Notes under the pieces: model-generated | Seen by the model: only the letters and a program-made list of their open reading frames with translations | Databases searched by the model: none | What the model was told of the DNA's origin: nothing | Position numbers and translations under genes: made by a program | Source of the DNA: Spizellomyces punctatus DAOM BR117 | Taxonomy: Eukaryota; Chytridiomycota; Chytridiomycetes; Spizellomycetales; Spizellomycetaceae | Length of the DNA: 64,000 nt | Direction of reading: 5' to 3' | NCBI RefSeq assembly: GCF_000182565.1 | Contig: NW_015971544.1 | Location: 308,622 to 372,621 of the forward strand | In this document: piece after piece, positions 1 to 64,000 of the stretch | Position numbering within the stretch: the first letter of the stretch is position 1 | Layout of the letters: the number at the start of each line of letters is the position of its first letter

Positions 1-53
1 AGGAACGGAAAAAGTTGCAGCGAAGACTGGATGAATTGGAGTTGGGTATTTAA
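1..53 (+). CDS. 3' end of an unidentified gene (partial)
   Basis: An open frame enters from the left edge (frame of base 3) and stops at a TAA ending at 53. The 16 visible residues are charged and leucine-spaced (ERKKLQRRLDELELGI), as in the end of a coiled coil. Nothing more can be said about the product. The following 430 bases hold no continuation, so a real C-terminus is plausible but unproven. Confidence 0.4.
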   Translation, partial: ERKKLQRRLDELELGI

Positions 54-486
54 ATGTGACGGTAGACAAATAGTTTTTAGGAATAGGTTGAGAGTGTCGG
101 CGGGGAAGGGTATCCATCCTATAAGGGCAAGGAAGGATATCTCGTTGCTTCCTGTATCTTTTAGTTCCGCATTTTTTTTTTGATTTTCTAATTTTATTTT
201 GGAGACAGACTGCATTGTTTGGCTCAAGGAGTATGTCCACATTATCTAGTGATGTGCACGGTTACAGTTGTAGTATTGTGGATGGAGCGAGAACGGTGAG
301 GCGATTGGCCTCGTTGATTCACGTCAGCTTTGGGCAATGAATTCCTTTGCAGCCCTGATCACATTCGAGCCTTACGCCTGGTAAGGCCAAATGTATCTTT
401 GTTAATTATCAATATCAAGAGTAAAATCTCCCATCTCTACTATATACGAGTCAAACCCAATATCATGCATAAAAGCCCCCATTCTA
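54..486. other. Intergenic, no gene seen
   Basis: This is a convergent spacer between the left-edge partial gene and the 3' end of the phosphatase gene. It contains T-rich tracts near 173-180 but no supportable reading frame, tRNA or repeat. Confidence 0.5.
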
Positions 487-2394
487 CTAGTTAAACTGTT
501 GAACGCTTGTGATCCTTCCTGACCCACTTGCAGTCTCCACTATGGCATCAGTGGACTCTAGACGCGTTCTTCTATCGACAGCAGCAACGACCACATACTC
601 TGTTGACACCTTCTCCGCGGTAACCGTCACAACCATGTATCCATGGTCCTTCCCATTGCCAAACTTTAGATGAGGCTGGCTCATTCTCAAGCCAGCTACA
701 GCCACAGCGCCCGCACCAGGGCTGGTCACACTCGTGCCAACAAACTCCACCAACACCGATCCGCGCCCGGAAATGGGGCCGTATTTGAAGATATTGTATG
801 GGTCTTCTGGTACATCAAAGGCGAACGCTGTGTGAATGTCGCCAGTCAAGATGACAGTGTTTTGGATGTTATTGTCCGTAAGGTGCGACATGAGCCGAGC
901 TCGGGATGCGGGATATCCGTCCCAACTGTCTGCACCAGTCAACTGGCCCAGAATCTTCATTGGTGAAAAAGTGACTTGGTTGCCCAAAAGGCGCCATTGT
1001 TTGCCGCCTTGACTGGACTTTGAGAGTTCATTGTAAAGCCAGGATTCTTGATCCGCACCCAGGATCTAAAGTTCAAATGCAAGGATATGAGCCACCAGAA
1101 AAAAAAAAGAAACATTGCTGGAAATTGAGAAAAGTAACTCACAGATCGGCCGGGTGCATTGATTTCTTGTGTTTTCCTCAAATCCGTCTTATCTCTGCCA
1201 GCAATTCTCGTATCCAGCATTATCAAATCCAACAGCTTTCCAACATGGAAACTACGGTAAATCTTGCCCTTTCCATCAATCACGGCCGACCGAATGGGCA
1301 TGTATTCAAAGTATGCCCGCATGGCTGCAAGTTTGCGTTCTTCCCAAGGACCTTGCGTAGAAGGGTTGTGGTTCCCTGCGCCGTCTTTCCACGCGTTGTC
1401 GGCGAATTCATGATCGTCCCAAACGGTAATCCACGGGACGTTTTGGTGAGCGAGCTGTAGATCTGGATCAGTTTTGTATTGGGCGTGGCGGGTGCGGTAG
1501 TCTGAGAGTCTGTTGAGGGTAACATGTTGGCCGGTCTGTTGTAGTAAGACATGTCTCAAACCGTACACAAAACACTTACGTGACAATATCCTTGTCAGGT
1601 TGAGGAATGCGACCGATTGCTGTCCCATCACCGTACTTTTTGTTTGCATATTCATAGATGTAGTCCCCCAAATGCAGCACAACGTCCACATCTGTGCGGT
1701 GTGAGATGCCATTGTATGCATTGAAAAATCCATAAGGGAGGTTACTGCAGCTGACGACGGCCAATTTGTAGCTTTCAACGTCGGCATCCTCGGTAGGAAG
1801 CGTGTGGGTCTTGCCAATGGGAGATGTGGCAGTTCCGGAAGGGGTCTGAACCACAAAGCGGTAGTAGTAAGTAGTCGCGGGTTGGAGACCTTTTACGTCC
1901 ACTTTGACAGTGTAGTCCACGTCGGGGGTTGTCACCACTGTTCCATTCTGCACAAGCGAAGAAAATGCTTCTGTTGTTGAAACTTGGTAGGTTACTGGAA
2001 TGGCGGTATCTTGTGAGGTGACCTTTGTCCAGATGCTGATTCAAACAATGTCAGGAAGTGCTTACGACAGCCCTGGACGAAACAGCGTAAGAAACACTTA
2101 CATGACGGCATCTGACAACGGATCACCAGAGGCCACACCGTGCCCAAACTTCACAGTAGGAATGGGTGCCCCTTTTGACGGTCCTGATGGAGGAGGAGGC
2201 CGGGGTTTGGGCACTGGCTTACCAATCTGGATCTGTCGCCGCAGCAATTCATGATCGGGTTTTGTGACAGCAAGGGAAGGATAATTGACGATAGGCGAAT
2301 TGAAGGCCAGATTATCCTGGAACTCGACGGGGGATGCGACCGGAGCTGCCAAAGCCGCAACGGCAAAGAAGACGGGAACGAGTAGTACTTTCAT
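487..2394 (-). CDS. PhoD-family alkaline phosphatase/phosphodiesterase, secreted
   Basis: Four exons (2394-2102, 2035-1580, 1509-1143, 1065-487) join in frame to 564 residues. The start gives a clear signal peptide (MKVLLVPVFFAVAALAAP), followed by a Pro-rich linker. A fibronectin-like N-terminal PhoD domain comes next (AVIIWTKVT). The metallophosphatase core then shows the expected metal and active-site motifs in order: VVSCSN, LHLGDYIYEY, VWDDHEFADNAW, LDTRIAGR and TGDIHTAFAF. The family hydrolyses phosphomonoesters or diesters outside the cell or in secretory compartments, typically for phosphate scavenging. Introns are 66-77 nt with GTAAGT or GTGAGT donors. The exact substrate cannot be told from sequence. 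The family call is firm; the exon edges were chosen by hand. Confidence 0.9.
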
Positions 2395-3945
2395 GAGGTA
2401 TAAAATCCACCTTCTTGGTTTGCAAGATGCTGCAGAGAGGTGACAGGTCGACGTTGGTCTTACCGCTGCAGGAAAGGACACAAATTCAGGTCCGTCCTTT
2501 TTAAAGGACCCCACATTCTTCCCCCGTGGAACGTTCTCTTTTCATGAACCAACCAAGCAACAACAAAATGCGGACCACAAGTACTGGCAGTATGGAAGCA
2601 TGCATGCAATTTTGAATAATAATGGGCATTTGATCGTCTTTTGATTTTCTTTTTTTTTGGTCAGCTCAAGCGGTTTACTTTTGACATTTCACGCCTTTTG
2701 CTGGCATTTAACGGCCTTTGCACGCAGGCACGTGGAGCTGATTTCGACCGCTTTTTTCCTGTGCGTGCATTCTTTATGTGCCTTTTTCTGTTGATTGCCT
2801 TTATTGCCATGTTTTTACCATCTTTTTTTAGGGGGATTTTCCAATTGGGAACTTTGGAAAACGGGAAGTTTACGTTAGGACTAATTAAAGAAATTGACGG
2901 ATGGCAAAATGAAAAAAAAATGGGCAACACTCACCCATGCCATATGTATGATAAGAAGCCGGATTTGTTGTGGACAGTTCTAATGTCCTTTTTGCAGTAG
3001 AGCACGTTCGTGTTATTGGACAACGTCAAACCAAGATGCTGCATTGGAGGTGTTTACGATCATTGTCTTGTTCAACGTATGGGATGTCAAGTGGTATATT
3101 TATGATTCCGGGAACTTGGGGAACCCCGATGCGGGAACTCCGATTGAAAAAAAAAAACCTCATTCTCGTATGGAGGGAGACTCTAGGCGCCAAGGGTTCA
3201 CCAGCGAATACCTTGTGCACTTGGCCTCTCTTGCACGTTTTCTTTGATGCACGTGCTGTTTTAACAACTAGCGATGCTCGGCTACATATTTAAACGACTG
3301 ATTCCTTTGGCCCTTTGGCTACTGCATTTCCCTGCAGCATTCCTTGACAAGATGCATTGTTGAAAATGTCTTTTCTTCCATGTTATCGTTGCAGTTGAAA
3401 AAGTTCCAGCACCCAATAAACACTTATCAATCACGCGAGTCGTTCTTGCAACCTCAAATCCCGCGTTGTAGGTGATCACACTGTGCACACAACCTAGTTG
3501 GCACCTCAGCGTCGAAACAGTCTGGTCCATCAACAGTGGATGTTCATTCCCCTCGTAGGTTGTCGACATGAGTGATGCAGCAGCGCACTAGGGTAAGCCC
3601 TCGGACCCTTTTTTCAGTCCGTGACCGTGCATCGGCTGCTGATAGCAGGCATGTCTGCATACACAATGGACAAAAAAAAACGACAAGATCTGTAGTGAGA
3701 CAAGTCGTTTGGAAATAAGGAACCAATTTCACACATCCAAGATTCAATTCTAGAATGCATTCGAGTGTATGTGATCGGAAATTGGCCGCAGAAATTTAAA
3801 GCTTTGGGTGACTGTGCCTTCATTCAAGTAAGCGGCCGTCACACGACAAAAGAAGCGTTGAACTTTGAGTTTTCCAGATGTGTGCTTTTTGTTCCTTGTT
3901 AACGTCTTTTACTTACAGTTTTCTTTCTTCTGTACATTGTTGACG
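2395..3945. other. 1.55-kb intergenic region, no supportable gene
   Basis: This is the shared upstream region of the divergent phosphatase (-) and SH3 (+) genes. It is AT-rich with many homopolymer A/T tracts. Open frames such as 2641-3000 (+) and 3282-3569 (-) are short, lack recognisable domains and have no clear splice partners. Confidence 0.5.
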
Positions 3946-6231
3946 ATGGTCGCAGTTGGCGTCGTCGTAGGAATCGTGCTGGGGGTGGTATGCATCTTCT
4001 TGTTCGCCTTTGTTGTTCATCAAATGAGAAAGGGCTCAAAAACGATACAAAGCGATACATTGGCGGATGAGACTACTAGAGGACACGATACAGCAGAGAA
4101 GGGGCTAGTGGAGCATGGTACCAATGCACTGCAAGTGCAAGACAGGTCGCTGGAAAATGCTCCACGGTCAACATCAGAGCAGACATTGTCTGAAAACGAA
4201 AGCAAGGGAAAAAGTGAGCTGGTATCACTGACCCTTCAAAAGTCAGTACAACCAGAACAGAGCATTCCACGCACGTCCATCGACCGCTCCCGCTCCCCTA
4301 TCAACCGCGTACGTACTCCTACCTCTCCCCTATCCCAAGTTACGAATGGCACAACGCTCGCTTCGGACGATGACCGAAGAAGTATCACAACAGCAGCCTC
4401 TTCAATAACAACTCGCAAAAATAGTACTGGAAGTGTGGTGCTGAGGGCGTCCGTCGACCTTCCACGACGGACAGCAAGCCTGGAAGCAAATGCGGGGAAG
4501 GGTGGGGCAGCGGCCATTGTTGCACCACGATTGTTGGGCACGCAGCTTGCACTTCATTGGTTCAGAAGGAAAGTGTCAGATGAAATTACTGTCAAGGCTG
4601 GGGTGAGTACTGTGCATTTTTATTCATGAAATGACTTTATCCTCACTCACGTTATGCATGTCCAGGACCCAATGTCCATTTACCAAACCTACCGTGACGG
4701 CTGGTGTCTCGGAATGAACTGGCGCTCTGGACAGTCTGGAGTATTTCCCCTTGCTGCAATTTCTCCTGAAGAAGCACAAAAGTTGGCGTCTGAATACCCA
4801 GAACCAGACGCACCACCCACTGACTCCCCTCTGCCGTCTATCACGTCACCATCTCCTGTACCGCCGCCCTCATCACCCGATCCGGTCACGTCTTCACTTT
4901 TGTACAGTTTGAATTTATCAGGGGCAGCGCCAAATGCCTCGCATTACTCCCTAACATCGTCTTCAGTTCCGTCTTCGACGCATTGGGGTGTGAGGGAGCT
5001 GAAACCAAGAGGGTTCCGTCGACCGAGCGTAGACAGAGAACGGGCGAGTAATTCTGGGCGGATATCAGCAAGACCTGGCAGACCAGATGTGGTGGCTGAC
5101 CCGGAAGTCTCTGACCTCGCCGCTGTTTACTTGGCTGCTATGGACAAGATGGATGATGAAAGCAATGTTCTCTCTCCTATTTACCGAGACTCGTACACCT
5201 CCCTCCAAACTCACGCTGAGCGCCTGGCCATAAGCCTCAACTCGGTTTCTCCCCATCCGGTTGCATCGTCCCTGCAGAAACAAGCCGGCAAGCTGGTTGA
5301 AGATATATCGGTTGCTTCTAAAGAGATTGCTTCGGAAATACCCAAGGATCCTAAACGGGCCTCCCGAATGTCTATTCCCGAAGCGAGAAAATCGGTTCTT
5401 CAATTGCATAATGAAGTGACCAAATTCTTTGATGAAGTCTTCACAGATACGGATAACGTACCGCCTGTGCCGCCGATTCCAGACTTTGTGCGTAGAGTGT
5501 CGGGAGATGCACAACAAGACGATGCCGAAGGAAGTGAGCTGCTGGCTACGGAAGATGAGGATGAGCCCAGGAGGAACTCATTCGTAAATGAATCCAATGA
5601 TGGGTCACCTTTATCTGTCGTGTCCGGTACCGGCCCATTACACCCGTCCTCTGAAGACATCTCTCAGAGTCCGACGCACCAGGCACAATCTGAAAAGGTG
5701 GCCATTCCTGAAGACGATGACGCGGACGATGATATCCCATTGCATGTTATTGCGGAGCAGGCTAATGCTGTGCAAAACAATCAGTCGACTCCTGAAATAG
5801 CAGATACCGCGGACAGAACCTCTGCAGAGGATGAGCACCCGAAAATGGTGGAAGTGGAAGAACACAAAGCTCTGGAAGCGCAAGTGAATGACGATAATGG
5901 TCAACATGATCAACAGAATGAAGATGCCGCATTGGTAGTCATCGATGCCGACACTCAATCCGAGGATCTAGAACAGCCGGCGGGAGCAGAGCCATTAGCT
6001 GTTATAACTGCTACGATGGCTGACACCGAACCAGAACAGTTAACGCAGCAGATTGATGACCAGGAATCCCAGATATTAGACAATGAGCCCCCCTCCATAG
6101 TCAAAGTGGAAACAGCCTCTCAGGAGCCGCAAAGTAAAATCGATGACCACCTGATTTCGGACACCACACACCAGAAAACCACCCCCGTGTTAGAAGAATC
6201 CATCCTTCAGGCGCCTACTGCGACTGCCTGA
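3946..6231 (+). CDS. Single-pass membrane protein with cytoplasmic SH3 domain
   Basis: Two exons (3946-4602, 4666-6231) give 740 residues. The N-terminus is one transmembrane segment (about residues 2-24, VAVGVVVGIVLGVV) followed at once by basic residues, suggesting a short outside tail and a cytoplasmic body. A Ser/Thr-rich linker leads to an SH3 domain at about residues 196-255. The usual ALYDY reads ALHWF, followed by DEITVKAGD, DGWCLGMNW and GVFPLAAI; the intron falls exactly between VKAG and DPMS. After a Pro-rich stretch (PPPSSPDP), a conserved-looking helical block occupies about residues 365-510, and the tail is very acidic. The arrangement recalls fungal cortical TM-SH3 proteins (Fus1-type), but identity is not established. 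ATG 3946 is the first in-frame ATG; an upstream exon cannot be excluded. Confidence 0.75.
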
Positions 6232-6661
6232 TCCTGGCACGCTGGCGGCTACCATCCATGACACCTCGCTTCCAATATGACCTCTGCTGTTTTGGACCCC
6301 ATGTAGTAAACCATTTATTATAGATTCTAAATAGACCCCCAAAAGAATAGATTTTTTTTTTAGAATTGGTAGTTTGTTGAAAGCGTTTGGAAAATTAAAG
6401 TTGCGATTGCAAGGGCACATGATGACATAATACAAGCCACATTAGCCAGATTACGTGGCTTAAATGTTTACGCATGGGGGCAGTGAAGATATCAATGATC
6501 TCTCCTTCCTTCCGAACTGTATTTTAGGATATTCAGCCTTTCAACCGTGCTTGGCATCTTTTTGATTTTTTTTATACCTCATGATTGTACGGTGATAGGT
6601 TTCCTTTTCTCTTGTAAAGTTCTCCTTTTCTCTTTAAGTTTTTGTGGGTGGATTTGACGAC
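6232..6661. other. Intergenic, promoter of the RING gene
   Basis: This tandem spacer has T-runs at about 6352-6361 and 6564-6572. No gene, tRNA or repeat is supported. Confidence 0.45.
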
Positions 6662-7991
6662 ATGGCTGAGGTGATCACATCTGTCGAGAATGGTCCCAGT
6701 AATCTCGAATCTCAACCACAAATCCAACCACAATCCGAATCCGCAACCCAAGAGGAGTCCAACACAACGGCCGCACCCGACTCTTCCGCAAATCCAAATT
6801 CGGCGCCCACTCACGGCCGTCGACGGACATTTCTGCAGAAACTGTGGCTCATTGTTGAAACCACATACAATGTCATCCACCTGCTTATCCTTATCATCTT
6901 TCTCTCCTTGTATCGATCATCTTGCGATGCACCGCTGAATGTTTACCTGATTGGTTTACTCGTCATGGAGGTGGTCTACGGGGTGCCGGCCAAACCCATC
7001 ATGTATTTCGTGGACCGGCGACCAGAATGGCGGACGAGCAATGTTTGGAGGAGAGTGAGAAAGTTGTGGGGGACTTGTGCGGGGGTGGATGTCGTGTGGT
7101 TTGTTGTTGGAAATGTGTGGGTTTTCAGGAGCCAGACTTGGTATGCTTTGCTTTGTGTCGTTTTTGGCCACCACTTGTGCTCGTACTGATTGTCGTTTGA
7201 TGCTTTATCTTAGCAAGACGCAGAATCCCCAGCTCTACTGGCTTACTTTTGCCGAAATTATTGTTCGATACGCCACGATTGTCCTTCCCCTAACCCTCTT
7301 CCTCATCCTTCTCTGCGTTTTCCGGGGCCGTGTTCGCCGAGATATGCTGGGGTACCCAGAACTCCAAACAGGGTTAACCCCTCTGGAACTCACCCGCCTC
7401 AAAACCTTTTCCTTTAATGAACTTTCCCTCCCATCTCAGGTTGAAATCATTGTAGATGACTCTTCACATACCCCAAATTCCCACTTGTGCTCTGTTTGTC
7501 TCACCGAATACGCCCCGCACGATCGATTAAGAGAGCTGGCATGTCATCACCGGTTCCATAAAGCATGTATCGATCAATGGCTGTTGGATGATCCCCGTAC
7601 GTTGACGGGTGGACATCGGACTTGTCCGCTTTGTGTACGGGAGGCGATAAAAGAAGAAGATCGGGATCCAGAATGGGTTGCGAGAAAGAAGAGGGCAGAT
7701 GAAATTGAGAGAACAGTTGAGGGGGATATGAGGAGGGCGGTGGAGGAGAGTAGGAGCGAAGCTGTGAGGAGAGCTGAGGCCGCCAGCGGAAGTGGGGAAG
7801 GTGGGGCACCTGCAAATGCAGGTAACGCCCCAGGATCTGAAGATACCGGTGGGGAGGTCAGTGGAAATCGGGAGAGTAGTGCCCCAACAAGGGCCGACGC
7901 TAACGGGCGGGAAAGCACAGAGTCAGTGGGAGAGTCTTGTGCTCGGCCTTCTGTGGAGGAGGTGCGGACAGAATCTATACAACAAACATAA
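6662..7991 (+). CDS. Multi-pass membrane RING-H2 E3 ubiquitin ligase
   Basis: Two exons (6662-7140, 7214-7991) encode 418 residues. An N-terminal Gln/Ser/Asn-rich cytosolic segment is followed by about four hydrophobic helices (NVIHLLILIIFLSL, VYLIGLLVMEVVYG, VDVVWFVVGNVWVF, TIVLPLTLFLILLCVF). A RING-H2 finger follows: CSVC, CHHRFHKACIDQWL, then CPLC. The spacing between the sixth and seventh zinc ligands is lengthened by a DPRTLTGGH insertion. The C-tail is acidic, with an Arg/Glu-rich helix and Ser/Gly-rich low complexity. Membrane RING-H2 proteins of this kind act as E3 ligases in quality control or trafficking; the substrate is unknown. An intron with donor GTATGC and acceptor TTAG restores the frame between SQTC and KTQNP. 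Confidence 0.85.
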
Positions 7992-8322
7992 ACGCGCAAT
8001 GTAACAAATATATACTATGTAGTTGCATACCTCATGCGTCGTAACCCTTAACAAGACCTAGAGGATATCTCTTCTCTAGTATGAGCCAACAGCGTTGATA
8101 ACTGATCCCGATCAGTGGAACTGATAGTATCTGTGAAAAGAACCCCACAGCCGCGCCAATAGCGCTGTCAAAAACAGCGTAGGATAGGCGACCTTTATAG
8201 GCACGAATATATGGTACACAAAGTACAATACAAAATGTATTCTGTAAATCATCCTAATAATGAACATGAAAAGAAGCATAAAAAAAAACCATAGCAGTCT
8301 ATATATCCAATGCAAGATAATA
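7992..8322. other. Convergent 3' spacer, no gene seen
   Basis: AT-rich sequence between the RING gene and the MFS gene 3' ends, probably both 3' UTRs. Nothing else is supported. Confidence 0.45.
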
Positions 8323-10164
8323 CTAATGTGCAGCGAAAACAATGCTCCCGCCACCAATGTCCTCTAAACAACGCCCCTTGGTCTCCGGGACTCTAATGTA
8401 CACGAAAGCCCATCCAATCACCACCGCACCAGCGTAAATCAAGAATGTGCCGGCGGGAGTAATGAGGTGAGTAATTGTAAGGAAAGTAATTGATATGAGA
8501 AAGTTTGTAAACTGTAAAGAAAAGGTGTCGGTTCGGTATTTTGCAATCAATAAAGAAAGGGAAAACTTACCCAGTTGGCTGCGATCGCAACACCGGCGCC
8601 CTTGCCGCGGATTTCGAGAGGGAAGATCTCAGAGATAATGATCCAGGGAACGCAACCTGAAAAATGTACTCATCAGTTTTTTGGTTAACCTTGAAAAAGG
8701 CACAGAGGAAATAGAGCGACATACCTAATCCAATCGCATAAAAGAACACATATAGAACCAAACTCAATAATGCAACCCAACTGACTCCAGACACTTGTCC
8801 CACTCGATCACCAGTAGCCAGGACGGTCCCCTCCACAGCTCCAGAACTCAACACATGAAATGTTGCGCTTAAAACTATCAATCCCGCCGCGACGCCTACA
8901 AGCGTTGTCAGTAGCAGCCATCGTCGGCCGGTTCGGTCAATGAGGCGCATTGCTGTTAGCGAGCCAAAACAGTTGGCTAGTGCAATGAAGGTTGAAAAGA
9001 GGATCGCAGATGATTTGGAGGGGAAGCCGGCCATACGGAGGATGGTAGCGGAATAATACATGATAGTATTGATTCTAGCCAAGGATTGGGTTAATGCTTG
9101 ACACAGCCGAAAGCCATCTAAAACACTATGAAACCCACCCACTAAATTGCTGCAGAACCTGCAATCCAACGGCTATCATCAACGCTGCTCGGTACTCTGC
9201 ATTCAAAAGCATCTCTTTAAACGGAACCTCCTCTACGATGTGACTCAGGCTCTGCTTTATTGACTCAACCTCAGACTCCAGCTCCTCACTCGTAGTCTTA
9301 CTGGGCCGGACACTCGCCAGAACATCATACGCCTCTCTTGTGCGTCCTTTCTGAACAAGGTACCTTGGGCTCATAGGCATCAAGCTCATGCCAAAACACT
9401 GAATTACCGCCGGAACGGCAGCAAGTCCCAACATCAGTCTCCAATTGCCGCTCGAATGGGGGTCATCTGGGGAATCAGATAAGGCGTAGGCAACGAGATA
9501 CGAAACAAGCTGGCCAAGCGCAATGAAAAACGCATTGAAATTGACCAACATCCCTCTGATAGCTGGTGGCGAAAGTTCTGCAATATACACAGGCACTGCA
9601 GCACCGGACCCCACAGCAGCACCTGCAATCAACCTTCCAAGCAACAATAGCCCCCATCCACCTGCCACAGCCATGATAACGGCCCCCAAAACAAACACAA
9701 CAGATGCTCCCACAATAACATATTTCCGCCCCCATAGATCTGTCATCTTTCCAGCCGCCAGACCACCCGCAACAGCACCCGCAATGACACCGGAAACAAT
9801 CAATTCTGTTTCAAAGTTGGAAAGCGAGAACTCGTCTTGGATGTACAGCGTTGCGCCAGAGATGATGCCTGTGTCGTAGCCTCCCAAGAATCCACCGAGT
9901 GCTGCACACGAAGAGAGAAGAACAATACGGACGTTGGACGGAATACGCCATTTGGAAGGAGCACTGGAAACAAGAGGTGTGGCTGGCCTTATTGAGTCGT
10001 CTGAGAAACATGGACAGAAAAGATAAGCCATTACGTGCCAAGGAATTTAAAGATTCATCATTAAGATTAGCCATTCTCCTACCATCATCCTGCTGCACGT
10101 TCAAGAGCGCGGCGCTTGACGTGTCTTGTGAAGAGGTCTCCAGCGACCGGTAGGAGGAAGTCAT
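8323..10164 (-). CDS. MFS proton/myo-inositol (sugar) transporter
   Basis: Five exons (10164-10083, 10000-9139, 9074-8725, 8656-8571, 8511-8323) give 522 residues. Sugar-porter signatures are intact: GGFLGGYDTGIISG in TM1, DLWGRK in loop 2-3, IAELSPPAIRG at TM5, QQFSGINTIMYYSA at TM7, DRTGRR in loop 8-9 and PETKGR after TM12. The pairing QQFSGIN-TIMYYSA is characteristic of myo-inositol/H+ symporters (ITR1/HMIT group), so inositol is the favoured substrate; other polyols or hexoses remain possible. Twelve membrane segments are expected. A first exon starting at 10164 was chosen because an 82-nt GTAGGA...CAG intron joins it in frame and supplies a normal hydrophilic N-tail. Starting at 10031 would lose that tail; an upstream in-frame ATG lies at 10212. 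Confidence 0.88.
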
Positions 10165-10586
10165 GACCAACAATGTAGTCCTCGACAAAGGGACCAAATG
10201 CAGATACAACAAGTCAAGCTGCTGCGGGCTCCAGTTTTTCTCTTGTTACTGCTTATTCTTTTCTTGTTGAGCTCGTCCTTGGGTTATCGTCAAAGTGTGG
10301 ATAACAAGTCGTCTTGGAAAACTCAAAAGGTTCAAGAAGGGACCCGCACCAAAGTGGATCATCTGCCAGCCACACGCCACACGTAAGCCACATGGATCGG
10401 ATACAATATGACATAATCACACTTTCAAGATAGAGAGATATCAAGCAACGAATATCACACCTTCACGATGTATTGGCAATCACCTCCACACTATGCAAAA
10501 ATGCTTTACCTATACCATCATAACACAACCTCGCACACAAAATTACAGAAAATCAAGGAATAAATAATCACCCAACCCCCAATCCT
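10165..10586. other. Intergenic, upstream of the MFS gene
   Basis: This region holds the MFS promoter and the 3' UTR of the nucleolar gene. No reading frame or motif here can be supported. Confidence 0.4.
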
Positions 10587-13500
10587 CTAAAATTTGTAAA
10601 TCTCAACTTCATATTCTTCACCTCGCACATCTTCCACCATCCGTCTCCATCGTTTACCTTTGCCCTTATCCTTCTGTTCTACTTCACGCTTCTTCTCCTC
10701 AAAAATACCATAGAGCGGGCCTAAAAGTCGTGAGTTCATGATGGAGATCCGGGTGGTGTCATACGAGATGGTTTGGTGGAGGGTTTGAAGGAGAGATTCC
10801 AATTCGCGCGCGTGAAGGAGAGTAGAAAAGTGTGCATCTAACAGGAGCGTGAGCGTGTCGATTGCCTGGTCAAGATGGTTCAGTTAAAATATGGTTCACA
10901 ACGCCGGATGTCGGATTTAATACTTACCGTCGCCCATTCAGCAAAACTTCCAGGTTGAGGTCCAATATTTCCAGTAGATTTCTCGTCTGCCCACATCCAC
11001 CACAATGCAGTTCTCGACCCATCCAAGTCCATCTCGTCTTCACCCTTGTTAACCCTCAATACATTGGACACCCATCCCAATATGGTCCCCAAGTCCCTGG
11101 CTCCAAGTCGTTTCCGCATCGCCTGAGCCATAAATGTATCCGTACGTGGTCGGGAAAATACAAGACGGAAGAAATGCGCTTGACCGGGCGTGCATGCGGT
11201 TATGATGGGATCCAGTGCAGATGATGAAATTTCCGCCTGGTGGGCTCGCTGCTCAGCCTGTTCGAGTTTCTCAGCTTCTTCTGCACCATTCACTTCGACA
11301 TCATTTGCTTTGTCTTCTTCTTCGGTCTCACTCTGCCACTCTGCCACCTTCATGCGCTCTGGATGTGGAGTCCCAGGTACTACCTGCCGCGATTTTCTCG
11401 CATCTTTTTCTTTGGATTCTAACCAATCAGCTAGCTTCTTCGCTCGTATCGTCCGCCCAGAGGTCTTCCACCTTCCTTCTTCCGCCCCACACACATATCG
11501 GAGTACCTCTACTAGCTCGGTCTCACCCAAATCCGACACATGCTTCAAAGCAGCTTGGATAATATACAAGTCTTCTCGTTCCAGAGCCGCGCCAATGATG
11601 CCCCCTTCAACTGAACGGGATGTCGCGCAACCACTGCGGAGAAGGTATTGAATTGTGTGTCTTGGCCAAAACTTGGTTGGATTTGAAAAGCATCGACGTA
11701 GAATGGTGAAGAGGGCAGGGTAGGAGAGTTCGACGCGCGGGAGTTTGGAGATAACTGATCGATCTGGGGGACATGTCAAATACTTTGGAAGAGACTGTGT
11801 CTGGTCAACGTCAGTGTCCGCCTTCTGCTGGTCTTCTTGTGTCTTCTCCTTCTTAGGCATTACACCATTCACCTTTGGCACTGTTGACTGCGTTGTAACT
11901 GCGTCCCGTTTCCCGTTACCTTCCAAAGTTTCCAGCTCTCGCAATTCCAGTAACTTCTTTTGCATCCATTCACAAAACAACTTGTTGAACTGTCCCTCAT
12001 TCACAGCAGGATCCAGCAACTTTGCGACATACTCTCGACTCAGCTGATCCGAATCCGCAAGCTGCATATTCCAGGACTCAATCTCGGGTCCCGCTACCGG
12101 TGGAGAAACAAGTCCAACTGTCGCCATGCCCAAACCAACGGGTTCGATCACGTTGGCTTCGAGTTTGGATCCCAAGCTGTCGGCACCGTCCGCCAACAGA
12201 GGCTTTCGTAGCTTGCCCAACACAGACAGCATAGTTAGTGGAGAGCAGTGATAGGGGATAAATGTGACGGTTGAAGAGAAGGAGACCGGAGAATGATGGG
12301 AGATGACACTACTGGCGACACTGACAACGGGGCCGGTAAGAGGGGATTTGATCACTGTGGTGTGGAAGACACGAGACGAGGCGCCAACTTCGCTGCCAGC
12401 GGCATTTAAAACCTTCTCGTAATGTAGGGCCCCGTACTCTGTATCCCATATGGTTAACACCTCCTCTACTCCAGCATCTTTCCACCTTCTGTAGCCCACG
12501 ATTGAGATATAGCTAGCATCCAGGGGTGAGATGCTAATACTTGAAGGACCTCGAGCGCGGTGACTATTTAGATTCGACGGCACTTCGAATTTTGCAAGTT
12601 TGAGAGTAAATGACAGACTCTCTCGCAACAGCTTGCTAATTCCATCGAACTGATATACCCTGACTGCCGCATTGGAATATACTACAGTCAAAACATTCCT
12701 CTCCACCTGATACGCAAACGCCATGGGAATGACCGGACCCTCTTCCTGTCCCTTTACCGTATTCATATGCTCCACAGGTACACTCATCTCCACCTCTGAG
12801 AGTAATTCGACATGAACAGCTCCTGTTCGCTTCGCCGATACAGAATGGGTACGAATTGTGTAGCGACCTCTCTCGTGCTGCACAATGGAAAGGACGCGCA
12901 ATGATCGCCATTCCTCCTCCCCGTCGTCTGCCGTAGTAAACGTGGTGGACCAAACAACACGGGCGTTCGTGGTAGAAGGTGCTGACCAGGTTGTCAGCGT
13001 TTCGAGAGTTCTAGACGTTACGGTGATGCCGCCTTCGATATGTACAATGACCAAATAGCCGTCATTTGCCGAAGGAGAAGGAATGAACGTCGACAAGTGG
13101 TAGATCTCATTTTTAAACTTTGGGCATAAACACATCAGTCATTGCATGGACGGTGGCATACGGAAAAATGTCAAGCAACCCAACCTTTTTCGAACTATCC
13201 GGCTTTCCAGCAACCAGAGTTACCTCTTCCGCGTCCCCTTGCACCTCAGCAACCTTCCACATCCACACCAATCGCTTTTCTTCACGCGCCGCCACATCTG
13301 CTCCACAATCAATCACCGCATACACGTTCCCAGCAAGTGCACTCGAGAGTGAAAGATCTGTATCAGCATCTGCATCTATGGGTGTGATGTCTAGAGAGCC
13401 TGTATTTGGACCTTGTTGCGAAGACGGTGCTGGGAGATATCGGGCAGGAGAGGCGAAGAGATGGCCCGGTGGGACGGACCATGAATGAAGGCATTGCTGT

Positions 13501-13845
13501 CTTGCAAGCTGCGTAAAAAAAATGTTGGGTTACTACCATGCTGTGCTTGACTCTTCAGGTACTACATACGTCGTAAAGATATATTGCAGCGCCTTGCACA
13601 GTCACAACTGTCGCAGAGTGATCTCCATTATCGTCGCCAAACAAATGCTCCGGTACTGATGCAGCTAGAAACCCTTGAGGTAGAGACCGCTTAGAGGATA
13701 TGTCTCTCTCCTTTGTATTTTCCTTCTTTGTCGGTTGTGGTTTCGAGATATCCCTCTGAGAGAGGGATATCCGTTTGGGAAGGCCAACTGTATACGGGTG
13801 AGGCGTGAGTAAATACGGTTCTTGTATTCTGACCGATTGTGCCAT
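10587..13845 (-). CDS. Nucleolar protein, NOL11/UTP8-like (t-UTP, rRNA transcription)
   Basis: Exons 13845-13570, 13508 to about 10928, and 10865-10587 encode about 1,000 residues. The N-terminal half is beta-rich, consistent with a propeller, with strands such as YLVIVHIEGGITVTS. An acidic/Lys linker and a helical C-terminal half follow, ending in a short helical domain (LLDAHFSTLLHARELESLL). This layout and the last domain resemble NOL11/Utp8, members of the t-UTP subcomplex that supports rDNA transcription and early 18S processing. Similarity is diffuse, so the name is tentative. Reading is broken near 13112-13135: the upstream frame (DVFMPK) and downstream frame (FKNEIYHLS) differ by one base. 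Either a base is extra in the CCC at 13122-13124, or a 67-nt intron (GTTGGG donor, AAAG acceptor) removes that segment. Confidence 0.55.
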
Positions 13846-14146
13846 GTCTTTGTGCGGATGGGGGTCAATCTGTAATTGAATGAACGGCAACGATCTTCAA
13901 AATGCCCCACCACGACAGCGAGCTTTGAACTTCCACCAAAAACAATTCACAGCTGAAGTCTGCGCCTCTCACATGATATGAGTCACATGACTGATGGTAG
14001 ACTGATGGAGGGGGAAATCTCTGCCGTCTCGAAGGGCGTCAATCGTAGCCGACCACCACGCCGTGGCAAGCGAACCATCAAATAACGCTACTGAGGGATC
14101 TGCTCCTTGTTCAACCTGAAGCTATCCCTCTCTGACGCCGGACAGT
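13846..14146. promoter_or_regulatory. Divergent promoter, nucleolar gene / ABCD gene
   Basis: Only about 300 bp separate the two start codons, so both promoters must lie here. TCACATGA occurs twice, about 18 bp apart, near 13970-13990. No TATA box is evident. Confidence 0.4.
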
Positions 14147-16794
14147 ATGCCGTTCGCCAAGCCTCTTCCTGAGGCCATCTCGGCATTTCTAGACAAAGTC
14201 TCGTCCGCAGCGCTTCCGGCGGCTTCGACAGCTGCCACTATGCAGCTGCGAATCCAGCGCATTCGTCGTACGGCATTGGGTGTCGCGCTTGCTGGAGGTG
14301 CAATCTACTATATGCGTCGTCAAAAGCAGCGTGCTTCTATACGCGCCCTGGGTAAACCTGTAGAAGACGACGAAACAGCCACAATGAAGATCGACAAGAA
14401 TAAGATCAAAGTAGCAGTTGATAAACGGTTTCTGAGACAATTGAAGTACATTTGGGCTATTTGCGTGCCAAACTGGAGGTCGAAAACCGTGATGATTCTG
14501 GTTCTGCATACCACGTTTTTGATCCTGCGAACATACTTATCAGTTATCGTCGCGAGGTTGGATGGACGGTTGGTGAGAGATTTGGTGGCAGCTGATGCAA
14601 AATCATTTGGAAAGGGCTTGCTATACTGGTTTGCCGTTGCTATTCCTGCAACCTACACGAATAGCATGGTGAGTCCAGAACTTATTACTGGTGGCTGCAT
14701 CGCATACCTTATGGAAGCCCCTATACACCTTGATGAAATTCAATTTTGATTGTCGAATACTAACAGTCAGTTACTATTAGATTCGCTACTTACAGTCAAA
14801 GCTTTCGATTGCATTACGGACCAGCCTTACCCGTCACGTGCACGACCTTTACATGGAGAACAACACATATTACAAAGCTATTAACTTGGACAACCGCATT
14901 GATGGTGCCGATCAACTTATTACGACTGACATCAACCGATTCTGTACCGCGCTTGCGTCGCTGTACTCCAACTTGGGCAAGCCTATACTCGATATGATTA
15001 TCTTCAACTACCAGCTCGCACGTAGCATCGGAACATCCGGAATGTGGGGGTTGACTGTCAATTACTTCATTACCGCCAGTATTCTCAGAGCTGTAACCCC
15101 GTCCTTCGGAAAATTGGCTGCAGTTGAGGCAAAGCTTGAGGTAGGACTTTGGAATTGGCTTCTTAGTTGATCTGAATGAGCTTAAGTGTCGATATCATGT
15201 TCATAGGGAGACTTCCGTTCGGCCCATTCGCGCCTCATCACCAACGCGGAAGAAATTGCCTTTTATCATGGCGCCCATTTAGAAAAATCTATCTTGACCC
15301 GCACCTACTACCGCCTGATTAAGCACATCAACCACATTTATCGTATTAGGATCGCATACAACATGTTCGAGGACTTTATCATCAAATACACTTGGTCGGC
15401 GGCAGGATTGCTCATTGCCAGTATTCCGGTGTTTTACCCAGAGTTTGCTGGCGCCCGGTCGCGACGTGAAGAGGCAAGATTAGCTCAATTACAGGCATCT
15501 GATCCCGCGAATGCTCTTTCTCAGTTGGACAGAAAGACGGGAAGTAGAACACAGGGTTTCATTACCAACAAACGGTACGTGGTATGCTGCTAATGACAGC
15601 GGTGGGTGGAATGTCTAATACGCCACATGCCTACGTGTAGATTGATGGTGTCTCTTGCTGATGCTGGTGGTCGTATCATGTACTCATACAAGGAATTGAA
15701 CGAACTGGCCGGTTACACTTACCGAGTTTACAACATGTTACGCGTCCTGCAAGATCTCCACGACGATCGATTTGTTGACACTGGGAACACCGGTGCGGAG
15801 TACTCTTTGGAATCAATTGCAGGCAAATTGGAATATGACTTTGATGGTACTACCAGCAGCGTCGTGTGTTGTTACAGACGTATTGATGCTAATGTTTGCT
15901 GTCAGGTATCAAATTTGACAAAACACCCATCGTGACTCCGAATGGCGACACCGTCCTCATCCGTGACCTGTCCTTTGGAATTGGTCCTGGCGAGCATCTT
16001 ATGGTGACCGGCCCCAACGGAGCTGGCAAAACGTCGATCCTTCGTACCCTTGCAGGACTTTGGCCTATTTTCAGAGGCAAAATCTCGCGGCCTGCGCCCG
16101 GATTGGATTCAATCCTCTACATTCCTCAGCGCCCGTACTTGGCAATTGGTTCCTTGCGTGAGCAAGTCATTTACCCTCACACTGTGAAGCAAATGAAGCA
16201 GGCTGGAAAGACGGATGCGGATTTGGCCGAGATTCTGAAGAAGGTGTATTTGGAATATATTCCAGCAAGAGAAGGCGGATGGGACGCCGTCAAGGAGTGG
16301 AAGGACGTGTTCTCCGGAGGTGCGTGACCACTGTTTATGGAAATGTGAGAGGGATCTTAATATACAATTCCTGTACAGGTGAAAAACAACGCATGCAATT
16401 AGCACGTCTGTTTTACCACCATCCTCGGTTCGCCGTGTTGGACGAAGCCACCTCTGCTGTCTCGACTGATGTGGAAGCACTTCTCTACTCTACTGCAAAG
16501 GACGAAGGGATCACCGTCGTGACGATATCTCACCGCCCAAGTCTCTTCAAGTACCACAACTATCTCCTTCGAGTCGGTGAAGGAGAAAGTGGCGATGCAT
16601 GGGAGATGGAACGAATTGGTAGCGGCCATGGATTCATGGACTCTGTTGAGAGCGAGATTCGCAAATTGGAGGACCGGTTAGGCGATATTGGGCGGTTGAG
16701 GAGCCGGTTAGCAGACATCAACAAAGAGTTGAGTTTGGAGGTTGCACCAACCGGGGATAAAGATCTAAAGCATGCTAAACGGACTTTGATTTGA
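14147..16794 (+). CDS. Peroxisomal ABC half-transporter, ABCD family
   Basis: Six exons (14147-14668, 14781-15140, 15207-15574, 15641-15846, 15906-16319, 16379-16794) give 761 residues. ABCD half-transporters dimerise in the peroxisomal membrane and import long or very-long-chain acyl-CoAs for beta-oxidation. The transmembrane half carries the EAA-like family motif NAEEIAFYHG at about residues 307-316. The nucleotide-binding half has Walker A GPNGAGKTS (about 519-527), signature SGGEKQRMQL, Walker B FAVLDEATSAVS and an H-loop ISHRPSL. Length and gene order of domains are normal and no key residue is missing. Whether it is the ABCD1/2-like or ABCD3-like partner is not resolved. It is divergently transcribed from the nucleolar gene. 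Confidence 0.93.
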
Positions 16795-16978
16795 ATGTGA
16801 TTGTGAGATTGTCTGTATGCATGTATGATTTGCCAATAGTGGTAATTGGTCATGTATCTTTGGGGGAAATGGTATCCTTTTCTGTAATATGCAGGTGTGA
16901 AGTATGTCGACATGGTAGTTTTTTTCTTTTGTGATGATGGGCTACGACATTTTCAGTAGGATTTTAAAAGATGATTCG

Positions 16979-17272
16979 TCATACAAGTTTCATGATTTCA
17001 TCTTGATGAGATCCTGCTTTTGCCTCCCCCACAAGGCTGAGCCTTGGGCTGGAGTTTGTCCCACCCCCCGCGGTATCCAAGATTTTGTATGATTCCCTTG
17101 CGTCACGACAAGAGTTTTCCTTTGTGGGGAGGAGATAGGGATCTAATAGGAAATGTTGAGAGGGATACGGGCAATTGTAAAACAAATTGTAAACCGCAAC
17201 GTACGTCATGAAGCCAAGCACAACAATGACTGCAAGTGTCCCCTTCCCCCAAAAGGAACGTTCGTTTTCCAT
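16979..17272 (-). CDS. Small single-pass membrane protein, unknown
   Basis: This uninterrupted 97-codon frame starts AAAATGG (good context). After a short charged N-tail it has one transmembrane helix (about residues 11-31, GTLAVIVVLGFMTYV), then two Cys and a polar, Gly/Ser-rich tail. I do not recognise the family. It lies between the ABCD 3' end and a promoter region rich in ACGT palindromes that it shares divergently with the next small gene. It could be a chance frame, but start context, helix and codon use favour a real protein. Confidence 0.45.
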   Translation of the reverse strand: MENERSFWGKGTLAVIVVLGFMTYVAVYNLFYNCPYPSQHFLLDPYLLPTKENSCRDARESYKILDTAGGGTNSSPRLSLVGEAKAGSHQDEIMKLV

Positions 17273-17653
17273 TTTCTTTTGTTTTTTTCACACTTGTCTG
17301 TCGTGTGATCCACAGAACCTGACGTCATGTACGGACGCGACTCTTACGTAATGTGTCCGGACTCCCCAAAGGCTGCTTTCTTGGAAGGGATATAAAAGAT
17401 GCAAAGGGTATCGCTTTTCTCTCCTCTGCTCACAGTCACGACAGTTAAAGTGTCTTGTGGTGATTCCTTTTATACCCACCCTACACCCACGCAAACGCCC
17501 GTAAACTCTCATTTCTTGGCATTACACGCAATCGAATCTGTCAAAAATCCTACTGCGAGGCTATTTCATATAAAAGTCGTCGAGACTCCCGCTATACTCT
17601 ACCCGTAGACTCTACTAGATCAATCAACGTCAACTCGAAATCAACCTTTATAA
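17273..17653 (+). promoter_or_regulatory. Promoter with CRE/bZIP palindromes and TATA box
   Basis: TGACGTCA (a perfect CRE palindrome) lies at 17320-17327 and TTACGTAA at 17344-17351, followed by a TATA box TATAAAAG at 17391-17398. A long, CT/AC-rich leader runs to the ATG at 17654. The spacing (sites, then TATA about 40-70 bp later) is that of a core promoter on the + strand. The palindromes also lie just upstream of the divergent small membrane protein gene. Factor identity is inferred only from known bZIP site preferences. Confidence 0.6.
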
Positions 17654-17885
17654 ATGGGTTCAGTCTTCTCTTGCCTGGCAGGAATCTGCAATGCTATTGC
17701 AAACGGCATCAACACAGTTTTCAGTGCCATCGGCAGTTGTCTAATGGTAAGAGTACCACAGTACTGTTGTTACTTCTTCAAGCTAAAGAGCTAATCTAAA
17801 ATATGCCTTTCAGGGCATTGTCAACGGTATCCGCAACTGTATCGCAGGGACGTTCGCAGCATGTGGAAGATGTTTACCGTGTTAG
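17654..17885 (+). CDS. 54-aa Cys-rich peptide, predicted N-myristoylated
   Basis: Two exons (17654-17746, 17814-17885) join in frame to 54 residues. The N-terminus MGSVFSC fits N-myristoylation at Gly2 with a palmitoylatable Cys7. The body repeats a hydrophobic I-x-N-G-I/A-I-G pattern (CNAIANGI, VFSAIGSC, GIVNGIRNC), and the end is Cys-rich (CGRCLPC); seven Cys in all. Such MG-SC, Ala/Ile/Gly/Asn-repeat micro-proteins are widespread in fungi but without established function; a membrane-surface role is inferred. It is followed after 4 nt by an 11-bp perfect hairpin and preceded by a TATA/CRE promoter, suggesting strong or regulated expression. Confidence 0.75.
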
Positions 17886-17889
17886 ATTG

Positions 17890-17920
17890 CCCCCCCTCAT
17901 GGCGAAGGGATGAGGGGGGG
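17890..17920 (+). other. Perfect GC hairpin just after a stop codon
   Basis: CCCCCCCTCAT (17890-17900) pairs exactly with ATGAGGGGGGG (17910-17920) around a 9-nt loop, starting 4 nt after the TAG of the 54-aa gene. It sits in the 3' UTR, so an RNA stem that affects stability, 3' processing or readthrough is possible. No U-tract follows. Confidence 0.8.
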
Positions 17921-18078
17921 TCGATTATGCCGAGTTGGATTTTGATGGGATTCTTGCGTTGGGACGTTGTACATACTATTCGAGATGTTTCAGTTAATAT
18001 ACACACAGCGTTATCAGACTTGTAATGAGATTGGTTAAATGAAATGGCATTCTGCAATTACTGGGAGACGGGGGCGCG

Positions 18079-18086
18079 TTACGTAA
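18079..18086. promoter_or_regulatory. TTACGTAA palindrome upstream of the GAF-PAS gene
   Basis: A second exact TTACGTAA, 59 bp before the start codon of the GAF-PAS gene and about 730 bp from the first copy. It fits a bZIP-type site; the function is inferred. Confidence 0.4.
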
Positions 18087-18144
18087 GCGACGGATCGTTG
18101 CTCTATCAGAATTATACCAAGCAGCTTGTAGTGCTAAAACAGAT

Positions 18145-21100
18145 ATGGCAGCACGAGATCCATCGCCTTTTAACCACCATATTAGTCTGTTCAACGATGC
18201 ACGCATCGCTCCTCACACTACCTCCCCATCGGCCCGCCCCGTTGTGACTCCTCGCACACCTCCAAATCTTAGACCACCCCGTCTAACGCTTAGTCTGTCC
18301 CATCCCACAAGCCAGCAAATCCAGCCAACGCACGAAACAATCCAACAAACATGGGCAGCGTTCGATGCCATGTCGGAAGCACAGCGGAACATGCTATTGA
18401 AGGGATTGGTGGCAAGATGTGGTGGAAAGCAGGTTGAAGGTCTCTGTACTTGGTTGAACTTGCGGATGGTGGACGGGAGTGTAAGTTTTAACGCTGTCAT
18501 CCTTCTCCACAAAACGACAATTCTCACGATTGTGTGGATATAATAGAGCCCAACTGTTTACCCAGAAAATGTCTCCAGCAAATACGCAACTGCTGTACAC
18601 AAGTCCAAAAGGATGCCCGCCAAAGGAGCATCACTTGCCGCTGTAGCAGCTGAGAGTACGACCGCAAAGACATCGGTGCTGGACACCGCGAGGCAGCTGG
18701 CTGGGTTTACCGGATTGAAAAAAGAGGTGAAATTGCCGCAGATTGATCGAGGGTAGGTGTTATCCCCAGACGTGGCGTCGCCCTTTCTAGACCAAACCTT
18801 GTACATTTCATAGAAAGTCAAGAGTAGCTACTGAGGAAGATGACGATTCTTTCTTTCCATCCGCTCATGCATTATCCAACCCTACCCCGAACTTGGCGCA
18901 AGATGGGGGTTTTGCGAGCCACCGCCTTCACAGTGCAGACCGACCCCACAACATAAACATTAATCTCTACACTAAACTCCTCCACACCCATCAGGATGCC
19001 GATACCCTTGCAAAGCAACTTCTTCGCGCTGGTCCGGAACCGACACGAACCTTTATTCACTTCCTCTCCAACCGACTCCAAAAATCCCAACATCTGATCA
19101 CAAGCATCACCGAAATCGCCATGGAGCCCGATACAGAAAAGGCCATGAACGATCTTCTCAACCATCTGCTGAATACAGTCGACGCCAGATATGCGACAGT
19201 CTACCTCCTTGAAGACACAATACCAGAAACGACCGTGGTCCGCGCTAGTAATTGGGCTCAAGTTGGCAACAGCGTCTCGCTCCAGAATATCTTCAATGGC
19301 CCTACACTCCAGAAACTCGGACAACCCAGCAATGCGTACAATGTAAAAACATCGGAACAGTATACCGACGATATTCAAGATGCGTACGCTTCGGTTAATC
19401 CAGACTGCATCCTTTCAGCACCAATCCTGGACAATGAAGGTCGATTCGCGGGAATATTGGAGCTTATCAACAAGACCACTCCAACACCTTTTTTTGAAGC
19501 TGAGGACGAAAGTGTAGTCAAACTTGTCGCAAGCCTGTGGACAGTGCTGATGAAACGGTCTCAAATATTGTTGGAGCAGACGCAGCAAACGGCGGATATT
19601 AGGGCTTTCCTAAATACCGCTTCAGTGATGACTTCTGAAATCGACTTGGGGGGTGCGTATAGACATCATAATTTTGTTTCTCACAAAAACCTATACTCAT
19701 TCCTCTGTTGTGGGTTAGCACAGACTTGATCAAAGTTATCATGCAAACATCTCAAGAGCTCCTCAAAGCCGAGCGATGTTCCCTGTTTATGGTGGACAAA
19801 GAGAAGCAAGAATTGTGGACTACCGTTGCGCAAGGAACGGAGGAGATTCGCATACCCATCAACAAAGGGATTGCCGGTGAGCACATGGCACGATCATAAA
19901 AAACCTGTCCTCAGGTATCTGATTAATCTGCAAATTTTGGTTGACCGTAGGGCATGTCGCCATGACCGGTACACTGCTCAACATCCCAAATGGTACGGTA
20001 AGGTGTCGTTGACCGGGCTGCACAATGAACTAACCGCCTGAGTGTTCATCCAGCTTACAAGGATCACCGCTTCAATCGCTCCGTCGATCTCAAAACCGGA
20101 TACCGCACCCGTAATATTCTCTGTATGCCCATGAAAAACAGTTCGGGGAATGTCATCGGTGTTACGCAAATCATTAACAAGTTGCCCGAATCGGCGGTGT
20201 TTAGTCGGGAGGATGAAATGCTAGGAATGAGTTTTGCCGGATTAGGTATGTGATCTCGTGCAGTCTCTTTTCAAAGTAATGCATTCTCTAATATGAATAT
20301 AACTCAGCTGGTGGGATGCTCGAAAAGTCTCTCCAATTCAAGGCCCTTCAAATCCAGCTCCAGAGCACCACAGCTGAGCGAGACTTGGTCAGTACCGCTT
20401 TTCAAAATACCCCCCACATCATCCTGGCTCTCGACCACGCTGGCAGACTGGTACGACTTTATCCAATCCGCAACTAGAGGGTTTTATGCTAACTTGTATG
20501 CTCCAGTTAACCGTCAATGATGCAGTGCCGTTGGGACTTCCTGATCTATCCCTCCTAAGACTTACCACCTACGACACCTGGCTTTCCCCAAATGACGTAC
20601 TCATATCTGACATCAAAGCCACGTATGAAACCAATCGTCCAGCGTATGCGGAGGGATATGTCTTTCGTACTGAGGATGGCGCGAACGTGGATGTGAATTA
20701 TGCTGTGGTAAAGATGGAAAGCGGGCTTATCATAGATGTGGAGGTTGTCGGGGACGATAGGAGACTTGCAGCAGATCTGGGAAGGTAGAGAGAAGGATTT
20801 TCCCTGGCCTTGCCGTTAACAGCTCACAAACCTCCTTCCTCCAGATATATGCATCTGGGGCTGGTGCGGGAGGTCCAAGGTGACGACGCATCGCTGCACG
20901 GGAAGAAAAGTCAGATGAGCGTGCTGGTTGCAGAGCTGAGAGAGTGTATGTAGCGGATAGTGGTTTGAAGTCATTTTTCCCGGTTGTTCATCATCTGTAC
21001 CGAACCTGCTAGTTGCATCCATTACCAACAACTTCCCACCATCCTCCGTGATTACATTGCTGAACGAGCACCACTCATCGATCTACGCCTCCATTTCATC

Positions 21101-21965
21101 GGAGAACGGTACTCGCCGGCGTCCAATTCCAGTCTCGCAACTATTACTAACCACATTACACATCTCACAGGCCTCCTTCAAACTCAAACTGGTCCCACCA
21201 CCCTCTCACTATTTGGTCTACCATACTGTTCACCCACAGATGCCGTAAGATGTGTTTCCTGTGCTTTAAAAATCAAAGACTCTATCTTGGAACGCAATGA
21301 AAAAAGCACAGTTAAAATGGAGGTTGGAATTGGGATTGCGACGGGGGATATGGTGTGGGGCCTGGTAGGACATCCGAAGCGAAGGGATGTTGTGGGTGTT
21401 GGCGGTCAGTTGACTCTTTGCGATATGCTCTCGGATATCCACATACTAACTACTGCCTTCTTGCGATAGATCCTCTCCATCTTTCAACTCATCTCCGCAC
21501 CATCATAAAAACTTACACGTCCAAAACATCCATCCTCATCTGCGAATCGACAAAGGAGGCCGTCAAAGAGCATTTTCATCTTCGTGAACTGGACGCTATA
21601 TCATGGGGTGATAAGCCTGATACCCCGGCATTGGTGATTTACGAGGTTCTACATCCCTCCACAATAGAGTTGGATAAGAATGTTATGACCGTAAGTATTA
21701 ACCCATTTTGTGCAGCAAACTACAATCCATCGCTCATTCGGATATCTCTCCCCTTGTTTTTCAACAGTCACTCATATGCTACGAACTAGGACTTTCTGAT
21801 TATCGCTCAAGAAATTTCGGAACTGCTTTGAATCATTTTCGAAAGGCGGTTCAAATGACCCAAGATGAGCCATCTAAAACAATGGTGGCGAGATGTCGAC
21901 AGGTGCTGGATGGACGGGTCGTTGTACCGCAGGAATGGGATAGTGTATGGAGGTGGGATGGATGA
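18145..21965 (+). CDS. GAF-GAF-PAS-class III nucleotide-cyclase homology protein, catalysis probably lost
   Basis: Twelve exons (18145-18480, 18547-18752, 18814-19652, 19724-19876, 19951-19992, 20054-20245, 20308-20450, 20507-20784, 20845-20943, 21013-21404, 21470-21690, 21768-21965) give 1,032 residues. After a Pro-rich N-terminus come GAF-A (about 275-440) and GAF-B (about 455-600). GAF-B has the cyclic-nucleotide type block [13 protein letters not shown] and an NK...F...DE motif. A PAS domain (about 610-730) and a class III cyclase homology domain (about 748-965) follow. This order matches cyanobacterial CyaB1-type adenylyl cyclases. In the catalytic domain the first metal Asp (FADI) reads VAEL, and the second (GDAVMAVFG) reads PTTLSLFG. 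The transition-state Asn and Arg (VNLAARL) read LHLSTHL. It is therefore probably a ligand-sensing pseudo-cyclase or a regulatory partner. The 20943/21013 junction uses a weak GTGTAT donor. Confidence 0.85.
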
Positions 21966-22028
21966 TCTTGGGGCATTAAGCTTAAGACTTAAAAAATATT
22001 GTAAAATACTGTAATTGGTGCATTGGTT

Positions 22029-25000
22029 CTATTCATCTACTTCTTGACCAGCAATCGTTTCCATTTCCAACTTTGCCTCGAATCGAGAATGATGTAGAAT
22101 TTCCTAAATATGACAAAAAAGCGTTAGCAGCTTGCACAGTTGAGAAACTGTTGTCAGTATTTACCTTGACACGCTCCCTCAAGACCTGCTTCCGAAACTC
22201 CCTCCAGCGCTGTTCTTTCTGCTCCGCTACAAACTCTTTCCACAATCGTAGACATCGCCTTGGTAGGATTCGCTTCATTAGCTGATCAGCTTTCGCATTG
22301 AGAGCACGTTCGTGTGCTTCGCGGGTTTGGCTGGTGGTCAAAGCTTTACGTCGCCAGGTCTGAAACGTGCTGAGGATGACATGGTGCTTATGGTGTTTGC
22401 AGGCATCTGAAGTGTGGCATTTGTGCGTTTGATATGCCTTCCGTACATTGGGACCAAGTGAAGCGGATTCGTAAGGGATTGCAAAATATATGGAATTCTT
22501 AACCCTCAGGTCTCACCTCTTTCCATCGATCCCATCCTGATTTTACAGCTCTCTGATCCCACAGTTTTGATGCCATAATCTCCCTCTCTTCCCATCGTTC
22601 TCTGAACCTTTGTATCCACCCTTTGAACAAACAGCGAACCCAAAATCCAAGAGATGCTTCCTCGTTCCTCCGAACCGCACCCACAAAAGTCTTCAAACAT
22701 TTCAACCCCTTCCTCAACAGGCGTTTCCTGCTAAACGTGCACGCAAGAGCATTTACACGCCGTTGCTCGGCAAGCTGCTCCGCTAAGGCTTTCTCGGCTG
22801 CTTTACGGGACTCGATGAGAATACGACGCTCTTCTGCTTCTTGGAGAGCTTTTGCCTCTGCTTCTGCTGCCTTCTTGGCCTATTAGATGGACGGAATGAG
22901 ACTTTGGCGGGCAATGAATTCACTGATTGGTTACACGGACCTCCAGCGCTTCCTGACGCTCTTTGCGACGCTGTTCAAGCTGTTGGCGACGGTCTCTACG
23001 TTCTGCATCTCTCTTTTCCATTTCTGAGGGTTGGCATGACGCAATGTGAAACGGGGCTATTTAAATATGGAAATGAACATCCATACTAAAGCCTGCCTTA
23101 CCTGCAATCCACTTTTGGTCTTGTGCAGTTCGAATACGCCTGGGTTTCTGGGGCGATGGTGCCTTGCGGCGGATTGTCGACTGTTTTGGCGAATCGTTGA
23201 GCGTTGATGCGCAAGCAACTTTATTCTCTTCTGTTGGTGCCGGAGTTGGAGCCTTGGGTTCTTCTACATTTGTCGCTGGACCCTTGTTCACATCCTCCCC
23301 ATCTATAATGGCATTCATGTCTTTGCTGTCATCATTGGACAAGCTCTCCCCACTCGTACTTGCATCCAATCTCTCCAAAACCTTGCCCACTCTTCTCTCC
23401 TCAATCTCTGCCTCAACTCTCTGTCGTCGTTCCAGGCGCTCCAAGGCCTCTTTCATGCGCTTGGCCCGCTCTTCGTGTTGGCGACGGAGGCGTTTAGCTT
23501 CACCTGTCACAAAAGGAGAAGGAAATGGGCAGAGTTAATCTCGTTTTTGCATGGGTAGTTCACATAAGCAGTAACGTACGTTGAAGTCTCGTCCATCCCA
23601 GCCATGCGAGCACTACTTTTGAAAGTATTGTCGATCTCTGAAAGCGGACGGCCTTCAACTGGTTTTCATGGGATTTTTGGAGGGCTTCTTGAAGCGCCTG
23701 GGCTTCTCTAATCAAAAATGTTGTCACTACGTGCAATCATACTGCTTGCTGCATACCACGAGACGCTCATAAAAGATAGCATACCGTTTGGCTATACAAG
23801 ACTGCTTCAGTTTCCGCCAGGTCGCGAACGACCGATTCAAATGTCGCCAAGTGGTAATGACCTATAGATGTGTATTCAGCAAAGTGCCATCCAGAATCTG
23901 AAAGCTATGGACTGGTACTGACCTGAAACTGCTGCACTTGTTTTCGATATGTGGTGACAAGAGCACACCAGCTTGAGAAATGCACCTACCAATAAAGTCA
24001 GCAAACCTAATCACAGTCCAGAGCTCAAATTTCTCGCACTTTGAGGGCTTTCAACCGACGAACAGAAAATAGCTCGTCAGCTCTGGCGCGGGATTGAGCC
24101 AGTTTTCGCTCGATTATCTCATTCCGCCGTTTTTCGTCTTCTTTTTGAGACTCTGTCTTGAGCTGAGCTTCACTGTCATTCAAGTCCGTCTTTTCAACTT
24201 TCACCTTTCCTGTTTCAACATCGGAGATCGTCGGTACGTCAGCCGTGGTGCGCATTTTCGCATACTCTTCGTCACTAGTTAAAATTAAATGGACAGTTTG
24301 CCAAATAACAATTCAGTATAGACTCACACCACCAGCTCGCGTGCTCGCTCAAAATCCTCATTTCGCGGTCCATATGGCTTATCAGAACGCTTCCTCCCCA
24401 TATCTTCGTCGAGCGCCGCTCGTGCCGCTCGAAGGGCAATGTCCATTTTCCATTGATCAATCTTGGAATGTTTTGGTCTTGGGTGACCCAGATACTAATA
24501 AGATACTTTATTCTATCTAATTTACAGACATTTGTCGGACGCTCACCTGGCTCTCTCAACATGTTTCTGTCGCAAGGAAGATAGCAATTTTTGCTGTTTG
24601 CTCTCTATTTGGCGCTCAAGGGCTTGTATGCGATGTTTATGATGTTGTTCCCGGCGCTCGCGCGCGAGAGCATGACGAGTTTGAGTTTCTGAATGGCGTG
24701 AATACGGGCTGATGGAACCTTGGTGGGTGCGTGAGTATAGAGCGCTTCCCTTTATGCATCAAGGTTGACAGAATGTTATTTTCAACATACGGTAACCCCT
24801 TCCGCATAAACAGGCGCCTACCCTGATATCTCCGTATCCCACAACCTCCTCAACCACCTCCCTGACAGCCTTCCGATCACTCGCTCCACATAGTTTTTCT
24901 TCCAAAGACATAAAGGCACCCAAGTTTAGATTCAGCTTTATGCGATTAGAGGCGTCGTCGGAAGGCTCGGGTGGTGCCGGATTTGACACCCACTGCGTTA

Positions 25001-25509
25001 AAAGAGCTCTTGCTGAAAGACAATGGAATTGAACAATGCGGCAATCAGGCTGGCATATGGTCTGATTTACCTTCGATCATAACATCATCCTCATTCTCCA
25101 TAACCAAATTTGAAAACTGAAGAGCTTCGGCGGCATTTGAAGGTGTGAGTGAGGGCTTTGATGTAAAAGCAGAGGAAGTTCGAGCATGATGTCTTGCTGC
25201 CGAAAAGAAATTTGATGTATGGGGAGCGTAGGATGATTCAATGTCAGGAACATCATCGTGATCGTCATGAAGATGAAAGGAGGCCTGCTTAAGATCTTGA
25301 ACAGACTAGAATGTAGGGCATATATGTGAGTTTAGGTAGATCTCGAAATGTAAAACTATTTACGATCAAGGGATAAAACCTGGTCGATGTCGAAAGCCAC
25401 CGGCTGTCTTCCGGGCCAATCACTCCAACTAGAAGGTAAAAATTGAGGTTAATAAAGAAAACCTTGCATTCTTCAGCACGCCTTTCATTCAAAGGAGCTA
25501 CCTCAACAT
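22029..25509 (-). CDS. CCDC191-like W-repeat coiled-coil protein (centrosome/cilium type)
   Basis: Fifteen exons join in frame throughout: 25509-25502, 25428-25380, 25305-25071, 25012-24822, 24749-24547, 24477-24328, 24274-24040, 23985-23923, 23861-23785, 23707-23580, 23503-23102, 23023-22941, 22879-22504, 22406-22165 and 22103-22029. The product has 838 residues. An acidic N-terminal part (AFDIDQ, ESSYAPHTS) is followed by long Arg/Lys/Glu coiled coils. SFI1-like repeats with spaced Trp and Phe occur in the middle and C-terminal parts (SSWCALVTTYRK, TTWRHLNRSFATWRK, AWLGWTRLQ, GWIQRFRERW, TWRRKAL). The layout matches CCDC191-type proteins, associated with centrosomes or cilia in animals. The name rests on pattern, not alignment. 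Its start lies 126 bp from that of the divergent TMEM184 gene. Confidence 0.65.
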
Positions 25510-25635
25510 TGTTTTCTGGATATCGATCTGCTGCAGGAAGAAACTACAAGGTTGCAAACGCGCCTCTAAGCCACGATTATCTAACCCCGGAGTGAAGCCT
25601 CCAGCGAACAGTGCATGTAGCTGCCTACTCCAACC
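25510..25635. promoter_or_regulatory. 126-bp divergent promoter, CCDC191-like / TMEM184
   Basis: The start codons of two oppositely oriented, well-supported genes are only 126 bp apart. No TATA box is visible. Confidence 0.4.
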
Positions 25636-27281
25636 ATGTCAACTCTCCTCCATCTCCTTGTCCGATCATCTAATGAAACGGTATCGGAAGAAGATGAATG
25701 TGCGGCTCTCAAAGGACCGACCTTTGACCCAAACAGTGATGAATATACGGCTGTCATGATTGCGTGGTGTGTGACGATTGGACTGGCAATTTTGGCTTCT
25801 GCTGCCAGTTTTTGGCTATGTGTTAGTTTTCCTCACTTTGCTCAGATATCGGTAAACTTTCTTATTAACCCTTCTTGTCAGTTCCGGCACTTTCAGCACT
25901 ACCACAATCCCGTCCATCAGCGCCAAATCGTCAGAATACTTCTGTATGTGGCTCGTGGCACACTTGTTTCCCAACGCATAGCTAATAGCCTTGTAATCCA
26001 GAATGGTTCCCGTGTACGCATTTTGCTCAACTCTGTCCTTCCGTCTAATTCAATATACAGTCTACATTGACATTGTTCGCGACTGTTATGAAGCGTTCGT
26101 CCTTTATTCGTTTTATATTCTTCTGACAAACTACCTGGGCCCAACGCTCGAAGCGCAACATGAGAGAATGCAAGGCAAACCGAAAATGAGATATCCGGCA
26201 CCATTGTGTTGCTTGTGGTACAACCCAAGTGGATATGCCTTTCTGTTGAACACCAAGTTTCTGGTGTTGCAGTACGTCGTCGTTAGGTAGGATTGTATCC
26301 GCAGGCGAGTGATTACTTCCGAACTTGAGAAGCTTACAGCACAAATGACAGGCCAGCTACCACAACGCTCGCAATGATCCTCAGTGCATTCAATCTTCTT
26401 TGCCCCACCTCCAGTTCGCCCAGTCATGGCCAATTTTGGATCACCTACATCAACCTTATCAGCAGCACGTTGGCAATGTACGGCCTCTTCACGTTCTATA
26501 TTGTCGTTCATCATGATATTAAAGAGTACAAACCCTTATGGAAGGTAAATGCCGCCAAGCACTAGTAGTATTACGTTTAAGCTTCCAGACTGATGAATGA
26601 AACAATCATTGGCAGGTTATAGCAGTCAAGTTTATTGTCTTCTTCACATTCTGGCAATCTCTTCTTCTCGACGCCCTTGTAGCCATGCACGTCATCAAAT
26701 CTAGCACAACCTACAGTTCAGAAAACGCTACCGATCTGATCCAATCGTTCCTCATCTGCACTGAAATGGTCATTGCGGCCCTGCTGCACATGAAAGCATT
26801 CCCATATTCTGAGTTCACCCAAGGGACGCCGGGAAGTCGCACTCGGGTCCTACCATCGATGCTAGATGCATTGAGTCCCATGCATATCCTCTATGACATC
26901 ACTTCTGCCCCTGGGGACGTGCGTGCACAACGAAGAAGACGAAAGGCAAAGAAGAGAAACAGGATATTGGGACAATTCGATGACGCATTCGAAGACCGTA
27001 TCAGCATGATCGACGTAGAGTTGGGATCGCCGAGGACGGCCAGTGGGGGCAAGTCTCCCGGAAAGGGGCGCATGGATTCGCCATTGAGCCCATTGAAAAC
27101 AGCTGTCGGGGTAAATGATATAAGAGAGGAAAGCGAGGATGATAGCGAGTACGAGAGTGGAAGTGACGAAGGAGCATTAGTGGGTGCACGCAGTCGGGAT
27201 TTTCAGAGCCACGATCCTCTGTATATGGGCGACGTCAGTTTGGAGGACTTCCAGGGAGATGTCAAGCGAAGTGATCTATGA
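25636..27281 (+). CDS. TMEM184/OST-alpha family (DUF300) membrane protein
   Basis: Five exons (25636-25821, 25882-25943, 26002-26286, 26340-26544, 26616-27281) give 467 residues. Family hallmarks appear in order: RHFQHYHNPVHQRQIVRIL, MVPVYAFCSTLSFR, DIVRDCYEAFVLYSFYILL, VLQYVVVR and KFIVFFTFWQSLLL. About seven transmembrane helices are expected, then a cytoplasmic tail with basic RRRRKAKKRNR and acidic Ser-rich stretches. Relatives include organic solute transporter alpha and plant LAZ1; roles in vacuolar or membrane trafficking are reported for some, but transport activity here is unknown. The divergent neighbour is the CCDC191-like gene. Confidence 0.9.
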
Positions 27282-27478
27282 GAGGAATAGGTGGAATATA
27301 GAACCTTGTGGTATATTTCGTTTGTACTTTATCTTGCTTTGACGCGCAGTATGTCATCAACAAGTGAATCCCGAACATGGGATTATGGCGCTGAAAGCTA
27401 CCAAGACGTATACGGCCAAGATCATTCACATGGTTCACAATCTGACCCCTGTTCAGATGCTGTATTTCTCTAAGGATC

Positions 27479-29584
27479 TCAACGTTTATCTGTCGGTAGT
27501 CGCCGCTCTACCGTCTCTTTCTTCACTTCAACGTACTCTTTTTTCACTTCAGGTAATTGTCCTCTGTCTTTGTCCTCAACGGCCAGATTCACTCGCCTAA
27601 GCAAGCGATATAACATACCACCCATCGCTTGGGGTTCCGTTTGGAGGAACGACTTCAGCCAGACAGTTAGCTTCTGTTGACATGGAGCATAGCAAAGCAC
27701 AAAGCCGTGCACACTTACGATAATCATTCCCATTCCCATGGAAAACTTTGCGCAAGAAGGGATGGGTTTAAGCAAGCAGCATGAGGAAGGCAAACGACTG
27801 CGACCTCACCATAAATATTTCGAAATATTTGATCTTTGGCACCAAATCTCGATGTCTTAGAACACGATACAACGAGTCCACTCCGCGGGGGAGGACGTAC
27901 CTACGAATACCAACACATTAGCGGGAGAAATCACAGAAACAGATGTCATTCAATGTACATAGCCAATTCTGCCCTCCGCTTCCCATCTTCAATGAAAATA
28001 GACAAAGATGCCAGTGCACCTATAATCCAGTATGCCAGTTTGTGGTCTCCCGACAGGAAATTGAGCTTGATCAGGTTTCTTTGTCCGCAGATAAGCCACT
28101 TCAGGTTAAAAAAACAGGATATTTAGTTAAGCTGCGACTGATGAGCAAGCTGTACCATTCCGCACCTGGTAGGAGGATACAAAAACGGACAAGAATATCG
28201 AGCTACGCAGAGCATTGGAGAGGGCACGACGACCTAGAGGTACTGGTCTGATGCGACAGCAATAAGAAAACTACAACAAGAGGATAAGGCAGAAGCAGGG
28301 AGTACTCACTGTCGGATAAACTCTTTCAATTTGAGCAATGCCATCGGTACAAAGGTCAAGGTCAGGTATACGGGAAGGATTTTCTTAAAAACCTGCGACA
28401 GCAATGATGCCACCAAAGATCAAGTAAGTTAACATGCAATGACATGGAGAATCAAGCTCACCAGCCGCTGGATCTGACATTCAATACAGTGACCGTTTTT
28501 CGGCATTCCTCTGCACATACCTTTTTGAATACCCATGCACTGTTTAAGTTACAGGCTTGCGTCCAAGGATGCAATACTGTGCATGGAATCGCTTTCGGAA
28601 GCGCTCCCATCCGCATAACCTCATCAACGGCCTGCACAGTAGCGTGATGCTTCTGGATGGTTTGGACCACGTCGCCCACATCAAGAGCATCGCCTGCGTT
28701 ATTCATCCGAACATATTGGAGAACACGCTCCGGTATAGGTCCAGTGGTTAAGATGAACTTGTAAAATGATTTGGGGATCGTACTAGGGTGGAGCGAATAG
28801 GCGTACATGATTTGGGCTGAATGACTGTGTTATCTAACTCTTCCATATATTGAAAAAGATTCCACGTAACTTTGTACATACCAGAAGCAAGAGCAAATAT
28901 TAAACTGTCGCCGTTAGGAAGATGAAAGAGATTCCGTGCCTTCAATCCGCTGAAAACACACTAGCCCACGATCATTAGTGTCCAGAGCCATCGACTAACC
29001 GGCTGCATCTACCCACTTGAAGACCTCGGACCAGAAACTGCTGTGCGATGGCCACTCTCCGTCCTTTCTCCTCGAATGCCAAACTGACGCCCGCACAAGC
29101 TCCCGCAACAAATCCATTCAACTTGTCGTCCACTCCCCTCAACAATCGAAGAGTATCGTTCACACCCTTCCATACGGCACCAAAGGATGCAAAGAAGTAC
29201 GCAAATAGACGGAGCTCTTTGGAAGTCAGCGTACGTCTTATGCTGTCCACCAGGGTGGCTTTTCTGGGGCGCAAATCGATTGTTGAGTTTTCTCAGAAAA
29301 CGAGGGCGGGAAGGTCGTCCGCCAATCTTACCCCTTCGCAACTCTCACAAGCCTTAGTAGAAACCCAATGCCAGCACGAATGCCTATCGGTTAAAGCATA
29401 AGCATGCCGTTCCCAGCTGGCCCAACTGCACCTGGAACTCACTGAATCCCAGCAAACCCGCTCGGATGCCAACCCTCAACATGTGCCCAGGAATCTTGGA
29501 GGCAGATAAAGGTGCTGGAGAAAGACCCTCAAGCTTTGCCGTATTGATTCGCGCATAAGGAATCTGGTCATCCTGCTTAACCAT
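27479..29584 (-). CDS. TMEM135-like (peroxisomal/mitochondrial) membrane protein
   Basis: Ten exons (29584-29443, 29383-29332, 29263-29017, 28960-28882, 28816-28521, 28392-28310, 28247-28166, 28098-27959, 27900-27810, 27745-27479) give 492 residues. The order of features matches TMEM135: an N-terminal repeat with VDDKLNGFVAGACAGVS, then SLIFALASAQIMYAYS, the Cys motif IPCTVLHPWTQAC, and KILPVYLTLTFVP. The second repeat reads LRSSIFLSVFVSSYQ, with IIGALASLSIFIEDGKRR and ELAMYVLPRGVDSLYR. TMEM135 proteins influence mitochondrial dynamics, peroxisomal lipid handling and lifespan; fungal members are called PMP52. Two acceptors end in AAG (28099, 27746). The gene converges with TMEM184 (197 bp apart). 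Confidence 0.85.
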
Positions 29585-29823
29585 AGTGACTGGATGGGAG
29601 GTAAATGTTTGCAAATCACCGCCGTCCTACTTATTACTTGGATCTGCCCTATCATCAAAATCCGGCTAAACGCGCCTTTACCCCTTTATCCTGAGCCACA
29701 TCGGAGCCGATCATCAACCTTAAAACGTACAATTAAGGCCCAAAGATGTCATGTGCAGATACGCAAAAGTGAGATTATCAACAAAAGGATTAAATATACA
29801 TATGCCCATCACAAGGCAGCAAG

Positions 29824-31133
29824 TTAAATGGCCTCTAATGCTTCTTCCAGCTGTTTGATCAGGTCTAATGATACCATGCCCGAGTGGCTTTGAGGCCCAA
29901 ACCGCTCTCGAACAATAGGTATGATTTCGTCTCTTATTCGGACCAACAGATCGATGAGTAGTGTGCTGCGGTACTTGGTGACAAGAGTGAAAAGCAATTC
30001 CAAGCACTGAGGAGACACGCAAGTAAGTATCCTGTAAAAGGCCACCCCCGTTCGCCAAAATCGAGAGACTGGACGCTATACCTTCTCCACCAAGTCTGCA
30101 TCTTCTGTCTCACCCGCCGTCTGATCCAAAGCCATGGCAGGGACCCCGTTTTCCTGTGCCGCTTGGACAGCGCGGGATGCTACCTCTGGTTCCTCTTGTT
30201 CGATCAGCGACCGCCATAAGAAGACTACCCTCTTTAGTAGTGCGGGATTGGCATCGCCAGCCACTGACGCAAGTGTTCTAAAGCCATTGCCATCAACGAA
30301 GGCATCAAAGAGGGCACGGTTGTGTCGTATAGCGCCTTTAAGCTCAGAATTAGCAAAGTACTGACTTTGATGTCGTACCACATACATACCAGAGACACAG
30401 TACAGTGCCTTTGCGCGAACCTCCTCATCAGGATCAGATGCAAGGACTCGTAAAATTGGCCCAAGACCACCAGAATCCAGAAACTGTCATATCACCGTGA
30501 GCACATGCACCCACAACCCAGCACAGAATCCCAACGGGTACTCACATCTGTTTGCGATCTGGGATTATTCTGCACTGCGGTTCCAAGCACCCATGCTGCG
30601 TACATTCGCATCTTGGGCTCTTGACTTGATAGTTGATCAATTATGGGAGTCCATAAACTTAGTGGTCGCAGATCTGGTGATAACGCGATGAGCCCATTGT
30701 ACGCTTTGCTATTGTTCACAGCTTCGACAAGTCACGAACCATTCGCATTGTCCAGTGATTCGACGAGCATTTCCAATTCATCAAAAGCAGCCAATTTATC
30801 GTCAAGGCTCTTTTCAGTACCCCGTATGGTCTCCACACATTCTAGAATCACTTGCGAGTCAGGAAAAGGCGACGTGGGATTGACCAACGACCATAAACAG
30901 CTTTACCCTTCATCTTCACCGCATCGTCTTTTCCCAATATTACATCAATCCACTTCGGATCCTGAATTAGGAAACGGCTCGTTAAGCAAATAGACGGAAG
31001 GTTTTGACGATATATATGTTCGACGCACAATAGGTTCTCTTGTAACCGGTCGCTCAGGAATGGCCGATGACTCGTCAGTGGTGTGTGTTACGGCCCACTG
31101 AAGAAGCTCTGACTGGGTTGGCCGATTTGGCAT
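29824..31133 (-). CDS. FES1: Hsp70 nucleotide-exchange factor FES1/HspBP1
   Basis: Seven exons (31133-31029, 30961-30907, 30841-30740, 30673-30546, 30483-30390, 30335-30082, 30006-29824) give 306 residues. FES1 binds the Hsp70 ATPase domain with armadillo repeats and speeds ADP release. Diagnostic stretches are SELLQWAV at the N-terminus, DDAVKMKE, LVESLDNAND, YAAWVLGTAVQNNP, AKALYCVSGAIRHNR and the C-terminal LIKQLEEALEAI. The first intron's donor is uncertain (GTGCGT chosen at 31028; GTTACA slightly upstream also keeps the frame). An in-frame TGA at about 30734-30736 lies inside a normal intron (GTTCGT...CACCAG), so no readthrough is needed. It is divergent from UBA3. Confidence 0.92.
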
Positions 31134-31367
31134 AATGTTTAGTTTATCGGGGTGAAGAGGTGGCTCGGGATAGCTGTTATGGGCCGGACCGTTGAGCTGT
31201 TGAAAGGGTTCAAATGTGTGATCTCGCACCTTCTGGAACTACAAGCAGTACATTGGTCGGTTGTCACCAGCAACAAGTTGCGCAGCACTTGATCACGTGC
31301 TAACCTGAGTCATCAAGCAAGTCTCGCCAGCAAGCTGAGGCTGGAGTCCAAGATTGCTGCCCGAGAC
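31134..31367. promoter_or_regulatory. Divergent FES1/UBA3 promoter with CACGTG
   Basis: A 234-bp spacer between two start codons, with an E-box palindrome CACGTG at 31294-31299. Regulation by a bHLH factor is possible but not shown. Confidence 0.4.
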
Positions 31368-33115
31368 ATGAGCGAAAACATGCCCGTGCAAAGCAACGGC
31401 GGTGTGGCAGATTTAGAAGGGTAAGACCAGTCATTGTGACAAATGCGCGTCAAGGATTTACTAGAACGTCTATACTGGACAATAGACGGTGGCGAGATAT
31501 CTACACATATCTCGAACGACCAGGCCCACTAGCGAACGACGGCTTCGAACCAGGCGATCAAGTATGCGTGCAAATACTGGCCGATCTGCTGAGGGTTCTT
31601 ACATCTTTCACCTAGGTGAAAGAATTTCTGCATACCCTCAAAATCTTAGTGATTGGCGCTGGCGGCCTTGGATGCGAGTTATTGAAAGACTTGGCACTCA
31701 TGGGATTTACGGACATTCACGTCATTGATATGGATACGATAGACATTTCAAATTTGAATCGGCAATTCCTGTTTCGGTGGGTACTTTGATCCGTAGATGC
31801 GTGAGGTATTCCAACTACTGTAACTAATGACCCTTATGTGTGTGTCAGTGCGTCAGACGTGGGAAAGCCAAAGGCAGAAGTTGCCGCCAATTTTGTCATG
31901 AAACGAGTACCAGGCGTGAAGATTACGCCGTAAGTTATGCATGAAAGCCCGAGCCCATTCCGCGAACCTTAGTAAAACAACGCCCACCATCACAGCTACT
32001 TTGGCAAGATCCAAGACAAGGATGAAGAGTACTACAATCAATTCACAATCATCATCTGCGGATTGGACTCTGTAGAAGCCCGACGATGGATAAACGCAAC
32101 CGTCATTACCATGTTTGATGAAGAAGACCCGGAAACCTTCAAGCCGATTATCGACGGCGGTACCGAAGGGTTCAAAGGCCAATCTCGTATCATTCTTCCG
32201 CGAATGAGCGCTTGCTACGAGTGCTCTTTGGACATGCAAACCAAACCCACTACATATCCGATGTGCACAATTGCAAATACCCCGCGTCTACCGGAGCATT
32301 GCATCGAATGGGCGTCAGTCTTGGAATGGGCGAAAGAATTCCCAGGTACAGCTCTTGCAAGTTGTTTGGCAATTTGATCGCAAAATTGAGATATATGGTA
32401 TCATATAGACAAAAAGCTTGATGGTGATGACCCAGAGCACATTAAATGGTTGCTTGATAAAGCATCAGCCCGGGCGAAAGAATTCAATATCACCGGTGTC
32501 ACCTACACGCTAACGCAAGGCGTTGTGAAAAACATTATCCCTGCCATCGCTTCCACTAACGCCATCGTCGCTGGTGAGCTTTTCTAGTTATAGCATATTC
32601 CGTATCTCATGCTGATGACCGTACTGTGCGCGTCGCAGCATCATGCGCAAACGAAGCCTTCAAAATCGCAACGAACTGCGCAACCGCAATGAACAATTAT
32701 ATGATGTACGTAGGAGATCAAGGTGTCTACACGTACACTTTCGAACTGCAAAAGAAGGAAGACTGCCCTGTCTGCGGAGGGAAGGCAATCAAAGTGGAAA
32801 TCAACCCAGCGCACACGTTGGAAGATTTGATGGATCTACTGATGGATCGCAAAGATATGTACGTGGCATTTCATGGGTTCAATGGCATTATGGTTTGGTG
32901 TCTGAACCTCCCCGGGATATAGTCAACTGAAGAAACCATCACTGCGAACGGGCACAAAGTCATTGTATATGCGAGCCCCTCGCATGCTGGAGGAGGCCAC
33001 TCGACCAAACCTCGGAAAGCAGATCCGAGAGTTAATGGAGGATGGGGAGGAGGTCACCGTAACAGATGAAACGTTGCCAATTAGTATTCAAATGACGGTG
33101 CGATTTACAGAATAG
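31368..33115 (+). CDS. UBA3: NEDD8-activating enzyme E1 catalytic subunit UBA3
   Basis: Eight exons (31368-31420, 31486-31561, 31616-31776, 31849-31929, 31996-32345, 32409-32573, 32639-32858, 32923-33115) give 432 residues, the usual UBA3 size. It adenylates NEDD8/Rub1, forms a thioester and passes it to Ubc12; it works as a heterodimer with ULA1/APPBP1. Visible sites are the ATP loop [12 protein letters not shown] (about 57-68), [17 protein letters not shown], zinc ligands in SACYECS and CPVCGG, the catalytic Cys in [13 protein letters not shown] (about Cys214), and the C-terminal ubiquitin-fold domain that recruits the E2. No residue looks lost. Confidence 0.96.
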
Positions 33116-33309
33116 GGGAAGCTACGATTTCTAGCAATGTTGAATTATTGGATTTCCTATTCCACACTGTCCCGCAACTACACCAAATCTTGCTAAATGT
33201 GTACAAATTGCGTCTCCACCTATAGTAATGATCACTTGAACCTTGCTCAGCGGCTCCTCCGCTCCCACTCCCGATGCTAAGCATGCGAACAACTTCAATG
33301 CACCCAGTC

Positions 33310-34837
33310 TCAAAGCAAGAAGGGAATGATAACTTTGCGACTTCGGGGATACGCAGCTCCGAAATCCTTCTTGTAACGGATATGCTTCTTGACCGCCCAC
33401 AGATACATTTGGCCAAAGCCAGCGACCAGGAAGAAGTATGCTTTGTGATAGAGGAAATCCAATAAGATCCATCAGGAAAGTTTTTTTGTAGCGCGTTCTG
33501 AATATCAAAGTACATACCGGAAGCAGACCCGGTTAACAGGGCTACGGCAAGCCAACCCATAACTTCAAAGAAATAGTTGGGACAAGAGACCCAGTTGAAA
33601 CCGTACCCATGGGGAATCTGGTAGTCACCATTAGTATCTGATCATATTTCAGATTGTAACTGATGTTTACCTTTCGGACCCTTGTTCCGGGGGGTCGAAG
33701 ATTACGCAGTGTTACGTGCGTCAGAAAGTTTGAAACTTCGGCCCACTAGGGAGAATTACCATAAATAAAATAGTTCCGTGGTCCCGCTCAATTCAACCAG
33801 AATAGTTACCGCCCAAAACGCCAGCAAAGAATTCACAAAAAGATCGGAATGGGCTCCACCAAACAATCCACCATTGAACCCGGGGCGGTAAACAGGGTAT
33901 GCGATGGCGAGGCCGCCAAGAATCCAGTAGTGCGCGCAGTTTTTGGGTAAATTACGAATAGGCATGGTATCGTTACTAATCAGGGAGTACTCAGAATAAC
34001 ATGCGAATAGACCACAATTCGAAATGCAAGCGCAAACCTAAATCGGTGAACAAAGACCGTTTCATACTCGCGCTTGAGAAAGTGCAGAATGGTCAGCAGC
34101 AGGGTGAGCCTAGACAGGAAATGAGAGTTAGCAGACAGCTCTGTGGGTTATCTATGGCTTCATCATAATAGTCACACGGTACGTTTGTATCCGGGTGTGA
34201 GGTTGAGCTGCAACGCCAGGGTAAAAGACTTGCGGGAAGAAGTAAAATAGTGGGTGGATCAAGATGGGCCCAAAGTATTCGATCAAGAAAACGGTGGTCC
34301 AGCCAATTTGCGGTCCTGAATGTCCAAGGATAGTTTGGTACCAATGAACTAGAGATGATAACACGATAACTCTTGCATACCAAGATCCTTGAAAACGATT
34401 GCATCTAATGTACATTTGTTTGAACGAATGATTCACGATGTAAGGCAAAGGGCATTCAATAATATACCTCCGGCCTTGATTCCATATTGTTGCAAAGTCT
34501 GCCCCTTCTCCAAAGCCTTGTTATCTAGGGCAAAAAAAACAAAACGGGTCGGGAACGGCTATGCCATCGTTGTGGGCAACATCCATTGAATGAGAGTAGC
34601 ATACCAACGGTTAACCTTTGACGAGACGGGTAGTACTTGGGAACTTTTTGGTTCGGTCAAAATGAGAACCATGTCAGTCATTTGCAGCACAAGTCAAGAG
34701 CTTCCATCTATATACGCACAAGCCTTGTGGATGGCTGTCTTGAGATCATCTACGGTTGCATTTGTGACGTCTTTGCCGAGGTCTAGCTTCTCTTTCAATA
34801 GGCGGCCCGATCGTGCTTTGAGCGTAATGGTGCTCAT
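33310..34837 (-). CDS. Very-long-chain enoyl-CoA reductase TSC13/TECR
   Basis: Ten exons (34837-34720, 34643-34605, 34524-34468, 34404-34381, 34315-34183, 34109-34038, 33975-33810, 33745-33671, 33617-33518, 33440-33310) give 304 residues. It is the last enzyme of the ER fatty-acid elongation cycle, reducing trans-2-enoyl-CoA. Seen in order are an N-terminal ubiquitin-like part (PKYYPSRQRLTV, LEKGQTLQQYG), VFKDLGPQIGW, VFLIEYFGPILIHP, HFLKREYETVFVHRFS, TMPIRNLPKN, EVSNFLTHVTLR, HGYGFNWVSCPNYFFE and a basic tail ending PFLL. One exon is only 24 nt. Two acceptors end in AAG (34644, 33441). It is convergent with UBA3 and divergent from the BIR gene. Confidence 0.94.
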
Positions 34838-34996
34838 CTTTATTAAATCTATGGTGTGAAATTCGCTAACGTCAAACGGAGGGTTTTTGCCGCTGGATGA
34901 ACGGAAGGGACGCGACCAGAGCTGTCCGAAGCGTCATTTAACCTTTATGGGCTTCGGACTAGCTCATCACTTGAGTTGGGTTTCGCGCGTTTCTTG
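34838..34996. promoter_or_regulatory. Divergent promoter, TECR / BIR gene
   Basis: 159 bp between the two start codons. No TATA box is visible. Confidence 0.35.
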
Positions 34997-36623
34997 ATGG
35001 TCGCGACATCTCGCAAGAATCTGACCACGATGGAATGCTTCGACTTGCGGTTAGAGACATTTAGAACGGTCTCTCCAGCTTGGACACATAAACGGAAGAA
35101 AATATATACGAATCAGGTATGTTGTTAACGGCATTTTCAAGGTGGAGAGTCGTAGGAACTGGAACTAAATTCACTGCAGGTGGCAACAAATGGCTGGTAT
35201 TTATCAAATGGACCTGCCGAATGTGTATGTGGATGGTGCAACGCAGTTAGGAGCACATGGAGTGGAGTAGACGACCCTGCCTTGGGACATTCGAACACTT
35301 GTGTACTAGGACAATTTTGGACGCGGTTTGGACAAGACAAGTCCGGCACAGGGTCTCTTGATGCAAGACAGAAAACATTTGATGAATCGTGGCCACATCA
35401 GAATGCGGCGGGATGGGAGAAGCTTTCTGGTCAAAAGGTGTGCTTTCCTCACACTTTTTCAGTGTTGATCCTGACGACCTACTGCCTGGCGACTCACTCT
35501 TTATTATATTTGACAAGATGGCCGCCGCGGGCTTTATTTACTTTCCCTTGGCTGAATCGAGAGATACAGCCATGTGTCCCTACTGCAAGCTTTCTCTCGA
35601 CGGTTGGGAACCAGAAGACGACCCAATGTACGAAACTTGTTTGCTGGGACATTAACTTCGAGACTGGCGCCACTCACTGCTCCATTACTTTGTAGCATAG
35701 AACATGAAAAGCGTCAACCAACGTGTCAGTTTCTTAAAGCGAAAAGAAAGCAAGCAAAAACGCAAAGTGGTGCACCTACAGCGACAGCTAGCAGGGCCAA
35801 GACTCGGAGAGCTGCACCACACGCCTCAGAATCTGAACCGGAGATCATTCCTCCAAAGAGGCAACGAAATAAGGCCAAAAAGTCGGAGACGGCAGTTACC
35901 TTGGTCGTACCAGAAGTTGAAGCCGACGTGGTAAACGAAAATGCAGATGGAAAGGAAAACTCACCAGATCTCACACCAACCGAAGCACCGCGAAAAGGAG
36001 GACCGAGACCTCGCCGTGAAAGAGCCAAAAAGGTCTGTTATTCCGAGGACTTGCTTGACCTAGACGGAAAACCGAAGCCGGGACGTAAAGCAAAGACACG
36101 AACCGCGAATGAGAAGGTGGAAGAAACGGATACGACCGGGAAAAGTAAAGGACGCCGTCCACTTAGAAGAGCTGCAGCAGCCAAGAAAGAAACAAACTCT
36201 ATGGAGACTACTCGTGAGAGTGGCATAGAGACAGCTGATGAGGCAGAATCAGTAGCAATGACAGACATTGGCGAGGGCGGGTCAGAATTGCATCTGGAGG
36301 TGGACATGACGCCCACTCCTTCTGCCATCGACAATCAATTGCCTGCTGTGTCTGAAACCATCCCGCCCTTCATCAATGGTGTCCCCAATGACCCGGGGTT
36401 TGTGGGAAAAATTACCATCGAGAAGCTATCTGCCCATAAAACCTCGATGGCACTGACTAACGAGCAAAAGAGCATGACCGTCGAGGAATATCTACGAAAC
36501 GAAGCCATGAGCGTAAGAGCGGAGTTTCGCAAGAAGAGGGTCGAGGCATGGCAAAGCGTTGAACGAGAGTTTGAAAAATTGATCCATTGGATTGAGAAAC
36601 ATCCGGGAGACGACATGGGGTAA
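34997..36623 (+). CDS. Two-BIR survivin/Bir1-like chromosomal passenger protein
   Basis: Four exons (34997-35116, 35180-35437, 35518-35627, 35696-36623) give 471 residues. BIR1 reads ETFRTVSPAW, then CVCGWCNAV, W..VDDPALGHSNTC. BIR2 reads RQKTFDESWP, AAAGFIYFP, MCPYCKLSLDGWEPEDDP and EHEKRQPTC. All zinc-binding Cys/Cys/His/Cys positions are present in both. A basic, Lys/Arg-rich linker follows, then a C-terminal helical segment (MTVEEYLRNEAM, REFEKLIHWIE). Two N-terminal BIRs with a long basic tail are the layout of fungal Bir1/Cut17, which targets Aurora B to centromeres with the passenger complex. Exon 3 begins after an AAG acceptor. A downstream ATG at 35030 is an alternative start. Confidence 0.88.
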
Positions 36624-36778
36624 AGGGAATACGGAGCTCCTTTTGATGGCCTTATGTATATAATATTGTTATTCATTGTAATGGGGGTGTGTATCGCAGA
36701 TCAAAATGTACAGAATTTGTCTTAAAACCCTAGTCATTTATCTGAATAGGTTTTGCTGAATTGATGCCCTACAATGTC

Positions 36779-37362
36779 CTACAACTTAGCCTTCACCTCC
36801 TTAATGATAACTTCAGGCGCTTTTACAAGCGACCGGTGGAAATGCACATTCCTCCATGCGCCCTCCTTTCGGTCCAGCTCCCAAACCCTAGTCTCCTGCG
36901 AAGTGGTAGTTACTGGCTCCAACGTTCCTTCGGGAGTCTGTTTAACACGCTGGACAAGACGCACGTAGGTGATGAGCGCCGAACAGCGGTCTGAAGAGAG
37001 AATACGGACATGGGGGGAGACCAGGGTTGTTGTTGCTGGTGGAAGACTTGCGTAAGGCGGTGGGGAAGTAGCACTTTGGGCGTGAGCAAGGGAAAAGTAG
37101 AATTTGTGGAAATCTAGGCCTTGAACCTTTTGACAAGAATATATGGTGAGCCTGGCAGACCTCTTCTTTTCTCCCCAACTCTGCGAAATGATAATACCTG
37201 ATGTTCGCCCGATTCTGGTTCAAAAGCCGTCATATCGTGGGACACCAGAGACGCATATGTTTCCCAATCACCTTCCGCCACGCTTTGCACGAGGCGAGTA
37301 GTGAGGTTGACGATAGTTGTTTCTAGTTTTGTGTCAGTGAAAATGTGCGGTAGCGGGGGCAT
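36779..37362 (-). CDS. Stand-alone CaMKII association-domain protein
   Basis: Two exons (37362-37198, 37126-36779) give 170 residues that are almost entirely one CaMKII association (hub) domain: LTTRLVQSVAEGDWETYASLV, MTAFEPESG, VQGLDFHKFYF, SPHVRIL, CSALITYVRLVQ, ETRVWELD and WRNVHFHRS. In animals this domain sits at the C-terminus of CaMKII and builds the 12-14-mer ring. Here there is no kinase domain before it; the start ATG is 19 codons before the domain, and the upstream DNA is intergenic. The SnoaL-like/NTF2 fold also occurs as free-standing proteins elsewhere. Partner and function are unknown. The intron acceptor is AAAG. Confidence 0.85.
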
Positions 37363-37944
37363 GTTGCTTTAGATTGTAGTGAAATTGCAGTAGAGCAGGG
37401 AATCAACTTGCTGCGAAACGATGGGAGATCTATCTGTGAAGATGTCGATCTGATGTCACGTGCCAAAGAAGCCAATATGAAATGAGCATCAGGCGAGGAC
37501 GTTTGGCATCACCTCGTTCACCCGTCAGATGGACTTGCCAAAAGATAGAGAAAGACGGCAGACAAATGTTTCGAGAAGTGCATGGATGATTTTAAAAGAA
37601 TGTATTTTTTATATACCAAATGACAAGCAAGAAACAACAAGAACGAGTCAAAAACAGAAAGAAATGCAACAGTCGGTCCTCAGCAAACAAATTGGCATCA
37701 ATCTCCACCAACCCCATATAGGCTAGGCATGCCGTGAGTGGTGTTGTCAAACGCAAATTACATGTAAACCATCATAGGACCGACCGCTAATATACAAACC
37801 GCATCGCAGACATTCACTCATTGTGAGCGAGAGACACACCGAATCGTAGCACATCATGTACTCGACAAGGTGTCATATCGCCAAGAGTCCCAGGAAGCCC
37901 AGCCGCACAAATTGCCGTGAGAGCGTATAGACTAGTTCGCATTC
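37363..37944. other. Intergenic, with CACGTG near the CaMKII-hub start
   Basis: This is upstream of the CaMKII-hub gene (-) and downstream of the small gene (-). CACGTG lies at 37457-37462, about 95 bp before the start codon. No other gene is supported. Confidence 0.4.
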
Positions 37945-38348
37945 TCAGGACAAATCCGGTGGTGCCCTATTAGGAAAAAAAGAGATTCTCATTAGAACCT
38001 ATGTTTCTCTCTTTCAGGTCTCCCCATCTCCCATATCAAGGCCATCAGTGAATTGTAGTTTAGAATTATAATATCCAACATGGTGCGTCTCTGGTCTCAA
38101 TTTTCCTCCTCGGCCACTTCTGTCCTACACCTATTTACGATACTCACATGCGTAACCCGGCCTTGACATGCCCTGAATCAACAATAGGTTTCTAGAAGAA
38201 GAGTGACACTGTCAGCCTTCAAGCGACATACAATGATATCAGAAAAGAGAGTCGAGAGGAACTCCTCAGCGATCTTGGTGATATAATAAACTGTCCTCAA
38301 ACCGCGAAGGTCAGGGTCGAGTTTTTGCTCATCAACGAAGCTCCTCAT
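37945..38348 (-). CDS. Small spliced gene, unknown product
   Basis: Exons 38348-38232, 38191-38148 and 37966-37945 encode 60 residues (start MRSFVDEQKLD, helical core YYITKIAEEFLSTLF, end APPDLS). A TATA box on this strand (TATAAA at 38491-38496) sits upstream, and the ATG used is the first after the inferred transcription start, which supports the start. The first intron is short (40 nt, GTATGT...CTAG), the second long (181 nt, GTGAGT...ATAG). In the last exon another frame stays open about 50 codons (GTTGFVLRMR...), so a longer product by different splicing is possible. I do not recognise the family. Confidence 0.4.
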
Positions 38349-38792
38349 CCCAAAACTCCAACCACAGAGGGAACTATACTACATACCTGGTGTGAAACCT
38401 CAAGAGGGTTAGACCGTTATGCAGAGAATCTCTAGCTCACGATCCACCCTTTGAAAGGACTAAAAGAAGTGAAAGATGCAATTCCGCGAATTTATAGGCC
38501 ACGACCCAGAAAAATTCATTTTTTGTTGCTATGGTAAAGCTAAGTAAGACCCCGACCATCGTCGTCGAATCCTCACATTGCTATTGGAAAGAAGAGTAAA
38601 CCAAGAATATACACAGAGCTGCTACTACCAACTCGGGGTAAATCAATCGTATACATAGTAATCGGCCGAGAAACGTAAAGTCTTTGGTTTCGACGCCGCA
38701 AAAGACGCTGCAAGCACCGAATGTCCGCTGTCGTGCGGTGCTTTCATTGGCAAGGAACTGCGTTATATTTGAACGATTTCTTCTAAGAGAAA
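38349..38792. promoter_or_regulatory. Spacer holding a minus-strand TATA box
   Basis: TTTATA at 38491-38496 reads TATAAA on the minus strand, about 145 bp before the small gene's ATG. The rest is the 3' flank of the YTH gene. Confidence 0.45.
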
Positions 38793-41258
38793 TTAGACGC
38801 AAGATGTCACAAAATGGACGGGAAAAGGCTTGTCGAGACCAATGCCTACTTGATAGCCATTCTCCATATGCTGCGGGTAGTACGCCGAATAAGCTACTGG
38901 CGACCAAGGAACCATTGGAGGGGAGAGAGGTGGCTGCGACGGTGTCCAGTAAGAGATCGGGTATGGAGATGCAGGCGCCGGGGGGGTCATGCATGCAGTG
39001 TCGTATGCTGGCGTTGGAACATAGGTTGGAGAGTACATCAACCTGATAACTGGCATGAGCATTGCTGCCAGGTCTGGAGACTGACCAAAGAAATGAAAAA
39101 CTCACACATCATAAGAAAGCCCGTTTGTTTTCAACGGCTGAAGCGGCGGCAGCCGCTTCTTGTTGGACCGGGGACTATGACCGTTCGAGTATTGAGGAAC
39201 TTTCGCACAATCAATGGGCTTGTCGATGAACTGCATGATTTCAGACTCAGAAGATCCGCTTTCCGCATGCGGAACATCACCCTCTCTGCCTAATCCATGT
39301 AACTCGCGCTGGTAATTGTTTTCTTCTGAGCGCCGGACCTCATCCTCAAACTCCTGGAGGAGACGCTTTCCAATTGAAGTTTCAACCTCAATCCCGTCGC
39401 GACTGACTTTCACTTGTTTATTTGCATTCCAAGCGTTACGTAGATGCTGTATCCACCGTACACATGTTAGGAGATGAATGGCATGTTGTGTTGATGACTC
39501 GTGTCTTACCTTCACACGCGAGAATGGCAAGGGATGGCTGCAAATCGATGTTAATCGGTCATTGACAGATCGCGTAGCTAAACCACGCAGAGGTTACACT
39601 CACATGACCATCCAGTTGACTTTGAACGGGGTTCCCCACTTTGGCAGTTGGTATTCGTCGCTAGTCGGCCAGCTTCCATCACTGTTGCTGTAGGGCGGCG
39701 AGTCGAAGGGTGCCTCGCTGCGATGCGGCGGGGGATTGGTGACCGGAACCCACTCGACCGACTCGGCCTGGGCCGGATCAATGCTGGATTCCATCCTTTG
39801 TTTTGACAGGTGAGCATGTTTGCAATAACTGTAAGACATTTAGAAATTTACCTTGCATATCCGTAAAATTCGCCGCTTTTATTAGCACTAAAAATGAGAT
39901 ATACGTTGCGAGTGTTCTAGGTAATACCGTAAGTAAAGTATATATATTGTGCTGCAAGATCCCAAAAAGACAAGTTACCCCAAACGCTTTGTTCAAGATA
40001 GGTTCGTTTTTGACTTGAGTAGCCCAATATCCACGCTCCCTGGCAATTTCCAGGTCGTCCTTGGTGAGAGACTTGAGAATAAAAAAGCGTTCTTCGAACT
40101 TGTATTTCGGCTGCCCCTCAGCGCTGGTGGATTCTTCTTCAGTTATGTTAGCCTTGCGAACGTTTTGCTGCGAAGCGGTTGTTTCCCTCATCACTTCGGT
40201 GGATGCGCGCTGCTTTTCAACGTGATTCTATATCGCAGGATGGTTCAGTCAACGTGACCGATTTTTGCAAATGTAGATGACTTACTTTGCGTGAGCGGCA
40301 AACTAGCATGCATCCGTTGAAGATCGAGTCATTGTACGTCTTGACAGCCATGTCCACCTCAGCTTGTGAGGTCAAATTAATAAACGCGCAGCGAGAGCGA
40401 GTCAAATTGGCGATGCTCTGGGTTGATCAAATGGTCAGGTAGCTCTTACAATAGCTACAGCAGGACAATACTTACTATGATATCGCAGAGGTTAAAATAT
40501 TCTTTGATTTCATTTTCGGTGACGTTGGGCGGTAAGTTGCCAACCCACATTGCTTTGGCATCGTCGTGAGGAATGCGCTGCTGTCTGGATGGAAAATGGC
40601 CACCTCCTTCGCCTCCAGCGTATGTGGACGAGGACATATGGCTACCATACCCCTTTACTGCATCTGCCGTGAACGCCTTTGCTCGCTGCTTGCCGTTACC
40701 CGAATAAACGCATCCGTTATTGTAAGATCCGTAAATGTCGTAGTTAGGCGCCTGATAAACTGTGGACAGGAATCCCTCTGTGTTGTCCATGCGTGGGGTC
40801 ATGTAGGAACCGGTCGGCGAGTTGAGCGAACCGAATGCGGTACTTGCAGTGCCAGGTCCGTTGTACGGAGGACTTGCTGGGATATCATAAATGGTTGAAT
40901 AGTAAGGCCAGTATCCAACAGAATTGTAAGATGGCATATCAGGTGCTGCAATGGGAGCCCGCGAGTTGGACGAGCGACGTGGGCCGAAGAATTGATAATC
41001 AATTTTGGAGCGTTTAATGGACGACGACGGCTTTTTTTCAAGCTCAGCTGGCCTCTGGATTGTTGTCATATGTGACGACGGTGCCTTGGAAACATTTTCT
41101 GACGGATCCGTGCCCACTCTTGTTTCCTTGAAAACTTTATCAGCTTCCGGGTTGCAGATGTGTGGAGGAGTTACTTGCAAGCCCAATCCATGTTTTGTGA
41201 AATCCACATTTTGTGCTGTCTGCCCAATGCTAGACGGTGGTAATGCCTCGCTAGTCAT
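38793..41258 (-). CDS. RRM + YTH-domain m6A/RNA-binding protein
   Basis: Eight exons (41258-40476, 40417-40286, 40227-39979, 39916-39852, 39795-39604, 39537-39510, 39446-39106, 39042-38793) give 679 residues. An RRM (about 240-305) shows AMWVGNLPP, EIKEYF and RCAFINLTSQ. The YTH domain (about 345-520) shows YKFEERFFILKSL, GYWATQ (cage Trp), NVYLIFSANKSGEFYGYA, WGTPFKVNWM, HPLPFSRV and VKVSRDGIEVE, close to the YTHDC1 subgroup. The last exon is Pro/Tyr-rich. Such RRM-YTH fusions occur in fungi and act in mRNA fate control through m6A or sequence-specific binding. A 28-nt exon and an AAAG acceptor (39796) are used. The last junction relies on a 63-nt intron that skips a TGA. Confidence 0.9.
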
Positions 41259-42084
41259 CGTTTGTTATCGGACGTTTCAAAAGAACTTATCACAGGCAAA
41301 CATAAAATCCTTTGGGGGATATAGGTGGAGAGGAGAGTTTAAATAGGGAGCGGCTCGATTATAAGAAAAAGCTTCTCTCAGAAGCTACTCGGCTACGCTG
41401 TACTTGAATGGATACCGTAGGGTCCTTGCAAATAAGTTCAGCTCTTTTGGCCATTGTTTAAGAGGTTAACCAACCATGGTTATGGGATGATGTAACAAAC
41501 CCATTTAGGTAACAAAAGTAAACCTCGAGGGCTTTTGCAGGATGCGGGCCATGGAAACTTGGTTGATAATTATGATAATTACGTCCGTTCGTGAAGGGAC
41601 TAAACTGAGAAGGCCGTCACGTCTCGACGACTTCTTACTCCCCCATCCATGTGGCTTCACTCGGATCGTGTCAAGTGATGGCACTGGACAGGAATCATCA
41701 AGGATTGAAAATATAAAAGAGGCTTCGTAATATGCAACCCTGATCGTTGCCCTGTACCGGTCGCTCATTGGCTTTTTACGATATTTCCCAATTCGCACGC
41801 TGGATGGACGTACCTAGGCGAAGCCAATTCCTGCAATCGCATGCAAATATGATGATAGTGAAATGCGCCCAAATTCAAGCCGAATTCTGCATTTAACCCG
41901 CAGGACAAGGTTTTTTTTTAACGTAAAGTCACAATATAACAATAACGAGAGCAATTCCTAGTTTCAGCAGCTAAAGATTTAGAACATTCGACATTCATTA
42001 ATCCTGGATCTGGATGATGACCAATCACACAAGCGGCCGCTCTGTGACATCTGCCAGTCGATTGCATTGTCAACACAAAACACA
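41259..42084. other. Divergent intergenic region, YTH gene / GST
   Basis: 826 bp upstream of both genes. There is a T-run near 41911-41919, and the GST leader is AC-rich. No gene, repeat or clear TATA box is seen. Confidence 0.4.
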
Positions 42085-42903
42085 ATGGCCAGTCCTGCAT
42101 CCCCAATTATTGTCCACCACCTGAACAACTCGCGTAGTCAGCGCATCCTTTGGCTGCTTGAAGAACTTCAACTGCCGTATGAGATCAAGCGATACCAACG
42201 GAATGAGGACCAGCGGGCTCCTAAAGAGCTGGAGCAGGTAACCACCCAAGCATACAGTCATGTACTAGTATACCTCGTAAATGGACGTTATTTATAAATG
42301 TGTGATTCAAGGTTCATCCTCTCGGAAAGTCACCTGTCATTACTGACGGGAGGCACACGATAGCCGAGTCTGGAGCCATTGTTGAGTATCTGGTAGAAAC
42401 GTACGGGAACGGACGATTGCGGCCAGCTGTAGGCACGGATGAAAGGATTCTCTACACGTACTGGTTGCACTTTGCTGAAGGTAAGTTCATACCGCAGAGT
42501 CGCGCTCGCAAATGTCTCGGTCCAACTGAAGTTCTTACAAAACCAAGGAAGCACAATGCCCCCTCTCCTCCTCACCCTTGTATTTGGTCATGTGCAAAAA
42601 TCAGTTCCGAGGATCGTCAAACCCGTTGCAAAGGCCATTGCCGGTGCTGTGCACGAAAAGGTCATCGACCCAGATCTGACGCGCATTTTCAATTACATTG
42701 AGAAAGTGCTTACGGAGCATGAATGGTTTGCGGGCAACGAATTTACGGCTGCTGATATTCAAATGAGCTTTCCATTGGAAGCTGCGTCACACCGAGCCCC
42801 CAAATTCCTGGGTCCCAAGACTAAGGCCTTCCTCACAAAGATTCATGACATGCCTGGGTACAAGAAGGCATTGGAGAAGGGCGGGAAATACGATTATGCG
42901 TAG
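42085..42903 (+). CDS. Glutathione S-transferase (fungal Gtt-type)
   Basis: Three exons (42085-42237, 42312-42480, 42548-42903) give 225 residues, standard for a GST. The thioredoxin-fold half has HHLNNSRSQRILWLLEEL, NPLGK-like VHPLGKSPVI and the Glu-Ser glutathione-binding pair in IAESGAIVEYL. The helical half has YWLHFAEGSTMPP and EWFAGNEFTAADIQMSFPLE. The enzyme conjugates glutathione to electrophiles or acts as a peroxidase. Both introns end in AAG (at 42311 and 42547). ATG 42085 has a good context. Confidence 0.92.
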
Positions 42904-43204
42904 CGTCTGCTTATTAACAAACTGATTCCGATTTTTGGTTTAGTGAATATGTTTGATCATCACTGTACGTAGGTATCGATTATAGCGGGCATATAAACCG
43001 ATTGTTACCAGTATCTCTAGAATATAAACATTCTCATCAGATACAGTTCATACCAGGATAGATTCGCAACTTCTATTATATAACTTGCAGCACATATCTA
43101 GAATGCTACGTCAACCATCCGCTCATCAAGAAAGGATAGTACAGATTCTCCTGAACATGAGTTATATCTCTTGTGTATTTTGTGCTACGAGACGTAAAAG
43201 CGAA
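42904..43204. other. Spacer between GST and tRNA-Lys
   Basis: AT-rich sequence of about 300 bp. It is likely the GST 3' UTR and tRNA 5' flank; nothing else is seen. Confidence 0.4.
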
Positions 43205-43277
43205 GCCCGGTTAGCTCAATCGGCAGAGCGTGAGGCTCTTAACCTCAAGGTTGCGGGTTCGACCCCCGCATCGGGCT
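43205..43277 (+). tRNA. tRNA-Lys (anticodon CTT)
   Basis: 73 nt folding as a cloverleaf. The acceptor stem pairs GCCCGGT with ATCGGGC (one G-T pair) and the D-arm is AGCTCAATCGGCAGAGCG-like. The anticodon loop CTCTTAA reads CTT, and the T-arm GGGTTCGACCCC is the B box. The discriminator base is T. No intron. A run of ten T at 43299-43308 follows. Confidence 0.95.
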
Positions 43278-43298
43278 GTAGATAAGTAGAACTGGTGA

Positions 43299-43308
43299 TT
43301 TTTTTTTT
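43299..43308 (+). terminator. RNA polymerase III T-run terminator
   Basis: Ten consecutive T beginning 22 nt after the tRNA-Lys 3' end. Confidence 0.7.
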
Positions 43309-43558
43309 CAACCTGCACTTATTGTATTTTTCGCGAGTGGCCGTCGTCAATCTGACAGTCAGAAAGTGTCGCGGCGGCACCTGTGATAGGGTAGGTACTA
43401 CTTTTATTTCGAATGTTCAACATGAAAAAAAATGTTCCATAACCACATACAAAAACGTGAGAAAAAAATCAAAGGATCACTACACGCCACCTAAAAATAT
43501 AACTATGTACAGAATATTCTCGCACCAAGGGATGCGATTACCGATGATCCATCATCGT

Positions 43559-45044
43559 CTAGTCAACCGAAACCACGGTCCCTTGTCCACTGATCCACTC
43601 ATGTCGCAGCACGTCATCCATGGTAGCACGTTTGGCCACATTCGGTTCTAATAGACAACTCAGAAGCCCAAGTAAAGGAGAGCTCCGCGAGAATCGCGGT
43701 GTAGCATATCGTCCCGTCATGATGCCGGCAGCATCCTTAAATGGTGTCTGGGAGAAGGCTAGTGTGTAGAGCAACACGCCTAGAGCCCACACATCCTGTT
43801 CAGGCCCCCGGTATTTTTCTCCACGAAGTATCTCTGGGGCGGCACAATGCATCGTTCCATAAAATCGATCAAAATAGTCGCGTTCGGAACGAGGTATGAA
43901 GGCAGCGTTACCGAAATCGATAAGCTTGACGTTCTTGTAGAGATCAATGACAATGTTCTCGTCCTTTATGTCGCGATGCACAATGTTGTTTTGGTGAAGA
44001 TACGCTACCGCTGTAGCGATTTGGGAGAAGATGTGACGAACATCGCGCTCTTGCATAAAAGGATTTTGCTCGATGCATTCAAACAAGTCCTGGGAAGCAC
44101 GTCGACTGGGTCTTCTTGCTTTGAGTGCAGCCGCAGTAGTTGTTGGTGAGGGCACTGTGTTTTCGTCTTTGAAGTTCACCCATGGTATACCATGTGTTTC
44201 CATCACCAGGTAAAAGAACTATGATAGGGAGAGAAATAAGTAAGATGTCATCACAGTTGCTGGGGGATGTGAAAATTCGCCTTACCTTCTTGTCTTCATA
44301 AAAGTCTAGATAACGGACAATGTTCTCATGATCCAGTCTCTTTAAGATGAAAATCTCTAGTGGCACGGTTCCCAGCTGCCGATCCCGCAACCAATTTTCC
44401 ACGGGTATTCTGTCCTTGAACATGAATTTAACCGCCACCGCCTGACCGTCCTCCAGCCGCCTCGCCGCCACGACAAATCCCGTCGCCCCAAAACCCAGCT
44501 CGCCCTGAATAGAGTACTTTGCCAAAAAGCGAGGGTGAAGTGGGTTGTTGGCAAATTCTCGCTCACTCATTGTTTGTGGTGATGCTGTATTTATTGGATC
44601 TGGTGCAGACCGGCCATAAACCGAGAACGACCGGGGTGTGGATACCTCAGTTACCTGATAGCTCCTGGGCATGGGTATACTGGTACGGGTGACGGTACAA
44701 GGTGCAGGTAACGGTGCATCTTCATCTAGCGACAATCCAAGACTGGAGCTACGTGGTGGCGGTGTTGCGCGTTCGGCAGAGCTCGGGACACCCGAGTAGT
44801 AACCTGAATCCACTCTTCTGCATTCCGGGGCTTGTACGCGGACACGACGTCCTGTCTGCCCGTTCTCAGAATGTAATGATTCTAGAGGATTTGAACTTAT
44901 CGCGGTAACGTTGGCATGCAGGACACGAGCGGCTCGTTTGCCCTCAGTTGACTCCAAGGCGCATGGATTTGCAGATGGGAGGACGGATTTTGCAACTGCT
45001 CCGTATGCGTGCATGCTGTTTGAATGAACCGAGACAACCGTCAT
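43559..45044 (-). CDS. PASK/Psk-type serine/threonine kinase lacking a PAS domain
   Basis: Two exons (45044-44286, 44218-43559) give 472 residues. A Ser/Pro-rich N-tail (about 1-175) precedes a complete kinase domain. The Gly loop is GELGFGATGFV (about 181-191), the Lys is in VAVKFMF, and RDRQLGTVPLEIFILKRLDHENIVRYLDFYED is highly PASK-like. Later come HRDIKDEN (334), DFGNAA (354), CAAPEI and DVWALGVLLYTLAF. PAS kinases control sugar storage and respiration; here no PAS-like region is evident N-terminally. A Ser/Thr/Arg-rich insert (about 265-293) sits just after the hinge. The C-terminus ends soon after the catalytic domain. Confidence 0.88.
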
Positions 45045-47149
45045 GTTTACGTGGGATTGAAGGCAGTGTAAAGGAATGATAGGCTTTGTCGGAGTTATGA
45101 GCGGCAGACGGATGAATATTGGTCGAGAGCAAAATCAACTGAGAGCGGAACGAGAACCGCCGAAGGTTGCCAGATGCGGATGAGAAACCCTGTCACGCAG
45201 CAAGCGAACTGAGCAAGATGTGGGGAAGACGTAAAAAACGATGCCAATATAAGGGTCGCGAGGCGAAGCAGGCGGGATCAACGCTGGATTTCTAAAGTTT
45301 GAACCGGACCCAGAATTAGCAGATATTCTAGAGTTGTCCAGTGGTGCCACACTGAGTGATTGATGGTGCTCAATTTTGGGCGGACATTAAGAGTCGCCCG
45401 TCACTAAAAATAGCATAGTTTCCCATAAGCAACTAAACCCAAAAAGTAAGGGTTCAATTTGGCATCCACCATTCATTTTGCCCATATCGCCCACAGTCTC
45501 CATTTCACTGACCAAACCTCGACATACCTCTATCACAAGTGAACCCGCACGTTCTATTCTTAACGTGAACCGTGGTCGGTGGTGGTGAGGAGATAGCTAT
45601 GTTAAGTTGCCTTCACCAAGGCGAGCGAGGTGATGGGAGGACCAACAGGACGTTTAAAGAGACGGAATCCCTTTTATGAACTTTGAATTCGCTCAACAAC
45701 AGCGTGCCGAGTTGACTGGCAGGGAAGGGTGCGCGGTCGATATGACGCAGGGCCTACTGTGATTTTTTCTGTTTTTTAAAGGCCCAGCCGGCGGGCGTTT
45801 ACACTTGAACACGAGGCAGCCCTGATATCGATCTATCTTGCAAATGCCATCGAAACTCAAAAAAGAAACCTCTAGGGAAAACAAGAAAACGCAGAAGGAT
45901 GAAAAGGTCGAAGGCGAAGGCAAATCCCTCCGAACGCAGGTGACCACGTGAGTTCATTGCCAAACAAGTTGTTTTATTAGTGTCATGTGAATTAGAAAGG
46001 CGATCATTCGCTGAATTTGGGAATTTTTCATTCATTTTCAGCCAATCACTGTACTTGCATGTGATATCATGTGGGGTCATGGGATGGTTTCATTGCTTCA
46101 AAAGCCCCCCTTCGATCTGTCTCTCCAGCATTTTTGTGTGTTTGACCCTCTCCGGATCCTGGAGGGCCATTTCGTTTGTCGACGTACTAAAGTCCCTCTC
46201 CTCCAATCTACACAACATAATCAAGACGAGACAGACTTGGGTACATCTTGTATGAAGCAGGTTTACTATGCTCAGTAGTGCTTCCCTCTCCGCTGGGTCT
46301 TGATTTACCTGCAAATGGAGTACGGCCAACGATATAGGCACACTGTTGAACGGAGGGGAAACGGTGTAGTATGACGATGGTCGTTCATTTTGCATTGATT
46401 CATGGGATGCAGATATTCTCGCCTTGTCTATTGTTGATGCGACATTGTTGTTGTTTCCTTTGCATCAATTTGAAGCAAACAAGGTACACAGAGCAGCGCT
46501 TTTGTTTCGCACTACTGCTTTTGTTCAAAATATAGGTTTGCAACACAAAGTCTTCCAGCAATTTAGGCATCGCTCGGTTTGCCCATGTGCTTTGCGGTGT
46601 TGTATTATGTTGGGACATCTCTCAAACACGAAATATACATGACTAAGAAGTACTGCTTCCTTCTTTCTCATGTATATTTCTTACTTTGAACGTTTTGCGA
46701 GGTCAGATAGCGGCTTGAATCCTTTCTTGTACTCTAGTCGTTCAAAATCCTTGCAATATGGACATGTTCAGCCAGTGCTGTTCTGCGCCCCTCGATGTCT
46801 TTAGTGCGAGTGGCGCTTTGAATGCCTGGCACATTCCTCTTGACAGTATAAACCAAGGATGGGGTACGGAAATGAGCTTAGGTTAGGACATCAGGTAACT
46901 CGATAGCGGGTTGTACCACCGTCAAAGTGACTGCAACACCAGCATCAGGAAGCATGTCTTAGTCTGTAAAATGCGCGGCTATAGGTCGAGATACAACAAA
47001 GAGTAGCCAGTTGAGTGTCTAGGTGAAGACATTGCGGGATTGTTTTCAATAGTAGTGTATTAGGTGACCGAAACTGGCACTAGCTACTACACCAGGGAAT
47101 AAACCGGCGACAACCGGTTCGGAAAAGCTAACTAACTAAGCTACTACTA

Positions 47150-47198
47150 GGCAATTATACACGCAATACGTAACGGTTGTTCTAACCGGATAATTGCC
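47150..47198. repeat. Nested inverted repeat (hairpin)
   Basis: Outer arms GGCAATTAT (47150-47158) and ATAATTGCC (47190-47198) are perfect. Inner arms CGGTT (47174-47178) and AACCG (47184-47188) nest within. The function is unknown. Confidence 0.7.
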
Positions 47199-47590
47199 CA
47201 CCACCACACGCGGTCCCTACTAGGCCTTGATCCAGAACTCTTGATGGCATTGAAGCCAGAGTCTTCGCAATATTGGGGAGACTCGCAAGCTGGGGGATTT
47301 TCAGTGACAAGGCTTGGAGACTAAAAAACTGCATGTCAGAAGATGACCAGATGATAAGAAATGATGCCATCGGTACATACCAAGCAAGCTCAACTAATGT
47401 GGCAGCATAATAGTAGGTTTTGTTATCGGATCCGATTGGTTGCCGCTGGTTCTGATCACGGTTGCTGTCGGGCGGTCAAAGAGGGCAAAGGCTCCCTTTT
47501 ATAGACCTTTGGCATGCGCCTCACCGCAGTTTAAAAAAAAAAACATTACAATACATGCCACGCCGCTTTGAGCGTTAGATGGGGGTGCTG

Positions 47591-47627
47591 ATTATGCGAT
47601 ATGATTAACCGGATTAATCCGCATAAT
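47591..47627. repeat. Nested inverted repeat (cruciform-like)
   Basis: Outer arms ATTATGCG (47591-47598) and CGCATAAT (47620-47627) enclose GATTAA and TTAATC around CCGGA. Fourteen paired positions lie within 37 bp, in noncoding DNA 250 bp from tRNA-Lys. Confidence 0.7.
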
Positions 47628-47879
47628 ATTGGTCCTAGTGACATTTTCAATCACCTCCACACTATGTGCCTCACGGTTGTTATACCTAAATTTGTACAAT
47701 CTATGCCAAAACGTGTTGAGATTCGGGACCGTAACTCCCGCAATGGGCATTTTTCAGATCACTCTTTTTATGCGGAAACAACGATATGTGCGATCAGTGT
47801 GAATGGGCTGAGAATTGGGATCATACGAAAACGCATACAGTAAAAGGTTCGGCTAAAAAATTCCGTTACTAGGGAGGAA

Positions 47880-47952
47880 AGCCCGATGCGGGGGTCGAAC
47901 CCGCAACCTTGAGGTTAAGAGCCTCACGCTCTACCGATTGAGCTAACCGGGC
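47880..47952 (-). tRNA. tRNA-Lys (anticodon CTT), second copy
   Basis: On the minus strand the sequence is identical to the 43205-43277 gene except for one D-loop base (GGTAGAG instead of GGCAGAG). The discriminator is T. Flanks are unrelated to the first copy. Six A at 47855-47860 give a short T-run terminator on this strand. Confidence 0.94.
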
Positions 47953-48118
47953 GACACTAATTTAAGGGGTAGAGATATTGAACAATGTAGATGACATGTA
48001 GGAATGGCAACCTGCGAAATAGCAAATTGGGGGCAACTGGATCTGCCATCTTTACGTTCATCATGAACACAATGTATATTGTTGGGCACAAGCTTTGGCA
48101 TGGGGAAGTTACATCGAA

Positions 48119-48660
48119 TTATCCCAGATGCAATATCGCATCCACAAGATCAAACCCGTTATTCCTCAAGGCCTTGATGGCTGTATTCCGATCTACACCC
48201 AGTTGTGCTATACATATACAGTCAGACCACAATTTTCATGACGGTATATTGACAATGCATTAGTTGAAACAATACCCATCAAAACCTCAATATCCCTTGG
48301 ATGACACCCATCTGGATTTTCATCCCTTGGTCCAAGGGCTAGGAGCGTCGTACAGACTGGGAAATCTGCGAATGTGCTTGTTGGAGATAGTTTACGTCCT
48401 GCGTGGACTTTTCTCATATGAGCCGGAGTGCTTGAGATTTGAGCTTGGAAGAGCTTACTCAGAGTCAGTTTTGTTGGTGGGATTTGGAGCGTTTTTGATA
48501 CTACTGGGTGGATGAGGGCTGTTGAGTGGTGGCAGAACTGAAGGTTCAGTTAAGCAGGGATCATCGTATGAATCCTCAAGAGAACGACTGGCGCAGCCTG
48601 TACCTCTTGAATATCCTTGCCGTGCTTGACACGTACAGTATGCAAGGTTTCGGCGGACAT
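48119..48660 (-). CDS. Small UBL-UBA protein
   Basis: Three exons (48660-48604, 48537-48276, 48207-48119) give 135 residues. The N-terminal part is ubiquitin-like: strand HTVRVKHGKD, helix LSKLFQAQI, strand MRKVHAGRKL, then STFADFPV and TTLLALG. The C-terminus is a UBA domain of the NAC-alpha type: DIEVLMAQLGVDRNTAIKAL, then NNGFDLVDAILHLG. UBL-UBA proteins shuttle ubiquitin conjugates to the proteasome or chaperones; the NAC-like UBA also suggests ribosome-associated proteins. A 15-residue insert separates the first two strands of the UBL, so an extra intron might exist there. I cannot name the orthologue. Confidence 0.72.
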
Positions 48661-48799
48661 GGTTACGCGGTGGATGAACACACGCTCCTTGGTTAACTCA
48701 CGAGGCTCTGATGGGGGCTGACGTAACAAGCTCCGACTTTCGACGGCATGCTGGAATTACACCACGGAACTGATCCAACAGATAATTCATCAATAAGCC

Positions 48800-51590
48800 A
48801 TGCCAAACTACAAACCCCTTATCCAACACTGCCGCGCCCTTTTATCACTTCACCACGACTTTGCTCGAAAATCCTTCGGGACTGGTCTAGCTGGAATACA
48901 TGATGTAGGATCGACCAAAACCGATGTGCAAACTGATGACGACGGGATTGGATTGGACTTTAAAAACCCAGTTGTGAGAACTGAGGAAGAGATTTTGGAT
49001 GATTACTGTAAAGAGCATCAGGTCACAGATGACGCTGAGCGAACGTTTCTGGAGGAAGTTTTCAATGGGTGCGTGAGACAGCGGAAGGCATTAGAGGTAT
49101 TTTTTGCCTTGCATTCGCTGGTTATGTAAAATGTTCATTGAAGTTATTCTGTATGATATTTTTATGAAAGGATAGGTAGCACTTTTTTTGTTTTATACAA
49201 CAACGGGAGGACGGTACCTTCGAAATGAGTACAATCTCTTTGCAGGTTGGATGGCACCCGCTGAATTTCTACCCTTAATCCGGCCTAATGTAATTACCCC
49301 TCAGCACTGTTTTACCTGGCACTCTTTCGCTTGGAAGATCTAAGTTTCCCGAAGCTCCGCGCCATTCTATTGTCATATGATCCCGCAAAGATGGCACGAT
49401 TTGTGGGGTTCCTATTTGATGATGCTATGCTGCAGGGAAAGCTACGGGAAGGATGGGCGGAGATTTTGGATGCAGAGTGGGTAAAGGTACGGTATTAGGA
49501 GGACCGGAGTCCATGGAGGGGTGCTCACGTTTATTATCGATCCAGGAGCGGATGATTGATCCTCTTTTGAGGAACATGGAGAATGGCATAAGCCTTGCTG
49601 GAGAGCTGTGCGACAAGGCGGAAAAGGGAATGGTTCCGAAGAAGGGAACAAAAGCTCCTACAGGTATTGTATCTCTCCTCTGATCTGCGTAAAAGACGTT
49701 TCTCATGTTTCGGTCGGCTGAACAGAACCGGAACCGTTTCTACTCACACGACCAAGGCCGAGAGCATTACCTGAACCAACTGAAATAGTGTCCAATGTGA
49801 TGAAGGTACGGTGTTATCTGGCGCGTTCGATTATCCTTCGTCACTGATCGATGATGGCAGGCTCGTCCTGTTCCGAGATCAGTCTATCAGGGAAGCGGCG
49901 AGCGCGAAGCGCTGGAAAAGATTAAAGCTGAAAAGCGGGAGCAGTTACGAGTATGTGATTTTCTCATTCCTGAAATTACGCAGAATTTGCTACTTACAAA
50001 ATAATGATGAGTATAGCAAATCTATCTTAAAGCTTCTCAGACCCAATTCAGTGTCGCAATCCGCAAACCGTTGTCCAAAACCGGAACTCTTCGGGAAGAA
50101 CAAAACTCTCCACCCCCGCGCACCCACCTGCACAGACCAGTACCCGCGAATTTGCGCAGCCACGTTCCCGTCAAGCTCACCGCTGCTGCTATCTTGCGTG
50201 AAGATGCCTTAGTGAGACGGCAAAAACAGGAAGAAGAAGCTTGGCTAAATGAAGTGGAGATGGGATTGAGAGATGGTGGGGACTTTAAAGAGTGGAGAGA
50301 GGACGCGAGAGCTAAAGGTAGATTGAATTCTTCGGGACTTGTTCAAACTGGTTGTGTATTGACGCGACTTAAAAGAACAAGAAGAACGTCGAATCGAACT
50401 GGAACGACGACACCTGGAAATACAGCTCATTCATGAAGAAGCCTATGAGGCAAAGCAAGAACTTCTCAAAGAAAACCGGTACGGCATCACTTAACCATTT
50501 ACTTCAGCGCGATAAAATCTAATTGAATATTTAGGGAACGTGCAGCCGAGATTCTGGCAGAACGAGAATCTCTCCGCATGCAGGCTGAAGCTACCCGAAA
50601 ACAACAGGAATTGCTCAATAAGAAAATAGTAGAAGAAGTGCAGGAGATCCAGGAATGTGTACAGAAGGCGAAACAAAAAGTTGTTGAGAATAACTCGCGG
50701 AAGGGTACGATGCCATTCGTTATTTCCCAAAGTCAATTAAATCATTGACGTTTCTCTAGCGGCGGAGATTATCCAGCAAAAAGTGGCCTTAAAAGAACAA
50801 GCAGAGAGAGATGCAGAAGAGGAACGAGCACGTAAAGCTGAACTCATTGCACAGATTCGACTGTTGGAGCGGTGCGTGCCGCCTGTGGGATCCATTGTGA
50901 AAAGTGTTGATCCCACCGAAACGTCCGGATTGGGATTGCTAGGTGAAATGTCACTGGTGGAGGTATGTGGGCTGCGCTTAAGACTCCCTGAACTTCTGGA
51001 CTCACGAGGGATGATTCTGGCAGCTCCAAGAACGTCTGGTGCTTGCTAAGCACCATCACCAGGAACAAGAGACTCATCGGCGGCAAGAAATCCGGACACA
51101 AAAGCAGACCCGACTAGATCTCATCACTCAAAAGCTCGCTGAAATTGATCGCGAACGCGAAGAGCGCCGGCGAAGGCGGAAGCAGCGCGAGAGAGAAGGA
51201 GTATCACGCTCTACATCTGCGTTAAGCACTTCTTCTGAGGATACAAGAGACCGCGAGACAGACCCGGTTCTTCTTCAACTGCGTAAAAAGCTCTCAGCCA
51301 AACGAGCAGCCAGACTGGGCGCATCTCAGAAGCGTCCTTCACAGACCCTCACGACCCCATCTACGTCACGTCCGTCACTGGGATCTACCACCCCTTCATC
51401 ATTAGATTGGCAGGAACTGGATGATGCTGAGCGAGAATATGAGCGCAAACGGCGGGTGCTTGATCAACCACGGATAAGAATTTTGAAAGAGATGGAAGGG
51501 GAGATGGATACTTTGAGTGAGGGAATAGACGAGGACAATGCGAATACTGAGTCGGGCTGGGGAATTGAGCCGGTTGCCGTGGTCGTTTGA
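48800..51590 (+). CDS. Cilia and flagella associated protein CFAP99
   Basis: Eleven exons (48800-49096, 49176-49245, 49305-49486, 49546-49663, 49726-49805, 49861-49950, 50041-50317, 50376-50478, 50535-50704, 50760-50962, 51024-51590) give 718 residues. Family features appear in order: LFYLALFRLEDLSF, KMARFVGFLFD, EPFLLTRPRPRALPEP, ARPVPRSVYQ, KLTAAAILREDALVRR, then long Glu/Arg coiled coil and LIAQIRLLERC, SGLGLLGEMSLVELQERL. CFAP99 is an axonemal coiled-coil protein found in organisms with motile cilia, so it implies a flagellated stage. One intron ends in AAG (50375). The C-terminus is a Ser/Arg-rich tail. Confidence 0.88.
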
Positions 51591-51884
51591 GGTTTTTTAT
51601 AAATAATAATATCGGTCGAAAGGTCTTTTTGATGAAGGTCTCAATTCTCAACCCTGCTATGGACTCGATAAAATGTTCCTATTCCAAACCTTAAAGTTAA
51701 GGGTCAGAAATCGAGATGATCGGGTGGCTTATACTGCCTTAGCTAATACGTACAAATGAGGCTTTTAAGCTTAGTGAAGAGGGCGGGCCTCACCAAAGCG
51801 CACCAGCCCGAACTTTTGCAGGAATCTCTTTCACATAAAGCTGATAGCGCGGCCGGTGAAAGGTCACAGAGAGCTTTGGTAGAG

Positions 51885-54800
51885 ATGGATTACCAGGCCG
51901 CGCAGGCACGTTTCGAGCAGGCATGCACGGAAATGACGGTACATGGTCGACAGCTCTGGTGATGTGCGGCTTTCAACTGATCGGTTTCAATGCAGCAACC
52001 GGCCACCCGCGAGGCGGGAACCAAGGTCATGCTCGAGTTCCGTAGCACCCCAAACGTCTTGCCTCTCTGCAAACATATTTTCGGTAAAAGTCTGCATGTC
52101 TTGCAAAAACCTTCACGAAGATCGTTCTGAAAGTCCTTATTGCTGCACGTGAATAGAAACAACCCAACGGGACGATGTCCGGTTCCACGTTGTCACTGCT
52201 ATTAAGGAGGTTGCGGCTCGCGAGTATGCACTGCATCCAAAAGTCGAAATACACGGCCTACGCGATTGGCTCCTTGAATATGTAGTCGGGAAGTACGACC
52301 TGTGAGTCACCTTATCATCTCCGAACTTTCGTAATGAGGGCAGTGCGCCGGACAGACGATCGATTATGCTATCGTTGTAGGCTACCCCCATATGTCCGCA
52401 ATTCCACCCTTTCGACTGTAGCGGTCATCGTCAAGCGCGGCTGGTTGGAAGAATCAAGGCCAGATAAGGAGACGTTTTTTGGTCGAATTCTGGCCCTGCT
52501 CAACGGTGAAATAACCCACGTAAGAGAGGAATCTTTTGGGAATTTAGTGAAGCGGCCACATCGTAATCATACCCTGCCTTTTCGTCAAGCGTCAAACTGG
52601 CGTCGCGTTGTTATCCTATATGCTGGACGAATTCTCATCTGATCGCTCAAGTGCCGTTGGTCTTCCATATGATTTTCACATTAAAAGCCGTAGGTCTTTT
52701 GAGGTACGAATGAGAAATGATGCGTTCTTTAAACTTCAAATGTGGCTTACCAATACTTTCTTTGTCGCACATTAGGAAGGAGAACTACGACATATCTTTC
52801 AGATATTAGTCCAAATTATTCAGCATACGTTGCAAGTTGGACCACAGATTGACAATCCTCCCGAGTTTGATTTCTTTACTATGAGCGTCGCGGCTACTGA
52901 AAAGATCCTTGGCTGGGACTTTGTCAAACCTTGTGAGTTTCAGTGGTAGTTTGGTCATGACCGTAGAACGACGGTGCTGACACTTCCACCTAGGCGATAA
53001 TGCGCTCCAAGGACGATTTGAACGGAGGCAACATGTCCGCGATTATCTGATTACTGCCAATTTCCCCCTTAGCTGGCGAGAATTCATCGTACGACCTGAT
53101 ATCATAGACATGTTTTTCCAGGTGGGTAACATGGGACCTATCTAGTGGGCCTTTTGTCTAACATATAAACATATATGGTGTGAAGCTCCATCATACGATG
53201 CAAGAGCATGATCGTCTATCCGATCACACACGACAGTGCCTGATTCATCTGGCGGGACTGCATGGCTCAGTATTTTGTTCCGCCAATGCAAATGGTGTTT
53301 TAGTTGAGGATCAGAATGGACAACGTGGATACGTGGCGCATTTCCTGAAATCTTTTCTGAAGCTACTCACAAGGTACAAGCATTGCAGATGTTGCGTTTT
53401 TATTTAAAATGGGGCTATTTATTGACATCAATTCAGGTTTTTATCCACAACAACCTTCGACCCAGATAGTGGCTATGGTCCGGAGTTGGTTGGAATAACA
53501 TCCATGGCAAAGCGGGTCCTACAAAACTTTCCATTAACTATAACTGGAGCTGTCCCGGAATTTCTACCGTTTCTGAACGAACTGGGAAAACTGACTGTAA
53601 CATGTTCACGTAATACGGTGGGGGATTCGGAAGAGTATTGTACTGAGGCCGCCGATGAACTTTTGGATCTTTGGGCAGGGCTAAGTAAGGAGCGCACACA
53701 GGTCATTGATTTTGAAAGTTCCACTCATTTTCATGCACTTCGCTAGTTCGGCAGATTGAGGATTACATGCATGAGCAAGCTGCACTGAGAACTACGGGAG
53801 CCGCTCCTGGGTTAACGTTTGACTTGGCCACCCTGATGACCTTTTTGACAAGTGTTGCGTATCATGTTTTCGACACGTATGTGGATTCACGTCTGGAGCT
53901 TGCGAAACTGTCTGTGGAAGATGAGGTGGACAACATGAAGGATGAGGTATAAAGATTAATATCGTTACCTCAAAGAGTGGTTGATGATAATGCGAGTTGT
54001 GCGTAGTATCTGTACGAAGATCAGCTCTTGGCTGTGGCTATCATAGGTCGTGTGGAGCCTGGAAAATCGATAGCCAAGTTGCAGCAGTTGATTGCGGATC
54101 GAATGGCCAGATTACACGAAGCATTTGCCGGAAACCAGGAACAAGGTGAGTTATAATACAATCATTTGAGTGGCAGATTCAGAGTTAACCAGATCTCGCT
54201 CCGCGCAGCAAGTCAGATTCCTATTCTACTTGAGCATATTCACTGGCTGTCGTTGCTCTCAGGCCACTTATTGGCTGACTCGGGCCGAGGCGAGAAACCT
54301 GAGATACCTCGAACTTTGAAAGGGTTATCGGTGAGCAGACATCGTATTTATTCGTCTTCCTAATTGATATTTGACAAACGTGTAGTTGCATTCACGAGTA
54401 GACGCTGACCCCGTTGTCACACTGGCCATGACACTTTTCAAAGTTTTCAAACTTGTGTCGGTGGAGCCAGATAGCCCGCAGGTGTGAAGAGCAGGGGATA
54501 CTTTGCCGCACAGGTCGCTGAAGGCTAACACTTCTTCAGTTCGCTCTGTGCAGTCCTTTGGTTAGCGAGACGCTCCTGTGGTTTGTCGAGCGTTGGACCG
54601 AGACGTACCTCTTTCTCGACTGCAGGGAGGCGGCTTCCCCGTCCTTGGTCAGAGCTTTCGGTAGACAAGAAGGTGGACAACACGTACTTGACTTCATCCT
54701 TACGATGGTGCAAAAGAACTTTGTTCTATGGCATGGGGAGACGGACGTGTTGTTACAGGTTCGTATTAGGGCCAGTGGCCTTTGGTGATAAAGGTGGGAT

Positions 54801-56730
54801 AGTAAGACGCGTCGCCCTTTACAGGTAGTCAATTTGCTTAATGCTTTCTCGCGGAACACGGAGGTTCGCAACGCCTTGCTTGTGTCTGGTATTGCAACAT
54901 TGTAGTTTGTAAGGATGATTCCCGATATGCTGACGCCATGATCCAAATGCAGAAACATTCCAAGGCATGATATCCTTCTTCTTGGATAACCTTAGTCGAC
55001 TACCCGCAGATGTGCACAGGTGACTTATATCTGTTACTTCCACCGGTATTTGCAAATGGGCTAATAACAGCTTATGCTCTGTAGTCCTTTAATAGAAAAC
55101 ATTGCAACAATCGCAACCCATGCCACGAGCGCTGATGTCAGATCACATTACTTTAGCGGCCTCAGTAATGCGATCGAAAAGCGGCTACTAGGCATCCTGA
55201 ATCATCCCCAATTTCTGCAGATCTATCAGCTTCCGGAGAGCATCGAGTCGGTCATGAGCACAATGGAGATGTACGGTGGACTGGCCCTAGCTGCTGACGA
55301 ATCAAATACGAAGGAAATTTTTGCCACCATCTCAAAGTACTTTGATGCCTTTATTAAATTATTGGAAGTGTATCGGAATGTCACGGAAGTGGAAAAGTAT
55401 ATCCTGTTAGTTTTTGCGAACTTGATTCGATGTCAGGTATGGGCGCAACATATGTGCATGTCGAATAGGAATCTGACTCATTCAATATGTATGTTGATGC
55501 AGTCCTTCGAAGAACTGACTCCAGCGGACTGCCAGAAACTGTACACTGCTGTTCTCGAATTATTGAAAACGTACGCGAAAAACGAAGTTGGTAAGTTTCA
55601 GCTGTTGAGAGTTTAACATCACTTGCTGCTACTGAACAGTGGTCGCAGGCAAAACACGTGTGCTGCAGGCCGAACGGGAGGAGGAACTATATGAAGATGT
55701 TTCATGTATACTAGAGCTGTTGGCCCAACTTATGGCATCGCAGTACGAAGGCCTTGGTATGACACGGTCTCTTTGTTTCCATGCGTCGCCGTGTTGACTC
55801 ATGTTTCGTTTGGTAGCTTGGAGCGACATTTTAGTCAAACGCAAAAACAAAGCTACCGTGGATGTGGCAGACGTCATTTTCTATGGTGTCAATGTTGTAA
55901 TACCGCTGATCACTGATCAGATGTTGCAGGTGCGTAGGGAAAATGGAGTTTTAAATTCCTAACTTAACTCATTGTGGTTGCAGTTCCCTGAACTCTGCAA
56001 GGACTACATATCCTTGGTAAGCAACCTGGTGCGGTACTTCCCAGACAAGCTGTCGAGCCTTCCTTCGGAACTTCTTTCCAGTTTGGTAAGATCTCTGGAG
56101 TTTGGTATGCACAATGCTATCTCGGAAGTAGCCAGGAGCGCGTTTGAAGCAGTGACAGCGCTGGCGCTTTTCGGATGGGACGAACAAGCCAGCAGCGGTG
56201 CGGTTCCCGTAATGAGTTCATTTCGTCCCTTGCAACTTTGATTGATTCTTTTGTCGAATTAGGAATGTCACTCGAGTTTTTGCATCCATATTTGGATGGA
56301 TTGCTGCAGCAGACACTAGAGATGTTTTTGTTTCGCGATTTTGATTCGGGACTGATGGAATCCGCTGGAGAAGCACTCTTTGCATTGGCTTTGTCCCGAG
56401 GAGTATGTTTCTTTTCTTCTTTGCGCTTAATGGTTAGGCAGCAACCATGTATTCAACATCCATCCCCAACAGGATCATTACAATACCCTTACACAGCATC
56501 TTATCAGCCAGCAGTCGCAACCTCATTTCGCAAGAAGGCTCAGCGACGCCCTGCAAACTCTAAACACGGCAATTGCAGAAACGGCGCAAACTCCTGGTGC
56601 AGCGGAACGACTGAGGATAGCACGAGTTGAGGGATTCATTGGTGGACCCAGTGCAGCGTGGTTTTCTAGATATAGGGAGCGATTGGAAGCATTTCTCATG
56701 GACGTTCGGGGGTTTTTGAGGGTGAAATGA
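51885..56730 (+). CDS. Exportin-4
   Basis: Twenty-three exons give 1,149 residues, nearly the size of human XPO4 (about 1,151): 51885-51938, 51996-52083, 52157-52301, 52381-52519, 52590-52703, 52776-52932, 52994-53121, 53186-53373, 53437-53684, 53747-53946, 54007-54145, 54209-54330, 54386-54481, 54540-54758, 54825-54888, 54953-55019, 55085-55436, 55503-55590, 55640-55756, 55817-55929, 55984-56197, 56263-56402, 56473-56730. XPO4 is a HEAT-repeat karyopherin carrying eIF5A and Smad3 out of, and Sox factors into, the nucleus. Recognisable stretches: CKHIFETT, YVRNSTLSTVAVIVKRG, WRETL-like SWREFIVRPDIID, HIHWLSLLSGHLLAD, VWFLKRW-like LWFVERWTETYL, ADVIFYGVNVVIPL, AGEALFALAL. All junctions keep frame. 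An in-frame upstream ATG lies at 51756. Confidence 0.93.
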
Positions 56731-57060
56731 ATGTAAATTCAAAGTCTTTTAGGCAATTTGGTAGCTAATATGTATACGATAGGGTTTTTGTTCGTCTATA
56801 GTAGATCTGAAATTAATGGCAGTATTTGGAAGTGAAGCATCGAAAAGCTAGTAAGGCATTGTAGTATCTTGCTCATTCTGCTTCCCAGACTTTGAAGCAA
56901 TGGTTCAGGCAAGGACGAATGAAATCAGAGGCACAGAAAGAATAATGTATGAGATGTTATAATGGAGGACTACCCGTATAACGTCTACCACTTCCGGCTT
57001 AGGGTTAGGATAACGACCAGCCAACTCCCAGTACCAGCAAAGAAAGAGGATCTTGCAGTA
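56731..57060. other. Convergent 3' spacer, no gene seen
   Basis: Between the exportin-4 and COX VIIa-like 3' ends. AT-rich, with no supported feature. Confidence 0.4.
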
Positions 57061-57459
57061 TCACTCCGTCTGTGCAGCTTCCTGAATCACTGCATTCGTG
57101 TCCGGAGGGCTTTCAAGTGGGATCGCCCCAACCTTTTCAAACGGAATCAATCCACCCGTCTTCTTTGTATTGACGGGCGGCGTGGCAGCAGCCCAATCCC
57201 CATACTCCCGTCGAACCTCCTCCATAACGCGTTGATCATACTCTCTAATCTCTCTCATTTTGCGAACGTGAACTCCGTACCAAAAATAGTACCTGCATAT
57301 TATTGGGAAACCATTTGTTGGGAATAGGAGAAGAAAAAGCAATCTGAAGGCTACCAACCCAATCCCGAAACCCAGCGCAGTGCTTCCAATAAGATCGCGT
57401 ATGATGCGCTTTCTGAAGCGGGCAGTTATGGGAGCTATAGCTGAGGCCGCATATGCCAT
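57061..57459 (-). CDS. Cytochrome c oxidase subunit VIIa/Cox9-like
   Basis: Two exons (57459-57359, 57292-57061) give 110 residues. The core is typical of fungal Cox9/COX7A: APITARFRKRIIRDL, a glycine-rich membrane helix ALGFGIG-YYFWYGVHV, and REYDQRVMEEVRREYG. It is a single-pass subunit of complex IV in the inner mitochondrial membrane. The 68-nt intron (phase 2) splits the helix. Unlike the usual subunit of about 60 residues, it has a C-terminal extension of about 45 residues (GDWAAATPPVNTKKTGG onward) without known motifs. Confidence 0.8.
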   Translation of the reverse strand: MAYAASAIAPITARFRKRIIRDLIGSTALGFGIGLVAFRLLFLLLFPTNGFPIICRYYFWYGVHVRKMREIREYDQRVMEEVRREYGDWAAATPPVNTKKTGGLIPFEKVGAIPLESPPDTNAVIQEAAQTE

Positions 57460-58198
57460 GAGGAATGCCTTGGTCTGGAACCCTTTGAGTATTTCCTAGT
57501 CCTTATGTGCGTAACTCTTGATGCGAGCCGTTGAAGCTTTTGGTCCGGTAACCCCATGTACTTCACTGATATTACGTAGCAGGATAATCACGCAGGCACA
57601 TGATTCCTCCAAGCCCAGGGCTGCTTTCAATGCAGGCTTGCTTCCTGCACGAGACTGGTACTCTGTAGATTTGGGGGCATGTATGGATTATAACCATAAG
57701 TTAAGCGTAACACACGCTTTGGGATATCCTGGCGGATAGTTACCCAAGACTGCCTTTTGTTTAGATCAATGGCCAAATAGAAGAGAAGGCATTGGCAGCC
57801 ATCCCAATTACCACGTGGGCCATAGACCATTCGCAACGGGGATTTGGTATCATATTAGAATAGAATTCAATGCCATGTAGAAAAGAATATGGAAAGGATA
57901 AAAGAAATTGGAAAGATGTATTTTGAAGTATGATCCTCCATCCTCCTGAGCAATGCGTTTGGGTCCGCGGAGACCCACAATCTTGTGTGATGCGGATTTA
58001 GGGATAGCAGTATTTGAGACCCTATTTTATCATAGTCTCCCATGCCATGTTTATATCTCGGCTGCATCTGATCCAAAATTATCCTCGGCAGCCAGATGTA
58101 ACGTAGTAATAACAGTGTCTAATACGCAGTTCCCTGTTATTAGACATTGGACCGGACCAACCTCCCCAAAATCGTCACCGCCCACCACCATATCTATT
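57460..58198. other. Divergent intergenic region, COX VIIa-like / 7TM
   Basis: 740 bp of shared upstream DNA with CACGTG at 57813-57818. The 7TM frame stays open upstream to an ATG at 57953, but that stretch lacks domain character. Confidence 0.4.
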
Positions 58199-59242
58199 AT
58201 GCCCATCGACGACCCAAACTGCCAGTTTTACACGGACAGCAACGGCACCTCTGTTATATCGTACACTGGCTTACTGTCGAAATGGGACAAGCCAGAGTCC
58301 CCGTGCACAGGAATCAATCTGCTCAGTGTAAACCTGTTCTTCTGTGTGCTCGCCATTTGTATACAACTAGGGACTGCTACGTTCGTCTATCTTATCCTTC
58401 TTCGCCATCGCAAAACAAAGCACAACATTCTTATTTTTATGGCACCTGCGGCATTAATTCCTGGATCCATACTTGACACCATATCGGCATCAACTTACTT
58501 TCAATTCTTTGGATATCCGGATGGGACTCAATTACCCAAGATCTTCTTTTTTACGGCATGCACATTGTTGGCATGTGTTGAAGGAATTCGACTCGATTTT
58601 TTAATCATGATCATCGGGCAGGGGAAAGTGAAGAAGGAATGGGGAAAATGGTTTATGTGGTTCACGATGGGAGTTGGAACAATACTGGGGGTTCTCACTA
58701 TCGCGTTGTTCATATCATCGGCAAAGGGAGAGTCAGCTAGTGCGAGCTGGAGCTGGTAAGCTCTGGATGATCGTTATGTTGCTGATGATCATACAATTGA
58801 TATCATTCTTTGCTCAACCAGGCCTTACACTCTGTGGTTCATGTACGTCGGCGCCTTGGATATTTCCATCAGTATAGCGATTCTGCATCTCGCATATCGG
58901 CAGACTGCTCTCCTTGCAGCCTTCGCGAACGGCAAACTGAACATTGCCCAAGTCGGCGCTCTGGCAGGACGATTTAAACGTCTTGCGTTTCTCCAGTTAG
59001 TCATGATTTTGTGCACGGCGTTACTCTTCAATGTACGGGTTGGATATTCGTTTGGCCTCTTTGCGACTGTCGGAGTATCATCACAGATGTCGACAGTAGT
59101 ATACTCCGTGCATCTGCTGCAAAAGATACAACATCTGAAAAATGCGAACATGAAGGGAGAGGAGGATAGTAGCTCCGCTCGAAAGAGCCATGGAACTGAC
59201 CGTACCGGAAGTCATGCAACTGAGCGTACGACGGTGCCGTAG
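58199..59242 (+). CDS. Seven-transmembrane protein, unknown family
   Basis: Two exons (58199-58755, 58822-59242) give 325 residues. After an outside-type N-tail of about 40 residues with an Asn-glycosylation site (SNGTS) come seven hydrophobic helices, starting LSVNLFFCVLAICIQLG, NILIFMAPAALIPGS, IFFFTACTLLACVEG, FMWFTMGVGTILGVLT, YTLWFMYVGALDIS, LAFLQLVMILCTALLF and YSFGLFATVGVS. The loops are short and the tail is Ser/Arg/Thr-rich (HGTDRTGSHATERT). Topology and size resemble a receptor-like (GPCR-type) protein, but no DRY or NPxxY signature is seen and I do not recognise a family. An open extension to 57953 exists; the ATG at 58199 is preferred because the protein-like sequence begins there. 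Confidence 0.72.
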
Positions 59243-59648
59243 AAGTGCAGTTATATTTGAACGTAATAGAGTCTACTGATAGGCCTTGTTCCAAGGCGGC
59301 AAGTAGTAGAGTGCTTTATCGCGCTTATCTACACACATCCACTTAAAAATGGTGATCCTCGTTCACTATCGGCCTGTTTCGCTCTTAACTGGTACAGATG
59401 TAAACATACTACCAAATTTTGCCATAGTTCCTTCATGCTGGGCAATTGGGTAAACCAGATTTGTCATGCGAACCGGCAAACCGGTTGAGTTCAAGAAAAG
59501 TACACCTATTGCAGTAGATAGGTTGATTTCACGAAAAGTACATATATTGCAGTATGTAGTCCATAAAATGCTATGAGACGCAGGAGCACAGTATTTTCGA
59601 AGCTACCTGATCTTTCACTCTATGGACCAGTTGAATTCTATGCTGACC
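59243..59648. other. Convergent spacer with tandem repeat and CCGG palindrome
   Basis: It contains AACCGGTT at 59479-59486 preceded by AACCGG at 59471, and a 29-nt imperfect tandem repeat (see separate entry). No gene. Confidence 0.5.
59493..59559. repeat. Two-copy imperfect tandem repeat (29 nt)
   Basis: Copies at 59493-59521 and 59531-59559 share GAAAAGTACA, TATTGCAGTA and a TAG end, with a few substitutions and a 9-nt spacer. Confidence 0.65.
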
Positions 59649-61054
59649 TCAGAGTTTCGAGGCGTTGGGATTGACTGCACCCGTCAAGCGTCCACCCGCA
59701 GCAATGTCAGCGACCCGATGGGCGCAAGGTTGAAATAGTTTTGCAGCTTGTCGGGCATTGGCGGAACTGGCTTGCTTCCGCTTGATCCGTGCGGCAATCC
59801 CCTGAGCAATAACCGCAAGCTAAAAAGAAAAACATGAGCTACAGCTGTTGTTTATTTTTGCCAAACAGCCTGGAACCCACTCGGAAGAACGCAAAAGCAA
59901 CGCAAAAGTCCCATTTCGGAATTGGGTACTGTCTCCCTGTCAATCTGCAGTACTCTTGGACGAGTTCCTCAGCCTCTGGTATGTCCAATGGTCGTTTCAT
60001 TTCCATCACAGCCATTCCTTCAGGGAATACTCCGGGAGTATAAAACGGTAACAACAAGTTTGCTAGATCACTCAAAGGATGTCCGATGGTTGACAACTCC
60101 CAATCAAGCAGACCAATTACAGTAGATTGAGTGGGATGAAACACCACATTGTCCAGCTTGAAATCACCATGGCAGATAGTGACTTCGTCAGCCACCATGT
60201 TTTTCTTGAACCATTCAATGGAGGATGAGAGTTTGTAAAGAGGTCCCACAGCTTCCCCCGCCTCGTCAGTGACGGAAGCTTGAGCGTTAGAGACTTGCAG
60301 AAGGCGGCGAATCTGACGCTCGTAGAAGCCTCCCGCTTTGCCGTAGTTCTCCAACCCAATCTCCCTGAATGGGGCCTTGTGAAGACGAGCTAGAGTGTCG
60401 ATGATGGAAAAGTAACTTGAGCGGAAAACAGAGTCAGCTCGCGCACACACGTGATGAGGGAACCAAAGAAGGACTCACTAAGCCCTCCTGTCCTGCTTCG
60501 GCACCGTTGACAACAAATTGTCCGAGAATATCCTTCCCTCCAGAAACTCCATAACGTAGAATGGCGTTCCAAGTATTTCCTTGTCTTCGCACAATACATA
60601 GACTTTCGGAACCGGGACATTTGTACGCGTGCCCAGAGCGTGAAGAACTTTGTATTCTCGTTCCACGGCGTGGGCAGTTTGAGAAATGAGCGTTCCCGGA
60701 GGCTTCTTACGAAGCACATAACGAGTCGAGCTATGTGATGGTCAAATTGAGAACCACATGATATTCCGGCTGCCAACCCAATAGGACGTACTTTGCGTCT
60801 TTGAGGAAATACGTGGGGTTACTTTGTCCAAGTTGGAATTGACGAACTTCAAGCGGTGCTCGGAATCCTTCCGGCATATGTTTTTGGAGATAAGCGGTCA
60901 ACTTGCCAACATCGATTTGCATGCTAAAAGCCCACAGAATGGTAAGTTGAAAACATGATGGTGGAGTGGAAAATTAGACTCCACTACACGCCACTTACCC
61001 TTCTCTGACAGCACTCGTGCCTTGCCCATGCTCGTTTCCTGGCTGGTTGAACAT
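59649..61054 (-). CDS. APH-fold kinase, ACAD10/11 N-domain type, with C-terminal SKL
   Basis: Five exons (61054-60999, 60923-60792, 60730-60479, 60415-59881, 59819-59649) give 381 residues. The fold is that of aminoglycoside-phosphotransferase-like kinases: QLGQSNPTYFL, YVLRKKPPG (the Lys), VPVPKVYVLC, YVMEFLEGRIF, the catalytic loop CHGDFKLDN (about 228-236) and LLDWELSTIGHPL. The close relatives are the kinase halves of ACAD10/ACAD11, which phosphorylate 4-hydroxyacyl-CoAs before dehydrogenation. Here no dehydrogenase domain is attached. The protein ends in SKL, a canonical PTS1, so a peroxisomal matrix location is expected. The frame is open upstream to about 61210 without an ATG, so an N-terminal exon may be missed. 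Confidence 0.87.
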
Positions 61055-61540
61055 TCTAACAACCTTTTCTTTAAATTCATCAACTGGGATGAGGTGTGGT
61101 CGACGGGGAAACTCGTTGGGATGGAGAGTTGACCTTGTCACGTGTGGCGATGCTGGGGTAATCAAATAACCGGAGTATGATGACTGTGCAACGCGGAGGG
61201 CGCAGCCGAGATCGGCAAGAGTTTAAGCAACTTGCAGTAGACGGACGATATTGATGTCCTTGAAGGGTCACGAAGATGCTGCGTTTCGCCCTCGTCGGCT
61301 ATTGCAAACTGCTCTCAAACCTGATCGGCAGGCTGTCCAAGTTGGGGCAACGTTTTTTATTAACATCATATAAGTTACATAAGTGTGAGTTATAGGTTAT
61401 ATAATGATTCAAGTAATAGATAATCAATAATGGATTCGTAGTAGCAAGCAGCAGGTAATAGGTAGTCAGGAATAGGTAATCAGGCGGTATGTCTTCCTCC
61501 TTATTGTCTTTGGACGTTTGAAGCGAGACCCACCATAAAT
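61055..61540. other. Spacer between the APH-fold and hydrolase genes
   Basis: CACGTG lies at 61139-61144, about 85 bp before the APH-fold start. An AT-rich stretch at 61360-61490 has short repeats of AGGTAATCAGG/AATAGGTA type. No gene is seen. Confidence 0.4.
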
Positions 61541-62879
61541 CTACTTGGCGTTGGCCAAGAAAAATTCGATTCCTTGAGTAAAGGCAGGGCCACGAATACT
61601 GTCGACCTCTGTAGCAAGAGAAGACTGATGAGCCTTTTGCACAAGCTATTGCGTATCGTGTTGACACATACCATTGAAAATTTCATGGCGAGATGTAGGC
61701 CATTTCACCAAGTTGCAGTTTGGAGCAGGCTGCACAGCCAACGCGCTAATACCTAGGAATCCCTGGCTTCCTTGGCAGAAAGTGTTCTGTCCTTCTGGTT
61801 CGACGTACTTGTGGAAAAAGTTAGCAACATAAATCACAGTATTAGCTTCGATCTGGTGAACTTACAGCATCCATGCCGGCCTGATAAAGTAGAATTGGAG
61901 TCTTGGCTTTCCTGGCATTTTGAACCGTTTTGGCAACTGCAGACATTGATTCCGTCATCCAACGGGCATCAATTCCAGCGATTTCTGCAAGTAATAAAGC
62001 AGTGGTAAGACACAATATTTGGATAAGCTGGCCATAAAATTACGTACGGGCTTCAGGAAAGTTGGCATATGATTGCGTATTCAGGTTAAATCTAACACGA
62101 CTGCTGGTGGTGTTGGCCGCGACAAAAGCATCGTCAGACCAAACATACGCGGTGGTTGCGGTCTGCCCAGGGAGTAGTGTACAGGGGCCTTGAAGGAGGC
62201 TAATGGTTCCTGCCAGGCCAAAGGCGACAAGGTTGGAGTAGGGATCGGTATTTATTTGGAGCATCGGTGCTGTCAAAAGTGCAGCTTTGAAGGTGTTGGG
62301 GTATTGCTCCAAATACATTGCGCCGATTCCACCGCCCATGCTGTGACCCCAAAGGAATAAGTTTTTAGGAGAGGTAGCGGCGACCACAGAGATCAGGGTC
62401 TGCATATCATCGACATAGTTCTGGAATTGATCAACGTCGGAAATGGTTTCTGGCTGGCAGCCAAGACGAGGTTTGGAGAAACCTTGGCCACGGTGGTCCC
62501 AGGTAAAAACATTGAAACCCTATTTCAATGGCCAACATTAAGGGACTACAAGAGCGGAAACTTAAATAGGAAGAAAAAAACTCACATTCTGGTTAAAGTC
62601 GTAGATCAACTCGCGGAATTTGATGAACGACTCCGTGTGGCCATTCACCAGGACGATGGTGTTGACAGATCCTCCTGGAGCAGCAAAGTACCTCCACGGG
62701 ATATTGATACCAGCGGCTCCAACAATAGTACCGTTCTGAGAACTGACGAAATTGTTGTACATAGCCCCAGTGTAGAGACTAGGGAGCTGGTTCTCGGTGG
62801 TGAACTTGACCATAGCCGCAGCCGACTGCATGCTGAGAGCGAGCACTGCGGACGTCGCGAGGAGGAGTGTCGCTTTCAT
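61541..62879 (-). CDS. Secreted alpha/beta-hydrolase, lysophospholipase/monoacylglycerol lipase-like
   Basis: Five exons (62879-62586, 62519-62048, 61984-61866, 61807-61672, 61608-61541) give 362 residues. A signal peptide (MKATLLLATSAVLALSMQSAAA) leads into the hydrolase core: VLVNGHTESF (oxyanion strand), FTWDHRGQGFSKP, nucleophile elbow LWGHSMGGG (Ser about 158), LLTAPMLQI, likely acid in YQAGMDAYVEPEGQ and catalytic His in PTSRHEIFN. This is the PldB/monoglyceride-lipase pattern, so a secreted or vacuolar lysophospholipase or acylglycerol lipase is expected; the substrate is not resolved. One acceptor ends in AAG (61808). Confidence 0.9.
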
Positions 62880-63910
62880 GATGGTTGCAGCTATGTAGGG
62901 CAACGTCACAATCTATAAGTCTATGTTTATTGTGGTAGGAATGCTGGGCCAAGAGACAAGACATTCTATCAGCAGCTTTTTATCTTGCATTTCTCAACCG
63001 CTGGCGTGGATTTCCTGTACTTTTATTTACATTGCAAGAAGTTCTAACTTTAGACGAGCCGGCAATGTCTTCAAAATAATAACTTGCGATAGCACTTTCG
63101 CAAGCAGCCGTCTTGCTGTCAACATTGAAGATTGTTATGGAAAAGAGTTGTAAATATCTAAAAATAGACGTAAAGCCTTGTGGTTAAGCTTAAGTTAGGC
63201 CAAATGTTGGCTCGGATCAGGGATGAATATCAGCCAGCGACTGTCAACATGGTTCATTCAGGAATCTTCGACAGGTCCAAATAGTCGCCGCAACTTTCCA
63301 AGTAATCCAAAATATTAGACTAGGAGGCAAATATTGTCCAAAATCGCTAAGCCCTACCATGCGTATCTTCCAAGTTTTTGCAATCCGTGGAGTTTGTCAA
63401 TGGTGAAATCAAACATCCCATACCGCTGCCAAACAGATTGCATCAGGATGCCAGCACACACCAGCGGCGTCATGCTGAGCGATCACTGATGGTCTCATAG
63501 CATGGTGGCTTTCCCTAAATGCCTGGTTACATGATGGTCGATTTCATTCAGTCGTCAACAATATCGAATTGGGTTGTTTACGGGTATTCCAGGTGATTTG
63601 ATGATTCAGGATATTTTCTTACAGTTGGGTTAGGTGTTCCGCTGGTTCAATAAATGAATATTCAAAGGACTTGTTTAAGGATCATCAAGAACACACACAT
63701 GCCTGTGTTCAAAAAACCCATAGTTTGAAGGTTGGGCGGACAAGGTTGACATTCAAATATTCCGGGATAAATACGAAGTGCAGCTTTAGGTTTGTATTGT
63801 GATCAAAGCATTGCAGGCGCTAATCCCATATTCAAAATCACTGAATAGAATAGAGAGTTATAGCTGCTGGTATTTGAAGCGGGCCCTGGTCCAGGTTTCC
63901 TCTACACCAA
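62880..63910. other. 1-kb intergenic region between divergent secreted-protein genes
   Basis: Shared upstream DNA of the hydrolase (-) and the right-edge gene (+). AT-rich. No TATA box, repeat or frame is convincing. Confidence 0.4.
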
Positions 63911-64000
63911 ATGGCATTTCGAAATCGATTTTTTTTATGCGCTCTACTGCTGCTTGTCACCCTGGTGCAGGCTCAAGCACACTATCTTCGAAGAAGCTCA
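63911..64000 (+). CDS. N-terminus of a secreted protein (partial, runs off the window)
   Basis: ATG 63911 opens a frame of 30 codons to the window end. The start MAFRNRFF is followed by a strongly hydrophobic core (LCALLLLVTLVQAQA) and small residues, a textbook signal peptide with likely cleavage after AQA. The mature part visible (HYLRRSS) is too short to identify. Confidence 0.6.
   Translation, partial: MAFRNRFFLCALLLLVTLVQAQAHYLRRSS

What the first reader, a model, noticed from the sequence alone, without database searches (positions are those of the whole stretch)
18145..21965. CyaB1-like GAF-GAF-PAS-cyclase architecture with an apparently dead catalytic domain
The domain order matches cyanobacterial GAF-GAF-PAS adenylyl cyclases, and GAF-B keeps a cyclic-nucleotide-type [13 protein letters not shown] block and an NK...F...DE motif. 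Yet every catalytic position I can place is changed: the first metal Asp is Glu (VAEL), the second lies in PTTLSLFG without Asp, and the transition-state Asn and Arg become His and His (LHLSTHL). That suggests a cNMP- or light/redox-sensing pseudo-cyclase, perhaps regulating an active cyclase partner in zoospores.
Basis: partly seen in the sequence, partly recalled or inferred. Interest (0 to 1): 0.78.

Follow-up and report, generated by a model that had tools for sequence, protein, structure and literature searches.

The report
Dead cyclase with a live sensor
A soil chytrid fungus carries a protein shaped like a cyclic-nucleotide-making enzyme whose six active-site residues are all changed while its predicted messenger-sensing pocket looks kept, which suggests that an enzyme was turned into a receptor.

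Summary
The gene is real: 13 exons, 18145..21965 (+), 1012 aa. An independently annotated orthologue of Spizellomyces 'palustris' has the same length and 97% identity over residues 280-1012. The genome is taken to be Spizellomyces punctatus DAOM BR117.

An intron at 21109-21170 lies inside the cyclase homology domain (CHD); spliced out, the CHD aligns with crystallised class III cyclases, but no catalytic residue returns: metal Asp are Glu760 and Pro804, the base-contacting Lys is Thr800, the second base contact Val870, the transition-state Asn and Arg His877 and His881.

A paralogue (SPPG_00950) keeps these residues. In the chytrid clade 'B' of this gene, 3 of 18 CHDs are intact, 2 lack only the Asn, 13 lack a metal Asp. 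The degenerate ones are not one clade (AU p 1.5e-5). Presumed GAF-B pocket and NKFDE columns are identical in 19 of 19 rows, except one variable contact.

Best reading: a non-catalytic cyclic-nucleotide receptor with the CHD as a folded module. A decaying CHD is the main rival. Partner regulation is possible but weakened. Light or redox sensing has no support.

The parts
18145..21965 (+). whole gene, 13 exons: 18145-18480, 18547-18752, 18814-19652, 19724-19876, 19951-19992, 20054-20245, 20308-20450, 20507-20784, 20845-20945, 21013-21108, 21171-21404, 21470-21690, 21768-21965 (stop included); 1012 aa
   Evidence: GT-AG splice model with one open frame; orthologue P0001 of the same length, 97% identity over residues 280-1012
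18328..18459 (+). short conserved N-terminal helical motif (aa 62-105) of clade B; no family assigned
   Evidence: conserved in the 16 of 19 clade-B rows that reach it; predicted helices 63-73, 78-91, 94-103; profile search of the PDB gave nothing below E 0.41
19133..19516 (+). GAF-A (aa 288-415); keeps NKFDE-type residues (nearly invariant N400, K401, D412, invariant F408); the NIPxAYxDxRFN-like block is missing by my reading of the sequence
   Evidence: Pfam GAF, two stretches; fold matches to the GAF tandems of PDE2A, CyaB2, PDE5A
19637..20339 (+). GAF-B (aa 456-600, over four introns), predicted cyclic-nucleotide site
   Evidence: Pfam GAF 458-591; 1ykd, 4mcw, 1mc0; presumed pocket and NKFDE columns
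20397..20761 (+). domain at the PAS position (aa 620-722, over one intron), fast evolving
   Evidence: predicted strands and helices 627-717; no Pfam PAS hit in this protein; 2 of 112 columns invariant in 13 degenerate rows
20900..21657 (+). degenerate class III cyclase homology domain (aa 749-936, over three introns)
20933..20935 (+). Glu760 at the first metal-Asp position
21109..21170 (+). 62-nt intron inside the CHD
   Evidence: P0001 carries the spliced reading
21182..21184 (+). Thr800 at the base-contacting Lys position
21194..21196 (+). Pro804 at the second metal-Asp position
21392..21394 (+). Val870 at the second base-contact position (Thr or Ser in intact relatives)
21478..21480 (+). 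His877 at the transition-state Asn position
21490..21492 (+). His881 at the transition-state Arg position
21673..21962 (+). conserved TPR-like C-terminal tail (aa 942-1012, over one intron)
   Evidence: TPR_2 below cut-off here (E 0.03), matched at E <= 1 in 19 of 25 proteins scanned; 15 of 64 columns invariant in 13 degenerate rows

Best explanation
The gene encodes a soluble, probably dimeric, non-catalytic cyclic-nucleotide receptor derived from a GAF-GAF-PAS cyclase. GAF-B would bind cAMP or cGMP as in CyaB2 or PDE2A, and the change would pass through the helical linkers and PAS position to a CHD that still folds and probably still dimerises but cannot bind the two metal ions or position the substrate. 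The output would be a conformational change read by a binding partner, through the CHD and the conserved TPR-like tail, and not a product molecule. Shown here: architecture, loss of all six catalytic positions, conservation of GAF-B and tail, family history. Predicted: CHD fold. Inferred: ligand binding, dimerisation, docking output.
Against: No binding, activity or expression data. The CHD evolves about as fast as the PAS position (37.6% against 36.7% identity to Phlyctochytrium arcticum), as a decaying domain would. Degenerate CHDs of related genera carry long insertions (P0011) or insertions and deletions (P0007, P0012-P0014, P0017), though some may be annotation errors. Apart from Glu760, only four derived residues are near-fixed in the CHD of the Spizellomycetales (Thr802, Ile830, Pro875, Ala916), so a new conserved docking surface is not evident. 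The structure is of P0001, its alignment of 25 includes intact cyclases, and pTM is 0.43.
Confidence: 0.5

Rival explanations
1. Relic domain: the protein works through GAF-B and the tail alone, and the CHD is under weak constraint on the way to loss.
For: CHD and PAS position diverge fast while GAF-B and tail are held; long insertions or deletions in the CHD of P0007, P0011, P0012-P0014 and P0017; the Gaertneriomyces model P0018 ends before the CHD; the second metal position differs among Spizellomycetales rows (P, A, S, T, L).
Against: In the window gene no frameshift or stop, 181 of 188 CHD positions aligned to Phlyctochytrium arcticum; hydrophobic core largely kept; the conserved tail lies downstream of the CHD, so the CHD must at least be read through. 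P0018 ends at an intron position shared with the window gene and may be a truncated annotation.
Confidence: 0.25
2. Inhibitory partner: the protein heterodimerises with the intact paralogue SPPG_00950 (or another cyclase) and poisons it, with GAF-B ligand binding setting the strength. In class III dimers each site takes both metal Asp from one chain and the Lys, Asn and Arg from the other (general knowledge of the family); this protein has neither set, so both sites of a mixed dimer would be incomplete.
For: Intact paralogue with the same domain order in the same genome; both clades seen in 8 species; CHD fold predicted; heterodimeric cyclases exist in chytrids, RGC1/2 with NeoR (PMC7655827, passages).
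Against: Clade A was not among the 120 best of 3800 matches for Thoreauomyces, Fimicolochytrium, Geranomyces, Powellomyces, Gaertneriomyces or Rhizophlyctis, a list that ran down to bacterial proteins, although these carry clade B. P0001 and P0112 share only 32% identity.
Confidence: 0.2
3. The protein is still an active cyclase by unusual residues, or complements another cyclase as an active half.
For: Glu can in principle bind metal; the Entophlyctis and Polyrhizophydium orthologues keep both Asp, the Lys and the Arg.
Against: Here the second metal position is Pro and Lys, Asn and Arg are also gone; the pattern scan of the forward frames found no canonical motif.
Confidence: 0.03

Closest known systems
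Anabaena CyaB1/CyaB2 (GAF-GAF-PAS-CHD adenylyl cyclases)
   Same: Tandem GAF followed by a linker domain and a C-terminal CHD; NKFDE in GAF-B; the CyaB2 GAF structure 1ykd is the best PDB match by sequence. PMC4411481 (passages) reports cAMP binding to the CyaB2 GAF tandem and activation of its cyclase.
   Different: All six catalytic positions are changed; the pocket is similar, not identical (Val495 for Ile308, Thr540 for Asn359, from the alignment); long N-terminal extension and a TPR-like tail.
SPPG_00950, intact GAF-GAF-PAS-CHD paralogue of the same genome (P0112)
   Same: Same domain order and similar tail; 32% identity over 664 columns between the S. palustris orthologue P0001 and P0112.
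   Different: Outside clade B, which has 100/100 support; metal Asp, Lys, Asn and Arg present.
Clade-B orthologues with an intact CHD (Blyttiomyces JEL0837 P0003, Rhizophlyctis P0006, Phlyctochytrium bullatum P0009)
   Same: Same clade by the GAF-to-PAS tree, 100/100.
   Different: Catalytic residues kept.
NeoR/RGC heterodimeric rhodopsin-guanylyl cyclases of chytrids
   Same: Chytrid class III cyclase paralogues, with heterodimers shown for RGC1/2 and NeoR (PMC7655827, passages).
   Different: Membrane rhodopsins; a review states that RGC1/RGC2 keep the residues needed for cyclisation (PMC8815786, passages). No rhodopsin family matched here.
Mammalian membrane adenylyl cyclase C1/C2 pair
   Same: A cyclase core with a degenerated non-catalytic site (PMC8815786, passages).
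   Different: There one half keeps what the other lacks (general knowledge); here both halves of the set are lost in one chain.

Membership tests
CyaB1/CyaB2-type GAF-GAF-PAS-CHD cyclases (by descent) | tandem GAF domains, second with presumed cyclic-nucleotide pocket and NKFDE | tested here: met
CyaB1/CyaB2-type GAF-GAF-PAS-CHD cyclases (by descent) | PAS domain between GAF-B and CHD | tested here: inconclusive
   no Pfam PAS match at E <= 1 in this protein; the commonest PAS family matched 9 of 25 proteins scanned; predicted alpha/beta domain there
CyaB1/CyaB2-type GAF-GAF-PAS-CHD cyclases (by descent) | class III CHD fold at the C-terminus | tested here: met
CyaB1/CyaB2-type GAF-GAF-PAS-CHD cyclases (by descent) | groups with intact GAF-GAF-PAS-CHD proteins in a tree without the CHD | tested here: met
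   clade B holds three intact members and lies next to the A rows; no CyaB1 or CyaB2 row was in the tree
class III nucleotide cyclase (as an enzyme) | two metal-binding Asp | tested here: not met
   Glu760 and Pro804
class III nucleotide cyclase (as an enzyme) | base-contacting Lys and transition-state Asn and Arg | tested here: not met
   Thr800, His877, His881
class III nucleotide cyclase (as an enzyme) | measured cyclisation of ATP or GTP | not testable with these tools
   needs purified protein
complementing cyclase half (C1/C2, soluble guanylyl cyclase type) | keeps one complete half of the catalytic set | tested here: not met
   both halves changed
cyclic-nucleotide-binding GAF receptor | binds cAMP or cGMP | not testable with these tools
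   presumed pocket residues kept; binding not measured
rhodopsin-guanylyl cyclase / NeoR | N-terminal rhodopsin domain | tested here: not met
   no rhodopsin family among the six Pfam families at E <= 1

The most novel reading that the evidence does not exclude
Chytrid fungi have several times turned a self-sensing cyclase into a receptor without catalysis: the GAF-B site kept its ligand while the enzyme domain lost its chemistry and became a folded signalling module, giving a cyclic-nucleotide effector separate from cNMP-binding-domain kinases and channels. A graded series survives among living species (intact; Asn lost; one Asp and Arg lost; everything lost).
Probability: 0.35. Interest if true: 0.75.

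Novelty: new variant of a known kind. Interest (0 to 1): 0.5.

Why it matters
Single-chain class III cyclases normally carry the full catalytic set (general knowledge). Here the nine sequences with a CHD from one fungal order (Spizellomycetales, by recalled taxonomy) all lack both metal Asp, beside relatives in the same clade that still have the set. That makes an enzyme-to-receptor change traceable step by step and testable by comparing orthologues. It also bears on cyclic-nucleotide signalling in S. punctatus, in which PMC9616733 (passages) found, of the CyclOp system, only the BeCNG1 channel.

Tried and rejected
Alternative splicing that would restore the residues: a pattern scan of the three forward frames of 20785..21760 found no canonical metal, Lys or Asn/Arg motif. 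Sequencing error: the same residues stand in P0001 from another assembly. Single ancient loss: rejected by the AU tests, with the caveat that the groups were named after seeing the residues. My contrast of catalytic columns (5 of 65 cells kept) with other conserved columns (325 of 673) is biased, since the 13 rows were chosen for a lost metal Asp; I do not use it as evidence. Assigning the N-terminal motif: the profile search of the PDB found nothing convincing; a likeness to F-box-protein D-domains is recalled only. Literature: no paper held all of chytrid + guanylyl cyclase + GAF domain or Chytridiomycota + adenylate cyclase + GAF, none held 'pseudocyclase'; Spizellomyces + adenylyl cyclase gave two papers, seen in the listing only; pseudoenzyme + adenylyl cyclase + catalytically inactive gave one, on another enzyme. 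Searches gave 10, 2 and 5 papers, of which I looked into three for passages and one that gave none (PMC2447327); one search listed 20 of 147, one opened for passages. NCBIfam gave only matches below cut-off. Codon-level selection could not be tested: only proteins of the sister species were at hand.

Full report
What was checked. The window lies on contig C8 of a 24.0 Mb genome of 29 contigs. Contig C2 of that genome has 2,165,103 bases, the length of the contig listed for SPPG_00950 of Spizellomyces punctatus DAOM BR117, so I take the genome to be that strain. A splice model with 13 exons and 12 GT-AG introns of 56-77 nt gives one open frame of 1012 aa between 18145 and 21965. My first model ran into stops in the cyclase domain; adding the 62-nt intron 21109-21170 removed them. 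The orthologue P0001 of Spizellomyces 'palustris' has 1012 aa and carries the same spliced reading.

Catalytic positions. Against 2w01 and CyaC (1wc0) and against intact relatives the six positions read Glu760, Thr800, Pro804, Val870, His877, His881. A pattern scan of the forward frames of 20785..21760 found no canonical motif. The roles of these positions are general knowledge of class III cyclases.

Other cyclases of the genome. A search with PF00211 gave 14 exon-level matches on seven contigs, a lower bound. SPPG_00950 on C2 was rebuilt from upstream of GAF-A onward and has the same domain order with the catalytic residues present; its annotated protein P0112 is 99% identical over the searched part. 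A gene on C26 and one on C1 also show intact motifs in the translated matches; the C26 gene looks like FHA-GAF-CHD, where FHA is my reading of its N-terminus and was not scanned. PDEase_I and cNMP_binding families have 17 and 25 exon-level matches, a few of the latter below cut-off, so the rest of a cyclic-nucleotide system is present.

Family history. A tree of the GAF-to-PAS region, 56 rows, CHD left out, puts the window protein and P0001-P0018 in one group, clade B, with 100/100 support. The 27 rows labelled A fall apart from B, with the bacterial row P0149 among them and the place of P0229 unresolved, so 'clade A' here means the intact relatives around SPPG_00950. By the names given, the clade-B rows are all from chytrids. 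Of 19 clade-B rows one model (P0018) ends before the CHD. Of the other 18, three keep all catalytic positions (P0003, P0006, P0009), two lack the Asn only as far as can be read (P0005, P0010; P0010's model has a gap over the second base-contact column), one lacks the first Asp and the Arg (P0004), and 12 lack both Asp. Among the A and bacterial rows the positions are intact where present, except that bacterial P0021 has Asp for Asn; P0125, P0134 and P0136 have gaps at some positions. On a 26-row tree the degenerate state needs four changes, and holding all 15 degenerate rows together is rejected (AU p 1.46e-5), also without Zopfochytrium (0.00123). Starred branches alone force only two changes, and the deep branching of clade B is unresolved, so 'several losses' is safer than an exact number. 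The nine Spizellomycetales rows with a CHD (order assignment recalled) lie in one group of ten with P0018, 100/99, and eight of the nine share Glu at the first metal position, which fits one early loss there followed by drift.

What is kept. In all 19 clade-B rows the GAF-B residues at columns 510, 511, 527, 537, 540, 544 and 564 and the NKFDE residues are identical; column 480 varies (Ser 13, Ala 3, Thr 3). Which of these touch the ligand is recalled from PDE2A; for CyaB2, PMC4411481 (passages) names Arg291, Thr293, Ile308, Asp356 and Asn359. By the alignment and my own count these correspond to Arg478, Ser480, Val495, Asp537 and Thr540, so the pocket is not identical to CyaB2, and cAMP versus cGMP cannot be called. 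Between S. punctatus and Phlyctochytrium arcticum, clade A has 90.3% (GAF-B), 89.4% (CHD) and 61.3% (tail) identity, clade B 76.4% (GAF-B), 37.6% (CHD) and 76.6% (tail). Between the two Spizellomyces, clade-B changes are 1 of 145 in GAF-B, 8 of 188 in the CHD and 1 of 76 in the tail. In 13 degenerate rows 573 of 691 core cells remain hydrophobic, against 1953 of 1964 in the intact references; at surface-type columns the figures are 247 of 1110 and 183 of 3237, so the pattern is kept but blurred.

What speaks for decay. The CHD and the PAS position evolve alike (37.6% and 36.7%). The CHDs of P0011 (long insertions) and of P0007, P0012-P0014 and P0017 (insertions and deletions) are reshaped, though annotation errors may add to this. 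Few derived residues are fixed in the CHD.

Reading. The pattern (pocket and tail held, CHD folded but chemically empty, repeated in several lineages) is best explained by a receptor without catalysis. A mixed dimer with an intact cyclase would have no complete site, so such a partner role could only be inhibitory. Against a general partner role with clade A stands: no clade-A protein was listed for Thoreauomyces, Fimicolochytrium, Geranomyces, Powellomyces, Gaertneriomyces or Rhizophlyctis, though only the best 120 of 3800 matches were shown and missing or split gene models could explain some of this. Clades B and A do occur together in S. punctatus, S. palustris, Phlyctochytrium arcticum, Phlyctochytrium bullatum, Blyttiomyces JEL0837, Zopfochytrium, Polyrhizophydium and Polychytrium. 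A decaying CHD remains a serious rival, and only nucleotide-level selection tests or experiments can separate the two.

Novelty. In nine literature searches of the held open-access library I saw no description of this protein family in the listings, abstract starts and passages shown; most listed papers were not opened, one search listed 20 of 147, and subscription papers are not covered. Degenerate cyclase halves are known (tmAC, PMC8815786, passages), so the kind is known; a single-chain soluble GAF-GAF-PAS-CHD protein that has lost both halves of the catalytic set, with a graded series of orthologues, is to my knowledge a new variant.

Noticed in passing
L019 (G000:C2:224500-230500), minus strand: Intact GAF-GAF-PAS-CHD paralogue SPPG_00950; it is not among the PF00211 matches, probably because its CHD is split over short exons, so cyclase counts from six-frame searches are too low here.
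   Followed up: yes
L017 (G000:C26:63000-71000), roughly 2800-4940: A second soluble cyclase, apparently FHA-GAF-CHD, with intact metal, Lys, Asn and Arg motifs in the translated matches.
   Followed up: partly
window 17654-17885: By eye, a short two-exon frame of about 54 aa, rich in Cys, Gly and Ala, just upstream on the same strand (sequence).
   Followed up: no
window 22033-22974, minus strand: Overlapping open frames rich in charged residues and Ala (coiled-coil-like by eye) on the opposite strand directly downstream of the gene.
   Followed up: no
window 43204-43278 (+) and 47880-47952 (-): Two tRNA-Lys genes with the same anticodon (ctt) on opposite strands.
   Followed up: no
window 18328-18459 (aa 62-105): A conserved N-terminal helical motif of clade B with no convincing PDB match; possibly a dimerisation element.
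   Followed up: partly
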